Part shown: positions 1-64,000 of the stretch, one piece after another
Layout: each line of letters starts with the position of its first letter
Position numbering within the stretch: position 1 is the stretch's first letter
NCBI RefSeq assembly: GCF_019968765.1
Contig: NZ_CP074149.1
Coordinates: forward strand, 2,914,001 to 2,978,000
Length of the DNA stretch: 64,000 nt
Source of the DNA: Enterobacter sp. JBIWA008
GTDB lineage: Bacteria > Pseudomonadota > Gammaproteobacteria > Enterobacterales > Enterobacteriaceae
Direction: 5' to 3'
The notes under the pieces: model-generated
Database searches by the model: none
Told to the model about the DNA's origin: nothing
What the model saw: only the letters and a program-made list of their open reading frames with translations
Translations under genes and position numbers: made by a program

Positions 1-1
1 T

Positions 2-652
2 CTGGCTAATGGCACCCCTTATGTTAATCGTAATGTGGATGAAGACGACAGCGTTGATGCCTATACCGCGAAAATTTTTGAATCGGCTATGGCTTCGCTT
101 GACCACGTCCGTCAGTCTCTGGACATGAGTTCCGTGAATCGCGCGGTGGATTTACTCACCCAGGCCAAGCGGATTGCCTTCTTTGGTCTCGGGTCGTCGG
201 CTGCCGTGGCGCATGACGCCATGAACAAATTTTTCCGCTTTAACGTCCCGGTTATTTATTCAGATGATATTGTGCTGCAACGCATGAGCTGTATGAATTG
301 CAGTGAAGATGACGTCGTGGTAGTGATTTCGCATACCGGCCGCACCAAGAGTCAGGTAGAGCTGGCACAGCTGGCCCGTGAAAACGATGCCATGGTGATT
401 GCCCTCACCACGGCAGGCACGCCGCTGGCCCGTGAGGCGACGCTGGCGATCACCCTCGACGTGCCGGAAGACACCGACATTTATATGCCGATGGTTTCGC
501 GACTGGCACAGCTCACCGTGATTGACGTGCTGGCAACCGGTTTTACCCTGCGTCGGGGGGCAAAATTCCGGGATAACTTGAAGCGGGTCAAGGAAGCTCT
601 GAAGGAATCGCGTTTTGATAAAGAATTGCTTATAAAGAGCGATGTTCCCTGA
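2..652 (+). CDS. hexR: HexR, RpiR-family transcriptional regulator (5' truncated by window)
   Basis: Only the last 216 residues are present. The frame is open from base 2, and about 70 N-terminal residues (the HTH_6 DNA-binding domain of a roughly 289-residue protein) lie outside the window. What is visible is the SIS sugar-phosphate-binding domain, with the segments FFGLGSSA and VISHTGRTK that contact the phosphosugar. HexR represses central carbon genes such as zwf, edd and eda, and KDPG releases it (family knowledge). Its position directly upstream of pykA is the standard enteric arrangement. Identification rests on near-identity to the enteric protein and on synteny. Confidence 0.95.
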
Positions 653-792
653 TAGTTGATAACGAAGACGTAACCAATAATTACGATGTAACGATTTACG
701 GCATTCGGTCCACTCTCCGCTGCCTTGCAGCAGATGAAGGCCGATTCAATGTTCACGCAACACCAAAGTTGTTTCAGTCAACGGAGTATTAC

Positions 793-2235
793 ATGTCCAG
801 AAGGCTTCGCAGAACCAAGATCGTAACCACCTTAGGCCCGGCCACCGATCGCGATAATAATCTCGAGAAAATTATCGCCGCCGGCGCCAACGTGGTGCGT
901 ATGAACTTCTCTCACGGTACGCCAGAAGACCATAAATTACGTGCCGATAAAGTGCGTGAAATCGCAGCAAAACTGGGCCGCCACGTTGCTATTCTCGGCG
1001 ATTTGCAGGGTCCAAAAATCCGTGTTTCGACCTTTAAAGAGGGTAAAGTATTCCTCAATATCGGCGACAAATTCCTGCTTGATGCCAACCTGGGCAAAGG
1101 CGAAGGCGATAAAGAAAAAGTCGGTATCGACTATAAAGGCCTGCCGGCAGACGTGGTGCCTGGCGATATCCTCCTGCTTGACGATGGTCGCGTACAGCTG
1201 AAGGTGCTGGAAGTTCAGGGCATGAAAGTGTTCACCGAAGTCACCGTCGGCGGCCCGCTCTCCAACAATAAAGGTATCAACAAACTGGGTGGCGGCCTCT
1301 CTGCTGAAGCGCTTACCGATAAAGACAAAGCGGACATTGTGACTGCTGCGCTGATCGGCGTTGACTACCTGGCCGTCTCCTTCCCGCGCTGCGGCGAAGA
1401 CCTGAACTATGCGCGTCGCCTGGCTCGTGATGCAGGCTGCGATGCCAAAATCGTCGCTAAAGTTGAACGCGCGGAAGCCGTTTGCGATCAGGATGCCATG
1501 GACGATGTGATCCTCGCGTCCGACGTAGTGATGGTTGCTCGCGGTGATCTGGGCGTGGAAATCGGTGACCCTGAGCTTGTCGGTATCCAGAAAGCGCTGA
1601 TTCGTCGCGCACGTCAGCTGAACCGCGCGGTGATCACCGCCACTCAAATGATGGAATCGATGATCACCAACCCAATGCCAACCCGTGCAGAAGTCATGGA
1701 CGTGGCTAACGCCGTGCTGGACGGTACCGATGCGGTGATGCTCTCTGCGGAAACCGCTGCAGGCCAGTATCCGGCAGAAACCGTGGCCGCCATGGCGCGC
1801 GTTTGCCTGGGCGCTGAAAAGATCCCAAGCATCAACGTCTCTAAACACCGCCTGGACGTGCAGTTCGACAATGTGGAAGAAGCGATTGCGATGTCTGCGA
1901 TGTACGCGGCAAACCATCTGAAAGGCGTTACCGCGATCATCACCATGACCGAATCTGGCCGCACCGCGCTGATGACCTCTCGTATCAGCTCTGGCCTGCC
2001 GATCTTCGCCATGTCCCGTCACGAACGTACCCTGAACCTGACGGCGCTGTACCGCGGCGTGACGCCGGTTCACTTCGACAGCACCAATGATGGTGTGGCA
2101 GCCGCGCACGACGCCGTTAACCTGCTGCGCGACAAAGGCTATCTGGTGTCCGGTGATATCGTCATTGTGACCCAGGGTGACGTGATGAGCACCATCGGCT
2201 CAACCAACACCACGCGCGTCTTGACGGTAGAGTAA
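793..2235 (+). CDS. pykA: Pyruvate kinase II (PykA)
   Basis: Catalyses phosphoenolpyruvate + ADP to pyruvate + ATP in the cytoplasm; the enteric type II enzyme is activated by AMP and sugar phosphates. The 480 residues match the family length. Visible motifs are MNFSHG near the N-terminus, the catalytic segment [18 protein letters not shown] and the C-terminal effector domain. The frame is open upstream to 769, but I place the start at 793, where the sequence begins [10 protein letters not shown] as in other enterics. hexR lies 140 bp upstream on the same strand and a hairpin terminator follows at once. Confidence 0.97.
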
Positions 2236-2252
2236 TAACGTCTGTATTAAAA

Positions 2253-2280
2253 AGCCCTCTCCAGATGGAGAGGGCTTTTT
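2253..2280. terminator. Intrinsic terminator between convergent pykA and lpxM
   Basis: A ten-base-pair stem AGCCCTCTCC/GGAGAGGGCT with an AGAT loop is followed by a long T run on the plus strand and preceded by an A run. It should therefore work for pykA and probably also for lpxM on the other strand. Confidence 0.92.
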
Positions 2281-2281
2281 T

Positions 2282-3253
2282 TTATTTCTTCGGATAAAGC
2301 TCTTTGCGTTTATAAGGCTCTGTTTCACCCGGTTTACGCGTTTTAAGCAGCTTAAGTATCCACGTGTACTGTTCGGCATGCGGCCCCACCAGGATTTCCA
2401 CCTCTTCGTTCATTCGACGCGCGATGGTGTGGTCGTCCGCGGTGAGTAGATCGTCCATCGGCGGACGGACCTCTATACTCAGACGATGCGTTTTACCGTC
2501 ATAGACCGGAAATAGCGGGATCACGCGGGCACGACAGACTTTCATCAGGCGACCAATCGCGGGGAGCGTCGCTTTATAGGTCGCAAAGAAATCGACAAAC
2601 TCGCTGTGCTCGGGGCCGTGGTCCTGATCCGGCAGATAGTAGCCCCAGTACCCCTGACGAACCGACTGAATGAAGGGCTTAATGCCATCGTTACGCGCAT
2701 GCAAACGTCCGCCAAAACGACGACGCACCGTATTCCAGACAAAATCGTAGATTTTATTTCCCTGGTTATGGAACATCGCCGCCATTTTCTGGCCCTGGGA
2801 CGCCATTAGCATCGCCGGAATATCAACGCCCCAGCCGTGGGGGACAAGGAAAATGACTTTCTCGTTATTGCGGCGCATCTCCTCGATGATGTCCAGCCCT
2901 GTCCAGTCAACGCGATCGACGATTTTATCCGGCCCTTTCAGCGCCAGTTCCGCCATCATCGCCATTGCCTGCGGCGCAGTGGTATACATTTCATCAATGA
3001 TTGCCTCGCGCTCGGCGTCGCTTTTCTCAGGAAAACAGTAGTAGAGGTTGATCTGCGCGCGGCGGCGGGCGCTCTTGCCTAAACGCCCGGCCAGACGGCC
3101 AATTTTCCCCAGAACCGGATCGCGGACGGAAGCAGGCAGCATCGCCATCCCCGCAAAGGCGTAGACACCAAGCCAGGCGCCCCAGTTGCGCGGATGGCGG
3201 AAGGATTTTTCAAACTCAGGAATGTATTCAATATTGTTTTTTTGGGTTTCCAT
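2282..3253 (-). CDS. lpxM: Lipid A myristoyl-acyl carrier protein acyltransferase (LpxM/MsbB)
   Basis: Adds the last secondary acyl chain (usually myristate) to Kdo2-lipid A at the cytoplasmic face of the inner membrane, giving hexa-acylated lipid A. The protein has 323 residues, as in E. coli. The HX4D catalytic motif of the LpxL/LpxM/HtrB family is visible in PHGWGVDIPAM, together with the RRRFGG and YYLPDQDHG segments. The frame extends eight codons further upstream, but METQKNN at 3253 aligns with the known start. It converges with pykA and follows mepM on the same strand, separated by a terminator. Confidence 0.96.
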   Translation of the reverse strand: METQKNNIEYIPEFEKSFRHPRNWGAWLGVYAFAGMAMLPASVRDPVLGKIGRLAGRLGKSARRRAQINLYYCFPEKSDAEREAIIDEMYTTAPQAMAMMAELALKGPDKIVDRVDWTGLDIIEEMRRNNEKVIFLVPHGWGVDIPAMLMASQGQKMAAMFHNQGNKIYDFVWNTVRRRFGGRLHARNDGIKPFIQSVRQGYWGYYLPDQDHGPEHSEFVDFFATYKATLPAIGRLMKVCRARVIPLFPVYDGKTHRLSIEVRPPMDDLLTADDHTIARRMNEEVEILVGPHAEQYTWILKLLKTRKPGETEPYKRKELYPKK

Positions 3254-3329
3254 GCTGGATCCAGGGTCTGATGACACAAAATTTTATTCAGATAGTGTAG
3301 CGAGGCAGTCGTCCACGCACAAAAGAAAA

Positions 3330-3358
3330 AGCCGGCGTCAGTGTGCGCCGGCTTTTTT
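3330..3358. terminator. Bidirectional terminator between mepM and lpxM
   Basis: The stem GCCGGCG/CGCCGGC has an A-rich 5' flank and a TTTTTT tail, so it reads as a terminator on both strands. It most likely ends the znuA-mepM transcript, which runs leftward. Confidence 0.85.
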
Positions 3359-3374
3359 AACAAAAACAGAGGGC

Positions 3375-4694
3375 TTAGTTTAAGCTCAGCTGCGGAATAA
3401 CCTCTTTCACCTGCGCCAGATAATCAGTACGGTCTTTACCCGTCAGGCCTTCGGTGCGCGGCAGTTTCGCCGTCAGCGGGTTCACGGCTTGTTGGTTGAT
3501 CCACACTTCATAGTGCAGGTGAGGGCCGGTAGAGCGTCCGGTATTGCCGGAGATCGCGATGCGGTCACCACGCTTCACCTTCTGGCCCGGTTTAACCAGC
3601 AGCTTACGCAGGTGCATGTAGCGGGTCGTATAAGTGCGCCCATGTCGTACCGCGACATAGTATCCGGCAGCACCGCTACGTTTGGCCACCACCACTTCGC
3701 CATCCCCTACCGCCAGTACCGGAGTGCCCTGCGGCATGGCAAAGTCAACGCCACGGTGCGGCGCGACGCGCCCGGTTACCGGGTTCAGACGACGCGGGTT
3801 AAAGTTAGAGGAGACGCGGAACTGTTTTGCCGTCGGGAAGCGCAGGAAGCCTTTCGCAAGGCCCGTACCGCTGCGGTCATAGAACTTGCCGTCTTCGGCA
3901 CGAATCGCGTAGTAATCTTTGCCCTCGGAGCGCAGACGCACGCCCAGCAGTTGGCTTTGCTCGCGCTTGCCGTCCAGCATTTCGCGGGACATCAGAACGG
4001 AGAACTCATCGCCCTTCTTCAGTTTGCGGAAATCCATCTGCCACTGCATGGCTTTGATCACCGAACTGATTTCAGCGCTGGTCAAGCCCGCATCTCGCGC
4101 GCTGGAAACAAAGCTCGCGCCCACGGTGCCTTTCAGAACGCTGTTAACCCACTCACCCTTCTGCATTTCGCTGGTCATCTTGAAACCGTTTGCAGTGCGA
4201 TCGTAGGTGCGGGTTTCGCGGCGGGACATTTCCCAGGTCAGACGCTGCAGATCGCCATCCGCCGTTAATGTCCAGGAGAGCTGCTGTCCGATTTTCAGGT
4301 TACGAAGATCTTTATCCGCAGCCGCCAGCTGGCTGATATTGCCCATGTCGATGCCGTACTGGTTCAGCACGCTGCTTAGCGTGTCTCCGGTAGACACCAC
4401 ATATTCGTGGATACCCGCTTCGTTCTCGGTTTTATCGTCCAGTTCATCCTGCGGGATGGCTTCATCTTCCTGGGCCGCCTGGTCGATAGGCTCACTGGCT
4501 TCAGGCAGCAAAGAACGGATTTCGCTCTTTTCAAGCTCAATAGTTTTGATGATAGGGGCAGAACTCGGGTGGTAAACATAGGGCCGCCAGACGGCGACCG
4601 CTAAGGTGAGTACTGTAAGCGACCCCAGCATAACGCGGTGGGGTCGAGGCAAATTGTTAAATGCCAGGGCGACAGAGCGGGCTATCTGTTGCAC
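3375..4694 (-). CDS. mepM: Murein DD-endopeptidase MepM (YebA)
   Basis: Cleaves D-Ala-meso-DAP cross-links in peptidoglycan to allow new material into the wall; a periplasmic zinc enzyme of the M23/LytM family. Visible in order are an N-terminal membrane anchor (about residues 21-40), an acidic linker, a LysM-like domain (about 96-141), and an M23 domain with zinc ligands in HRGVD (H313, D317) and HLHYEVW (H392, H394). At 439 residues it is full length. The start lies only 15 bp beyond the znuA stop, on the same strand, so the two are probably co-transcribed. That would place a zinc-dependent hydrolase downstream of a Zur-controlled promoter. Confidence 0.96.
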   Translation of the reverse strand: MQQIARSVALAFNNLPRPHRVMLGSLTVLTLAVAVWRPYVYHPSSAPIIKTIELEKSEIRSLLPEASEPIDQAAQEDEAIPQDELDDKTENEAGIHEYVVSTGDTLSSVLNQYGIDMGNISQLAAADKDLRNLKIGQQLSWTLTADGDLQRLTWEMSRRETRTYDRTANGFKMTSEMQKGEWVNSVLKGTVGASFVSSARDAGLTSAEISSVIKAMQWQMDFRKLKKGDEFSVLMSREMLDGKREQSQLLGVRLRSEGKDYYAIRAEDGKFYDRSGTGLAKGFLRFPTAKQFRVSSNFNPRRLNPVTGRVAPHRGVDFAMPQGTPVLAVGDGEVVVAKRSGAAGYYVAVRHGRTYTTRYMHLRKLLVKPGQKVKRGDRIAISGNTGRSTGPHLHYEVWINQQAVNPLTAKLPRTEGLTGKDRTDYLAQVKEVIPQLSLN

Positions 4695-4709
4695 GTATTC
4701 ACTTCCTCG

Positions 4710-5654
4710 TTAATCTCCTTTCAGGCAGCTCGCATACTGGTTCGCCAGTTGGCTGAGGAACTGCGAATAGCTCGCTTTGCTCAACTGGATATTCGTTCCT
4801 AGCGGGTCAAGGGTCCCCATGCGCACGGATGTCCCCCTGGCCACGGCTTCTACGACCGCTGGCCTGAACTGCGGCTCAGCAAAAACGCATGTCGCTTTTT
4901 GCTCAACCAACTGTGTTCTGATTTCATGTAAACGCTGCGCACCAGGCTGAATTTCAGGGTTGACGGTGAAGTGACCCAGCGGGGTCAAACCGTAATGTTT
5001 TTCGTAATAGCCGTAGGCGTCATGAAAAACGAAATACCCTTTACCTTTCAGCGGTGCGAGCTCATTACCCACCTGCTTATCGGTTGCGGCTAATTGTGCC
5101 TCAAAATCCTTCAGGTTGGCGTCTAGTTTGGCTCGACTTTGCGGCATAAGTTCCACTAATTTGTCATGGATTGCAACCGCTGAAAGCCGCGCTATCTCTG
5201 GGGATAACCAAAGATGCATGTTGTACTCGCCGTGATGGTGATCTCCATCACCTTTTTCACCGTCTGCAGCATGATGGTCATGTTCGTCACCGTCGTCATC
5301 CGCCCCTTTCATGAGCAACGGTTTCACGCCGGGGAGTGCGGCAATCGCGACCTGCTTTTCGCCAGCAACCTGTTTTGCTGACTTCTGCATGAACGCTTCC
5401 ATTTCCGGGCCAATCCAGACGACTAAGTCCGCGTTTTGCAAGCGTTTTACATCTGACGGGCGCAGGGAATAGTCATGCTCAGATGCACCATCAGGGAGCA
5501 AAACCTGGGTTTCCGTCACCCCGTCGGCAATGGCCGACGCGATGAATCCGAGTGGTTTAAGCGAAGCGACAACCGCAGCGTTAACATCTTGTGCGGTTGT
5601 ACCCCAAAGGGCAGCGGATAATGCTGCGAAAAGAAGCGTATTTTTATGTAACAT
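4710..5654 (-). CDS. znuA: High-affinity zinc ABC transporter, periplasmic binding protein ZnuA
   Basis: Captures Zn(II) in the periplasm and delivers it to ZnuB/ZnuC. The 314-residue protein begins [10 protein letters not shown] with a Sec signal peptide. I reject the 39-codon upstream extension because it runs through the Zur operator. A His/Asp/Glu-rich loop, typical of ZnuA and thought to trap zinc, lies between about residues 115 and 150. The cluster A-I solute-binding fold is supported by conserved segments [22 protein letters not shown] and [13 protein letters not shown]. Divergent from znuCB across a 77-bp promoter region; mepM follows downstream. Confidence 0.96.
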
Positions 5655-5684
5655 AATGCGACTAATCATCGTAGTGAATGCGTG

Positions 5685-5705
5685 GAATGTGATATTATAA
5701 CATTC
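5685..5705. promoter_or_regulatory. Zur operator between znuA and znuCB
   Basis: A 21-bp near-palindrome has arms GAATGT and ACATTC around the AT-rich centre GATATTATA. It has the location and general form of the enteric Zur site that represses both divergent znu promoters when zinc is sufficient. It lies about 30 bp from each start codon. Confidence 0.85.
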
Positions 5706-5731
5706 GTTGACTTCTTCAAGCTTAAAATGAC

Positions 5732-6487
5732 ATGACGACATTGGTTTCTCTTGAAAATATTTCGGTCTCATTCGGCCAGCGCCGCGTCCTCTCTGACGTG
5801 TCGCTCGATCTGAAGCCCGGCAAAATTCTGACGCTGCTCGGTCCCAATGGCGCAGGCAAATCCACCCTGGTGCGCGTGGTGCTGGGTCTGGTCGCCCCCG
5901 ATGAAGGCGTGATTAAGCGCGAGGAAAAATTGCGTATTGGCTATGTGCCGCAAAAACTTCACCTTGACGCCACGCTGCCGCTGACGGTCAGCCGTTTCCT
6001 GCGTCTGCGCCCCGGCACACGGAAAGCAGATATTCTCCCGGCACTGAAACGCGTGCAGGCGGGCCATCTTATCGATGCGCCACTCCAAAAACTGTCCGGC
6101 GGTGAAACTCAGCGTGTTTTACTTGCCCGCGCGCTGCTGAGCAGCCCGCAGCTGCTGGTACTGGATGAGCCGACTCAGGGTGTGGATGTGAATGGTCAGG
6201 TTGCGCTTTATGATTTGATCGATCAGCTACGTCGGGAGCTTGATTGCGCAGTGCTGATGGTGTCTCACGATCTGCATCTGGTGATGGCAAAAACCGACGA
6301 AGTGCTGTGTCTCAACCATCATATCTGCTGCTCCGGTACGCCTGAAGTGGTGTCAATGCACCCGGAATTTATCTCTATGTTCGGCCCCCGCGGCGCTGAA
6401 CAGCTGGGCATTTACCGCCATCATCATAATCATCGCCATGATTTACAGGGACGAATCGTACTACGTCGGGGAAATGGACACTCATGA
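5732..6487 (+). CDS. znuC: Zinc ABC transporter ATP-binding protein ZnuC
   Basis: ATPase of the ZnuABC zinc importer at the cytoplasmic face. At 251 residues it is full length. Walker [10 protein letters not shown] is at 37-45, the signature LSGGE at 122-126 and Walker B with DEPT at 146-149. The His-rich C-terminus ([10 protein letters not shown]) is a known feature of ZnuC and may sense or bind zinc. Four bases overlap with znuB, implying translational coupling. Expression is probably under the shared Zur operator upstream. Confidence 0.97.
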
Positions 6488-7269
6488 TTGAACTGTTACT
6501 GCCCGGCTGGCTGGCCGGGATTATGCTTGCCTGCGCCGCGGGTCCACTCGGCTCGTTTGTTGTCTGGCGCAGAATGTCCTATTTTGGCGATACCCTGGCG
6601 CATGCGTCTCTGCTGGGCGTTGCCTTTGGTCTGCTGCTGGATGTGAACCCCTTCTACGCGGTAATTGTGGTCACGCTGCTGCTGGCGGCCGGTCTGGTCT
6701 GGCTGGAAAAGCGCCCTCACCTAGCGATTGATACGCTGCTTGGCATCATGGCGCACAGTGCCCTGTCTCTGGGCCTGGTGGTGGTCAGCCTGATGTCGAA
6801 CATCCGCGTGGATCTGATGGCCTACCTCTTCGGTGACCTGCTGGCCGTGACGCCGGAGGATCTCATCGCTATCGCCATTGGGGTGGTGATGGTGCTCGCC
6901 ATTCTGCTCTGGCAGTGGCGGAATTTACTGGCCATGACCGTCAGCCCGGATCTGGCGTTTGTCGACGGCGTGAAGCTGCAGCGCGTAAAACTGCTGCTGA
7001 TGCTGGTGACGGCGTTAACGATTGGTGTCGCGATGAAGTTTGTCGGCGCGCTGATTATTACGTCGCTGCTGATCATCCCTGCCGCCACGGCGCGTCGTTT
7101 TGCCCGTACGCCGGAGCAGATGGCCGGCGTAGCCGTGATTATCGGAATGATTGCGGTAACGGGTGGGTTAACCTTCTCGGCGTTCTACGATACCCCTGCG
7201 GGGCCGTCCGTGGTGCTGAGTGCGGCGGTGTTGTTTATCTTCAGTATGATGAAGAAGACCGCGAATTAA
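6484..7269 (+). CDS. znuB: Zinc ABC transporter permease ZnuB
   Basis: Integral membrane permease of the zinc importer (ABC-3 family), 261 residues with about eight predicted hydrophobic segments. It begins [15 protein letters not shown] and overlaps znuC by four bases (ATGA-type junction). Conserved stretches such as [20 protein letters not shown] mark the family. It converges with ruvB, with a short repeat-type palindrome between them. Confidence 0.96.
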
Positions 7270-7274
7270 CATGA

Positions 7275-7307
7275 AGGGCGCTGATGCCCTCTCCCTCAGG
7301 GAGAGGG
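7275..7307. repeat. Short intergenic palindrome (REP-like), copy 1
   Basis: A nine-base-pair perfect stem CCCTCTCCC/GGGAGAGGG has a TCA loop and is preceded by CTGATGCCCTC. The same CTGATGCCCTC prefix and a GGGAGAGGG arm recur after the symporter gene at 40032-40069, so this looks like a small family of intergenic repeats. It separates convergent znuB and ruvB but lacks a T run. Confidence 0.6.
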
Positions 7308-7316
7308 AACAAAACA

Positions 7317-8330
<1,014 letters not shown>

Positions 8331-8335
8331 TTACC

Positions 8336-8950
8336 TCACAATGCAGCGCGCAGCGCTTCACGAATCAGGGTTTCACTGCTGGCGTCCGGTTTGGCGATTT
8401 TGCTCACCATACGGCTTGCCTCCTGAGGTTTATAGCCCAGCGCCACCAGCGCGGCAACCGCTTCCTGCTCGGCGTCATCATCCGTGGCAGGGCCGCCAGG
8501 AGAGGTCAGTACCAAATCGGCAGCCGGCGTGAACAGATCGCCATGCAGACCTTTAAAGCGGTCTTTCATTTCTACTATCAGACGCTCGGCAGTTTTCTTA
8601 CCGATGCCCGGAAGCTTAATCAGCGCCGCAGGATCTTCGCGCTCAACGGCATTCACAAACTGTGGCGCTGACATGCCGGATAAAATCGCCAGCGCCAGCT
8701 TCGGACCGACGCCGTTGGTTTTAATCAGCTCGCGGAACAGGGTGCGTTCCTGCTTGTTATTGAAGCCGTACAGCAGCTGGGCATCTTCGCGCACCACAAA
8801 CTGGGTAAAGACAATCGCCTCTTTGCCCGCGTCCGGCAGCTCGTAGAAGCAGGTCATCGGCATATGGACTTCATAGCCCACGCCACCCACTTCCAGCAGC
8901 ACTAACGGGGGTTGTTTTTCAATGATGATGCCTCTGAGTCTGCCTATCAC
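8336..8950 (-). CDS. ruvA: Holliday junction DNA-binding protein RuvA (GTG start)
   Basis: Tetrameric protein that binds the four-way junction and loads RuvB. At 204 residues it matches the family when translation begins at the GTG at 8950 ([13 protein letters not shown]). Longer in-frame upstream codons run through the SOS box and are rejected. Helix-hairpin-helix segments are seen in [13 protein letters not shown] and [13 protein letters not shown], and domain III (RuvB contact) is at the C-terminus. Unlike E. coli K-12, no yebB-like gene lies between ruvC and ruvA. Confidence 0.95.
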
Positions 8951-8993
8951 GTGACGCTCCTGCGTTCTGGAAGAAGTTAACTGCCGACATAAT

Positions 8994-9020
8994 AAAAAAA
9001 GGCTGGATAAACATCCAGCC
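8994..9020 (-). terminator. Hairpin terminator after ruvC, containing the SOS box
   Basis: On the minus strand the stem GGCTGG/CCAGCC is followed by TTTTTTTATT, an intrinsic terminator immediately downstream of the ruvC stop. The same inverted repeat is the LexA box for ruvAB. Confidence 0.75.
9003..9018. promoter_or_regulatory. LexA (SOS) box upstream of ruvAB
   Basis: CTGGATAAACATCCAG is a close variant of the enteric SOS box CTG-N10-CAG and nearly matches the E. coli ruvAB operator (as I recall it). It lies 53 bp upstream of the ruvA GTG, where it would occlude the promoter. Confidence 0.85.
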
Positions 9021-9030
9021 TGATTTGTCA

Positions 9031-9552
9031 TTATCGTAACCTGCCTCGCGCCAGATTGAGCCGCGACTCGCTCATTTGCATCGCGTTCTGGCTGACGTGA
9101 CAGTGGGTAATCGCAATAGCCAGCGCATCGGCGGCGTCGGCCTGCGGGTTCGCGGGAAGCTTCAGCAAGGTACGCACCATATGCTGCACCTGGCTTTTCT
9201 CCGCGCTCCCAATGCCCACCACCGTCTGCTTGACCTGACGAGCCGCGTATTCGAATACCGGCAAATCCTGGTTCACGGCAGCGACGATGGCGACACCGCG
9301 CGCCTGACCGAGCTTTAGCGCTGAATCGGCGTTTTTCGCCATAAAGACCTGCTCAATGGCGAAAAAGTCCGGCTGAAACTGGGTGATGATCTCCGAGACG
9401 CCCGCATAAATGAGCTTCAGGCGCGATGGTAGATCGTCCACTTTAGTGCGAATACAGCCGCTGCCCAGGTAGGTCAACTGGCGTCCCACCTGACGGATAA
9501 CGCCATAACCGGTGACGCGTGAGCCTGGGTCAATCCCGAGAATAATCGACAT
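9031..9552 (-). CDS. ruvC: Crossover junction endodeoxyribonuclease RuvC
   Basis: Mg-dependent resolvase that cuts Holliday junctions as a dimer. The sequence begins [17 protein letters not shown], with the first catalytic Asp in GIDPG; the other acidic residues are in FAIEQVF and in the C-terminal DAADALA segment. A GTG codon directly precedes the ATG at 9552. The AGGAG ribosome-binding site fits the ATG with about seven bases of spacing, giving 173 residues as in E. coli. It lies 34 bp after yebC on the same strand. Confidence 0.96.
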
Positions 9553-9586
9553 CACGCGTCTCCTGTAACGGATTTATACGCTCTCA

Positions 9587-10327
9587 TCAGAGAGTCGCTG
9601 CAACCTCATCAGAGATTTCACCGTTGTGGTACACTTCCTGCACGTCGTCGCAGTCTTCGAGCATGTCGATCAGACGCAGCAGTTTTGGTGCCGTTTCCGC
9701 ATCCATGTCCGCTTTGGTGGACGGGATCATGGACACTTCAGCGTTGTCCGCTTTCAGGCCTGCCGCTTCCAGCGCATCGCGCACGGCACCCATCTCTTCC
9801 CACGCGGTATAAACGTCGATAGCGCCGTCATCGAAGGTCACCACATCTTCCGCACCGGCTTCCAGCGCAGCTTCCATGATCGCATCTTCATCGCCTTTCT
9901 CGAAGGAGATGACGCCTTTTTTGCTGAACAGGTAAGCAACGGAACCGTCAGTGCCCAGGTTGCCACCGGTTTTGGTGAACGCGTGGCGCACTTCCGCAAC
10001 GGTACGGTTACGGTTGTCGGACAGACACTCAACCATCACCGCAGTACCGCCAGGGCCGTAACCTTCATAAATGATGGTTTCCATGTTCGCGTCTTCGTCA
10101 CCGCCCACGCCACGTGCGATTGCACGGTTCAGGGTGTCACGCGTCATGTTGTTTGACAGCGCTTTATCCACCGCCGCGCGCAGACGCGGGTTAGAAGCCG
10201 GGTCGCCGCCGCCCAGACGTGCTGCAGTTACCAGCTCACGAATGATTTTGGTAAAGATTTTACCGCGTTTGGCATCCTGTGCCGCTTTGCGGTGTTTGGT
10301 GTTGGCCCACTTACTATGACCTGCCAT
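9587..10327 (-). CDS. yebC: YebC, TACO1-family transcription/translation factor
   Basis: A 246-residue cytoplasmic protein beginning [19 protein letters not shown], diagnostic of the YebC/PmpR/TACO1 family. Members were described as DNA-binding regulators; recent work links some to relieving ribosome stalling at proline stretches (established knowledge, not seen here). It sits between nudB and ruvC on the minus strand, the usual enteric order. Confidence 0.95.
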
Positions 10328-10354
10328 AAAAAGTTCTCCAAAAATCGCGCCTTC

Positions 10355-10798
10355 TCAGGCTGCGTTAATTACAAATTCTTCAATCGCCTGCCGGTTGCTC
10401 CACGACTTGGTCAGTGCGGCGGCATCCGCCGCATTCACCCAGCGGTAGGTCAGGTGCTCGGTAAACACGATCTCCCGTTCATGGGGGAGCGCGAGACAGA
10501 ACCACGACTCCGTATTGCGCTCGGTACCCGGCGCGTAGCGATGACGTAAATGGCTAAAAATTTCAAACTCCACCGTGCGCTGACAGTCCTTCAGGGTCAG
10601 TTGCTCGCGGGCAACATCAATGGTGACCTCTTCCTTTACTTCACGCGCGGCGGCCTGCGACGCGGTTTCCCCTTCTTCCAGACTGCCGGTTACCGACTGC
10701 CAAAAATCAGGGTCATCGCGCCGCTGCAACATCAGCACCCGCTTCGTGTCTTCTGCATAAATGACCACCAGAACCGAAACGGGAAGCTTATATGCCAT
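10355..10798 (-). CDS. nudB: Dihydroneopterin triphosphate diphosphatase NudB
   Basis: Nudix hydrolase that removes pyrophosphate from dihydroneopterin triphosphate, the second step of folate synthesis. The Nudix box is visible in GSLEEGETASQAAAREVKEE. The 147-residue length and the neighbours (aspS upstream, yebC downstream) match E. coli nudB. Its ATG lies one base beyond the aspS stop, so it is very probably co-translated with aspS. Confidence 0.95.
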   Translation of the reverse strand: MAYKLPVSVLVVIYAEDTKRVLMLQRRDDPDFWQSVTGSLEEGETASQAAAREVKEEVTIDVAREQLTLKDCQRTVEFEIFSHLRHRYAPGTERNTESWFCLALPHEREIVFTEHLTYRWVNAADAAALTKSWSNRQAIEEFVINAA

Positions 10799-10799
10799 A

Positions 10800-12572
10800 T
10801 CAGTTTTTCTCTTCCTTCTTCACCACTTCAATGCCCAGTTCGGCCAGAGAGGCCGGGTTGGCAAAGCTTGGCGCTTCGGTCATCAGACACGCTGCGGCAG
10901 TGGTTTTCGGGAAGGCAATAACATCACGAATGTTATCGGTGCCGGTCAGCAGCATGGTCAGACGGTCAAGACCGAAGGCCAGACCCGCGTGCGGAGGCGT
11001 ACCGTATTTCAGCGCGTCCAGCAGGAAACCGAACTTCTCGCGCTGCTCCTGCTCGTTGATGCCCAGGATGCCGAACACGGTCTGCTGCATTTCACCGCTG
11101 TGAATACGCACGGAACCACCGCCCACTTCGTAGCCGTTGATCACCATATCGTAGGCGTTTGCGACCGCATCTTCCGGCGCCGCTTTCAGCTCTGCCGCCG
11201 TCATGTCTTTTGGCGAGGTGAATGGGTGGTGCATTGCGGTCAGGCCGCCTTCACCGTCGTCTTCAAACATTGGGAAGTCGATAACCCACAGCGGCGCCCA
11301 TTTGTTTTCGTCGGTCAGGCTCAGGTCTTTGCCGAGCTTCAGACGCAGCGCGCCCATTGCATCCGCCACGACTTTCTTATTGTCTGCGCCGAAGAAGATC
11401 ATGTCGCCGTCCTGCGCGCCGGTGCGCTCCAGGATCGCTTCCACGATGTCCGCGTTCAGGAATTTCGCTACCGGGCTGGTGATGCCTTCCAGACCTTTCG
11501 CACGCTCGGTCACCTTGATATAGGCCAGACCTTTCGCGCCGTAGATCTGGATGAAGTTGCCGTAGTCGTCGATCTGCTTACGGCTCAGTGCTGCACCACC
11601 CGGCACGCGCAGGGCCGCCACACGGCCTTTAGGATCGTTAGCCGGGCCAGCAAAGACCGCAAACTCAACGCCTTTCACCAGGTCTGCTACGTCCACCAGC
11701 TCCATCGGGTTACGCAGGTCTGGTTTGTCGGAGCCGTAGCGACGCTCGGCTTCAGCGAAGGTCATGATAGGGAAATCGCCAAGCTCAACGCCTTTCACGT
11801 CGTTCCACAGGCTACGCACCAGGGCTTCCATCACTTCACGCACCTGTTCGGCGGTCATGAAGGAGGTTTCCACATCGATCTGGGTAAATTCTGGCTGGCG
11901 GTCAGCGCGCAGGTCTTCGTCGCGGAAGCATTTAACGATTTGATAGTAGCGATCGAAGCCGGACATCATCAGCAGCTGTTTGAACAGCTGTGGAGACTGC
12001 GGCAGCGCGTAGAATTTGCCTTTATGAACGCGGGATGGGACCAGGTAATCGCGCGCGCCTTCCGGCGTGGCTTTGGTCAGCATCGGGGTTTCGATATCGA
12101 GGAAACCGTGGTCATCCATAAAGCGACGCACCAGGCTGGTGATTTTCGCACGGGTCTTCAGGCGCTGAGCCATTTCCGGGCGACGCAGATCCAGGTAGCG
12201 GTATTTCAGACGCGCTTCTTCAGTGTTGACGTGGTTGGAGTCCAGCGGCAGCGCTTCTGCACGGTTAATGATCACCAGATCGGACGCCAGCACTTCGATG
12301 GCGCCCGTCGCCATGTCGGCGTTGACGTTTTTCTCGTCACGCGCACGCACGGTGCCGGTAACCTGAATGCAGAACTCATTACGCAGCTCAGAGGCCAGCT
12401 TCAACGCATCTGCGCGATCCGGGTCGAAGAACACCTGAACGATACCTTCGCGGTCGCGCATATCGATGAAGATAAGGCTACCAAGATCACGACGACGATT
12501 GACCCAACCACACAGGGTTACCTGCTGCCCGACGTGGGACTGACGCAGCTGCCCGCAATATTCTGTACGCAT
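10800..12572 (-). CDS. aspS: Aspartyl-tRNA synthetase AspS
   Basis: Charges tRNA-Asp with aspartate. It is a 590-residue class II synthetase of the bacterial type: N-terminal OB-fold anticodon-binding domain ([20 protein letters not shown]), catalytic core with motif 2 ([16 protein letters not shown]) and motif 3 ([12 protein letters not shown]), and the bacterial GAD insertion domain in between. Full length. The promoter lies in the 263-bp divergent region shared with yecD. Confidence 0.97.
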
Positions 12573-12835
12573 GAGATATCCCTTAATTAGCCGCAGGCTA
12601 AATGTCGCCTGGTATGCAGGCTACTATGTCGCAGCTTTCTGTATGTCACAACTGGATGAAAAAAGGCGGCTATTATACTGGAAATTCCGCCGGACGATAA
12701 GAGCGAACCACGGCCAGGCGGTCGTTTGCTGCACTCTTATTGCGCATTCTCACAAAAATTAACAAAATTATCCGCCCAGGAACAGGCCATCACGTCGTAA
12801 GGTGTCTGGAAGTGATTCATTTAACGGGAGTAACG

Positions 12836-13402
12836 ATGTTAACACTTGATGCCAGTAAAACCGCACTTGTCGTGATTGATTTACAGGAAGGCATTTTGCC
12901 CTTCGCCGGTGGCCCGCATACCGCGGATGATGTGGTCAGCCGCGCCGCTCGCCTGGCGGAAACATGTCGTGCCAGCGGTGCGCCTGTTGTCATGGTGCGC
13001 GTAGGCTGGTCCGCGGATTACGCCGAAGCGTTAAAACAACCTGTTGATGCCAACGCTCCCGCTCATGCCCTGCCGGAAAACTGGTGGACGTACCCGGCCT
13101 CACTCGGCAAACGCGACAGCGACATCGAAGTGACCAAACGCCAGTGGGGCGCATTTTACGGTACCGATCTCGAGCTGCAGCTCCGCCGTCGCGGCATCGA
13201 CACCATCATCCTGTGCGGCATTTCCACCAATATCGGCGTGGAGTCTACCGCCCGCAACGCGTGGGAGCTGGGCTTTAATCTGGTGATCGCCGAAGATGCC
13301 TGCAGCGCGGCTTCCGCGGAACAACACCAGGGCAGCATGACCCATATCTTCCCGCGCATCGCCCGCGTGCGCAGCACGGATGAGATTGTCAGCGCGCTAT
13401 GA
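12836..13402 (+). CDS. yecD: Isochorismatase-family hydrolase YecD
   Basis: A 188-residue cysteine hydrolase of the isochorismatase-like fold; substrate unknown. The catalytic triad is inferred from ALVVIDLQ (Asp), TKRQWGAF (Lys) and [16 protein letters not shown] (Cys). The frame is open further upstream, but [17 protein letters not shown] at 12836 follows an AACGGGAG ribosome-binding site and aligns with the E. coli start. The stop overlaps the start of yecE (ATGATG junction), so the two are coupled. Confidence 0.92.
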
Positions 13403-14217
13403 TGTATGTAGGCCTGCCCCAGTGGTCGCACCCGAAATGGGTGCGCCTTGGCATCACCAGCCTTGAGGAGTATGCCCGACACTTCAACTGCGTCGAGGGT
13501 AACACCACCCTGTATGCGCTCCCCAGAGCCGAGATTGTTGCGCGCTGGAGGGAACAAACGACCGACGACTTCCGCTTCTGCTTCAAGTTTCCGGCCACCA
13601 TTTCCCACAACGCCGCGCTGCGTAACTGCGGGGATTTGACCGAAGAATTTTTCGCGCGCATGTCGCCGCTGGCGAACCGCATCGGTCAGTACTGGATCCA
13701 GCTACCCGCCACGTTTGGCCCGCGCGATTTGCCCGCGCTCTGGGAGTTCCTGGATGCCCTGCCCCGCGAATTCACCTACGGCGTTGAAGTCAGGCATGCA
13801 GAATTTTTTGCGAAGGGCGCAGCAGAAAAAGCGCTCAATCGCGGCCTGCTTGAGCGTTCCGTAAACCGGGTGATCCTCGATAGCCGCCCTGTGCACAGCG
13901 CTGTCCCCCATAGCGAAGCCATCGTTGAAGCGCAGCGTAAAAAACCGAAAGTGCCGGTCCACGCCATCGTGACCGCAGATAACCCAATGGTCAGGTTTAT
14001 CGGCAGCGATAACATGCAGCAAAATCAGGCGATGTTCGCCGTCTGGCTGCAAACATTAGCGAAGTGGGAACAGACCACCACGCCGTATCTCTTTTTGCAC
14101 ACGCCGGATATTGCCCAGTCGCCCGAACTGGTCGATGCTCTGTGGCAGGCCTTGCAGGCTGCGGTGCCGTCCGTGGGCAGCGCCCCTGGCATTCCACAAC
14201 AATCTTCTCTTTTCTGA
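13399..14217 (+). CDS. yecE: DUF72 protein YecE
   Basis: A 272-residue protein of the DUF72 family (TIM-barrel-like, function unknown). Recognised from the start [12 protein letters not shown], the [12 protein letters not shown] segment, the [11 protein letters not shown] segment and the conserved C-terminus IPQQSSLF. Translation overlaps the end of yecD by four bases, which supports a joint role or at least co-expression. Confidence 0.92.
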
Positions 14218-14268
14218 TATCACCCCCTATCATAGTGAAGTGCCATCTGCCAAAAACAGGGAGTTTGT

Positions 14269-16416
<2,148 letters not shown>

Positions 16417-16466
16417 CCTGTTAGCCGGGTGGTGGCCAACGCAGCTGCGGCTTGAAATATGAAGGA

Positions 16467-16500
16467 TAAAAAAAGGCCCCTGTTGAAATTGCAGGGGCCT
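16467..16500 (-). terminator. Intrinsic terminator downstream of cutC
   Basis: On the minus strand the stem AGGCCCCTG/CAGGGGCCT is followed by TTTTTTT. It ends cutC transcription and lies between cutC and convergent cmoB. Confidence 0.85.
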
Positions 16501-16556
16501 GGTACAAGCAAGCATCATATTGGGCGACATGATGCGCGGTAAAAATCGGTACGTTG

Positions 16557-17300
16557 CTACACGTGATGGCGCTCAATCAGCGACTTCATTTCCGCAACCG
16601 ACTCTCCCTCTACGCCGTAGCGTGAATACTCATCCGCTTCAGCATCCGTCGACATTGACAAACCTGTATTGCGATAACGCATGGGCGAAGGTATCCATTT
16701 ACCCGCGGAGCTGTGCAGCTCTTCTACCCCGGCGTTTAAAAACCGTTCCAGATTGCTTGCGCGAACTCCCGCACCCGCCATTATTATTGGAACACCGGAA
16801 TGTGCTTTTAGTTCCGTAATTAATTGCAGTCCTTTTTCAGCTGTCGCCTGCTGACCCGATGTCAGGATGCGCGCCACGCCAAGTTCTCCAAGCGTTTCAA
16901 AGGCCTGAAGCGGATCTTTACACATATCAAATGCGCGATGAAAAGTGACGGCCATCCCCTGTGCGGCGCTCATAATCTGGCGCATGCGCGGTAGATCGAT
17001 ATTGCCGTCTTCATCCAGCAGGCCGGTCACAAGCCCTGGAAACCCGAGGTCCCGAACGAGCGCGATATCATTAAGCATGGCACTGAACTCGCCCGCCGTG
17101 TAACAAAAATCACCGCCGCGCGGACGAATAATCGGGTGAACGGGAATGGTGACGGCCTGACGGGCAGACTTCAACACGCCGTAAGAGGGCGTCAGCCCGC
17201 CCTCTTTGGGTGCCGCGCACAGTTCAATGCGGTCAGCCCCGTGCCTTTGCGCGGTTACGGCACACTCCACGCTGTAACAACAAATCTCCAGCAGCGCCAT
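16557..17300 (-). CDS. cutC: CutC family protein
   Basis: A 247-residue TIM-barrel protein starting [28 protein letters not shown], diagnostic of CutC. It was named for copper homeostasis, but that phenotype in E. coli has been attributed by later work to neighbouring regulation, so the biochemical role is unsettled. Conserved segments include [13 protein letters not shown] and [13 protein letters not shown]. yecM lies upstream on the same strand across a 78-bp gap. Confidence 0.93.
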
Positions 17301-17378
17301 TTAATCCTCCTGAAATCCCACTAAACGAACCATCATCACACGCCGTCCATTTTCAGTCCCGGCGTGAACTCACATCTC

Positions 17379-17939
17379 TTACGCTTCACTGGCAACGATC
17401 TGCTCAATGGTCCACGGATGAAACTTCACCGTAACCTGTCCATCGGTAACGGCCAGCGTCGGGTTAGGTAACCGCTCGCGCTCGCCTTTGGGTGAACTCG
17501 TCTTCACAAAAATTCCCGGCTTGCTTAAGCCCTCGTCAGAAAGCAGGGCCAGCGCGCGCGCGTTCAACGTATCCGGCTCTCCCGGCAGGACAATTTCGAT
17601 ATGTTCCCAGCCTTCGTGCGGATAGCGTTTCTCACCCGGCCACGGCAGTTCAACCACGGTGAATTGCCAGTGCGCCACGCTCACCGGTTCATGCAGTTTA
17701 AACAGGCAAATGGGGCGACCGTTAATGATGTTCTCGGACAGTAACTCGCCGCACTGCTCAAACCCGCGACGCCAGCGCTCGGCGGTGGCATTCTGATGAC
17801 AGCGCAAAGAGATGTGATCGGCCTCAAGCGGTGCGATATCCAGCCCCAGACGGGTGGCAAGTTCTGTGAACGCCTGGGTGAAGCGCGGTAAATCTGCGGA
17901 AATATCATGCAGTTCGTCAATGGATTGCCAGTTCGCCAT
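17379..17939 (-). CDS. yecM: VOC-superfamily protein YecM
   Basis: A 186-residue protein of the YecM family, structurally related to isomerases and oxygenases of the vicinal-oxygen-chelate fold and suggested to bind metal (family knowledge). Conserved HISLRCHQN, GRPICLFKLHEP and GWEHIEIVLP contain candidate His/Glu ligands. Function unknown. Divergent from argS across 239 bp. Confidence 0.9.
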   Translation of the reverse strand: MANWQSIDELHDISADLPRFTQAFTELATRLGLDIAPLEADHISLRCHQNATAERWRRGFEQCGELLSENIINGRPICLFKLHEPVSVAHWQFTVVELPWPGEKRYPHEGWEHIEIVLPGEPDTLNARALALLSDEGLSKPGIFVKTSSPKGERERLPNPTLAVTDGQVTVKFHPWTIEQIVASEA

Positions 17940-18178
17940 AATTCACTCTCTTTTCGTGTCGCAAAGCCGCTAATTTACTCTGTTGACCTGTTTTGACCAA
18001 CCGCAGAATCCGGCTTTTTGCGACTGCATGATTATGCATACCTTCACTGCCTGGATTCTGAGCAATCTTCAGGCCCCGTAATGCTGACGCCAGAAGGCAT
18101 TTGCAGTATACTCCCGCCCTAAATTCTTTAACTGGCGCGGGCGGTTGTAAGCCCGCATCAAAAACGTAAGGTATCCAG

Positions 18179-19912
18179 GTGAATATTCAGGCTCTTCTCT
18201 CCGAAAAAGTCAGTCAGGCACTGATTGCCGCAGGTGCGCCTGCGGATTGCGAACCGCAGGTTCGTCAGTCAGCAAAAGTACAGTTTGGCGACTATCAGGC
18301 TAATGGCGTGATGGCAGTGGCTAAAAAACTGGGCATGCCGCCGCGACAGCTCGCTGAGCAGGTACTGACGCATCTGGATCTTTCCGGTATTGCCAGCAAA
18401 ACTGAAATCGCCGGTCCGGGCTTTATCAACATCTTCCTTGAGCCTGCATTCCTGGCAAGCCACGTTGACGCGGCGCTGAAATCTGACCGTCTGGGTGTTT
18501 CCCAGCCGGAAGCGCAGACCGTCGTGATCGACTACTCTGCCCCGAACGTGGCGAAAGAGATGCACGTTGGCCACCTGCGCTCCACCATCATCGGTGATGC
18601 CGCAGTGCGCACGCTCGAGTTCCTTGGTCACAAGGTGATCCGCGCGAACCACGTGGGCGACTGGGGGACCCAGTTCGGTATGCTGATTGCTTACCTGGAA
18701 AAACAGCAGCAGGAAAACGCGGGTGAAATGGCGCTGGCGGACCTGGAAGGGTTCTACCGCGAAGCCAAAAAGCACTACGACGAAGACGAAGCCTTTGCCG
18801 AGCGCGCGCGCAGCTACGTGGTTAAACTGCAGGGCGGCGACCAGTACTTCCTCGAGATGTGGCGCAAGCTGGTTGATATCACCATGTCTCAGAACCAGCT
18901 CACCTATAACCGCCTGAACGTCACCCTGACCCGTGATGATGTGATGGGTGAAAGCCTGTACAACCCAATGCTGCCTGGCATTGTGGCTGACCTGAAAGCC
19001 AAAAACCTGGCGGTTGAGAGCGAAGGCGCAACGGTGGTATTCCTTGATGAGTATAAAAACAAGGAAGGCGAACCGATGGGCGTGATCATCCAGAAAAAGG
19101 ATGGCGGCTACCTCTACACCACCACAGACATCGCCTGCGCGAAATACCGTTACGAAACGCTGCATGCCGACCGCGTGCTGTACTACATCGACTCCCGTCA
19201 GCACCAGCACCTGATGCAGGCATGGACCATCGTGCGTAAAGCCGGTTACGTGCCTGAGAGCGTTCCGCTGGAACACCACATGTTCGGCATGATGCTGGGT
19301 AAAGACGGCAAGCCGTTCAAAACCCGTGCGGGCGGTACCGTGAAGCTGTCCGACCTGCTGGACGAAGCGCTGGAGCGCGCCCGCCGTCTGGTGGCCGAGA
19401 AGAACCCGGATATGCCTGCCGATGAGCTGGAAAAACTGGCGAACGCCGTGGGTATCGGTGCGGTGAAATACGCGGATCTCTCCAAGAACCGTACCACCGA
19501 CTATATCTTCGACTGGGATAACATGCTGGCGTTTGAAGGCAACACGGCGCCTTACATGCAGTATGCCTATACCCGCGTGCTCTCGGTATTCCGTAAAGCC
19601 AGCATCGACGAAAGCGTGCTGGCGAATGCTGCCGTGACCATCACGGAAGATCGTGAGGCGCAGCTGGCGGCGCGTCTGCTGCAGTTCGAAGAGACGCTGA
19701 CGGTTGTCGCGCGTGACGGAACGCCGCACGTGATGTGTGCTTACCTGTACGATCTGGCGGGTCTGTTCTCCGGCTTCTACGAGCACTGCCCTATTCTGTC
19801 TGCGGAAAACGAATCGGTTCGCAACAGCCGCCTGAAGCTGGCGCAGCTCACGGCGAAGACCCTGAAGCTGGGTCTGGATACCCTGGGTATCGAAACCGTA
19901 GAACGTATGTAA
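18179..19912 (+). CDS. argS: Arginyl-tRNA synthetase ArgS (GTG start)
   Basis: Class I synthetase that charges tRNA-Arg. The 577 residues start at a GTG ([11 protein letters not shown]), as in E. coli. Visible features are the N-terminal additional domain, the HIGH-type motif HVGHLRST, the arginine-site segment [10 protein letters not shown], a non-canonical KMSK region ([11 protein letters not shown]), as is usual for enteric ArgS, and a C-terminal DALR anticodon-binding domain. A terminator follows directly. Confidence 0.97.
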
Positions 19913-19920
19913 TACAAAAA

Positions 19921-19943
19921 ACCCGGCAAGCGCCGGTTTTTTT
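19921..19943. terminator. Terminator between argS and the GH105 gene
   Basis: A short GC stem CCGGC/GCCGG lies between AAAAAA and TTTTTTT, so it can serve argS and the convergent GH105 gene. Confidence 0.8.
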
Positions 19944-19947
19944 ATTA

Positions 19948-21090
19948 TCAGAAATACTTCCGCAAATATTCCGTCAAACAGAGAATGGCCATCGCCTGTC
20001 CGTACGGCATCGACGTCAGCGGGATCTGGCGATAAAACTCAAGATCGCTGCCCATACCCGTGCCGAACGACGTTTGCAACAGCTCACCTTCCGGCGAGAT
20101 ATTCTTGACGACACCGCGAATCGCTTTTTCAGCCACTTCGGCATACTCCGCGCCAACGTAGCGCCTGCGCACGGCTTTCAGAATGCCGTAGGCAAACCCT
20201 GCCGTGGCGGACGCCTCAAGATAAGAATGTGGATCGTCGAGCAGCGTGTGCCACAGCCCGCTGTCGTCCTGATACTTCGCCAGCGCGGCAATCTGCGCAT
20301 TCAATACCTGCACCAGATAGCGCCGCACGGCGTTGTTTTCCGGCAGATCCACAAGCTCAAGGAAGTCCGGGATCACGATGGTGAGCCAGCTGTTGCCGCG
20401 CGCCCAGCGGGCACGGGCAAAGTTATGATTACCGTCGTAACTCCAGCCGTGGAACCACAGCCCGGTCTCCCGGTCCATCAGGTTCTGCACGTGCAGCAGG
20501 AACTGATACACGGCCTCTTCAACGTACTCCGGTTTATTGAGCAGCTTGCCGATTTTCGCCAGCGGTAGCACCGTCATCATCAGCGTGTCATCCCACATCT
20601 GTTGATGGTTCTCTTCCGCCAGGGTGATGTGCTGCATCCCGCCGTGTTCAGTACGCGGCATCCCGGCCATCGCCCATTCAGCCCAGCTTTCCAGCCACGG
20701 CAGCCAGGCCTGATTTTTGGTCTCTTCGTAGCGATAAGCCAGCGTCAGGAATGGCGACATGGTATTGACGTTTTTGGTGGTCGCGCCTTCCGCAAAGCGG
20801 TCGGCAAACCAGCTGTCGATGATGTCTCGCATACCTTCATCGCCGGTCTGGCAGTAATACTGCCAGATGCCGTACAGGCCAACGCCGTGCGTCCACTCCC
20901 ATCCGGCCCAGCCTTTGGTGTCGATCACGCGCCCGTCATCCAGCCGCAGCAAAAATTCACCCGTTTTATCGTGGATATTAACCAGGCTATGCGTCACCTT
21001 TTGAATCAGCGATTTCAGCTCGTCCCGGGCGATAAAGCGCTCTGACTGACGCAATAACGGGCTATGTTTGACAGGCCAAACTTTCATCAT
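19948..21090 (-). CDS. GH105 unsaturated rhamnogalacturonyl hydrolase (RhiN/YteR-like)
   Basis: A 380-residue cytoplasmic (alpha/alpha)6-barrel enzyme of glycoside hydrolase family 105. It removes the unsaturated galacturonyl residue left by rhamnogalacturonan lyase, releasing it from rhamnose. Family marks are GWAGWEWTHGVGLYGIWQYY, the general-acid segment MWDDTLMM (D168, equivalent to the catalytic Asp of YteR), WARGNSW and YLEASATAGFAYG. The ribosome-binding site GAGG lies inside the end of the upstream transporter gene, so the two are coupled. Not present in this place in E. coli K-12. Related to Dickeya RhiN by role; the exact substrate is inference. Confidence 0.85.
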   Translation of the reverse strand: MMKVWPVKHSPLLRQSERFIARDELKSLIQKVTHSLVNIHDKTGEFLLRLDDGRVIDTKGWAGWEWTHGVGLYGIWQYYCQTGDEGMRDIIDSWFADRFAEGATTKNVNTMSPFLTLAYRYEETKNQAWLPWLESWAEWAMAGMPRTEHGGMQHITLAEENHQQMWDDTLMMTVLPLAKIGKLLNKPEYVEEAVYQFLLHVQNLMDRETGLWFHGWSYDGNHNFARARWARGNSWLTIVIPDFLELVDLPENNAVRRYLVQVLNAQIAALAKYQDDSGLWHTLLDDPHSYLEASATAGFAYGILKAVRRRYVGAEYAEVAEKAIRGVVKNISPEGELLQTSFGTGMGSDLEFYRQIPLTSMPYGQAMAILCLTEYLRKYF

Positions 21091-21091
21091 C

Positions 21092-22675
21092 TTAACCTCT
21101 GTTGTATGTCGAATTGAGTACCGCGCGATCCTTTAGCGAAGGTGCCGCTGGCTTATTGCGATTCAGATACCCGATGTTGTTGTTGCCCCACAGTGACTCA
21201 AAGGGCATACCGGCCAGCATCTCGACGGTGGCGCGGGCGTGTGGCGTCGCTGACTCTGGCATCGCATAACCACACTCACGCATTTTCGCGGTCTCCTCGC
21301 GCAGCGTGCTGTGGGTCTGCAAATTGAGCCTGAAGCGCAGGGAAACGAGGAAGCCGCAGAACAGCACCAGGATGGTGCCCACGCTCAGGATCATCAAAAT
21401 GGTGTGGCTCACTTCCGCAGGCTGCACTTTCTGACCGCTGACAAAGCCGGACATCTGCATCACGATGCCCACCAGCATCACCGCACCGGCCTGTGACGCC
21501 TTACGGGTCAGGGTCATGATGCCCGCGAAGATCCCTTCGCGGCGCTGGCCGGTGATCGCTTCATCCACGTCAGCAATGTAGGTGTAGGTATTCCATGGCA
21601 CATAGTTGATACCGCCGCGCCCCAGCCCAGCCACCGCAGAGATCAGCAACAGCAGAGCGTAGACGTCGCTCAGGCCAGCGTAATAAAGCATGGCGTAAGA
21701 GAGAGACGCCAGGCCAAACAGCACCACGACCATGCGGTAGGACGGCGCTGGCCCGAAGCGGATACACAGCGGGATCATGGCGATAACCGCAAGGAACTGG
21801 AAGATGGCCATCGTGCCCAGCAGACTGGACGCCATTGACGCTTCCTGCATCAGCACGAACACCACGTAGTAGGTGAATACCGCATTAAACACGTCCTGCG
21901 CGATATAGCCGCCGAGGTACATGCCCAGATGCTGACGGAAAATCTTGATGCGCAGCGTGGAGCTTAGCTCAACGATCAGGCGGTTGAGGCTTTGCCCCAT
22001 CGTCAGATTCTTCTTCTCTTCTTCAGCACGCAGCGCCGCCTCAGACCACTCTTCGCGCGGGCGCTCCCAGGTGAAGCACCAGACGAAGATCAGCATCAGC
22101 GCGCAGAGCACAGAGAAGACCAGGCTTGCGTAGAAGAAGGAAACCGCGTTGTCTTTCCCGAAGCTGGTCAACAGGATCCCCGGCAGGAAGGAAGCCAGAA
22201 TGGCGGACATCTGCGCCATAGAGATACGCGCCCCGGAGAACTTGGTTTTCTGTTTAAAGTCATCGGTCATTTCCGGCACCAGCGTTTCGTACGGCACCAG
22301 AATCATGGTGTAGACGATATCAAACACCAGATAGGTCAGCAGGTAGTACCAGAAGCTCATGTCCCCAACCCACATCAGCGAGTAGCTGAACACGCACGGA
22401 ATCCCCAGCAGGATAAAGAACTTACGACGGCCAAAGCGCTTACCGAGCCAGGTCGTACCAAAATTATCGGTTAAAAACCCCATTAACGGGCTAACGACGG
22501 CATCCAGCACCCTTGCCACGGCAAAGATGAACGTTGCTTCGATTGGTGAGAGCCCGCAGAAGGTGGTATAAAAATATAAAAGCCAGGCCGCCGTCAGGGC
22601 GGTGGTACCCGCCCCGAGGAAGTCACCTGACCCGTAAGCAAGATAATTCGCGAGTCCAATTTTACGTGTTTTCAT
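21092..22675 (-). CDS. GPH-family sugar:cation symporter, likely rhamnogalacturonide uptake (RhiT-like)
   Basis: A 527-residue membrane protein of the glycoside-pentoside-hexuronide:cation symporter family, with about twelve hydrophobic helices. Family marks include MGFLTDNFGTTWLGKRFGRR and VPYETLVPEMTDD. An ATG at 22675 (MKTRKIGLANYLAYGSGD) is preferred over a TTG three codons upstream. It is followed directly by the GH105 hydrolase and preceded by a KdgR-like operator. Together these point to import of unsaturated rhamnogalacturonan oligosaccharides, as for Dickeya RhiT. The longer C-terminal tail after the last helix is not a known domain to me. Confidence 0.82.
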   Translation of the reverse strand: MKTRKIGLANYLAYGSGDFLGAGTTALTAAWLLYFYTTFCGLSPIEATFIFAVARVLDAVVSPLMGFLTDNFGTTWLGKRFGRRKFFILLGIPCVFSYSLMWVGDMSFWYYLLTYLVFDIVYTMILVPYETLVPEMTDDFKQKTKFSGARISMAQMSAILASFLPGILLTSFGKDNAVSFFYASLVFSVLCALMLIFVWCFTWERPREEWSEAALRAEEEKKNLTMGQSLNRLIVELSSTLRIKIFRQHLGMYLGGYIAQDVFNAVFTYYVVFVLMQEASMASSLLGTMAIFQFLAVIAMIPLCIRFGPAPSYRMVVVLFGLASLSYAMLYYAGLSDVYALLLLISAVAGLGRGGINYVPWNTYTYIADVDEAITGQRREGIFAGIMTLTRKASQAGAVMLVGIVMQMSGFVSGQKVQPAEVSHTILMILSVGTILVLFCGFLVSLRFRLNLQTHSTLREETAKMRECGYAMPESATPHARATVEMLAGMPFESLWGNNNIGYLNRNKPAAPSLKDRAVLNSTYNRG

Positions 22676-22845
22676 GGCCGTCAACCCTAATCAGTTTTAG
22701 GAGACTCCCTGCAATCAAGCCTCGTCCGGGAGCTTTTATACGGCTACGGTAAATGCATCGACCTGTTGATACCTTTCTGTTTCTGCCATTACATAGCGGG
22801 TGAATGGCAAAAATACAAAGAGTAAGGTCACGCGCGTCACTGATT

Positions 22846-22864
22846 TATAAAACGGCGTTTCTAT
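22846..22864. promoter_or_regulatory. KdgR-like operator upstream of the rhamnogalacturonan module
   Basis: On the minus strand the 19-mer ATAGAAACGCCGTTTTATA has the core AAAYRNYRTTT of the enterobacterial KdgR consensus intact and, by my count, 16 of 19 positions matching AATRAAAYRNYRTTTYATT. It lies about 170 bp upstream of the transporter ATG. KdgR represses pectin catabolism genes until 2-keto-3-deoxygluconate accumulates. Confidence 0.55.
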
Positions 22865-22894
22865 TTGATCAAAATGAGAAGTCGATTTTGAGAG

Positions 22895-22922
22895 CCAGCC
22901 ACCAGAATTGCCTGATGGCTGG
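22895..22922. terminator. Hairpin downstream of flhE
   Basis: The inverted repeat CCAGCCA/TGGCTGG lies 16 bp past the flhE stop. There is no clear T run after it on the minus strand, so termination by it alone is uncertain. Confidence 0.4.
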
Positions 22923-22937
22923 TAAAAAGGCAGGGTG

Positions 22938-23330
22938 TTAGCGGTAGTTCACGATGACAGAATTACTCTGCACTTTCAGTGCCGGGATTAAGCGTCCCCC
23001 GCCCGGTACTTCCCAGATAAAACGCAAAGGTTCAATGGCCGGTACGCCGTTGAATGCCTGCGTTGTGCCATTTTCGCCGTCGATTTCCGTGCAGCGCGTC
23101 TGAGAACAGAGGCGCACCCGCAAGCCCGCTGGCGTAGGGCCAATCAGCCGGTAATTCCAGACCACAAGACCCATCTGACCGGAAACGCCTTCAGAAGGCG
23201 ACAGCGAGTTAGAAGACATGGCAACGCCACGGTTGCTGAGGGTCACCCCCATGCTGCTTGCCTGCCAGGAGCCCTCCCCGGCAGCCTGCGCCGCCAGCGG
23301 GAAAAGCAAAATCCAGAGCCATTTACGCAT
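22938..23330 (-). CDS. flhE: Flagellar protein FlhE
   Basis: A 130-residue periplasmic protein with a Sec signal peptide (MRKWLWILLFPLAAQAAGEG). It is found only in enteric-type flagellar systems; mutants leak protons through the export apparatus or affect rod assembly (established knowledge). The start overlaps the flhA stop by one base, so it is the last gene of flhBAE. Confidence 0.93.
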   Translation of the reverse strand: MRKWLWILLFPLAAQAAGEGSWQASSMGVTLSNRGVAMSSNSLSPSEGVSGQMGLVVWNYRLIGPTPAGLRVRLCSQTRCTEIDGENGTTQAFNGVPAIEPLRFIWEVPGGGRLIPALKVQSNSVIVNYR

Positions 23331-25408
23331 TATTTTCCTCCAATCGTCGCGGTCATGCGGATATGACGGTTATCCGACAGCTCCAGATTCGACAGCACGA
23401 CCAGCTGATTCAGGCTACGACGCAAGAAGCGCGACAGCAGCGGACGCAGCGCATGGTTCACCAGCAGCACCGGCGGTGCGCCCAGCATCTCCTGGCGCGC
23501 CAGCGCCTCCTGCGTTTGCGCCAGCAGACGGTCCGCCAGGCCCGGCTCCAGGCCGCCCCCGCCCTGAAGGGCCTGCAGCAGCAAACGTTCAAGCGGCGTA
23601 TCGAGGCCAATGACCTGCACTTCCCCGGTTCCCGGGAACCACTGCTGGGTGATCGCACGCCCCAGCGCCACGCGCACCACCGCCGTCAGCTCGTGCGGAT
23701 CGTTTTGTATCGGCGCATGCTCGGCAAGGGTTTCGAGAATGGTGCGCATATCGCGGATCGGCACCTTTTCTTCGAGCAGGTTTTGCAGCACCTTGTGCAG
23801 CGTGGTTAAGGTCACCACGCCCGGAACCAGATCTTCCGTCAGCTTCGGCATCTCTTGCGTGACGCGGTCCAGCAGCTGCTGCGCTTCCTGACGGCCAAAC
23901 AGCTCTGCCGAGAATTGCCCAATCAGGTGGTTAAGGTGGGTCGCCACCACGGTACTGGCTTCAACAACCGTATACCCCTGGATTTGCGCCTGCTCTTTCA
24001 GGGCACTTTCAATCCAGATAGCGGCCAGGCCAAAGGCCGGATCGATGGTTTGCTCGCCCGGCAGCGTGCCTGCGGCGGTGCCCGGGTTAATCGCCAGCCA
24101 GCGGCCTGGATAGGCATCACCGCTGCCAATTTCGACACCTTTCATCAGAATGCGATAGCGCGCGGGCGGCAGGTCCATGTTGTCGCGGATGTGGACAACC
24201 GGCGGCAGGAAGCCCATATCCTGCGCGAATTTTTTACGGATACTGCGGATACGGCCAAGCAGCTCGCCATCCTGCTGGAAATCGACCATCGGAATCAGGC
24301 GATAGCCCACTTCCATACCCAGGGAATCTTCCAGCTGAACGTCGTTCCAGGTCGCTTCTACGGCCTGGTTATTCTCCGGCATTTTTACCTGAACAGGTTC
24401 TGCTGCCGGTGTGATTTCGCGGCCACGCATCCACCAGGCAAGCCCCAGCAGACCCGCCGTAAACAGCAGGAACACCAGGTTTGGCATACCCGGCACCAGG
24501 CCGAGTAAACCCAGAACCGCAGCGGCCAGCAGCATCACGCGCGGATTGCTGAAGAGCTGGCCCACCATCTGCTCGCCAACGTCCTGATCGGTACTCACGC
24601 GAGTCACAATCACACCCGCCGCAGTAGAGATAACCAGCGCCGGGATCTGCGCGACCAGTCCGTCACCAATGGTCAGCAGCGTATAGCTTTCCGCCGCGTG
24701 GCCCATGTCCATACCGTGCTGCAATACCCCCACCAGCAGGCCGCCGACCACGTTAATCACCATGATCAGAATGCCCGCGATGGCGTCACCGCGCACAAAC
24801 TTACTCGCACCGTCCATGGAGCCGTAGAAGTCCGCTTCCTGCGTCACTTCCGAACGGCGTTTTTTGGCTTCATCTTCGGCGATAAGACCGGCGTTGAGGT
24901 CGGCGTCGATCGCCATCTGCTTGCCCGGCATCCCGTCCAGCACAAAACGCGCGCCGACTTCCGCGATACGTCCTGCACCTTTGGTGATAACCATAAAGTT
25001 GATGATAACGAGGATAACGAACACCACGATACCGATAGCGAAATTGCCGCCCACCAGGAAGTGGCCGAACGCTTCCACCACTTTACCTGCCGCTGCCGCA
25101 CCGGTGTGGCCTTCCATCAGGATGATACGCGTGGACGCCACGTTCAGCGCCAGTCGTAGCAAGGTGGTAAACAGCAGAATGGTCGGGAACGCGGCGAACT
25201 CCAGGGTACGCTGGGTGAACATCGCCACCAGCAGCACCATAATGGACAGCGCAATATTGAAAGTGAAAAGCAAATCGAGGATGAACGCCGGGAGCGGCAA
25301 TACCATCATCGACAGAATTAGCAGGATCAGAATCGGTCCGGCAAGGATCTGCCATTGGGTCGATTTCAGGTTGCCGGGCAGGCGCAACATTGCCACCAGA
25401 TTAGCCAT
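23330..25408 (-). CDS. flhA: Flagellar type III export component FlhA
   Basis: A 692-residue core protein of the flagellar export gate. About eight transmembrane helices occupy the first ~330 residues, with the FHIPEP-family cytoplasmic loop (GAGRIAEVGARFVLDGMPGK) between helices four and five. A large cytoplasmic C-terminal domain binds chaperone-substrate complexes. It begins MANLVAMLRLPGNLKS and overlaps flhB by eight bases. Confidence 0.97.
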   Translation of the reverse strand: MANLVAMLRLPGNLKSTQWQILAGPILILLILSMMVLPLPAFILDLLFTFNIALSIMVLLVAMFTQRTLEFAAFPTILLFTTLLRLALNVASTRIILMEGHTGAAAAGKVVEAFGHFLVGGNFAIGIVVFVILVIINFMVITKGAGRIAEVGARFVLDGMPGKQMAIDADLNAGLIAEDEAKKRRSEVTQEADFYGSMDGASKFVRGDAIAGILIMVINVVGGLLVGVLQHGMDMGHAAESYTLLTIGDGLVAQIPALVISTAAGVIVTRVSTDQDVGEQMVGQLFSNPRVMLLAAAVLGLLGLVPGMPNLVFLLFTAGLLGLAWWMRGREITPAAEPVQVKMPENNQAVEATWNDVQLEDSLGMEVGYRLIPMVDFQQDGELLGRIRSIRKKFAQDMGFLPPVVHIRDNMDLPPARYRILMKGVEIGSGDAYPGRWLAINPGTAAGTLPGEQTIDPAFGLAAIWIESALKEQAQIQGYTVVEASTVVATHLNHLIGQFSAELFGRQEAQQLLDRVTQEMPKLTEDLVPGVVTLTTLHKVLQNLLEEKVPIRDMRTILETLAEHAPIQNDPHELTAVVRVALGRAITQQWFPGTGEVQVIGLDTPLERLLLQALQGGGGLEPGLADRLLAQTQEALARQEMLGAPPVLLVNHALRPLLSRFLRRSLNQLVVLSNLELSDNRHIRMTATIGGK

Positions 25409-26549
25409 CAGTGTCCTTCTCGTTCAAAAAATCCAGCGCTTCAGGCACCGGAAGGTTCTCAGGTTTCACAGGCCGTTGACCGCCGGCCAGGCGCCAGCGC
25501 TTCAACTGCCATACCCAGGCCAGCACTTCCGCCACGGCGGCGTAAAGTTGTCCGGGGATCTGTTGTCCAATTTCCGCATGACGGTACAGGGCACGCGCCA
25601 GCGGAGGAGCTTCAAGGATTGGCACACGGTTTTCAGTACCAATCTCACGGATACGAAGTGCTATCAGACCCGCCCCTTTCGCCACCACTTTCGGCGCGCT
25701 CATTTTGTTTTCGTCATAGCGCAGCGCAACGGAATAGTGTGTCGGGTTGGTAACAATGACGTCGGCCTTCGGCACATCTTCCATCATGCGGCGACGGGCG
25801 GCGGCACGCTGCATCTGACGGATGCGTCCCTTCACGTGCGGGTCACCTTCCATCTGCTTATATTCGTCACGAATATCCTGACGTGACATGCGCAGTTTTT
25901 TGAAGTGGGTATAAAGCTGGAAGATCACGTCAAAACCCACCATCGGGATAATGCTGAGCACCACCAGCAGCGCGCAGAGCCCGACCAGATTCAGCGCGTT
26001 GCTCATCGCGCTGAGAGGCGATTCGCTGATGAGACGCATCATTTCCGGCCAGTGGTACCAGAGGTAAAACCCCGCGGAACTACCCATCAGCACCGATTTG
26101 AGAATGGCTTTGAGCAGCTCAGCCCCGGTCTGCGCAGAGAACATTTTCGCAATGCCCGACAGCGGGTTCAGTTTGGAAAATTTCGGTTGCAGCGATTTGG
26201 TACTAAAAACCAGACCGCCGAGCATCACCGGAGAGACCAGCGCGACCAGCACAACCCCGGTAATCAGGGGCAACAGCGCGGCCATGGCCCCTTTAATAAG
26301 CTGAATAATCTGGCTGAGGATCAGATTCGGATCGTTGACCATGCTGTGGTCAAAACGTAAGCCGGTGGACAACATCCCCGCCAGCTTGCGGGCGAGCGAC
26401 TCCCCGCCCCACCAGATAATGCACACCCCCACGATAAGGATCAGCAGGGAGGTCAATTCTCGGGATCGGGGGATCTGCCCTTCCTCACGCGCCTTTTCTA
26501 GTCGGTGGGGTGTGGGGGCTTCCGTTTTGTCGTCGTTCTCTTCTGCCAC
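25401..26549 (-). CDS. flhB: Flagellar type III export switch protein FlhB (GTG start)
   Basis: A 382-residue export component. Four membrane helices are followed by the cytoplasmic domain with the autocleavage motif NPTH (268-271), whose cleavage switches substrate specificity from rod/hook to filament. The start is a GTG followed by AEENDDKTEAPTPHRLEKA, as in other enterics. A 148-bp gap with two hairpins separates it from cheZ, so flhBAE is a separate transcription unit. Confidence 0.96.
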   Translation of the reverse strand: MAEENDDKTEAPTPHRLEKAREEGQIPRSRELTSLLILIVGVCIIWWGGESLARKLAGMLSTGLRFDHSMVNDPNLILSQIIQLIKGAMAALLPLITGVVLVALVSPVMLGGLVFSTKSLQPKFSKLNPLSGIAKMFSAQTGAELLKAILKSVLMGSSAGFYLWYHWPEMMRLISESPLSAMSNALNLVGLCALLVVLSIIPMVGFDVIFQLYTHFKKLRMSRQDIRDEYKQMEGDPHVKGRIRQMQRAAARRRMMEDVPKADVIVTNPTHYSVALRYDENKMSAPKVVAKGAGLIALRIREIGTENRVPILEAPPLARALYRHAEIGQQIPGQLYAAVAEVLAWVWQLKRWRLAGGQRPVKPENLPVPEALDFLNEKDTDG

Positions 26550-26612
26550 AGTGCATGCTCAGCCCATTACGTCACGGGTATCATGCCAGCGCAGCGGAAA
26601 TCCAATGGCGGG

Positions 26613-26688
26613 AAAAGCCCGTTTATTCGGGCTCTTTTCGGTGATTTTATCGTAAACCGCCTCAGGCGGCGTAAACCCCCTGAGGCGG
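26613..26688 (-). terminator. Two hairpins between cheZ and flhB
   Basis: Just past cheZ lies a ten-base-pair stem CCGCCTCAGG/CCTGAGGCGG (26657-26688). It is followed by AGCCCG/CGGGCT at 26616-26633 with a TTTT tail on the minus strand. They probably end the tar-cheZ transcript; the flhB promoter should lie in or beyond them. Confidence 0.6.
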
Positions 26689-26697
26689 AACAGACGG

Positions 26698-27342
26698 TCA
26701 GAAGCCGAGGCTGTCCAGCAGGTCGTCGACCTGATCCTGGCTTGCCACAACGCCCGCTTTGCTGGCGTCGAGCTGAGGACCATTGAGCAGGCTTTCGTTC
26801 TCGCGTTTTGGACGGGCTGCCGGTTCCGGAATGTTCTCCAGCAGAACCATCAGCAGCTGACGCTCAATCTCCTGGATAACATCCATCATGCGCTTGATCA
26901 CCTGACCGGTCAGGTCCTGGAAATCCTGCGCCATCATGATGTCCAGCAGCTGGGCATTGGTAAAGCTGGTGTGGCCCGGCACATCACCCAGGTACTGACG
27001 GGTATCCGTGACCAGCTCGCGGGCATCCGCCAGCTCGATAGGGTTCTCAAACCACTCGTCCCAGCGTTTGCTCAGCGCTTTCGCCCCCTTTTCCATCGCA
27101 TCCTGGTGCGGCTGTGACGCTTCAACGCTGTTCAGCGCACGTTCCGCGGCCTGAGCGGTCATCTGCACAACGTAGTCCAGACGATCGCGGGCATCAGGAA
27201 TGGCTTCCGCCGCTTCGGCAATCGCCTGATCCAGCCCTAGCTCACGCAGGCTGTCACGCAGCATGCGCGTCAGGCTGCCGATGCGGACGATGATATCGCT
27301 CGGCGAGTGTTCTTCAACGGGTTTCATAGCAGGTTGCAACAT
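26698..27342 (-). CDS. cheZ: Chemotaxis phosphatase CheZ
   Basis: Dephosphorylates CheY-P to end the tumble signal. With the ATG at 27342 (MLQPAMKP) the product is 214 residues, equal to E. coli CheZ, and the GAGG ribosome-binding site at 27351-27354 has eight-base spacing. An upstream ATG (27348) and GTG (27351) are in frame but too close to it. The catalytic Gln region ([19 protein letters not shown]) and the C-terminal CheY-binding helix ([14 protein letters not shown]) are both present. Confidence 0.95.
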
Positions 27343-27352
27343 TTCCATCACC

Positions 27353-28805
<1,453 letters not shown>

Positions 28806-28809
<4 letters not shown>

Positions 28810-29672
28810 GCTTTTTCCTTACTCAGCGCATATACCGTTTGCCCACGCAGGCTAAACTCACGCGCGAGGTTGCTGAAGTTTTCCGAGTGCCCGGCAAACA
28901 GTAAACCGTCAGGCTTGAGCAACGGAACAAACCGACGCAGAATGTCCTGTTGCGTCGTTTTATCAAAATAGATCATGACGTTACGGCAAAAAATGGCGTC
29001 GAACGGCCCCGGCACGTTGTACTGCTTATCCAGCAGGTTTACGGGCGCGAATTCGACGCAGTTCGCCAGCTCCTGGCGTACGCGTACCAGGCCTTCATGC
29101 GGGCCCGTCCCACGCATGAAATAACGCTGCATCTGCTGCGGAGACAGCGTTTTCAGTTCATCCTGGCGATAAACACCGTTACGCGCCTTCTCCAGCACCT
29201 CGGTATCGATATCGCTGGCGTAAACTTTCCAGCGTCCGGGCGTCATGCCCAGGGTGTCAGCAAGGGTGATCGCCAGCGAGTACGGCTCTTCACCCGTTGA
29301 GGCGGCCGCACTCCATACGCGATACTCCCCGGTGCGACGGCGTGCGTGCTCGGCCAGTACCGGGAAGTGGTGAGCTTCACGGAAAAACGCCGTCAGGTTG
29401 GTGGTTAACGAGTTAATAAAAGCCTGCCACTCTGCGCTGTTCTGGTTCGCCTCGAGCATGCTCAGATAGCGGCCAAAATCATCCAGCCCCAGCGTACGCA
29501 AGCGCCGCACCAGACGGTTGTAGACCATGTCCCGCTTATGATCCGCAAGCACGATCCCCGCACGCTGGTAGATTAACTGACATATCCGACGAAAATGCGC
29601 GTCGGACAGCGCGAGGCGCTGTGTCATCTGCAACAATAATGACGTTTGCCCAGGGGGCATTGGTGATGTCAT
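28806..29672 (-). CDS. cheR: Chemotaxis protein methyltransferase CheR
   Basis: SAM-dependent enzyme that methylates receptor glutamates. It has 288 residues: an N-terminal helical domain and a C-terminal Rossmann domain with [13 protein letters not shown] (SAM site) and [10 protein letters not shown]. The inserted beta-subdomain binds the NWETF pentapeptide found at the Tar C-terminus in this window. Lies 20 bp after tap. Confidence 0.96.
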
Positions 29673-29691
29673 AGCGCCTTCTTAATTACAT

Positions 29692-31293
29692 TCAGGATAC
29701 AACTGGCACGGCCTGCGACCGCCCGACTTCTGTTACTGCTTCAACGTGCTCTTTCACATTAAATACCGCGACCAGTCCGGTCAGACGATCCGCCTGGCTG
29801 GCCAGCTGATCGGTTGCCGCTGCCGCTTCCTCAACTAACGATGCGTTCTGTTGCGTCACCTGATCCATCTGGCTGACGGCCTGGGCAACCTGCTCAATGC
29901 CGCGACGCTGTTCGTCCGACGCCGAGGCAATCTCGCCCATGATGTCGTTAACCCGCGTGACGGAGGTGACGATCTCGAGCATGGTTTTCGCCGCCGTATC
30001 CACCAGCGTTGAGCCCTGCTGAACGCGCGAGACCGACTCTTCAATCAGTACCTTAATCTCTTTCGCCGCGTTGGCGCTGCGGCTCGCCAGGTTACGCACT
30101 TCACCCGCCACCACCGCAAACCCGCGCCCCTGTTCCCCGGCGCGCGCCGCTTCAACCGCGGCATTCAGCGCCAGAATGTTGGTCTGGAACGCGATACCGT
30201 CAATCACGCTGATGATGTCACCAATTTTCTGTGAACTGGTGGCGATCTCCTGCATGGTGCTGGCGACATGGGACGCCTGGTCACCGCCTTTCTTCGCCGT
30301 CATCGCCGCCTGTTTTGACAGGTCAGACGCCTGACGCGCGTTATCGGCGTTCTGACTCACTGTTGCGGTCAGCTGCTCCATGCTTGCCGCCGTCTGCGCC
30401 AGCGAGGCCGCCTGCTGCTCGGTGCGGGATGAGAGATCGTTGTTACCCGCCGCAATCTCTGAGATCCCGGTGTGCATGGCATAACTGCCCTGCCGCACGT
30501 CGGATACCGTTTCCCGCAGCGATCCCTGCATCGCCTTCAGGCTGGCAAAGATCGCCGAAATTTCGTTCTTGCCGAACACCGCTACCGGACGCGCCAGGTC
30601 GCCTTTCGCAATACTGTCGAAATGGCTGCTGATGATTGCCAGCGGCTGCACAATCATTCTGCGCGACCAGAGCAGCGCGGCGCCGGTCAGCAACCCTGCC
30701 AGAATCACAACCACGGCAAAGATGACGCCCGACATGTGATAGCTTTGACGGCTCTGTTCACCGGCACGCTGAACGGACTGGTTAATATCCTGCTGCCACG
30801 CGTTAAAGCTGCCGTCAAACGCCGCCTGAGACGCCTGAACCGGTGCGGTCATAAAGTCCGACAGCTGGTTGTTCTCAAGCCACGTCGCCTGATGGTCCAG
30901 GTCGCTGTACCACTGCTCAAAGTTCGTCTTCATCGCGGCCTTCAGCGCTTTCTCTTTCTCGCTGTCGGCGGCCTGCGCCGTAAAGGCCTTAAACTGTGCG
31001 TCAGCCTGTTTCAGGCTGTCGCGCGCGGTCGCCATTAGCGCTTTAATGTCATCCGGCGGATAGCTCAGCGCGGTTAGGGTTCCTGCCTTGTTCAGCGCAG
31101 TGCTTGCCTGCAACAGCACGGCACGCGTTTGTGCCAGTGCGGAGCGCTGCTGATTACTCGCCTCAACTTCCTGCAAATTCTGATAGCCATCGCGAAACGC
31201 CCAAAAAGACAACCCGTTACTGCCAACCTGCAACACACCGCAAAGGATCAGAATCAAAAACAGTGTGGTCGAGATACGAATACGATTTAACAT
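29692..31293 (-). CDS. tap: Methyl-accepting chemotaxis protein Tap (dipeptide/pyrimidine sensor)
   Basis: A 533-residue inner membrane receptor: N-terminal helix, periplasmic four-helix domain, second helix near residues 190-215, HAMP, and a cytoplasmic hairpin with the invariant tip around [20 protein letters not shown]. The periplasmic domain tracks E. coli Tap rather than Tar, for example [14 protein letters not shown] and [12 protein letters not shown]. It ends PVVS without the NWETF tether, as expected for a minor receptor that relies on Tar or Tsr for efficient adaptation. The start at 31293 (MLNRIRIS) is chosen over five codons upstream. Confidence 0.9.
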
Positions 31294-31337
31294 CCACGCT
31301 CCCATCAAGCGGCAAGCAGCCGCGGTTTAATTGTCAG

Positions 31338-33005
31338 TCAAAATGTTTCCCAGTTTTCATCTTGTCCGGTCGTCGAGGTGCGCGTACGGTTTGCAGCCGG
31401 TTCAGCGGCTGGCGCGCGATACGTCGCCTGCGGGGTGACCGTGTTTCCAGCGAGTGAAGCGAGACGAAACGCCGAGACGGCCATTTTCAGACTGCTCGCC
31501 TGGGCTTCCAGGGCAGCGGCCGCCGCAGCGGACTCCTGCACCAGCGCGGCGTTTTGTTGTGTCACGCGATCCATTTCCGATACCGCCAGGGCAACCTGGT
31601 CGATACCACGACTCTGCTCATCAGACGCAGAGGCGATTTCACCCATGATGTCCGTCACGCGGGTAACGGCATTCACGATGTCATTCATGGTCTCCCCGGC
31701 GCTTTCCACCAGCACGGAGCCGGTATCCACGCGGGAGACGGAATCTTCAATCAGCGACTTGATCTCTTTTGCCGCGTTGGCGCTGCGGCTGGCCAGGTTG
31801 CGCACTTCCCCTGCCACCACGGCAAACCCGCGCCCCTGCTCTCCCGCGCGCGCCGCTTCCACGGCGGCGTTCAGCGCCAGAATGTTGGTCTGGAAGGCAA
31901 TGCCGTCGATAACGCTGATGATGTCGGCGATTTTCTTCGAGCTGTCGGCGATTTCGTGCATGGTTTTCACCACGCCATCCACCACGCGACCGCCGCGCTG
32001 CGCCGTCTCGGACGCGCTTTCCGCCAGCTGAGACGCCTGGCGGGCGTTATCGGCATTCTGCTTCACGGTCGCGGTGAGCTGCTCCATGCTGGCGGCCGTC
32101 TCTTCCAGGGCGGACGCCTGCTGCTCGGTACGGGATGAGAGATCGTTATTTCCCATCGCAATTTCGCTGGTGCCGGTGTAGATAGCCTCCGACCCGTTGC
32201 GCACGTTAGCGACGGTTTCGATTAACGAACGCTGCATATGGTCAACGCTGTTCGCCAGCTCGGTGATCTCATTGCGCCCGGAAACGGTCAGCGTTTTGGT
32301 CAGGTCACCGTCGGCAATTTCGCGAATGTGGGCAATGACGCGACCGAGAGGATTCAGCAGGATATGGCGAATGCCGTACCAGACAGCGACCAGAACAATG
32401 ACCAGCGCCAGCGCCAGCACGGCCATCTGCCATTTTGCAAAACGGTAGTCATTCTGGCTTGCGCTAAAGGCCGAGTGATAGAGATCGCCACTGGTCTTCG
32501 CGTATTCCCCCAGCGCCGCGCCGAGTGCGTTTTGCATCCCCTGCGTCGGCTGCGCGAAATAGGCGTCCATGTTGCCGCTCTCCAGGAACTGAATCAGCTC
32601 TGCAAGACCGGTATGGTAGGCATTGTATTTTTCATCGATATTCTGGCTCACCTGCTCCATGGCAGGCTGCGGGGCGATCTTTTTGAAGGCGTCGTAATGT
32701 TTAGCGGCGTCAGCAAGGGTGGCACGGGCATTTTTCAACAGATCGGTTTTCGCGCTGCTCTGCTGATTGTTGGGATCCATCATCATGCGCGCGGACGAGC
32801 GGCTCAGGTTGATACGCGTTTGCAGCATCAGATCCCACGTCGACGTGAGTTCACTCTGCTGCAGGCGGAGATCGTTCGAGGCCGCGAAGCTGTCCTGGTT
32901 CTGTTTTAATGACGAGAAAAAAAGCCCGCCGGAGATGAGCTGAAGAAGTGCGAAAATGACCAGCACCATCATGAGCATTGTGACAACGCGGATACGGTTC
33001 AACAT
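31338..33005 (-). CDS. tar: Methyl-accepting chemotaxis protein Tar (aspartate/maltose receptor)
   Basis: A 555-residue receptor. The aspartate-binding arginines R64, R69 and R73 of E. coli Tar are conserved in [19 protein letters not shown], methylation helices and the signalling tip are intact, and the C-terminal NWETF pentapeptide that recruits CheR/CheB is present. The ATG at 33005 is preferred; the upstream extension runs into the sigma-28 promoter. Normally this gene follows cheW; here the pilus operon intervenes. Maltose sensing through MalE cannot be judged from sequence alone. Confidence 0.93.
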
Positions 33006-33036
33006 ACAACACCTTCTCATAGATTTATTAACGGTG

Positions 33037-33063
33037 TTATCGGCACTGCCCACAGGAACTTTA
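33037..33063 (-). promoter_or_regulatory. Sigma-28 (FliA) promoter of tar-tap-cheRBYZ
   Basis: Minus strand TAAAGTTC-N11-GCCGATAA is a near-perfect class III flagellar promoter (consensus TAAAGTTT-N11-GCCGATAA), about 30 bp upstream of the tar ATG. It lets the meche operon be expressed independently of the inserted pilus genes. Confidence 0.93.
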
Positions 33064-33089
33064 CATTTGAGAAAGGGAAAAGCGCGGGG

Positions 33090-34052
33090 TTAAAACGCCA
33101 CGTCGACAATCAGCGTGTCGGTGTAGGTCCCGGCGGGTGGCGTGGCCTGATTGGTCAGGACTTTCGCGGTGTAGTTGTAGGTACGCAGTAAACCGTCGGT
33201 GCTGACCTGCGACGATACCGCGCTGGACCAGCGCTCGCTGCCGCTGCCGCCCCAGCGGTTACCGGTGGCTTCCTTGTAGATGTCGTAGCTCATGGCGTTG
33301 CTGCCGCTCACCATACGCCGCACGTTGTTCAGCGCGTTGGCACCGTTATTGATGCCGATGGTATACGTACTTCCTTTGGTACATGTGACGGCAATCGCCT
33401 GCGAGACCGTAGGAAAACTTTGTACCAGCGGTGCGCTGTTGAAGTTTACGTCCGGCGTGGTCATGGCGCTGCAGTCGTTGGTCACGGTCATATCTAACAG
33501 GATGCTTGTTGTCGCGGTTCCCGTCTGATTGATTGTGCAAATGCCGAGCGCGCCCACGGAGCACACGCTGTAGTTAATGCTGAAGGTTAACTGCACCTGA
33601 TATGGCCCGGCAGTGACGTTTTGCCCGGCGACGGTGCGGAAATAGAGCGGAATGTTGTACTGCTTTGACCCCAGCAACCCCAGCAGGGTATTCCCGCTCC
33701 AGGTATACGATTTACTTATCTGTACCTCGCTGCTGCTCGCGCATCCCGATAATCCGCACAGCCGGGTGGGGATAACGTCCGTGATGGCCGCATTATCCGT
33801 GCGTTTCATCGTGGCCCGGCTGCTGCCCGAAACCGATGCAGCGGTGTAGGTCAGCGTTACCGAGTCGCTTGTCAGCAGATTCAGTACGGCATCGCAGGCC
33901 ACCACCAGCGTGCCGGTGGTTTGAACTTCCCCGGTTCCGCTGAGCGCGAACGAGGTGACGCTGCCAAACGACGCATTAACCGTACTGACGGTACACGCCG
34001 CCCAGCCGCCGCCGGAGAACAGCAGCAGGATCAACAGCAGCAGGCGCGTCAT
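33090..34052 (-). CDS. Csu-type pilus tip adhesin, two spore-coat-U domains (CsuE-like)
   Basis: A 320-residue secreted protein with signal peptide MTRLLLLILLLFSGGGWAA. Two domains follow: an N-terminal adhesin-like domain with paired cysteines (about 20-180) and a C-terminal SCPU pilin domain ending GTYTDTLIVDVAF, the same ending type as the two smaller subunits in the cluster. In Acinetobacter Csu pili the corresponding CsuE caps the fibre and binds hydrophobic surfaces. The ATG at 34052 overlaps the usher stop (ATGA) and follows GGAGG. Last gene before tar, with no clear terminator between. Confidence 0.85.
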   Translation of the reverse strand: MTRLLLLILLLFSGGGWAACTVSTVNASFGSVTSFALSGTGEVQTTGTLVVACDAVLNLLTSDSVTLTYTAASVSGSSRATMKRTDNAAITDVIPTRLCGLSGCASSSEVQISKSYTWSGNTLLGLLGSKQYNIPLYFRTVAGQNVTAGPYQVQLTFSINYSVCSVGALGICTINQTGTATTSILLDMTVTNDCSAMTTPDVNFNSAPLVQSFPTVSQAIAVTCTKGSTYTIGINNGANALNNVRRMVSGSNAMSYDIYKEATGNRWGGSGSERWSSAVSSQVSTDGLLRTYNYTAKVLTNQATPPAGTYTDTLIVDVAF

Positions 34053-36432
34053 GGTTCCTCCCGGCAAACCAGCGGCCCGTAGGTTTTCAGCTTGTGCTCC
34101 GGATTAGCCCCCACCGTCAGGGTAGTCCTGCAGCGTCTCCCGTCAGGTGCTATCACCTCGAGCGGGTTAACATCGCTGAGATTCTCCAGCCAGGCGATGC
34201 CGTCATACCCCACCACCGCATTGCTGCGCGAGACGCGTCGGACCTGGCTTCCCACCGGCAGCGCCTGCCCGTGCGCATCATGCAGAATGACGCTGGCCAC
34301 CCGCTCCTGCTCCATCGGAAAATCAACCAGATAGCCGCTGTGACGCCGAATCGCGATCCGGCGTTCGGTCTCTTTCAGACGGGTATCCGCCGGCAGGTTC
34401 AGGGTATCAATCCGGTAGCTTGCCGGGTAATACGCCGACACTCCGCTGACCAGCAGGTAGCCGTTGTTATTGGTTTTACCGACGGGCTGGTTCTCATAGC
34501 TGACGGGCACGTCCGGGTGGCCGTCGGTACTGATGACCACAAACGCATCGTTGATCTTATTCGCAGCGAACAGCTCGCCGTCCATAAGCACAACGGAACC
34601 CATCGCCTCGCCCCACCAGGTCATCATGTCCCTTTCGCCATAGGCGCCGCCCTGCAGCTCAACGTTGTTGTTGCGCCAGCCCAGCGTGCCCTGCTGATAA
34701 TCGCTGGATCTGGACTGGTTGGCCCAGGCCATGTTCCAGTTGAACCCACCGTCAGAAGGCATGGAGTGGTTGTAGTTAATGCGTTGGGTACTACCGGCAT
34801 CCGGGGTGTTTTCAACGGTGACGGCAGCGCTGTCGCGCGCGCCCAGCGGCACCTGCAGCGACAGCGCGACCGTCCAGACTCCCCGCTGCCGATCCCGGCT
34901 GCCGGCCAGGTAAATGCTGCTTGCCCCCCACAGATTGCGGCTCCAGGAGAGATTAAGCAGCTCGGTTTTTTGACTGTCAAAACTCTCCACGCCGATCCAG
35001 GCCGCACCGATGTTGCCGTATCGTCCCATATTGAAGGTCAGAGAATACTGGTCCGTATTACGGCTAAAGCTGGCGATGGGCTTATCGTTTTCGTCATACA
35101 CCGTCGGCTGGTCGTAAAGGGCCAGATTGCCAAAGCCGCGGTCGCGACGCGTGTGCTGGGTGGCGACGCTAAACTCGCTGGTACTGTACTGGTACCCCCA
35201 GTTGATTTGCCCGCCCGCATCTCCGCGCATGCGGCTTTGCGAGTAAGAGGTATTCACCACGCCAAACTGGCCAAGTTTTATTACCGTCCCCGCGCCGCCC
35301 AGCGCCAGCTCCTGCGCCCCTTCCGCGTGACCCTCCAGCGTTAGCCAGTCCGTGATTCCGTAGCGATACGAGCCGCTGCCTGCGGCTGAACCGTAGTCAA
35401 AATTCTTGATACCGTAATTACGCCTCAGGCTGCCGAGCGTCACGGCGCCGTCGCTCAGCCCTTGTTTGAGCAGGTCGCTGGTGACGTAAAACGGTAGCGT
35501 GGTGCTTACCTGGCGCCCCAGCGCATCCGTTGTGACCAGTACCGCATCCCCGGCGCCGTTGATATAGGGCAGATTAGTCAGGGTGAAGGGGCCCGGCTGA
35601 AGCTGGGTAGAGCCGGAGCGATAGCCGTTGATAAAGAGATCGACCGAAGTGGGTACCGCGGCTTCCCCCGCAAACTCGGGCAGCGGCCATGTCACCAGGT
35701 CAGGACGCAGGGAGAAATCCCGTCCGACGCTTATCCCACCCATCCGCACGCTGGAGCTCCAGCTCAGGGCATCGCTGATCACATCCCCGGCGCTCCAGCT
35801 CATCGCGTCATCTTCGTTAGTGAACAGCAGGGTCGTGTCATAGCGAACATACCCTTCCTGCTGACCGTGGTTACTGGTGAAATTTTCCCGCGCGTAACCG
35901 GTGGAGGAAAACGAGCCGTTCTCGTTGAAGTAGCGGAACTCATGCCAGAGCGACGCCTGACCGCCGATATGTTCCGTGTGGTTGGTGTAGAGATCGTAAT
36001 TCAGCAGGCCCCGCGCCCGTAGTGCGGTTTGGCCTGCGCCGCTTGCGCGCTGAAAGGCGTCACGCGGGACGCGACCCAGTCGCGGGGAACGGTCAGCAGC
36101 AGGCGCTGCGCTGCGCTGTCGTACTCCACCCGAACCTGAGCAAGCGAGGAGAGATTTACCTCTCCGGTGGGAACATGCGCCGGGGGCAGCCCCGCGCGCA
36201 GCAAATCGGCGCTGGAGATAAAGAAAGCGCCTTTACGCTGCGTCACGGGCACGACCAGGCCGGTATCGTAGTGGTTGAGCACGAGAGCAAGCTGGAAAAC
36301 CGCTTCATCATTTATCGCCTGCGCCTGGGGAGGTGGCGGTAAACTGTCGTCGCCGGGCTCGGCCAGAGTCGCGGAACTGACGCATAGCAGTATCATCATC
36401 GCCGGCTTCAGTTGACGGGCGTCGACTGCCAT
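34049..36432 (-). pseudogene. Csu-type outer membrane usher, split by a one-base frameshift (CsuD-like)
   Basis: The N-terminal part (36432 to a TGA at 36001) has a signal peptide and the N-terminal periplasmic domain. The remainder, through the 24-strand barrel, plug and C-terminal domains (for example GDVISDALSWSSSVRMGG and PLVCREEP at the end), continues in the -1 frame without any other stop. The whole span is 2384 bases, one short of a multiple of three; restoring one base gives 794 residues, about normal for this usher family. The frame changes near a run of four C (plus strand) at 36009-36012; adding one base there reads GRGGLLNYDLYTN. Could be a real mutation, phase variation or a sequencing error. 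Upstream overlap with the chaperone gene is 25 bases. Confidence 0.85.
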
Positions 36433-37166
36433 TGTGCGTCCCTGGCATTAATCTGCGCGCTCATCCGCTCTGGCTGTCGAACGCCAGCGGGTATTGGCCA
36501 GCTGCGGGTGCTGCCCGGAAGGACGTAACCCAGCAATCCTTCCGCTACCGTGCGTTTCTGACCTCCCTGCTCCAGCGCCACCTGGCTCAGCCTGACGTGG
36601 ACATCCCCCCGATTTCTGACCTCCAGCGCAGGCTTTCCCTCCGCCTGCGTCACCCGCCAGCTCAGGTTTTGGGTTTCCGCCAGCGCGTGGTGCGCGCCCT
36701 CTTTGAGGGTCGGGATCCCCTGTCCATATACGAACAGAGGGATGGAGTAACGCATCTGCAATTTGAGGCCGATGGCGGGTTCGGTTTTGACATCAGGCTG
36801 GGGAATTTCATCGACGATAATGCGGTAAGCCTGTTCGACGCCTGCGGGAACCGGAGCCTGTTTGATAAGGCGAATAAGCTGCTTGCTGCCTGTGCCAATC
36901 GTGACGATCGGCGGGCTGGCGACCACGTCCTGCTGCGCGGTATAACGCTCGTGTCCGTCCTCCTGCTTCCAGCGCACGATGCGAACCTGCATCGTCGTGG
37001 CGCTGTTTCCCTGGTTCTGGATCCACAGTTCCGTGGCGTTGGCGCCCGCAGCGAGCCACGGGTCGATCGGCCAGAGCAGGATGGTGGCCGCCGCCTGCGC
37101 CTGGCCGGTGACCGCAGCCATGCCCAATGCGCCCGCCAGACAAACCGGTCTGAAAAATGGCTTCAT
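36408..37166 (-). CDS. Csu-type periplasmic pilus chaperone (CsuC-like)
   Basis: A 252-residue periplasmic chaperone of the PapD/FimC superfamily, archaic branch. Signal peptide MKPFFRPVCLAGALGMAAVTGQAQA is followed by two Ig-like domains, with the conserved LWIQNQGN, GSKQLIRLI, YRIIVDEIPQ and LRNR-type (EVRNRGDVHVRLSQV) segments. It donates a strand to SCPU subunits and delivers them to the usher. The ATG at 37166 is chosen for its GGGAG ribosome-binding site; an upstream GTG-TTG is also in frame. Confidence 0.88.
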   Translation of the reverse strand: MKPFFRPVCLAGALGMAAVTGQAQAAATILLWPIDPWLAAGANATELWIQNQGNSATTMQVRIVRWKQEDGHERYTAQQDVVASPPIVTIGTGSKQLIRLIKQAPVPAGVEQAYRIIVDEIPQPDVKTEPAIGLKLQMRYSIPLFVYGQGIPTLKEGAHHALAETQNLSWRVTQAEGKPALEVRNRGDVHVRLSQVALEQGGQKRTVAEGLLGYVLPGSTRSWPIPAGVRQPERMSAQINARDAQWQSTPVN

Positions 37167-37182
37167 CAACACTCTCCCTTTA

Positions 37183-37731
37183 TTACCATGACAAGGTCAC
37201 GGTGAGCTGATCGGAATAGGTTCCCGCCGGACTAAAACCGGTCAGTAGCGCCACGCCAAAAAGCGGCAGCGCGATGTTGTTGCTGTTGGTATAGGTCACC
37301 GCGATCGCCTGGTTGACGCCAATTTCGCTGTTCGCGGCCAGCGAGCTGCTGCTGTAGAGCCGGTATGGCACCACGTCGGCGCCGTTCGAGCGTTTCATCC
37401 GGCGAACGGATGAGTAATTTTGACCGCCATTAATGCTCATGCTCAGCGCCACGCCCGGCGTACAGGCGATAGACAACGCCCCGTTTGGCACAAAGCTGGT
37501 GCTGACCGGCGCGCTCTCGACGCCGTTATGGGTGCCAAAATCCAGCGTACCGAGAAGCCCTCCGCTACCGGTTGCCACGGCGCATCCCGGTACAATCGTC
37601 GCGCTGACCTTAAACGACTGGGATGTCACCGCCCCCGCCGTGGGCATCATCAGCAATCCGACGATCAGCGCGAAAAAAGGCTGCACGCGTCCCTCTGCGC
37701 GTTTGCGCAGACCTGTGAGAGATGCCTTCAT
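37183..37731 (-). CDS. Spore-coat-U-domain pilus subunit 2 (Csu minor pilin-like)
   Basis: A 182-residue secreted SCPU protein. After an unusually basic N-terminus (MKASLTGLRKRAEGR) comes a hydrophobic signal core ending near TAGAV. The mature part has the first-strand cysteine (VPGCAV), TLDFGTHNG, the paired cysteine (SIACTPG), the VRRMKRS loop and the ending AGTYSDQLTVTLSW. A linking or minor subunit between major pilin and tip is my inference from its place in the operon. Spacing to the first pilin gene is 12 bp. Confidence 0.85.
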   Translation of the reverse strand: MKASLTGLRKRAEGRVQPFFALIVGLLMMPTAGAVTSQSFKVSATIVPGCAVATGSGGLLGTLDFGTHNGVESAPVSTSFVPNGALSIACTPGVALSMSINGGQNYSSVRRMKRSNGADVVPYRLYSSSSLAANSEIGVNQAIAVTYTNSNNIALPLFGVALLTGFSPAGTYSDQLTVTLSW

Positions 37732-37743
37732 GGCGGTTCGGGA

Positions 37744-38316
37744 CTAATAGGTAACGCTGACGTTAATCGTGTCGGTGTAGGTTCCCGGGACGACCGTCAC
37801 GCTGTTACCGCCGCCGGTAATCCGTCCGTAGAGGGTGTAACTGTCCACCCCACCCGCCGTGGACGCGATCGGCAGCGCGGCGTTATTGGCAATCACGGTG
37901 TTAAACCCGCTGTCGCTGTACAGGCTGTAAGCCACGCCCTGTGCCGCGTTGGCCGTATTAACCAGATAGCGCGCAGGGGTGCCCGGCGTGCCGACAACAG
38001 TGCCGGGGGCCGTGGAGTTGGTGTTGCCGACGATCGCCACCGTATAGCTGGCGGTCGTACATTGAATGGTGAAGGTGTTTCCGCCGCTGGCGCCGCTCAG
38101 CTGCGTCGTAAGCGTGGAAAAGGTTGCCGGATGGGTACCGAAATCGAGCGTACCGAAGTTAATGCCACTTTGCGCGGGCGAGCCGTTTATCAGACACCCG
38201 TTTGTCAGCGTCAGGGTCGCGCCGATGGTGCCGCTGCTGGTGACGGCCAGCGCCTGATGCGCCGTTGTCGCAGCCAGTAATGTGCCTGTGCAGATCAAAA
38301 GAAGTTTTCTTTTCAT
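37744..38316 (-). CDS. Spore-coat-U-domain major pilin (CsuA/B-like)
   Basis: First gene of the pilus operon: 190 residues with a clear signal peptide (MKRKLLLICTGTLLAATTAHQALA). One SCPU domain is visible: LTNGCLING and TIQCTTAS cysteines, INFGTLDFGTH, and the ending PGTYTDTINVSVTY. Archaic chaperone-usher major pilins look like this and polymerise by donor-strand exchange. Its promoter should be in the AT-rich region up to 38747, shared with the divergent symporter. I saw no phase-variable invertible element there. Confidence 0.86.
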   Translation of the reverse strand: MKRKLLLICTGTLLAATTAHQALAVTSSGTIGATLTLTNGCLINGSPAQSGINFGTLDFGTHPATFSTLTTQLSGASGGNTFTIQCTTASYTVAIVGNTNSTAPGTVVGTPGTPARYLVNTANAAQGVAYSLYSDSGFNTVIANNAALPIASTAGGVDSYTLYGRITGGGNSVTVVPGTYTDTINVSVTY

Positions 38317-38746
38317 TTACCACCCTCCAGAAGACGTCTCCGTTCCCTTGCCACATTTTATTTTTGCTGTTCAAGATGTTAGCCCCGCTTAAGGTTCCTC
38401 TGAGGGGGGTTATTGAGAATTTAGTTTACGGATATCTCTTCGACCACCTGACCCTAAACGCATAAGCTATATGTCTTATTGACTAAATTTTACTATAAAT
38501 AACAGTGAGTTAAATTAATTCAGGCAGCGATTTTATTATATTTTGGGAGAATATATCTATTAAAGTGTGACAGCGATCACAATATATCGTCAGCGCATTA
38601 ACAACAAAATTAATAAAACTTAAAAAGGAGTTGTATCCCCCTACACTTTGCGTCAATTTATGTGCCGAATAATTTCTCGCATCGTAATAAAAAATTTATA
38701 TGTATCGACGCGGGCTACATCTGAAGCGCATAGAGGGTCTTTTTTC
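38317..38746. other. AT-rich divergent promoter region between pilus operon and symporter
   Basis: 430 bp without a credible gene. It is markedly more AT-rich than its flanks, which suits silencing by H-NS (inference). It holds a perfect CRP site at 38566-38581 closer to the symporter; no sigma-28 site was seen for the pilus genes. Confidence 0.7.
38566..38581. promoter_or_regulatory. CRP site upstream of the dicarboxylate/amino acid symporter
   Basis: TGTGACAGCGATCACA has both perfect half-sites TGTGA and TCACA with six-base spacing. It lies 173 bp from the symporter GTG and 257 bp from the first pilin ATG, so either gene could be the target; carbon-source transporters are the usual one. 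Confidence 0.75.
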
Positions 38747-40012
38747 GTGGCAAGTGCAAACAAACTCACACTCTTCATCGTGATATTCATGCTGGCGGGT
38801 ATTCTTTCAGGGGCTGCAATTCATGAGTATGCATCTGCGGATGCCATCAAAGCCTGGTCGGATAATATTACCCTTCTGACCGATATTTTCCTCCGTCTGA
38901 TCAAAATGGTCATTGCACCGTTGGTCTTCAGCACGCTCACCGTCGGCATTATGAAGCTGGGCGAAACCTCCACCATTGGCCGCGTTGGCGGCAAAGCGAT
39001 GGTGTGGTTTATCAGTTCATCCGTACTCTCTATTCTGGTCGGACTGTTCATCGTCACGCTGGAGCATCCGGGAAGCGGTCTGAACCTGACGGTCCCGACA
39101 GAAGCGGTGGATACCGGCCTGGCCGTTGGCGGCATGACGCTGAAAGCGTTCCTCTCGCACACCATCCCAACCAGCATTGCAGGGGCGATGTCGAACAATG
39201 AGATCCTGCAGATTGTGGTGTTCTCAATGTTCTTCGGCATCGGCGGCGCGTCGCTGGGGCAGAAATTCAACGCGCCGCTGGTGGCCGCGCTGGATGTCGT
39301 TTCCCATATCATGCTGAAGGTAACGGGTTATGTGATGTACGTTGCTCCGCTGGCCATTTTCGCAGCGATTTCATCCGTCATTGCCACGCAGGGTCTGGGC
39401 ATTCTGCTTAACTACGCCTCCTTTATTGGCGGTTACTATGTTGCCATTCTTCTTACCTGCATGGTGCTGCTGGCCGTGGGTTACATGGTACTGAAAAAAG
39501 AGGTGTTTCGCCTGGTCAGCATGCTGAAAGATCCTGTCCTGGTGGCGTTTACCACCAGCAGCTCTGAAGCCGCCTACCCTAAAACGCTGGAGCAGCTGGA
39601 GCGCTTTGGCTGCTCGCGCAACATCGCCTCTTTCGTTCTGCCGATTGGCTACTCCTTCAACCTGGTGGGTTCGATGGTGTACTGCTCTTTCGCTTCGATG
39701 TTTATCGCTCAGGCGTACAACATTCACCTGAGCTTCTCTGAGGTGACGGTGCTGATGCTGACCCTGATGCTTGCGTCGAAAGGGATTGCGGGCGTACCGC
39801 GTTCTTCACTGGTGGTGCTGGCAGCAACCATTCCGAGCTTTAATATTCCGGTGGCGGGTATTCTGCTGCTGATGGGGATCGACCATTTCCTGGACATGGG
39901 CCGTTCCGCAATTAACGTGCTGGGGAATGGGATCGCGACCGCGATGCTGTCACAGAATGAAGGCGCACGGGAAGCAGAAGCAGAAGCGGAGCTGGTAAAG
40001 CAGGAAGCGTAA
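38747..40012 (+). CDS. Dicarboxylate/amino acid:cation symporter (DAACS family), GTG start
   Basis: A 421-residue membrane transporter of the GltP/DctA superfamily, importing dicarboxylates or acidic amino acids with protons or sodium. Family marks are FTTSSSEAAYPKTLEQLE (HP1, serine-rich), NLVGSMVYCSFASMFIAQ (TM7) and DHFLDMGRSAINVLGN (TM8). I prefer the GTG at 38747 (ASANKLTLFIV) with an AGAGGG site nine bases upstream. An ATG at 38648 would add 33 residues unlike any family N-terminus. The substrate cannot be told from sequence. It sits inside the split chemotaxis cluster, converging with cheW. Confidence 0.88.
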   Translation: MASANKLTLFIVIFMLAGILSGAAIHEYASADAIKAWSDNITLLTDIFLRLIKMVIAPLVFSTLTVGIMKLGETSTIGRVGGKAMVWFISSSVLSILVGLFIVTLEHPGSGLNLTVPTEAVDTGLAVGGMTLKAFLSHTIPTSIAGAMSNNEILQIVVFSMFFGIGGASLGQKFNAPLVAALDVVSHIMLKVTGYVMYVAPLAIFAAISSVIATQGLGILLNYASFIGGYYVAILLTCMVLLAVGYMVLKKEVFRLVSMLKDPVLVAFTTSSSEAAYPKTLEQLERFGCSRNIASFVLPIGYSFNLVGSMVYCSFASMFIAQAYNIHLSFSEVTVLMLTLMLASKGIAGVPRSSLVVLAATIPSFNIPVAGILLLMGIDHFLDMGRSAINVLGNGIATAMLSQNEGAREAEAEAELVKQEA

Positions 40013-40022
40013 GGTGAAAAAA

Positions 40023-40068
40023 GGGTGAGGCCTGATGCCCTCACCCAGCCTTCTCCCACAGGGAGAGG
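40023..40068. repeat. Short intergenic palindrome (REP-like), copy 2
   Basis: Two small stems in tandem: GGGTGAGG/CCTCACCC and CTCCC/GGGAG. It shares CTGATGCCCTC and the GGGAGAGGG arm with the element at 7275-7307. Located between the symporter stop and the bidirectional terminator. Confidence 0.55.
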
Positions 40069-40080
40069 GAGCAAATACAA

Positions 40081-40106
40081 AAAACGGCAACCTGGGTTGC
40101 CGTTTT
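40081..40106. terminator. Terminator between symporter and cheW
   Basis: The eleven-base-pair stem AAAACGGCAAC/GTTGCCGTTTT has T-rich flanks on both strands and lies 9 bp past the cheW stop. It ends the motA-cheW operon and probably the symporter transcript. Confidence 0.88.
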
Positions 40107-40114
40107 GCATTTAC

Positions 40115-40618
40115 CTAGGCTACGTGACTCGCGGCGATATCCAGCAGCGCCATCTCATCGCTGTTCAGCAGCTTCTCAATGTTCACCAGAATCAGCATAC
40201 GCTCGCCGAGCGCGCCCAGACCGGTCAGGTATTCGGTCGACAGCGTGACCGCAAACTCCGGCGCAGGACGAATTTGGTCAGAGGTCAGGGAAAGCACATC
40301 AGATACGCCATCCACCACGATACCTACCACGCGCTGCCCCAGATTGAGGACGATCACCACGGTGTTGTCGTCATAGTCAACGTCGCCCTGGCTGAACTTC
40401 ACGCGCAGGTCCACGATTGGCACAATGACGCCACGCAGGTTGGTGACACCTTTAATAAAAGCAGGCGTGTTAGCGATGCGGGTAACCTGGTCGTAACCAC
40501 GGATTTCCTGCACTTTCAGGATATCGATGCCGTACTCCTCATCGCCTAAAGTGAATACCAGGAATTCCTGCCCTGATGGCTCGCCCGCCAGTTTCGTTAC
40601 ATTACTCATACCGGTCAT
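40115..40618 (-). CDS. cheW: Chemotaxis coupling protein CheW
   Basis: A 167-residue adaptor linking receptors to CheA, almost identical to the enteric protein ([34 protein letters not shown]). Last gene of motA-motB-cheA-cheW; in E. coli tar follows directly, but here a terminator and the insert follow. Confidence 0.97.
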
Positions 40619-40637
40619 GTTATTACCTTCTACTTAA

Positions 40638-42677
40638 TCAGGCGGCTGTGTACGCCACACGTTGTTCACGATTTAATCCCTGAAGCGCCGACACATCGAC
40701 GATCAGCGCCACGCTACCATCACCCAGAATGGTGGCGGCAGAAATACCCGGCACTTTGCGGTAGTTGCTTTCGAGGTTCTTCACTACCACCTGGTGCTGA
40801 CCAATCAGCTGATCGACCAGCAGCGCATAGCGGCGGCCTGCGCTTTGCAGGATCACAACGATGCCCTGCGTGGCCTCCGTCTTCGCCCCGTCCACTTCGA
40901 ACACTTTCCACAGTTCCACCAGCGGCAGATATTCGCCACGCACTTCGAGCACGCGCTCGCCGCCGGCCAGCGGATGCAGATCTTCTTCACGCGGCTGCAG
41001 GGATTCCATTACGGCGTTCAGCGGCAGGATAAAGACTTCGTCCGCCACTTTGACCGACATGCCGTCGAGGATCGCCAGCGTCAGCGGCAGCAGGATGCGA
41101 ATGGTGGTGCCGGAACCCTGTTTAGACTTGATCTCAACGTGGCCGCCCATCTCCTGAATGTTACGTTTCACGACGTCCATGCCCACACCGCGTCCGGACA
41201 CGTCGGTCACCTGCTCGGCGGTAGAGAAGCCCGGCGCGAAGATCAGCATGCCCACTTCTTCGTCGGTCATGTTTTCATTGACCGCCATTCCCTGCGAAAT
41301 CGCTTTTGCCAGGATACGCTCGCGGTTAAGACCCGCGCCGTCATCTGTCACTTCGATACAGATGTTCCCGCCCTGGTGTTCCGCTGAGAGGATCAGATTT
41401 CCGACCGGGGATTTTCCAGCGGCAATGCGGTTTTCCGGCAGTTCGATACCGTGGTCGAGGCTGTTACGCACCAGGTGCGTTAACGGGTCAATGATGCGCT
41501 CGATCAGGCTCTTATCCAGTTCGGTTGAGCTGCCCATCAGGGTCAGTTCAATCTGTTTATTCAGCTTGCTGGCAAGGTCGCGGACCAGACGCGGGAAGCG
41601 GCTGAAGACATATTCCATCGGCATCATACGGATGGACATGACCGATTCCTGCAGGTCGCGGGCGTTACGCTGCAGCTGGCCCATGCTGGTAATCAGATCG
41701 CCGTGCGTGACCGGGTCCAGTTCGTTAGAACGTTGCGCCAGCATCGACTGCGTGATGACCAGTTCCCCCACCAGGTTAATCAGCTGGTCGACCTTCTCAA
41801 CCGCAACGCGAATACTGGTTGACTCGCTGGCGCGCGCGGCAGGTTTCTCACCACGTCCACCAGGTGCCGCGGCCTCTTTTGGCACGGCCTTCAGCGCCGG
41901 GGCCGCAGGTGCCACTGCCGGCGCGGCGGCCTGAGCGACAACGGCCACCTCTTCCGCAGCGGCAGGCGCGTCAACCTCAGCCGTTTCGGTTTCGAAGGCG
42001 ATCTGGTCAGCTTCAATCACAAAGCACAGTACCGCCACGATATCGTCCTGGCCAATACCGTCATCAAGCGTCGCGGCAAGGCTGTCTTTGCCTTTTACCA
42101 CGTTACTTAACTTCGCCAGGTTGCCCAGCTCTTCTTCCAGCAGGTTAACTTCATTCTCTTTGAGGCGCGACAGCACAACGCGCAGTTTGCCCGCTTGTGC
42201 CGCGGCTGGTGCGGCCTCTTCGGCTGCAACCGCATCGACAACGCTCAGTTTCGCCGCGGGGACAACGGCTGCAGCGACTTCACCTTTTGCTTCCAGGGCG
42301 AGCTGGCGCAGCGCATTGCAGATGTATTCAAAGCTGGCGGCATCAGGCTCTGCCGAGCTTTTATAGGCGTCGAGCTGTTCCTGCATAATATCTTTGGTTT
42401 CCAAAAACAGGTTGATAATGTCGGTATTGAGCTGCATCTCACCGCGTCGTGCTTCATCAAGCAGGTTTTCCATTAAATGGGTCGTTTCCTGCAGGATGGT
42501 AAATCCAAACGTTCCGGCTCCGCCTTTAATAGAGTGCGCCGCACGGAAGATGGCATTGAGCTGCTCGGAGTCCGGTGCTTCGGGCACCAAATCGAGCAAG
42601 TGTTGCTCCATATCGGCCAACAATTCGTCGGCTTCATCAAAGAATGTTTGGTAAAAATCGCTAATATCCATGCTCAC
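40638..42677 (-). CDS. cheA: Chemotaxis histidine kinase CheA (GTG start)
   Basis: Autophosphorylates and passes phosphate to CheY and CheB. Counting from the GTG at 42677 used in E. coli, the product is 679 residues with the phosphorylated His at 48 ([12 protein letters not shown]). Domains in order are P1 HPt, P2 CheY/CheB docking (~160-230), an Ala/Pro-rich linker, P3 dimerisation, P4 ATPase ([33 protein letters not shown]) and P5 CheW-like. It is about 25 residues longer than E. coli CheA, because of the expanded Ala/Pro linkers around P2. Confidence 0.97.
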
Positions 42678-42681
42678 GCTA

Positions 42682-43611
42682 TCACCTCGGATTGGCTGGT
42701 GGCGATGTTGGAACGGCAGCCGAAGGAACGGCCCCAGGCTGTTTTAAATCGTCCAGTGACTCATTCTGACTTTCGGCGTTTTCATGCAGGATGGCCTGCT
42801 CCGCCTGCTGGTTCAGCACTAAAAGACTGATACGACGGTTGATGGCATCATCCGGCCCGCGGTCGGAAACGCGCATGGTTGCCGCCATGCCGACTACGCG
42901 CAGTACCTTGCCATCGTCAAGCCCACCTACCACCAGCTCGCGACGCGAGGCGTTGGCACGATCGGCAGAAAGCTCCCAGTTGCTGTATCCCTTCTCCCCA
43001 CTGGCGTACGGGAAATCATCCGTGTGTCCTGACAGGCTGATTCGGTTAGGAATGCCGTTCAGCACCGGTGCAATAGCACGCAGAATGTCGCGCATGTACG
43101 GTTCGACTTCCGCACTCCCGGTTTTAAACATTGGGCGATTCTGGCTGTCAATAATCTGAATACGCAGCCCTTCCTGCACCAGGTCGATCTTCAGATGCGG
43201 GCGCAGCGCGCGCAGTTTCGGATCTGCTTCAATCAGCTGATCGAGATCGCCACGCAGTTTCTTCAGACGCGCCTGCTCCATCTTTCTTTTCAGCTCGTCG
43301 ATGTTCGGCTCTTTTTTCACCTCACCCTTCTGCTGGGTGTAATCATCGCCGCCGCCCGGGATCGGGCTGTCGCTGTTAGAGATACGCGGCCCACCGGCCA
43401 CCGCCGTTGCCAGCGGCGTTCGGAAATATTCGGCAATCTGGATCAGTTCTTTTGGGCTGGAGATGGAGATCAGCCACATCACCAGAAAGAACGCCATCAT
43501 TGCGGTCATAAAGTCGGCGTACGCAATTTTCCACGAGCCGTGCGCGCCATGCCCGCCGCCCTTGTGCTTGCGTTTTTTTACGATGACGATCGGATGGGAC
43601 TGGTTTTTCAT
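42682..43611 (-). CDS. motB: Flagellar stator protein MotB
   Basis: A 309-residue stator subunit anchored to peptidoglycan. A single transmembrane segment carries the essential proton-binding Asp33 ([19 protein letters not shown]), preceded by a basic cytoplasmic tail and followed by the plug and an OmpA-like domain ([20 protein letters not shown]). Overlaps motA by four bases. Confidence 0.97.
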
Positions 43612-44495
43612 GCGTCCTCAGTCGTCGTCTGTTGGTTTGGGTTTTTCACCGCGCGCACGTGTTCTTCAAGCTCGATAAACGACGGACGCTCGCTGGAGTA
43701 AAGCGTTTTACGGCCAAACTCAACCGCGATCGGTGGCGCGTAACCGTTGAGGTTAGAGAGCAGCGTGATCTTCACGCACTGCATCATTTTGGTGGTTTCA
43801 GCGCTCTTCTGGCGCAGAACGCTTGCCAGCGGTGAGATGAAGCCGTACGCCAGCAAAATACCAAGGAAAGTTCCCACCATCGCGTGGGCAATCAGCGCGC
43901 CCAGCTCGGCTGCCGGACGGTCTGCCGACGCCAGAGCGTGAACCACCCCCATCACCGCAGCAACGATACCGAATGCCGGAAGCGAGTCGCCGACCAGCGC
44001 CAGGCTGTTGGCCGGCACTTCAGATTCGCTTTCGTGGGTTTCGATCTCTTCGTCCATCAGCGCTTCGATTTCGAAGGTATTCATGTTGCCGCTGATGATC
44101 AGTCGCAGGTAGTCGACGATGAAATCCAGCATCATGGCGTCAGCAAGAATTCGCGGATAGCTGGCAAAAATTTCGCTCTCTTTAGGGTTTTCAATATCCC
44201 GTTCAAGCGAGAACATGCCCTGCTGACGCGACTTCGCCATCAGGCGATAGAGCAGTGCCAGCAGATCCATATACATGCTTTTGGTGTATTTCGAGCGACG
44301 GAACAGCAACGGAATCGCTTTCAGCGTGCCCTTGATCGATTTACCGTTGTTACCAACGATAAAAGCCCCTACCCCTGCACCGCCGATGATAATAAGTTCA
44401 GCCGGTTGATAGAGTGCTCCAAGGTGCCCGCCGGTCATCATGTAACCGCCGAAAACTGTACCGAGAACTACCAGGTAACCTAATAAGATAAGCAC
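43608..44495 (-). CDS. motA: Flagellar stator protein MotA
   Basis: A 295-residue proton-channel subunit with four membrane helices and a large cytoplasmic loop that contacts FliG ([21 protein letters not shown], carrying the conserved Arg and Glu). [16 protein letters not shown] contains the conserved proline of helix three. First gene of the operon. I did not find a sigma-28 site in the 123 bp between it and flhC. Confidence 0.97.
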
Positions 44496-44562
44496 GACAT
44501 CATCCTTCCGCTAGTGACTATGGCAAGGACGTCCAGCTCACAGCGTTTACCGTTTGCGGGGT

Positions 44563-44594
44563 AAAAAAAAGCAGCGGTAATTGCTTACCGCTGC
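44563..44594 (-). terminator. Terminator downstream of flhDC
   Basis: On the minus strand the stem GCAGCGGTAA/TTACCGCTGC with a four-base loop is followed by TTTTTTTT. Confidence 0.9.
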
Positions 44595-44618
44595 TGGAAT
44601 CTTTCCCACACGTTCGGG

Positions 44619-45197
44619 TTAAACAGCTTGTTCGATCTGTTCATCCAGCAGTTGTGGAATAATATCGGCAGCATCCCGGGAAAGTTTACGTCTTTTTACT
44701 GCGCGGGATGGAGGCTGACATAAACTACAGGCGAAGCTGCCTGCAGGTTGATGAGCATGGGTAATAAAATTGCCGTCGCAGCAGTTGCAGCGCGACAGTT
44801 CAAGCATTCCGCTCTCAACAAAACGCACCAGCGTCCATGCGCGGGTCAGCGCCAGCAGAGGGCCTTCTTCCTGCTGTGGGCATTGTTCAAGGTAAAGTTT
44901 GTACGCTTTGATCACGGCGTCAACGCCGCTACACAAACCGGTTTTAAGCAGATACTGCCAGGCATTACAGAACATGGAAGCATGAATATTCTGCTCCCAC
45001 GTCATAAACCAGTCGGTAGAAAACGGCAGCATGCCTTTCGGCGGGGGACTACCACGTAACTCTTTGTATAGTTTGATGAGACGACCACGGCTCAGCTGAG
45101 TCTCGCTTTCCAGCATTTGTAAACGAGCACCCAGTGTAATTAGCTCCATGGCCAACTGTATGTCACGCGCTTCCTGAACAATGCTTTTCTCGCTCAT
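44619..45197 (-). CDS. flhC: Flagellar master regulator FlhC
   Basis: A 192-residue partner of FlhD in the FlhD4C2 activator of class II flagellar genes. The zinc-binding cysteines are in [10 protein letters not shown] and FACSLCQPP. Starts 2 bp after the flhD stop. Confidence 0.97.
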
Positions 45198-45199
45198 AG

Positions 45200-45550
45200 C
45201 TAGGCCCTTTTCTTACGGGCTGCGTCATCAGGCTGGCTGATTTCGTTAAGCAAGCGAGTGGAAAGAAGAATACCGGTATGGATCTGTTGAAGATCGTCCA
45301 CACGGGACTCCTGCGTCAGACGCGTTATTGTCTGTGAATCATCGAAACGGAACTGGCAAACCAGTTGATTCGTTTCAGCCAGTTTAACCATCTGCGGAAG
45401 GGTTAAGCCGCCCAGCATGGTTGCCATCTCTTCGTTAATACCCAGACGAAACATCGCGGACGCCTTGTCCTGACTAATCAAACGCTGCGCGAGCAGTAAA
45501 TACGACAAGTTGATGTCATAGATATGTTTTAGCAACTCGGATGTATGCAT
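45200..45550 (-). CDS. flhD: Flagellar master regulator FlhD
   Basis: A 116-residue subunit of the FlhDC activator, beginning [20 protein letters not shown]. Three further upstream codons are in frame but lack a better ribosome-binding site, and 45550 matches the known start. Transcription is likely CRP-dependent, from the conserved site 283 bp upstream, with a leader of about 200 bases, as in E. coli. Confidence 0.96.
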
Positions 45551-46346
45551 TTTTCCCATCCCGAATAACCAACTATTATTTTTATGCGGAAAGACCGCAC
45601 CCCGTGATGTCGCCGGGAAATCACCCGGTATAAAAAAAAGAAAAGGCTAAATGCATAGTTGAATTTAGGTTTCTATTCACTGAAACCGTAAGAGAGAAAC
45701 CGCGAACGCGTCTCTTACATGTTTTATCATTTCTTACAAATAACTAAGATTTTTCCTAATTCGACGCAAACTCTACTCGTCAGTTTTCCCACATACAATC
45801 CAGCCACCCTCAAATTTAAAAAAAATGTGATCTACGTCACACAATTTGAGTGAATATGACCCATAAATCCATCAGTATGACTTGTAATTTGCTCAAAATT
45901 TGGCCATTCAAGACTGTTTTGTATTCTTAATTGACGAATACTCATGCAGACGGATGATTCAAACTGGCATGCAACGTGCTTTTCCTGCCGTAAGCGCCTC
46001 GCGGAAACATTTACAACCTCCCCCTCTACGAGAAACATTTTTCTTACCGTGAAAAAACATATAGTTATGCAGACAGCTCAAAAAAGATGTTTCAGGACGT
46101 GATCATTCGAAATGAGTTTGTAACCTATCAAAACGATTTAACAGTCAAAGCATGAATTTGTGTGATTTACGTTAAGTTGTTAATTTTTTTCATTTAGACG
46201 CATTTTTCAGTTATTCTTCTTATAAGAATAATTAATGAATAATTATGATAAGCTTCACACTAATGTCGTAATCAGCTCTTGCAGAAGCAGGAATTTCGCG
46301 GTAAAGGTGGTTAAACGCTGTCTTTAAGACACCTAAGGAGTGCGCC
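45551..46346. other. Long flhDC/uspC divergent regulatory region
   Basis: About 800 bp, AT-rich, with no credible gene; a 68-codon frame at 45832-46038 has no homology I recognise. It contains the flhDC promoter and leader with a perfect CRP site. In E. coli this region collects many regulators (CRP, H-NS, OmpR, RcsAB) and is a hot spot for insertion sequences; none is present here. Confidence 0.8.
45826..45841. promoter_or_regulatory. CRP site of the flhDC promoter
   Basis: TGTGATCTACGTCACA has both consensus half-sites. Its distance from the flhD ATG, 283 bp, is close to that of the E. coli CRP site that activates flhDC. Confidence 0.88.
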
Positions 46347-46775
46347 ATGAGTTACTCCCATCTTCTTGTTTCCGTTGCAGTTTCCCCTGAAAGTCATCAG
46401 CTCGTCGCACGGGCAGTTTCCATTGCCAGGCCCCACAATGCCCGCATCAGCCTTATCACGCTCGCCGCAGAGCCAGAGATGTATAATCAGCTGGCGGCCC
46501 CCATGCTGGAGGATATTCGTGAGGTTCTGCAGGAAGAAACGCAGCAATTTCTGGGCGAATTAGTGGAAAAGGCACAATATCCCATTTACGAAACTGTTAT
46601 TGCGACCGGGGAACTTAACGCCCATATTCTCGATATGTGTCGTAAACAAGATATTGATTTAGTAATTTGCGGGAACCATAACCACAGCTTTTTATCGCGC
46701 GCAGCCTGTGCGGCGAAAGCTATTGTCGCGTCGAGCCAGGTCGATGTGCTGTTAGTGCCGCTTGGGGGGCATTAA
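46347..46775 (+). CDS. uspC: Universal stress protein UspC
   Basis: A 142-residue cytoplasmic UspA-fold protein (MSYSHLLVSVAVSPES, DLVICGNHNHSFLSRA, VDVLLVPLGGH). It is linked to stress resistance and, with UspE, to motility in E. coli (established knowledge). AAGGAG precedes the ATG. The stop codon lies in the loop of a GC hairpin. Confidence 0.93.
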   Translation: MSYSHLLVSVAVSPESHQLVARAVSIARPHNARISLITLAAEPEMYNQLAAPMLEDIREVLQEETQQFLGELVEKAQYPIYETVIATGELNAHILDMCRKQDIDLVICGNHNHSFLSRAACAAKAIVASSQVDVLLVPLGGH

Positions 46776-46782
46776 CCCCCCA
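46763..46782. terminator. GC hairpin across the uspC stop codon
   Basis: TGGGGGG and CCCCCCA form a seven-base-pair stem whose six-base loop is CATTAA, so the UAA stop sits in the loop. There is no T run. It may act as a terminator barrier between convergent uspC and otsA. Confidence 0.5.
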
Positions 46783-46790
46783 GCAGAAGA

Positions 46791-49011
<2,221 letters not shown>

Positions 49012-49016
49012 TTATG

Positions 49017-49038
49017 AGAGGTAAACGCCTTTACCTCT
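49017..49038. promoter_or_regulatory. Perfect palindrome in the otsB leader
   Basis: AGAGGTAAA/TTTACCTCT with a four-base centre lies 24 bp upstream of the otsB start. It could be a leader RNA hairpin or a protein-binding site; I do not recognise it as a known operator. Confidence 0.45.
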
Positions 49039-49086
49039 TTCATAGCCATGTAAGTATAGACAGTGTGACGTCGCTCGCCATTTGAC

Positions 49087-49119
49087 AACCGCCCCGCCAG
49101 TAAAACTGGCGGGGCGGTT
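49087..49119 (-). terminator. Strong hairpin downstream of araFGH
   Basis: A fourteen-base-pair stem (AACCGCCCCGCCAG and its complement) with a five-base loop lies about 50 bp past araH. It has a short T tract only, but its stability makes it a likely operon end. Confidence 0.7.
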
Positions 49120-49169
49120 AAAGGGTCAACTATGGTTATAAGTTGAGCTATAAAAGTTGGGGGAAAAGG

Positions 49170-50159
49170 TTACACGGTACGCTTCGCTTTTTGCTTGTAA
49201 CGGTCGAAAATCACCGCTGCCAGCAGGATCAGGCCACGCACTACGTACTGCGAGAACGGCGAAATATTCAGCAGGTTCATGGCATTCTCCACCGTCCCTA
49301 AAATCAGGATACCGGCCACCACATATGAGATTTTTCCGATGCCGCCCTTGAGGGAAACGCCCCCTAAAACGCAGGCCGAAATGACGATCAGCTCATAACC
49401 GATAGAGGTCATCGGCTGACCGCTGGTCATACGCGAAGCCAGGATGATCCCAGCGGCGGCAGAAACCAGCCCTGAGAGCACAAAGATAATAATCTTGGTG
49501 CGCACCACCGGCACCCCGGCCAGACGAGCGGCCTCTTCGTTACCACCAATCGCCAGCGTATTACGGCCAAAGGTGGTCCGGTTGAGCAGGAAGCCGAACA
49601 GGATCAGGCAGGCCACGGTCAGCCAGATTGGCGCAGGCAGCCCCAGCCAGTTGGCATAACCCAGCGTAAAGAAGCGCTCGTCTTCAATCCCCACCGCCTT
49701 ACCGTCGGAGATGATATAGGCCAGCCCGCGGACAATTTGCATCGTCGCAAGCGTGGTGATCAGGGCGTTAATCTTCAGGCGTGCGATAACAAAACCGTTC
49801 ACCAGACCGCTGATGACGCCGAGTAGCAGACCTGCGAAAACGCCAATCCACAGACTCTCCGTCATGTTGATTACCACTGCCGTCGTGACGCCTGCACAGG
49901 CAATCACCGACGCCACCGACAGGTCAAAATCGCCGGAGGCAAGGCAGAACAGCATCCCACAGGCCACCATCCCGGACATGGAAATGGCCAGCCCCAGCCC
50001 CTTCATATTAATGAAGGTGGCAAAATTAGGGACAAAGATCGCGCAGGCGAGGAACAACGCGGCAAAGACCACCAGCATGCCGTACTGATCCCAGATACGT
50101 CCAAAACTTAACGCCGACTTCGACTTCGGCACTCCGGATGTAGTAACAGAGGACATCAT
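49170..50159 (-). CDS. araH: L-arabinose ABC transporter permease AraH
   Basis: A 329-residue inner membrane permease of the RbsC family with about ten hydrophobic segments. Near-identical to the enteric protein: SFGRIWDQYGMLVVF-type start, then GMLFCLASGDFDLSVASV, TFGRNTLAIGGNEEAARLAGV and GGVSLKGGIGK. Third gene of araFGH, 11 bp after araG. ATG at 50159 or the adjacent 50156. Confidence 0.95.
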   Translation of the reverse strand: MMSSVTTSGVPKSKSALSFGRIWDQYGMLVVFAALFLACAIFVPNFATFINMKGLGLAISMSGMVACGMLFCLASGDFDLSVASVIACAGVTTAVVINMTESLWIGVFAGLLLGVISGLVNGFVIARLKINALITTLATMQIVRGLAYIISDGKAVGIEDERFFTLGYANWLGLPAPIWLTVACLILFGFLLNRTTFGRNTLAIGGNEEAARLAGVPVVRTKIIIFVLSGLVSAAAGIILASRMTSGQPMTSIGYELIVISACVLGGVSLKGGIGKISYVVAGILILGTVENAMNLLNISPFSQYVVRGLILLAAVIFDRYKQKAKRTV

Positions 50160-50170
50160 TAACTCCTTAC

Positions 50171-51685
50171 TCAGGCGACAGCCTGGCTGACTTTAGGCAT
50201 GGCGAGGTTCAACGCCTGTTGTTCATTCGCCTGTTCATGAAGTAATTCACCGGCAATTTCGCCTTCACGCATCACCACAATGCGGTCGGCCACGCCAAGC
50301 ACCTCCGGCAGATCGCTGGAGGCGAAGAGCACCGCCACGCCGCGTTTTGCCAGCTCATAGATCACGTTATAAATCTCGTGTTTTGCCCCCACATCGATAC
50401 CGCGCGTCGGCTCGTCCAGCAAAATGACCTTCATATCCTCTGACAGCCAGCGGCCTAATATCGCCTTCTGCTGGTTTCCGCCCGACAGATTCATGATCAG
50501 CTGTTCCGGACCCGGCGTTTTGATATTCAGCGAGCGAATATGGTGGTCGGCGTTGCTCGACTCCCAGCTATCGTTTATCAGGCAGCCTGCGCGAATAAAC
50601 TTGCGGCGGGCGGAAATATTGATGTTGTCACGCACCGAGTGCACCGGAATAATCCCCTCCGCTTTACGGTCTTCCGGGCAGAGCATCATGCCCGCCCCGA
50701 TCGCGTGGGCTGGTTTCTGAATATCTATCCGCTGGCCGTCAATGGAGACCTGCCCATCGGTAATACGGGTACCGCCGAACAGGCCTTTCATCAATTCGCT
50801 ACGCCCCGCGCCCACCAGACCAAACAGGCCGACGATTTCACCGCTGCGTACGGATAACGAAATCGGCGTTCTGACGCCCGGCGCTTTTACGCTATCAAGG
50901 CGCAGGCGTTCCGGCCCGTACTGGCGCGGTTGCCAGTGATAGATATCACCCAGCTCGCGTCCGACCATCGCCTGAACCAGCTGGTCATGGTTCACCTGCG
51001 CCATGTCGGTAAAGGTGCGCACATAGCGCCCGTCTTTAAAGACGGTGATGGCGTCGCTCAGGGCAAATATCTCTTCCATGCGGTGCGAGACATACAAAAT
51101 CGTACGGCCTTCCTGACGCAATTCGCGGATCACGCGGAACAGATTTTCAATTTCACGCGCGGAGAGCGAACTGGTGGGCTCATCGAAGGCAATAATTCTG
51201 GCGTTACGCGCCAGAGCCTTGGCAATTTCAACCATCTGCCACTGCCCGATGGAGAGATATTTCAGCGGCGTCTGGGGATCAACGTCCAGACCCAGGTGTT
51301 TAAGCTGCAGCCCCGCTTCATAATTAAGTAGCGAACGATTTACCACGCCGCCTTTGTGCGGGATCTGTCCTAAATAGATATTTTCCGCCACGGTCATCTC
51401 GGGAATGAGGTGCAGCTCCTGATAGATGATCGCCACCCCGGCATTGAGCGCCGCCGTGGTATCGGCAAATGCCACCTCTTCGCCGCGAATGGCCAGCGTG
51501 CCGGTCGTGGGCGCGTAGTTGCCGCTGAGGATCTTTAACAGCGTGGATTTCCCCGCGCCGTTTTCCCCCATCAGGGCGTGAACCTGGCCGGCATAGCAGT
51601 CGAAGCTGATATCGGTCAGCGCGTTAACACCGGGGAAGGTTTTCCCGATGCCGCGAAAAGAGAGATACGGATCAGACTGTCGCAT
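50171..51685 (-). CDS. araG: L-arabinose ABC transporter ATP-binding protein AraG
   Basis: A 504-residue tandem ABC ATPase that powers arabinose uptake. The N-terminal cassette has GENGAGKST and YLSIGQWQ; the C-terminal cassette has the degenerate GLVGAGRSE loop typical of this family and [10 protein letters not shown]. Preceded by a 71-bp gap with a hairpin that may set a lower level than araF. Confidence 0.96.
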
Positions 51686-51720
51686 AACGTCTCCGTGATT
51701 CCTTTAGTGTGCACGTCTGG

Positions 51721-51741
51721 CCCCCCACGATGCGTGAGGGG
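51721..51741. promoter_or_regulatory. Intercistronic hairpin between araF and araG
   Basis: CCCC-C-CACG pairs with CGTG-A-GGGG around an ATG loop, with one mismatch. Hairpins here protect upstream message and favour the binding protein over the rest of the operon in many ABC systems (inference for this one). Confidence 0.55.
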
Positions 51742-51756
51742 CACAATCACAGCGTA

Positions 51757-52746
51757 TTACTTACCGCCCAGCCCTTTTTTCGCCAGCTCCTCTTTGAAGT
51801 TGTCGCGGGTAATCAATACCACGTCGGTCACTTCGGTAAATTTCGGCGGTTCAGCCCCTTTGGTTACCCAGTTGTAGAGCATCTCGCTGGATTTGTAGCC
51901 GTGAACGTCCGGGCTTGGCAGCAGAGAACCATAGAAGCCGGTAGCCTGCGCTTTAGACAGCTCGCTGACGGCGTCAACGCCGTTGATGCCAATCCCGATC
52001 ACGTCAGGCGCTTTGAAGCCCTGACCTTCCGTCGCGCGTACCCCGCCCAGCACGGTGTTGTCGTTCATGCCGACCACCAGCCAGTGTTTGACCTCCGGAT
52101 GCTGGACCAGCATAGAGTTCGCGGCGTCGAAAGCGCCTGGGATATCGTTGGATTTAGTTGGGACTTTATAGATCTGTTTTTCCGGGAAGCCGGCCGCTTT
52201 CAGCGCATCAATTGAACCGGTAGTACGACGGCGTGCGGTGTCCAGCTCGTCAGCCGTGATAGCCATTACCGCGGTCTCTTTGACATCCCAGCCGCGCTTT
52301 TGCATCTCTTTATAGAGTTCCTGGCCCTGGCGTTCGCCGATTTTTGTCGCCGCCATCATGACCAGCGGGACGGTGTCCATCGGCTTGCCTTTAGCGTTAA
52401 CGAACTGATCGTCAACCGCGATGACCTTCATGTCGTAACCGCGCGCTTTCGCTGCGATTGCCGATCCCAGCTTTGGATCCGGGGTACAGATAACGAAACC
52501 TTTTGCACCGCTGGCCGCCAGGCTGTCGATGGCGTTCAGGGTTTTTTCGCCGTCAGGCACGGCGATTTTAATGACTTCAAAACCTAAATCTTTCCCGGCT
52601 TTATCTGCGAATTTCCACTCAGTCTGGAACCAGGGCTCTTCGGGCTGTTTTACCAAAAAACCGAGTTTTAAATTCTCAGCGATAGCGGATTGTGACATAA
52701 CGGCAGCCAGACCGATGGCCGCCAGCGCTTTAGTAAATTTGTGCAT
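51757..52746 (-). CDS. araF: L-arabinose-binding periplasmic protein AraF
   Basis: A 329-residue solute-binding protein; signal peptide MHKFTKALAAIGLAAVMSQS is cleaved after AIA. The ribose-type fold is nearly identical to the E. coli protein (FLVKQPEEPWFQTEWKFAD, DTARRRTTGS, GMNDNTVLGGVRA). ATG at 52746 is preferred over seven upstream codons. It should be induced by AraC with arabinose; AraC-type sites lie about 250-280 bp upstream. Confidence 0.97.
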   Translation of the reverse strand: MHKFTKALAAIGLAAVMSQSAIAENLKLGFLVKQPEEPWFQTEWKFADKAGKDLGFEVIKIAVPDGEKTLNAIDSLAASGAKGFVICTPDPKLGSAIAAKARGYDMKVIAVDDQFVNAKGKPMDTVPLVMMAATKIGERQGQELYKEMQKRGWDVKETAVMAITADELDTARRRTTGSIDALKAAGFPEKQIYKVPTKSNDIPGAFDAANSMLVQHPEVKHWLVVGMNDNTVLGGVRATEGQGFKAPDVIGIGINGVDAVSELSKAQATGFYGSLLPSPDVHGYKSSEMLYNWVTKGAEPPKFTEVTDVVLITRDNFKEELAKKGLGGK

Positions 52747-53534
52747 GGTAAACTCCAGCTTTAGCATTCTTTTCTGTAGGGAATATGTGCGTGCTTCTTA
52801 TTTAATCGGACTTAAAACAAGGCATTAGCGCTTACCTCGTCATAAGCGTTATTGCTGGTGATAGTTTTAGCGGGAAATTAATCATCCATAAGAGAGCCCC
52901 ATTACACCGCAGAATTACAGTAATTGCGTACATAAATTCAGCGAAAAATGACATAAAAAAGGCAGTATTTGTCAGACAAATGGCAGGAGGGTAAGCAGAA
53001 TTATCCATAAGATTAGCTAAGATATCCCTGCCTCCCTCAGCGGGCAAAGCGGCACCAGGCGTTAAACGGTTTCAACATGTTTTTCATCACGAATGTACAA
53101 TGCACCAGAAAAAACGTTATTCCGCAGAAGTTGATTTAGCGCAATTTTATTGGCACATCATATATTCGAAACGATTAATCCGTATTTTTCTTTTTCGCGG
53201 AGTATTATTCCAACTTAATATCCCCGAAAGAGCAACAGTGTATCTTCACGATAAAAATCGTTAATTATTAGTCCATTACGGCACATTCAATTCATGGTGA
53301 ACTAGTTATATTTCTGTACTACATTTAACTTTGTAATGTATGGTAAATACAGCCTGATTAAGAGTTTTCTTAGACTAAAGGCAAGGGTATGCTTATTTAT
53401 ATCGAACACAGGAAGTGAATTTCGGTCTACTTCGTTCACGGCAGAATGTCTATTTCTGCATTTTTTCTTCATTTTTGCCTGGCGCTCAGATTAAGCGACG
53501 GACATCACGTATCACAGTCAATAAGGATATGAGT
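52747..53534. other. araF/ftnB divergent intergenic region
   Basis: 788 bp with no credible gene. It holds the araFGH regulatory region with a tandem AraC-like site at 52993-53030 and a further ATCCATAAGA element at 52884-52893. The stretch from 53050 to 53400 is AT-rich and otherwise featureless to me. The ftnB promoter should lie near its right end. Confidence 0.75.
52993..53030 (+). promoter_or_regulatory. Tandem AraC half-sites (araI1-I2-like)
   Basis: AAGCAGAATTATCCATA, the spacer AGAT and TAGCTAAGATATCCCTG reproduce the layout of the E. coli araBAD I1-I2 pair (TAGC-N7-TCCATA, AGAT, TAGC-). The direct repeats read left to right, that is away from araF. The left half matches I1 at 13 of 17 positions by my count. 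Confidence 0.7.
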
Positions 53535-54038
53535 ATGGCTACCCAAACGATGATGCAAAAACTTAACGCGCAGATGAACCTTGAGTTCTACGCCTCGAAC
53601 CTGCACCTTCACTTAAGTGCGTGGTGTGCCCAGAATAGTCTCACGGGGTCTGCCACATTCTTTCGCTCTCAGGCGCAAAGTAACGTCACCCATATGATGC
53701 GTGTCTTTAACTTTCTGAAAGCTGCAGGGGCAAATCCTGTCGTTAAAGCTCTTGATGGGATCAACGAAAACTACTCTTGCCTGGAAGAACTCTTCCAAAA
53801 AACGCTTGAAGAGTATGAGCAACGCTGCAGCACGCTTAGCAAACTGGCCGATGAGGCCAAAGCGCAGCAGGACATTACGACGCTCAAATTCTTACGCGAT
53901 ATGGATAAAGAGCAGCAGCAGGATGGCATGCTGCTGAAGACGCTGGCGGATGAGATCCATAATGCGAAGCAGGCGGGTTTATGTCCCGAGCAAACTGACC
54001 GTCATCTGCTCGACATTGTGGCGGTGCAGCACCACTGA
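53535..54038 (+). CDS. ftnB: Ferritin-like protein FtnB
   Basis: A 167-residue ferritin paralogue aligned throughout with E. coli FtnB ([45 protein letters not shown]). E17 and H53 of the ferroxidase centre are present, but residue 50 is Asn rather than Glu, so the diiron site is incomplete, as in other FtnB. In Salmonella FtnB helps repair damaged iron-sulfur clusters (established). The ATG at 53535 fits an AAGG eight bases upstream better than the ATG at 53529. Confidence 0.92.
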
Positions 54039-54044
54039 GTTTTT

Positions 54045-54072
54045 GGCCTGCTTCCCTCCCGGGAAGCAGGCC
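54045..54072 (+). terminator. Hairpin after ftnB
   Basis: GGCCTGCTTCCC/GGGAAGCAGGCC, a perfect twelve-base-pair stem with a TCCC loop just past the ftnB stop. There is no T run. Confidence 0.6.
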
Positions 54073-54193
54073 CCTTCCCATCTCCAACCTTCTGCTTTTG
54101 CTGAAATTTAACAAATCAGATCTGGCTCCCAATGATTAACCACACAACGTGTGATGATTTATTTAATTACATAATCATTGACGAGGGAGCATC

Positions 54194-55537
54194 ATGATCA
54201 CCATTGAGTTTGTTGTCATTCTCCTATGCCTGCTGACGGGTACGCGTTTCGGCGGTATGGGGCTTGGGTTAATCAGCGGAATTGGTCTTTTTATTTTATG
54301 TTTTGTCTTTGGTCTGCAACCGGGTAAGCCGCCGGTAGACGTAATGCTGACTATCCTTGCGGTGATTGGCTGTGCGGCTACGCTGCAGACTGCGGGCGGC
54401 CTCAACGTCATGATGCAGTTTGCTGAACGTCTGCTGCGCAAACATCCGCAGCACATCACCCTGCTCGCCCCTTTCACTACCTGGATGCTGACCTTTCTGT
54501 GCGGCACCGGGCATGTGGTCTACACCATGTTCCCCATCATTGCGGATATCGCCCTGAAAAAAGGGATCCGCCCCGAGCGCCCCATGGCCGTGGCATCGGT
54601 GGCATCGCAGATGGCGATTACGGCCTCCCCCGTTTCCGTTGCCGTGGTATCGCTGGTGTCCATCCTGGCGGCCCAGCATGGGATCGGCCACGCGTGGGGG
54701 ATCCTGGAAATTCTCGCCGTGTCGGTTCCCGCTTCGCTTTTCGGCGTAGCCATTGCGGCCCTGTGGAGTTTACGCCGTGGGAAAGATTTGGCTGACGACA
54801 TAGAATTTCAGGAAAAGCTAAAAGACCCTAAGCAGCGCGAGTTTATCTACGGCGGAACGGAGACGTTAATGAATCAGCGTTTCCCTAAACAGGCCTACTG
54901 GTCCACGTGGATTTTCTTTGCCGGTATTGCCGTGGTCGTTTTGCTGGGGGCATTTCCTGAACTGCGCCCAGCCTTTGAGCTGAAAGGCAAAATGACGGCG
55001 TTGTCGATGAACCTTGTCATTCAGATGATGATGTTAATTGCGGGCGCCGTGATGCTGATGGCCTGTAAGGTCAATGCGTCGGCTATTTCCAACGGCGCGG
55101 TGTTCAAGGCCGGTATGGTCGCGATCTTCTCGGTGTTCGGCGTGGCGTGGATGAGCGATACCTTTTTCCAGGCGCATCTCGACGAGCTAAAGCTGGCGCT
55201 GGAAGGCGTAGTGAAAAGCCACCCGTGGACGTACGCCATTGTGCTGTTTCTGGTGTCAAAACTGGTGAATAGTCAGGCGGCTGCGCTGACGGCCGTTGCG
55301 CCTATGGGCCTTATGCTGGGAATCGACCCGAAAATGCTGATCGCCTTTTTCCCGGCGTCATACGGCTATTTTGTCCTGCCGACCTATCCAAGTGATTTGG
55401 CCTGCATCGGTTTTGACCGTTCAGGCACCACCCGCATCGGCAAATTTATCATCAACCACAGCTTTATTCTGCCAGGGCTGATTGGGGTTAGCTGCGCGTG
55501 CGCGGCGAGCTACCTGCTGGTCCAGACGTTCTTTTAA
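54194..55537 (+). CDS. Anaerobic C4-dicarboxylate transporter, DcuA/DcuB family
   Basis: A 447-residue membrane protein with 10-12 hydrophobic segments, closely resembling DcuB: LQPGKPPVDVML, LCGTGHVVYTMFPII, RPERPMAVAS, VSKLVNSQAAALTAVAP, LPTYPSDLACIGFDRSGTT and INHSFILPGLIGVS. The family exchanges fumarate, aspartate or malate for succinate during anaerobic growth. GAGGGAG precedes the ATG. E. coli has no dcu gene at this site, so it is accessory between ftnB and yecJ. I found no convincing FNR site in the 155-bp upstream gap. Confidence 0.9.
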   Translation: MITIEFVVILLCLLTGTRFGGMGLGLISGIGLFILCFVFGLQPGKPPVDVMLTILAVIGCAATLQTAGGLNVMMQFAERLLRKHPQHITLLAPFTTWMLTFLCGTGHVVYTMFPIIADIALKKGIRPERPMAVASVASQMAITASPVSVAVVSLVSILAAQHGIGHAWGILEILAVSVPASLFGVAIAALWSLRRGKDLADDIEFQEKLKDPKQREFIYGGTETLMNQRFPKQAYWSTWIFFAGIAVVVLLGAFPELRPAFELKGKMTALSMNLVIQMMMLIAGAVMLMACKVNASAISNGAVFKAGMVAIFSVFGVAWMSDTFFQAHLDELKLALEGVVKSHPWTYAIVLFLVSKLVNSQAAALTAVAPMGLMLGIDPKMLIAFFPASYGYFVLPTYPSDLACIGFDRSGTTRIGKFIINHSFILPGLIGVSCACAASYLLVQTFF

Positions 55538-55547
55538 CAGCATCAAA

Positions 55548-55568
55548 GGGCGACACGTGCCGTCGCCC
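55548..55568. terminator. Hairpin between dcu-type gene and yecJ
   Basis: GGGCGAC/GTCGCCC with a seven-base loop lies between two convergent genes; only a short T tract follows. Confidence 0.55.
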
Positions 55569-55579
55569 ATTTCCCTGCT

Positions 55580-55831
55580 TTAGTGGGACTCACCCTGCGG
55601 CGTGAATCGCAGTTCAATCAGCGCGATGGCTTTCTGGATCGCACGAAGCGTAACCGGGTCAGCGGCAGCAGGATGGCTGGCGAAATCGATGTTTTTCAGC
55701 TGAGTAGACATCTTCTCGCGCACTTCAACCGGCGCAATCACGTCCAGAACATCAAGAATTTGTTTGATAACCAGCTGACAGGCAACAACGTCAGAGACCA
55801 GTTCCTGATCGGCGCTCAGGTTTTGTGACAT
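55580..55831 (-). CDS. yecJ: DUF2766 protein YecJ
   Basis: An 83-residue cytoplasmic protein of unknown function, nearly identical to E. coli YecJ ([36 protein letters not shown], ending RFTPQGESH). The start [11 protein letters not shown] at 55831 follows AAGGAG; 13 further in-frame codons upstream are not conserved. Confidence 0.92.
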
Positions 55832-55911
55832 GGGGGCTTTCTCCTTATTTAAAGGCCGCCATAGTAGCAAAACACGCCCCCTGACATCTTCCCTTCATCG
55901 CCTGCAGGTAC

Positions 55912-55933
55912 AAAAAAACCCGCCGAAGCAGGT
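55912..55933 (-). terminator. Terminator downstream of azuC
   Basis: On the minus strand ACCTGC-TTCG-GCGGGT is followed by TTTTTTT; a stable UUCG-type loop. It lies 8 bp past the azuC stop. Confidence 0.88.
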
Positions 55934-55940
55934 TTTTTTA

Positions 55941-56024
55941 TCAGAACATGGCGCCCGGCGGCACGTCTTTGAACGTGCGGCAGTAATTGGCCCACATGCT
56001 TTTCAGGATTTTGCGCAGTTTCAC
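55941..56024 (-). CDS. azuC: Small membrane-associated protein AzuC (27 aa, GTG start)
   Basis: The reading frame starting at GTG encodes MKLRKILKSMWANY, then CRTFKDVPPGAMF, 27 residues, aligning along its length with the 28-residue AzuC of E. coli. GGAGC lies six bases upstream. In E. coli the same RNA also acts as a regulatory RNA (AzuR), so this locus may be dual-function. Position between yecJ and yecR is conserved. A perfect CRP site lies 82 bp upstream. Confidence 0.88.
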   Translation of the reverse strand: MKLRKILKSMWANYCRTFKDVPPGAMF

Positions 56025-56105
56025 GATGATGCTCCATTAACTTGTTATACAACTTTATCGTCAACGCGCTCATAATATGACCGTCATCACAAAAATCAAC
56101 CATTT

Positions 56106-56121
56106 TGTGATTATAATCACA
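56106..56121. promoter_or_regulatory. CRP site between azuC and yecR
   Basis: TGTGATTATAATCACA is a perfect palindromic CRP target with flanking T/A runs. It lies 82 bp from azuC and 138 bp from yecR, so it could serve either. Confidence 0.82.
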
Positions 56122-56258
56122 TTTTTTATTAAGGGTGTCCTGATAGCGCTCCCCTCTGTCCCGTTGCGAAGAGTGAGGGCAGATTGTCCGGCTATTCCAG
56201 GCATTGCAGCGGGCATCTGCGGGTACGATAACGTATTTCCAGCCACTCAGAGCGAACC

Positions 56259-56597
56259 ATGAAAAGAGTCATTGTAGCCGGCACAATCCTGCTGCTCGCG
56301 GGGTGTAGTATTAACCGCCAGGCTGAAGTCAGTAGCCTCGACGCGCCGAACGGCATCGTCCGCCTCGACTACGGCCAGGCAGTGCTGCAAAATGCGTATT
56401 CCGATGAGTATGTGAATAACAGCACGGCGGCAAAAGCGTGTCAGAGCATGGGGTATGCCACCGCCTCAGCCTATGGTCAGCCCATTAAAACCTGCACTCT
56501 GACGAGCGGCTCTTTGTGCCTGAACGAGAGCGTGACTATCCAGTATAAATGTATGGGATACGCCGTTAATCCTAAGTCAAATAATCCGTGGTATTAA
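56259..56597 (+). CDS. yecR: YecR-like lipoprotein
   Basis: A 112-residue secreted lipoprotein: signal MKRVIVAGTILLLAGC with lipobox LAGC, lipidated Cys16. The mature part has four further cysteines (ACQSMGY, KTCTL, SLCLNE, YKCMGY), probably two disulfides. yecR is reported as a flagellar-regulon gene of unknown function in E. coli. I saw no clear sigma-28 site here. Confidence 0.88.
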   Translation: MKRVIVAGTILLLAGCSINRQAEVSSLDAPNGIVRLDYGQAVLQNAYSDEYVNNSTAAKACQSMGYATASAYGQPIKTCTLTSGSLCLNESVTIQYKCMGYAVNPKSNNPWY

Positions 56598-56600
56598 TCG

Positions 56601-56629
56601 AAACTGCCAGCAGGTGCTGGCAGTTTATT
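56601..56629 (+). terminator. Terminator after yecR
   Basis: AAACTGCCAGC/GCTGGCAGTTT with an AGGT loop is followed by ATTT; stop-proximal. Confidence 0.85.
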
Positions 56630-56799
56630 TCATTACGAACAAAAACAATTCTCATTAATAAATTATAAAAACCGCCAATGCGTTTTATTCCCATTCGTAT
56701 TTTAAATAAAAAATAAAAATTTTACGTTTTGCAAATAATTAAATAACAAATTATAGTGTCGCTCATTGTGAACCAGAAATAATAATCCGGAGCGTCACC

Positions 56800-57297
56800 A
56801 TGCTGAAAACTGAAATGATCGACAAGCTCAACGCGCAAATGAACCTTGAGCTTTTTTCATCCCTGCTCTACCAGCAGATGAGCGCCTGGTGCAGCTACCA
56901 CAGTTTCGAGGGCGCTGCCGCGTTTCTGCGTCGTCACGCTCAGGAAGAGATGACCCACATGCAGCGTCTGTTTGATTATCTGACAGATACGGGCAGCCTG
57001 CCGCGCATTGAAACCGTGACATCACCCTTTGCTGAGTATAATTCTCTCGATGAACTGTTCCGCGCCACCTACGAGCACGAGCAGCTGATCACGCAGAAAA
57101 TTAACGAACTGGTTCATGCGGCGATGACCAGCCAGGATTATCCAACCTTTAATTTCCTGCAGTGGTACGTCGCTGAGCAACACGAAGAAGAGAAGCTGTT
57201 TAAATCCGTGCTGGATAAATTATCTCTGGTAGGGAAATCCGGCGAAGGTCTTTACTTTATTGATAAAGAACTTTCCACTCTTGATACGCAGAATTAA
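56800..57297 (+). CDS. ftnA: Bacterial ferritin FtnA
   Basis: Main iron-storage ferritin, 165 residues assembling as a 24-mer. Ferroxidase residues E17, E50, H53 and E94 are visible, and the third-site glutamates are in [12 protein letters not shown]. The upstream 200 bp is very AT-rich and contains AATGAGAAT on the minus strand near 56650-56658, resembling part of a Fur box; E. coli ftnA is activated by Fur displacing H-NS. That regulation here is inference. Confidence 0.96.
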
Positions 57298-57304
57298 TAT
57301 CAAT

Positions 57305-57334
57305 GCGGTGCTGGTTTCCGGCACCGCGTTAATT
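57305..57334 (+). terminator. Terminator after ftnA
   Basis: GCGGTGC/GCACCGC with a nine-base loop is followed by GTTAATTT. Confidence 0.7.
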
Positions 57335-57438
57335 TACCTTCCCTCCCCCGCCTGAAACACGCCTTTTATTCCCTGTTCGCTTTGTTTACGTCACGCCTGA
57401 GCGTCGCCACGCGTCACAGGAGTAGCAGCAGCGCAATA

Positions 57439-57456
57439 CGTAAACCTTTCATTACA
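57439..57456. promoter_or_regulatory. TyrR box (strong) upstream of tyrP
   Basis: CGTAAACCTTTCATTACA matches TGTAAA-N6-TTTACA except at two positions. Together with the next element it resembles the strong/weak pair that gives tyrosine repression and phenylalanine activation of tyrP in E. coli. Confidence 0.6.
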
Positions 57457-57461
57457 CACCT

Positions 57462-57479
57462 TGTAACGGTGGTTTGACG
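57462..57479. promoter_or_regulatory. TyrR box (weak), adjacent to the first
   Basis: TGTAACGGTGGTTTGACG is a poorer match to the TyrR palindrome, five bases downstream of the better box and nearer the tyrP start. Confidence 0.45.
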
Positions 57480-57547
57480 AATTACCCCTTTTGCCTTACT
57501 CTGCGCCGCAGATTTATTCGCGATTAAGCATCGTTGTAGAGGAAAGC

Positions 57548-58759
57548 GTGAAAAACAGAACTCTGGGAAGTATTTTTATTGTCGCCGGAACGACAATTGG
57601 CGCAGGAATGCTGGCAATGCCCCTGGCAGCCGCGGGCGTGGGATTTGGCATGACCCTGCTGCTGCTGGGCACGCTCTGGGCGCTGATGTGTTATACCGCC
57701 CTGCTGCTGCTTGAGGTTTACCAGCACGTCCCCGCCGACACCGGTCTGGGTTCGCTTGCGGCGCGCTATCTCGGACGCTACGGCCAGTGGATAACCGGCT
57801 TTAGCATGATGTTCCTGATGTATGCCCTGACCGCCGCCTATATCAGCGGCGCCGGGGAGCTCATCGCCTCCAGCGTCAACGACTGGTCTGGCTCTGACAT
57901 TACCCCAGCGACGGGGGCTATCTTCTTTGCGCTCATCGGCGGCGGCGTGGTCTGCGTGGGGACATCGCTGGTCGATCTGTTTAACCGTTTTCTGTTCAGC
58001 GCCAAAATTCTCTTCCTGATTGTCATGCTGGTGCTGCTGGCGCCGCACGTGCACAAGGTCAACCTGCTGACGCTGCCGCTGGAAAAAGGGCTGGCGCTTT
58101 CCGCGATCCCGGTCATTTTCACCTCGTTTGGCTTCCACGGCAGCGTGCCGAGCATCGTCAGCTATATGAACGGCGATATCCGCAAGCTGCGCCGCGTCTT
58201 TGTTATCGGCAGCGCAATCCCGCTGATCGCCTATATTTTCTGGCAGCTGGTGACGCTGGGCAGCATTGACTCTTCAACCTTTATTGGGCTGATGGCGCAA
58301 CACGCTGGCCTGAACGGTTTTCTGCTGGCGCTGCGCGAGGTCGTCACCTCCCCGCACGTGGAGCTGGCGGTGCACCTGTTTGCTGACCTGGCGCTGGCAA
58401 CCTCGTTCCTGGGGGTCGCGCTCGGCCTGTTTGATTATCTGGCTGACCTGTTCCAGCGTCGCAATACCGCGGCCGGACGGTTGCAGACGGGCGCAATCAC
58501 CTTCCTGCCGCCGCTGGCGTTCGCGCTGTTTTACCCACGCGGGTTTGTGATGGCGCTGGGGTACGCTGGGGTGGCGCTCTCTATTCTGGCCCTGCTGCTC
58601 CCTTCCCTGCTGGCGTGGAAAAGCCGCCAGCAGCATCCTCAGCAGGGATATCGCGTGGCGGGCGGAAAACCGCTGCTGTGCATTGTATTTGGCTGCGGGG
58701 TGGTGATTATTCTGGTGCAGATGTTGATTGCGGCCGGAATGCTGCCGGAAGTGGGTTAA
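57548..58759 (+). CDS. tyrP: Tyrosine-specific permease TyrP (GTG start)
   Basis: Proton-coupled tyrosine importer of the aromatic/hydroxy amino acid permease family; 403 residues, about eleven helices. The GTG at 57548 ([20 protein letters not shown]) has a GAGG site and matches the E. coli N-terminus; 19 further codons upstream run into the TyrR region. Marks: [19 protein letters not shown] and [15 protein letters not shown]. Likely controlled by TyrR. Confidence 0.95.
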
Positions 58760-58765
58760 ATAAAA

Positions 58766-58790
58766 AAGGGGCTATCATCAGCCCCTTTTT
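58766..58790. terminator. Bidirectional terminator between tyrP and yecA
   Basis: AAGGGGCT/AGCCCCTT with a six-base loop, A run before and T run after. Confidence 0.9.
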
Positions 58791-58792
58791 TT

Positions 58793-59461
58793 TCAGTGCA
58801 AATAGCAGCTCTTAAACTTCTTCCCGCTGCCGCAAGGACACGGATCGTTACGCCCGACCTTCGTGCCGTTCACCGTCGGCTTCTTCACTTCCGGCTGCTG
58901 CGGGTTGTTAACCCAGTATTGATATAAACGCAGTGCCGCAGGCTGGATGCTCTCGATGCTGGCGATATACTCCTCTTCGGACAGTTCATCCAGCTTTTCG
59001 CTGTTCTCTTCCGTCCCGTGCAGGGCAATCACGTCAAGATCGGCCTTCAGGGCTTCCGGCAAGGCTGACCAGTCCGTCAGCGCCACACCGCGCATGTAGC
59101 CATAACACCACTCTTCCACCACGGTATAGCTCTCACCGTCAACGTCGTTATAACCGAACATCGGTTCAAACTGATCCGGGTACTCGCTCAGGCGCTCGGC
59201 AATATCGTTCATATGCTTAAAGCAGAGATCGATAAAACGGTTCATCTCGCGATCGTTTTTCCAGCGCGGAATGTACTTCTCGCCGCCCCACACCGCCACC
59301 AGCCAGGCATCTGGCTCAACGACAACAGGACCGGAAAGCACTGCGGTAAGCATGCCGTCCAGTTCGGACACGTCAATCACGGACGCGTCATCATGACCGT
59401 AAGACATTAACGTCTCTTCAAGCCACGCCATTTCGCTTTCATTCAATGGGCCTTCAGTCAT
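58793..59461 (-). CDS. yecA: YecA/UPF0149 family protein with C-terminal SEC-C motif
   Basis: A 222-residue cytoplasmic protein: an N-terminal UPF0149 domain (PLNESEMAWLEETLMSYG, EEWCYGYMRGVALTDW) and a C-terminal metal-binding SEC-C motif GRNDPCPCGSGKKF, like that of SecA. C208, C210 and C219 are present, but the residue after C219 is Tyr where E. coli YecA has Cys and SecA has His. Start at 59461 (MTEGPLNESE) aligns with E. coli; a 37-codon extension is not conserved. Role unknown; association with ribosomes or iron has been proposed for the family. Confidence 0.9.
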   Translation of the reverse strand: MTEGPLNESEMAWLEETLMSYGHDDASVIDVSELDGMLTAVLSGPVVVEPDAWLVAVWGGEKYIPRWKNDREMNRFIDLCFKHMNDIAERLSEYPDQFEPMFGYNDVDGESYTVVEEWCYGYMRGVALTDWSALPEALKADLDVIALHGTEENSEKLDELSEEEYIASIESIQPAALRLYQYWVNNPQQPEVKKPTVNGTKVGRNDPCPCGSGKKFKSCYLH

Positions 59462-59886
59462 CGCTGATACTCCTGCAAAAAAGGAAACGATCCTAACACA
59501 TATCTCACGCCTCTCCGGGCTGAAGTTTAGGTCTTTATTGCTGCAAAAACGTGCAAATCGTGACCTTTGCACAACTTATGGGCTTTATTGTTAACGATAT
59601 GTGATCTCCGCTGTAATTTCTTCTCCTCCCGTAAGGCGGCATAACGCGGCGCTCTATACTCAAACATGTCGCATGCTCGTCAATGGGTTAACCATTCTGG
59701 CAACGTTTTTGCTTAACGTTCTTCGCGCGCCCCTGCGCAGGGAAATCTCGCCGTAATATGCAGGATGCCGTCTGTATCTTGTTCGTTTAGTGCATTTTGT
59801 TCTTGCTCGTGTTTCGGATTGGCTGCGCCGTCGGGCGTTCGGGTTTACGCCGTGGTGCAAAAACCTCTTTGCTAAGGAACATAATA
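59462..59886. other. yecA/liv-type operon divergent region
   Basis: 425 bp with no credible gene. The plus-strand frame extending upstream of the binding-protein ATG (from 59797) has no signal peptide and is rejected. I recognised no operator. Confidence 0.65.
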
Positions 59887-61008
59887 ATGTCGCTGAAATT
59901 TATCAGAACTCCTCTTTCTCTTGTGTTGGCCAGTTGCCTGGTGACGGCGTTTTCCGCCCGGGCAGATATTGTGATTGGCGTGGCCGGGCCGTTCACGGGT
60001 CCGAATGCCACCTATGGCGATCAGTACTGGCACGGCGCAACGCAGGCCGCTGAAGACATTAATGCCGCAGGCGGCATTAACGGCGAGAAGATCAAACTGG
60101 TTCAGGGGGATGATGCCTGTGAGCCCAAGCAGGCCGTGGCCGTCGCCAACCGTTTAGTTGACCAGGATAAAGTCAACGCCGTGGTCGGCCATTTCTGCTC
60201 CTCTTCCACAATGCCCGCCTCCGAGGTGTATAGCGACGCAGGCATTATTGCGATTACACCCGGCTCAACTAACCCGCTGATCACCGAACGCGGCATGAGC
60301 GATATTTTCCGCATGTGCGGACGCGACGATCAGCAGGGTCAGGTTGCCAGCGACTTCATCATCGACAAGCTGAAAGCCAGGCGCGTGGTGATTATTCACG
60401 ATAAAGACACCTACGGTCAGGGTCTGGCTGACGCCACCAAAGCGGCGCTGGCGAAACGCGGGGTTCAGGATGTGATGTATGAGGGGTTATCTCGCGGTGA
60501 AAAAGACTTTAACGCGCTGGTGACGAAGATCGGCGCGCAAAAACCGGACGTCGTGTTCTTCGGTGGCTGTCACCCGGAAGCCGGTCCGCTGGTTCGCCAG
60601 ATGCGCGAACAGGGCGTGCAGGCGAAATTCTTCTCCGGCGACTGTATTGTCAACGAAGAGATGGTGACCGCCGCGGGGGGCCCGCAATACACGAACGGCA
60701 TTTACATGACCTTCGGTAAAGATCCGCGCCTTATCCCGGACGGTAAAGCGGTTATCGAGAAATTCCGCGCCGGTAAATTCGAACCGGAAGGTTACACCCT
60801 TTACTCCTATGCCTCAGTACAGGCCATTGCCGCGGCCTTCAAGGCCACCGGTGGCAAGGACTCCGCCAAAGCCAGCGAATGGCTGAAAGCCAATTCCGTC
60901 GACACGGTAATGGGCAAAAAAGCCTGGGACAGCAAAGGCGATCTGAAAGTGTCTGACTACGTGGTTTACCAGTGGGACGACAAAGGCAAATATAAGGAAG
61001 TGCAGTAA
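59887..61008 (+). CDS. Branched-chain amino acid-type ABC transporter binding protein (LivJ/LivK-like)
   Basis: A 373-residue periplasmic protein of the Peripla_BP_6 family. The signal peptide probably ends at ARA before D27, though a lipobox-like LASC occurs at 14-17. Family marks: GVAGPFTGPNATYGDQYWHG, GDDACEPKQAVAVANRLV, ITPGSTNPLIT and DKDTYGQGLAD. It is a paralogue of livJ/livK at a locus where E. coli has tRNA and pgsA genes, so the ligand (branched-chain or other amino acid, amide) is unknown. Two strong hairpins follow, then the permease genes. Confidence 0.9.
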   Translation: MSLKFIRTPLSLVLASCLVTAFSARADIVIGVAGPFTGPNATYGDQYWHGATQAAEDINAAGGINGEKIKLVQGDDACEPKQAVAVANRLVDQDKVNAVVGHFCSSSTMPASEVYSDAGIIAITPGSTNPLITERGMSDIFRMCGRDDQQGQVASDFIIDKLKARRVVIIHDKDTYGQGLADATKAALAKRGVQDVMYEGLSRGEKDFNALVTKIGAQKPDVVFFGGCHPEAGPLVRQMREQGVQAKFFSGDCIVNEEMVTAAGGPQYTNGIYMTFGKDPRLIPDGKAVIEKFRAGKFEPEGYTLYSYASVQAIAAAFKATGGKDSAKASEWLKANSVDTVMGKKAWDSKGDLKVSDYVVYQWDDKGKYKEVQ

Positions 61009-61031
61009 CGGGACGGAGTCACGCTCAACGT

Positions 61032-61087
61032 CGACGGGCCTGCCCGTCGGCGCGTAATAAACATCAGGCTGCGCGGCTCGCGCAGCC
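61032..61087 (+). promoter_or_regulatory. Two tandem intercistronic hairpins between binding protein and permease genes
   Basis: CGACGGGC/GCCCGTCG (61032-61049) is followed by GGCTGCGCG/CGCGCAGCC (61067-61087). There are no T tracts. They likely stabilise the upstream message or attenuate read-through so that the binding protein is made in excess. Confidence 0.7.
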
Positions 61088-61107
61088 TATAAAACGAGCG
61101 CGCTAAG

Positions 61108-62022
61108 ATGAGTACATTCTTCCTGCAACAGTTAATTAATGGCTTAACGCTGGGCTCCGTCTACGGCCTGATCGCCATCGGCTACACCATGGTGTACGGC
61201 ATTATCGGCATGATCAATTTCGCCCACGGCGAAGTGTATATGATTTCCGCCTATCTCTGCGCCATCGGCCTGGCGCTGCTCTCTTTCTTCGGTCTGCAGT
61301 CTTTTCCGCTGCTGATCCTCGGCACGCTGGCGTTCACCATCGTGGTAACCGGGGTGTACGGCTGGACCATCGAGCGTATCGCCTACAAACCGCTGCGCAA
61401 CTCCACGCGCCTGGCACCGCTGATCTCCGCCATCGGCATGTCGCTTATCCTGCAAAACTACGCGCAGCTGAGCCAGGGCCCGCGCCAGCAAGGGGTTCCG
61501 ACCATGCTGGACGGCGTGATTCGCCTGCATCTGGGCGACGGGTTCGTGCAGATAACCTACACCAAAGTGTTTATCCTGGTTGCCTCGTTTGCCGGCATGC
61601 TGGTACTCACCTGGATAATCAACCGTACCCGGCTGGGGCGGATGTGCCGCGCGGTTCAGCAGGATCGTAAGATGGCCGCCATTCTGGGGATTAACACCGA
61701 CCGGATTATTTCTCTGGTCTTTGTCATCGGTGCGGCGATGGCGGGCCTGGCGGGGGTGCTGATCACCATGAACTACGGCACCTTTGATTTCTACGTCGGG
61801 TTCGTGATCGGCATTAAAGCCTTTACTGCAGCGGTACTCGGCGGCATCGGCTCCCTCCCCGGCGCCATGCTCGGTGGCCTCATCCTTGGCGTGGCGGAAG
61901 CACAGTTCTCGGGCATGGTGAACTCGGACTATAAGGATGTCTTTTCGTTCGGCCTGCTGGTCATGATCCTTATTTTCCGTCCCCAGGGCCTGCTTGGGCG
62001 CCCGATTGTAGCCAAAGTGTGA
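61108..62022 (+). CDS. Branched-chain amino acid-type ABC permease (LivH-like)
   Basis: A 304-residue permease with about eight hydrophobic segments. LivH-family marks are GLTLGSVYGLIAIGYTMVYGIIGMINFAHGE, RMCRAVQQDRKMAAILGIN and the C-terminal PQGLLGRP. Its stop is 8 bases from the next ATG. Part of the operon binding protein-LivH-LivM-LivG. Confidence 0.92.
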   Translation: MSTFFLQQLINGLTLGSVYGLIAIGYTMVYGIIGMINFAHGEVYMISAYLCAIGLALLSFFGLQSFPLLILGTLAFTIVVTGVYGWTIERIAYKPLRNSTRLAPLISAIGMSLILQNYAQLSQGPRQQGVPTMLDGVIRLHLGDGFVQITYTKVFILVASFAGMLVLTWIINRTRLGRMCRAVQQDRKMAAILGINTDRIISLVFVIGAAMAGLAGVLITMNYGTFDFYVGFVIGIKAFTAAVLGGIGSLPGAMLGGLILGVAEAQFSGMVNSDYKDVFSFGLLVMILIFRPQGLLGRPIVAKV

Positions 62023-62030
62023 GGGAGAGA

Positions 62031-63308
62031 ATGATGACATCACACGGTTTTTCACTTAAACGCTGCATGCTGGACGCGATTTTTTCCGGGCTGATTGCGC
62101 TGATAATCTTCGGCCCAATAGCGGGCGTGGTGCTGGACGGGTACAGCTTTAACTTTGCCGGACAGCGGCTGGCCTGGATGGTTGGCATCGTCATGCTCGG
62201 GCGTTTTCTGTTGAGCGTCTTTTTAGGTACCGCCGCGGGCGCGCGTTTCCAGGCACGCTTCGAGGCCGATAGCGCGGGCGTATATGTCCGGCCATCGGAA
62301 TACAAAAGCCGCATGCGCTGGATTATTCCGCTGGTGATTGCTCTTGCGGTTTGCTTTCCGTTTGTCGCCACTAAATATGTGCTGACCGTCGCCATTCTCG
62401 GGCTGATCTACGTGCTTCTCGGCCTGGGGCTGAATATCGTCGTGGGTCTTGCCGGTCTGCTGGACCTGGGATATGTCGCATTCTACGCGATCGGGGCGTA
62501 CGGCCTGGCGCTGGGATACCAGTATCTCGGCTTAGGCTTCTGGAGCATGCTGCCGCTGGCGGCAATTATGGCCGCCGCCGCAGGCGCCCTGCTCGGTTTC
62601 CCGGTACTGCGCATGCACGGTGACTATCTGGCCATCGTCACCCTCGGGTTCGGGGAGATCATTCGCCTGATACTGAACAACTGGCTGACCTTCACCGGCG
62701 GACCCAACGGCGTGTCGGCCCCTCCCCCCACCCTCTTCGGTCTGGAATTTGGTCGGCGCGCGAAAGAAGGAGGGGTGCCCTTCCACGAATTTTTCCACCT
62801 GACCTACAACCCGAACATGAAGTTTATTTTTATCTACACGGTGCTGTTCCTGGTGGTGATGCTGGTGCTCTATATCAAGCACCGCCTGACGCGAATGCCG
62901 ATTGGACGGGCGTGGGAAGCACTGCGTGAAGACGAAATTGCCTGCCGCTCATTGGGGCTGAATCATGTTCTGGTTAAGCTTTCGGCCTTTACGCTGGGCG
63001 CATCGACCGCGGGGATTGCCGGCGTATTCTTCGCCACCTATCAGGGGTTCGTGAACCCGACCTCCTTCACCTTCTTTGAGTCGGCACTGATCCTCGCTAT
63101 TGTGGTGCTGGGCGGTATGGGCTCTACGCCTGGCGTGGTGCTGGCCGCCTTTGTGCTCACGGTAACGCCGGAACTGCTGCGCAGTTTTGCCGAGTACCGC
63201 GTCCTGCTGTTTGGCATGCTGATGGTGGTGATGATGATCTGGCGTCCACGCGGTTTGATCCGCATTAACCGCAGCGGGTTCGCCGTGCGTAAGGGCGTCG
63301 CGCCATGA
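62031..63308 (+). CDS. Branched-chain amino acid-type ABC permease (LivM-like)
   Basis: A 425-residue permease. The N-terminal 110 residues hold extra membrane segments, as in enteric LivM. The core has LGLGLNIVVGLAGLLDLGYVAFYAIGAY, RMHGDYLAIVTLGFGEIIRL, GRAWEALREDEIACRSLGLN and MMIWRPRGLI. The ATG at 62031 is preferred over the GTG at 62019, which would precede the GGGAGAGA ribosome-binding site. It overlaps the next gene by four bases. Confidence 0.92.
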   Translation: MMTSHGFSLKRCMLDAIFSGLIALIIFGPIAGVVLDGYSFNFAGQRLAWMVGIVMLGRFLLSVFLGTAAGARFQARFEADSAGVYVRPSEYKSRMRWIIPLVIALAVCFPFVATKYVLTVAILGLIYVLLGLGLNIVVGLAGLLDLGYVAFYAIGAYGLALGYQYLGLGFWSMLPLAAIMAAAAGALLGFPVLRMHGDYLAIVTLGFGEIIRLILNNWLTFTGGPNGVSAPPPTLFGLEFGRRAKEGGVPFHEFFHLTYNPNMKFIFIYTVLFLVVMLVLYIKHRLTRMPIGRAWEALREDEIACRSLGLNHVLVKLSAFTLGASTAGIAGVFFATYQGFVNPTSFTFFESALILAIVVLGGMGSTPGVVLAAFVLTVTPELLRSFAEYRVLLFGMLMVVMMIWRPRGLIRINRSGFAVRKGVAP

Positions 63309-64000
63309 ACGAAACGATATTACGCGTTGAACATCTGATGATGCACTTCGGCGGAATTAAGGCGCTAAACGACGTCAACCTGGACGTGCAGCGTGGATCA
63401 ATTACCGCCCTGATTGGGCCAAACGGGGCGGGAAAAACAACCGTGTTTAACTGCCTGACGGGCTTCTACAGGGCTTCCGGCGGCAACATTTTATTTAATA
63501 CCCGCACTAAAACGACCAACGTTATTCAGGTCCTCGGACAAAAATTCCAGCCGGGCGACTGGATTAACCCCGCGCAGTTCGGGCAGCGTCTGTTCTACAA
63601 AATGTTTGGCGGAACGCATCTGGTCAACCGCGCCGGGCTGGCGCGCACGTTTCAGAATATCCGTCTTTTTCGCGAGATGTCGGTCGTGGAAAACCTGCTG
63701 GTTGCGCAGCATATGCGGGTGAACCGCAATTTGCTCGCCGGGATCTTAAATACGCCGTCCTACCGGCGGGCGGAAAGCGACGCCCTGGACAGAGCCTTCT
63801 ACTGGCTGGAAGTGGTGGATCTGGTGGAGTGCGCCAATCGCCTGGCGGGAGAGATGTCGTACGGCCAGCAGCGGCGTCTGGAAATTGCACGGGCAATGTG
63901 CACAGGGCCGGAAATGATCTGTCTGGATGAACCCGCCGCAGGGCTGAACCCGGTTGAAACGCATAAGCTGAGCGGCATTATTCGCTTTCTGCGGGATCAT
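63305..64000 (+). CDS. Branched-chain amino acid-type ABC ATPase (LivG-like), 3' end outside window
   Basis: The first 232 codons are present, starting MNETILRVEHLMMHFGG. Walker A GPNGAGKTT, signature SYGQQRRLEIA and Walker B with DEPAAG are visible. Between the Walker A helix and the ARTFQ Q-loop segment there are about 30 more residues than in E. coli LivG (region around 63490-63630, containing QFGQRLFYKMFGG). A livF-type gene is expected beyond the window. Confidence 0.93.
   Translation, partial: MNETILRVEHLMMHFGGIKALNDVNLDVQRGSITALIGPNGAGKTTVFNCLTGFYRASGGNILFNTRTKTTNVIQVLGQKFQPGDWINPAQFGQRLFYKMFGGTHLVNRAGLARTFQNIRLFREMSVVENLLVAQHMRVNRNLLAGILNTPSYRRAESDALDRAFYWLEVVDLVECANRLAGEMSYGQQRRLEIARAMCTGPEMICLDEPAAGLNPVETHKLSGIIRFLRDH

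Follow-up and report, generated by a model that had tools for sequence, protein, structure and literature searches.

An archaic chaperone-usher pilus operon between cheW and tar in Enterobacter sp. JBIWA008 and its relatives: most likely an older state of the chemotaxis region

Introduction

The described pili closest to the operon analysed here belong to the archaic, SCPU-containing kind. The Csu pili of Acinetobacter baumannii likewise combine SCPU subunits with a tip adhesin but have another genomic neighbourhood; to our knowledge, Csu clusters stand away from chemotaxis genes. The CupE pili of Pseudomonas aeruginosa differ from the present operon in their neighbourhood and in the number of subunit genes. 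A third relative is the Sdc (Sas) fimbria of Salmonella enterica subsp. arizonae. In a genome of this subspecies (locus L048), genes for SCPU subunits, a chaperone, an usher and an SCPU adhesin lie between cheW and tar, with 48–72% identity per piece to those described below. We infer that this cluster is sdc, since PMC3373541, PMC9238391 and PMC7886704 call Sdc the only sigma fimbria of the subspecies. The first two of these papers infer horizontal acquisition of sdc, and the words "cheW" and "chemotaxis" are absent from the main text of both. A phrase search of the literature for a pilus between cheW and tar returned 0 hits and no title among the matches listed described one, which is no proof that the arrangement is unpublished; a term search of PMC10797944 gave nothing on this locus.

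Here, we describe this interval in the window, a 64,000-nucleotide stretch of the Enterobacter sp. JBIWA008 genome, and compare it across related bacteria. Escherichia coli K-12 has the same order of flhDC, motAB-cheAW and tar, with 144 nt between cheW and tar compared with about 7 kb in the window.

Results

Gene content of the interval

The gene order and strands reported in a preliminary description were confirmed on the open reading frames of the window. The minus-strand cheW (40115–40618; PF01584, E=8.6e-39) is followed by a convergent symporter of the SDF (DAACS) family on the plus strand (38648–40012; PF00375, E=3.8e-100), divergent from five SCPU-type pilus genes on the minus strand, and then by tar (31338–33005, minus strand; NF011622 above cut-off), for which the ATG at 33005 was preferred over a GTG at 33053 as the start. 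Many relatives of the symporter align over its last 93% only, and its true start is probably near 38747. Assignment as a DctA or GltP equivalog was rejected, as the scores fell below both curated NCBIfam cut-offs (305 of 513 and 297 of 638 bits, respectively).

The pilus cluster, all on the minus strand, begins with subunit 1 (37744–38316; PF05229), which matches 8cio (E=5.8e-14), a structure we take to be CupE. It continues with subunit 2 (37183–37731; PF05229, E=2.8e-26), a periplasmic chaperone (36408–37172; PF00345, E=2.1e-19), the usher and a two-domain tip adhesin (33090–34067), in which PF05229 is found in two stretches and which resembles CsuE (6fjy, E=4.3e-24). PF05229 exceeded its cut-off in three window proteins, as did PF00345 in the chaperone and PF00577 and PF13953 in the usher. 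Judged from these genes, the operon is of the archaic (sigma-type, Csu/CupE-like, SCPU) chaperone-usher kind.

The preliminary description was right about a pilus cluster on this strand, but its count of five genes passed over a break in the usher. An N-terminal piece (36001–36432), with no Pfam match of its own, ends early, and the remainder (34049–35803) lies in another frame. Given this frameshift near 36.0 kb, the pilus is probably not made in this strain, unless the shift arose as an error in sequencing or assembly, in which case the pilus would be whole. We give such an error somewhat less than an even chance: the usher is one open frame in 46 of 47 relatives and the window's other pilus genes have uninterrupted frames, but completeness and contamination of the genome are given as 100% and 0.05, ratings that are silent on single bases.

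Distribution of the pilus in the cheW-tar slot

Among 80 named loci compared, 4 were unclassifiable; the pilus fills the slot in 48 of the other 76. Pilus and symporter occur together in 26 loci, the pilus without the symporter in 22, the symporter only in 13 and neither in 15. Locus L026 ends at its contig edge, and in L074 tap follows in place of tar. In the Enterobacter-Lelliottia-Leclercia clade (30 rows of the tree), every classifiable locus carries the pilus, L018, L025 and L057 being unclassifiable, and members of about 15 other genera, to judge by the titles of their records, have it at the same site, in the same order and orientation. The alternative named in the preliminary description, an ancient insert fixed throughout the genus, is thus largely borne out, and the idea of a local or new split fails. 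In the genus Escherichia, the slot holds the pilus in 1 of 12 genomes: G307, presumably an Escherichia, has the full operon between cheW and tar. In Salmonella, the pilus was found in 1 of 5 genomes. Other cargo occupies the junction in some species, including autotransporter, porin and RHS/VgrG-like genes.

A wider survey of 198 genomes of the GTDB family identified an usher match (E<=1e-100) in 50. In the 25 with at least 67% identity, the window's own genome counted, the usher lies within about 7 kb of cheW in 24; the cheW contig of the remaining one, G201, matches the short record L030. In the 25 with 65% identity or less, 0 ushers lie within 8 kb of cheW on one contig; 10 are on the cheW contig, 14 are on another contig and 1 genome lacks cheW.

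Trees and adhesin remnants

The pilus and chemotaxis trees have 28 of 45 splits in common, compared with at most 3 in label shuffles (n=1000), and 0 conflicts were observed among splits with SH-aLRT >=95 in both. Support is weak at the deep nodes of the chemotaxis tree, so that a few early transfers may have occurred. Presence and absence of the pilus on the tree imply a minimum of 9 state changes, a count that does not by itself fix polarity.

Remnants of the adhesin were observed in several pilus-free junctions. Profile matches to the adhesin 3' end were found in 5 Kosakonia loci and in Phytobacter ursingii (E<=5e-4), and the Atlantibacter RC6 junction contains two adhesin pieces. The S. diarizonae junction carries an in-register adhesin tail (22/33, top among 20,468 places), which was not significant in two other tests: the profile gave 4.5 bits where a shuffle reached 8.2, and free local alignment was equalled by 20 of 200 shuffles. 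A second Salmonella genome has a tail of 21/33, and two of the four Salmonella-genus junctions have no scar above background (9/33, and 19/33 with 20 reached elsewhere). The profile search found no adhesin scar in the junctions of E. coli, Escherichia, Trabulsiella and Yokenella or in the 13 symporter-only loci. An E. coli scar immediately 5' of the sigma-28 promoter was sought and not established.

Promoters and regulatory motifs

The near-perfect sigma-28 promoter previously noted before tar was recovered at 33037–33063 (minus strand), where TAAAGTTC-N11-GCCGATAA matches 15 of 16 positions of what we take to be the sigma-28 (FliA) consensus, TAAAGTTT-N11-GCCGATAA. At least 15 of 16 positions match in all 48 pilus-bearing sequences, and Escherichia loci have TAAAGTTT...GCCGATAA before tar, as the window has its sigma-28 promoter.

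Upstream of the pilus genes, a CRP-type site (38566–38581, minus strand) follows the pattern TGTGA-N6-TCACA, presumably the CRP consensus, with at most one mismatch in 46/48 sequences compared with 11 of 960 mononucleotide shuffles. Its conservation suggests that CRP may control the pilus genes; it could also serve the symporter where one is present. About 150 bp away, which is not a standard activating distance, lies a conserved TAAACTAAATT element (38418–38428, minus strand; at most one mismatch in 45/48 aligned sequences), perhaps part of the pilus promoter. The pilus promoter pattern had 0 sites in the rest of the genome, a count that is uninformative because the pattern fails on the variant in the window as well. 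Rfam gave no match in 31000–46500 at E<=1. A CCCC/GGGG hairpin seen by eye in the pilus leader was dropped, because the consensus structure of 26 aligned leaders has 0 pairs.

Terminators at the operon boundaries

One rule for intrinsic terminators (dG<=-9) was applied to three boundaries. Such a terminator was identified at the flhC-motA boundary in 47/47 sequences (6 in one Markov shuffle), at the cheW end in 35/48 (9 in one shuffle) and in the adhesin-tar gap in 2/48 (3 in one shuffle). These counts replace earlier ones from a slightly laxer rule (46/46, 35/48 and 3/48, respectively), and the 48 sequences are not independent, since they come from related species. The adhesin-tar terminator is thus missing in 46/48 sequences at -9 and in 44/48 at -6, which is the chance level and not a depletion (2 against 3 shuffled at -9; 4 against 8 at -6).

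The window agrees with both earlier statements on terminators. No terminator-like hairpin was found in scans between the adhesin stop (33090) and the tar ATG (33005), and two lie 3' of cheW on the minus strand (40106–40081 and 40046–40023, the second at -16.9 kcal/mol). The first scan gave 16 sites in the region compared with 10.5 in shuffles, and single hairpin sites are therefore weak evidence.

Discussion

The preliminary description saw an insert splitting a conserved cheW-tar junction, a direction that slot occupancy, trees and scars reverse. Together with retention in the genus Escherichia (1/12), they make the pilus insert most likely the older state and the E. coli-type empty junction a deletion. 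We consider it quite probable that, as a whole, the following account is correct. An archaic pilus operon would have stood in the cheW-tar interval already in an ancestor of the core Enterobacteriaceae (Enterobacter to Siccibacter, Citrobacter, Salmonella and Escherichia). It would since have passed down by vertical descent and been deleted several times, with the symporter as a separate module having its own gains and losses. The pilus genes would be transcribed from their own upstream region with its conserved CRP-type site, possibly with some read-through into tar.

A recent horizontal insertion, the published view for S. arizonae sdc, would accommodate the patchy occurrence in Salmonella and Escherichia, and the other cargo at the junction suits this reading as well as one in which an insertion hot spot acquired the pilus independently several times. 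We regard the recent insertion as highly improbable, as site, order and orientation are constant across many genera, the trees agree and several empty sites bear scars. Repeated acquisition is given equally little credence: the trees show no supported conflict, and ushers of at least 67% identity stand at cheW where lower ones do not, although only a small gap, 67 to 65%, separates the two groups. For Sdc, where acquisition was the published inference, position, trees and scars point instead to inheritance and loss.

With ancestry and repeated loss as the preferred reading, the relation between pilus and tar can be considered. The adhesin end lacks an intrinsic terminator, so that part of the RNA polymerase starting at the pilus promoter may run on past the adhesin into tar and the genes downstream; tar retains its own sigma-28 promoter. 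Such read-through is possible and would be old; the case for it is strengthened because this terminator is mostly missing, whereas most sequences carry one at the end of cheW and of flhC. It might in turn affect behaviour. The junction may even be a kept regulatory link, in which pilus transcripts started under CRP control extend into tar and on through the receptor and adaptation genes behind it, raising their products relative to CheA/CheW when the attachment pilus is built and independently of FliA, and which E. coli and most Salmonella lost with the pilus deletion; we consider this rather unlikely.

The absence of functional coupling is likelier, and we lean towards it: Rho termination, low pilus promoter activity or read-through negligible beside the sigma-28 promoter would leave the linkage as an inherited position. 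The strong tar promoter match in all 48 sequences, the repeated loss of the pilus operon with both chemotaxis operons retained, and gap terminators at chance level and not below it are consistent with this reading. Against it, other boundaries in the block mostly have intrinsic terminators, and none evolved here in most lineages.

If the ancestral slot is true, the chemotaxis layout that textbooks show for E. coli would be a reduced form of an older one with an attachment pilus between its halves, and the horizontal origin inferred for S. arizonae sdc becomes doubtful. Empty cheW-tar junctions supply traceable deletion scars, and the natural series of intact, scarred and empty junctions is suited to testing a transcriptional linkage between attachment and chemotaxis.

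Organization of the locus

The window (G000:C1:2914001-2978000) belongs to a genome of 5.08 Mb in five contigs, and its chemotaxis proteins have their closest relatives in Enterobacter vonholyi and E. asburiae. The minus strand carries, in order, cheA, cheW, two SCPU subunits, a chaperone, an usher, a two-domain SCPU adhesin and tar. A 454-codon ORF for an SDF symporter, encoded on the plus strand, separates cheW from the pilus genes. Putative labels for tap, cheR, cheB, motA, motB, flhC and flhD rest on gene order and length, compared with the K-12 annotation where that covers them. The tar start (ATG, 33005) is located 84 nt past the adhesin stop, with a sigma-28 promoter, TAAAGTTC-N11-GCCGATAA, between the two. 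Near and upstream of flhD, G+C falls to about 0.40-0.45 (45000-46500). The preliminary description gave gene order and strands correctly and the usher, wrongly, as a single gene: its reading frame in the window assembly is interrupted near 36.0 kb.

A single open frame spans both usher pieces in 46 of 47 relatives, and intact copies therefore exist. The sole exception (L034) shows several split matches, tar included, and its assembly may be error-rich; the chaperone match is split in two other relatives (L040 and L088). Two more places with SCPU matches were observed in the window genome (G000:C1:654601-658940 and, on a smaller contig, G000:C4:51771-56230), so that usher loss at cheW need not abolish all archaic pili.

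Distribution of the pilus operon

Among 198 genomes sampled evenly across the GTDB family, 50 had usher matches (E<=1e-100) and 106 had cheW matches (E<=1e-65); usher-cheW distances were obtained by comparing coordinates by hand. Ushers of at least 67% identity occurred in 25 genomes (including the window genome and a fragment in G301), 24 of them within about 7 kb of cheW; in the remaining genome, G201, the cheW contig matches a short record, L030. None of the 25 ushers at or below 65% lay within 8 kb of cheW on the same contig: 10 were on the cheW contig, the closest of them (G233) at about 50 kb, 14 were on another contig (draft or second replicon), and G063 had no cheW at the cut-off. Only a narrow step, between 67 and 65% identity, separates cheW-linked from unlinked ushers. 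Several same-genus genomes encode a second CheW elsewhere, with 63-69% identity to the first; in G025 (G025:C1:2883445-2883909) the two share a contig at a distance of about 80 kb.

Additionally, 424 stretches encoded a relative, and the best 80 CheW loci of named species were retained, which biases this set towards close kin. Thirteen window pieces were mapped onto these loci, four of which were unclassifiable: L018, L030 and L057 stop soon past cheW, and Lelliottia sp. V86_10 has RHS-/VgrG-like genes after cheW, at the cheW-tar interval (L025:11327-20260). The other 76 comprised 26 with symporter and pilus, 22 with pilus only, 13 with symporter only and 15 with neither in full. Going by the species names of the records, carriers of the pilus belong to Enterobacter, Lelliottia, Leclercia, Silvania, Huaxiibacter, Pseudenterobacter, Kosakonia, Phytobacter, Pseudescherichia, Superficieibacter, Siccibacter, Franconibacter, Atlantibacter, Intestinirhabdus, some Citrobacter and Salmonella arizonae. 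Mapped onto the chemotaxis tree, presence of the pilus requires at least nine state changes and that of the symporter five, and the two therefore look like separate modules.

Other contents were also observed at this interval, including an autotransporter in Citrobacter youngae (L044:10858-14352), a porin in Kluyvera ascorbata (L078:11153-12427) and, in the operon's place in Phytobacter ursingii (L060:10885-13986), two subunit-like genes with a 404-aa protein lacking a Pfam match. In Superficieibacter electus (L074:15414-18114), tap rather than tar follows the adhesin, with no tar match in between.

Insertion or loss

The preliminary description regarded the operon and the symporter as splitting a conserved cheW-tar junction. 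That observation is real and well placed; its direction was misread. Scars of the adhesin persist in intervals that lack a full pilus in Kosakonia, Phytobacter ursingii and Atlantibacter, and make pilus loss the most likely direction. A profile built from the 3'-terminal 180 nt of 47 adhesin genes was scanned over the K-12 cheW-tar interval and 28 others lacking a full pilus. Five Kosakonia loci (L045, L052, L053, L056, L065) and P. ursingii L060 matched (E<=5e-4, 13.4 to 100 bits; top score of 20 shuffles per interval, 8.2 bits). Atlantibacter L085 scored 9.0 bits, and against L077 it retained an adhesin tail piece (score 59; 200 shuffles <=25) and a separate 79-nt adhesin piece (score 88; 1000 shuffles <=29). 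The profile gave no adhesin match in E. coli, Escherichia, Trabulsiella or Yokenella intervals or in the 13 symporter-only loci. Some symporter-only Citrobacter intervals gave a match to the sequence upstream of the pilus genes (best E 4e-5), which may belong to the symporter.

S. diarizonae (L036) fell below significance both in the profile scan (4.5 bits) and when the adhesin tail was aligned freely (local alignment; score reached by 20 of 200 shuffles); in register with the tar promoter, 22 of 33 bases equal the arizonae adhesin tail, the top of 20,468 places. The same comparison in four Salmonella-genus genomes without usher gave 22/33 for L094, by coordinates the record of L036, and 21/33 for L093 (19 elsewhere in both), 19/33 for L096 (20 elsewhere) and 9/33 for L092 (19 elsewhere), placing two of the four above background.

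Only one of five Salmonella-genus genomes, the arizonae copy, and one of 12 in the genus inferred as Escherichia (in which G246 equals L086 by coordinates) carried the pilus. The latter, G307, has an usher 80% identical to that of Citrobacter amalonaticus and the order cheA, cheW, five pilus genes, tar, cheR, cheB, with a single base separating its adhesin stop codon from the -35 box of the sigma-28 promoter. Yue et al. (PMC3373541) list Escherichia fergusonii as carrying a close relative of the sdc usher, and our guess is that G307 may be this species. The C. amalonaticus usher had no blastn match among 5,426 E. coli genomes. Given the G307 operon and the arizonae copy, a loss along the E. 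coli lineage would be the simplest explanation. For sdc, the sigma-clade fimbria of S. arizonae, the published inference is acquisition (PMC3373541, PMC9238391); our data favour inheritance, provided that the cheW operon there corresponds to sdc, as no other sigma fimbria is reported in arizonae.

Two quick trees of the same 48 taxa (the window and 47 loci, excluding L026, truncated within the chaperone by a contig end) were built, one from concatenated pilus proteins and one from concatenated CheA, CheW, MotB, MotA and FlhC. They shared 28 of 45 splits, against at most 3 in 1000 label shuffles, and no pair conflicted among the 28 and 22 splits with SH-aLRT >=95, an agreement that points to vertical descent. 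Support was weak deep in the 81-row chemotaxis tree.

Upstream elements and terminators

Upstream of the first pilus gene, a CRP-type site was present in the 48 sequences with no mismatch in 26, one in 20 and two in 2, including symporter-less loci; among 960 mononucleotide shuffles, 11 had at most one mismatch and none was perfect. Its distance from the ATG, counted from the start of the site, is 241-265 nt in 45 sequences, 198 in L068 and L069, and 365 in L074. The element TAAACTAAATT was likewise found there (33 without mismatch, 12 with one, 3 with two).

Terminators were defined as hairpins of at least 5 pairs with a T-rich tail and dG<=-9, with one Markov shuffle per region. They occurred in 2 of 48 adhesin-tar gaps, taken with the last 20 nt of the adhesin (L067 and L071; shuffle 3), in 35 of 48 regions 100 nt past cheW (shuffle 9) and in all 47 flhC-motA gaps measured (shuffle 6), the flhC boundary likewise lying upstream of a co-directional flagellar operon. 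At dG<=-6 the counts were 4, 35 and 47 (shuffles 8, 14 and 4). Terminators in the adhesin-tar gap are thus at chance level, neither kept nor gained. This gap measures only 80-109 nt in 44 of 48 loci, and part of it is taken up by a block preceding the -35 box, also present in many pilus-less loci; little room may thus be left for a terminator.

This pattern is compatible with a functional link and also with simple tolerance. A known kind of pilus stands in an ancestral position, apparently unremarked so far, and the proposed read-through linking the pilus to receptor dosage becomes, on these sequence comparisons, a fair hypothesis, better founded than before.
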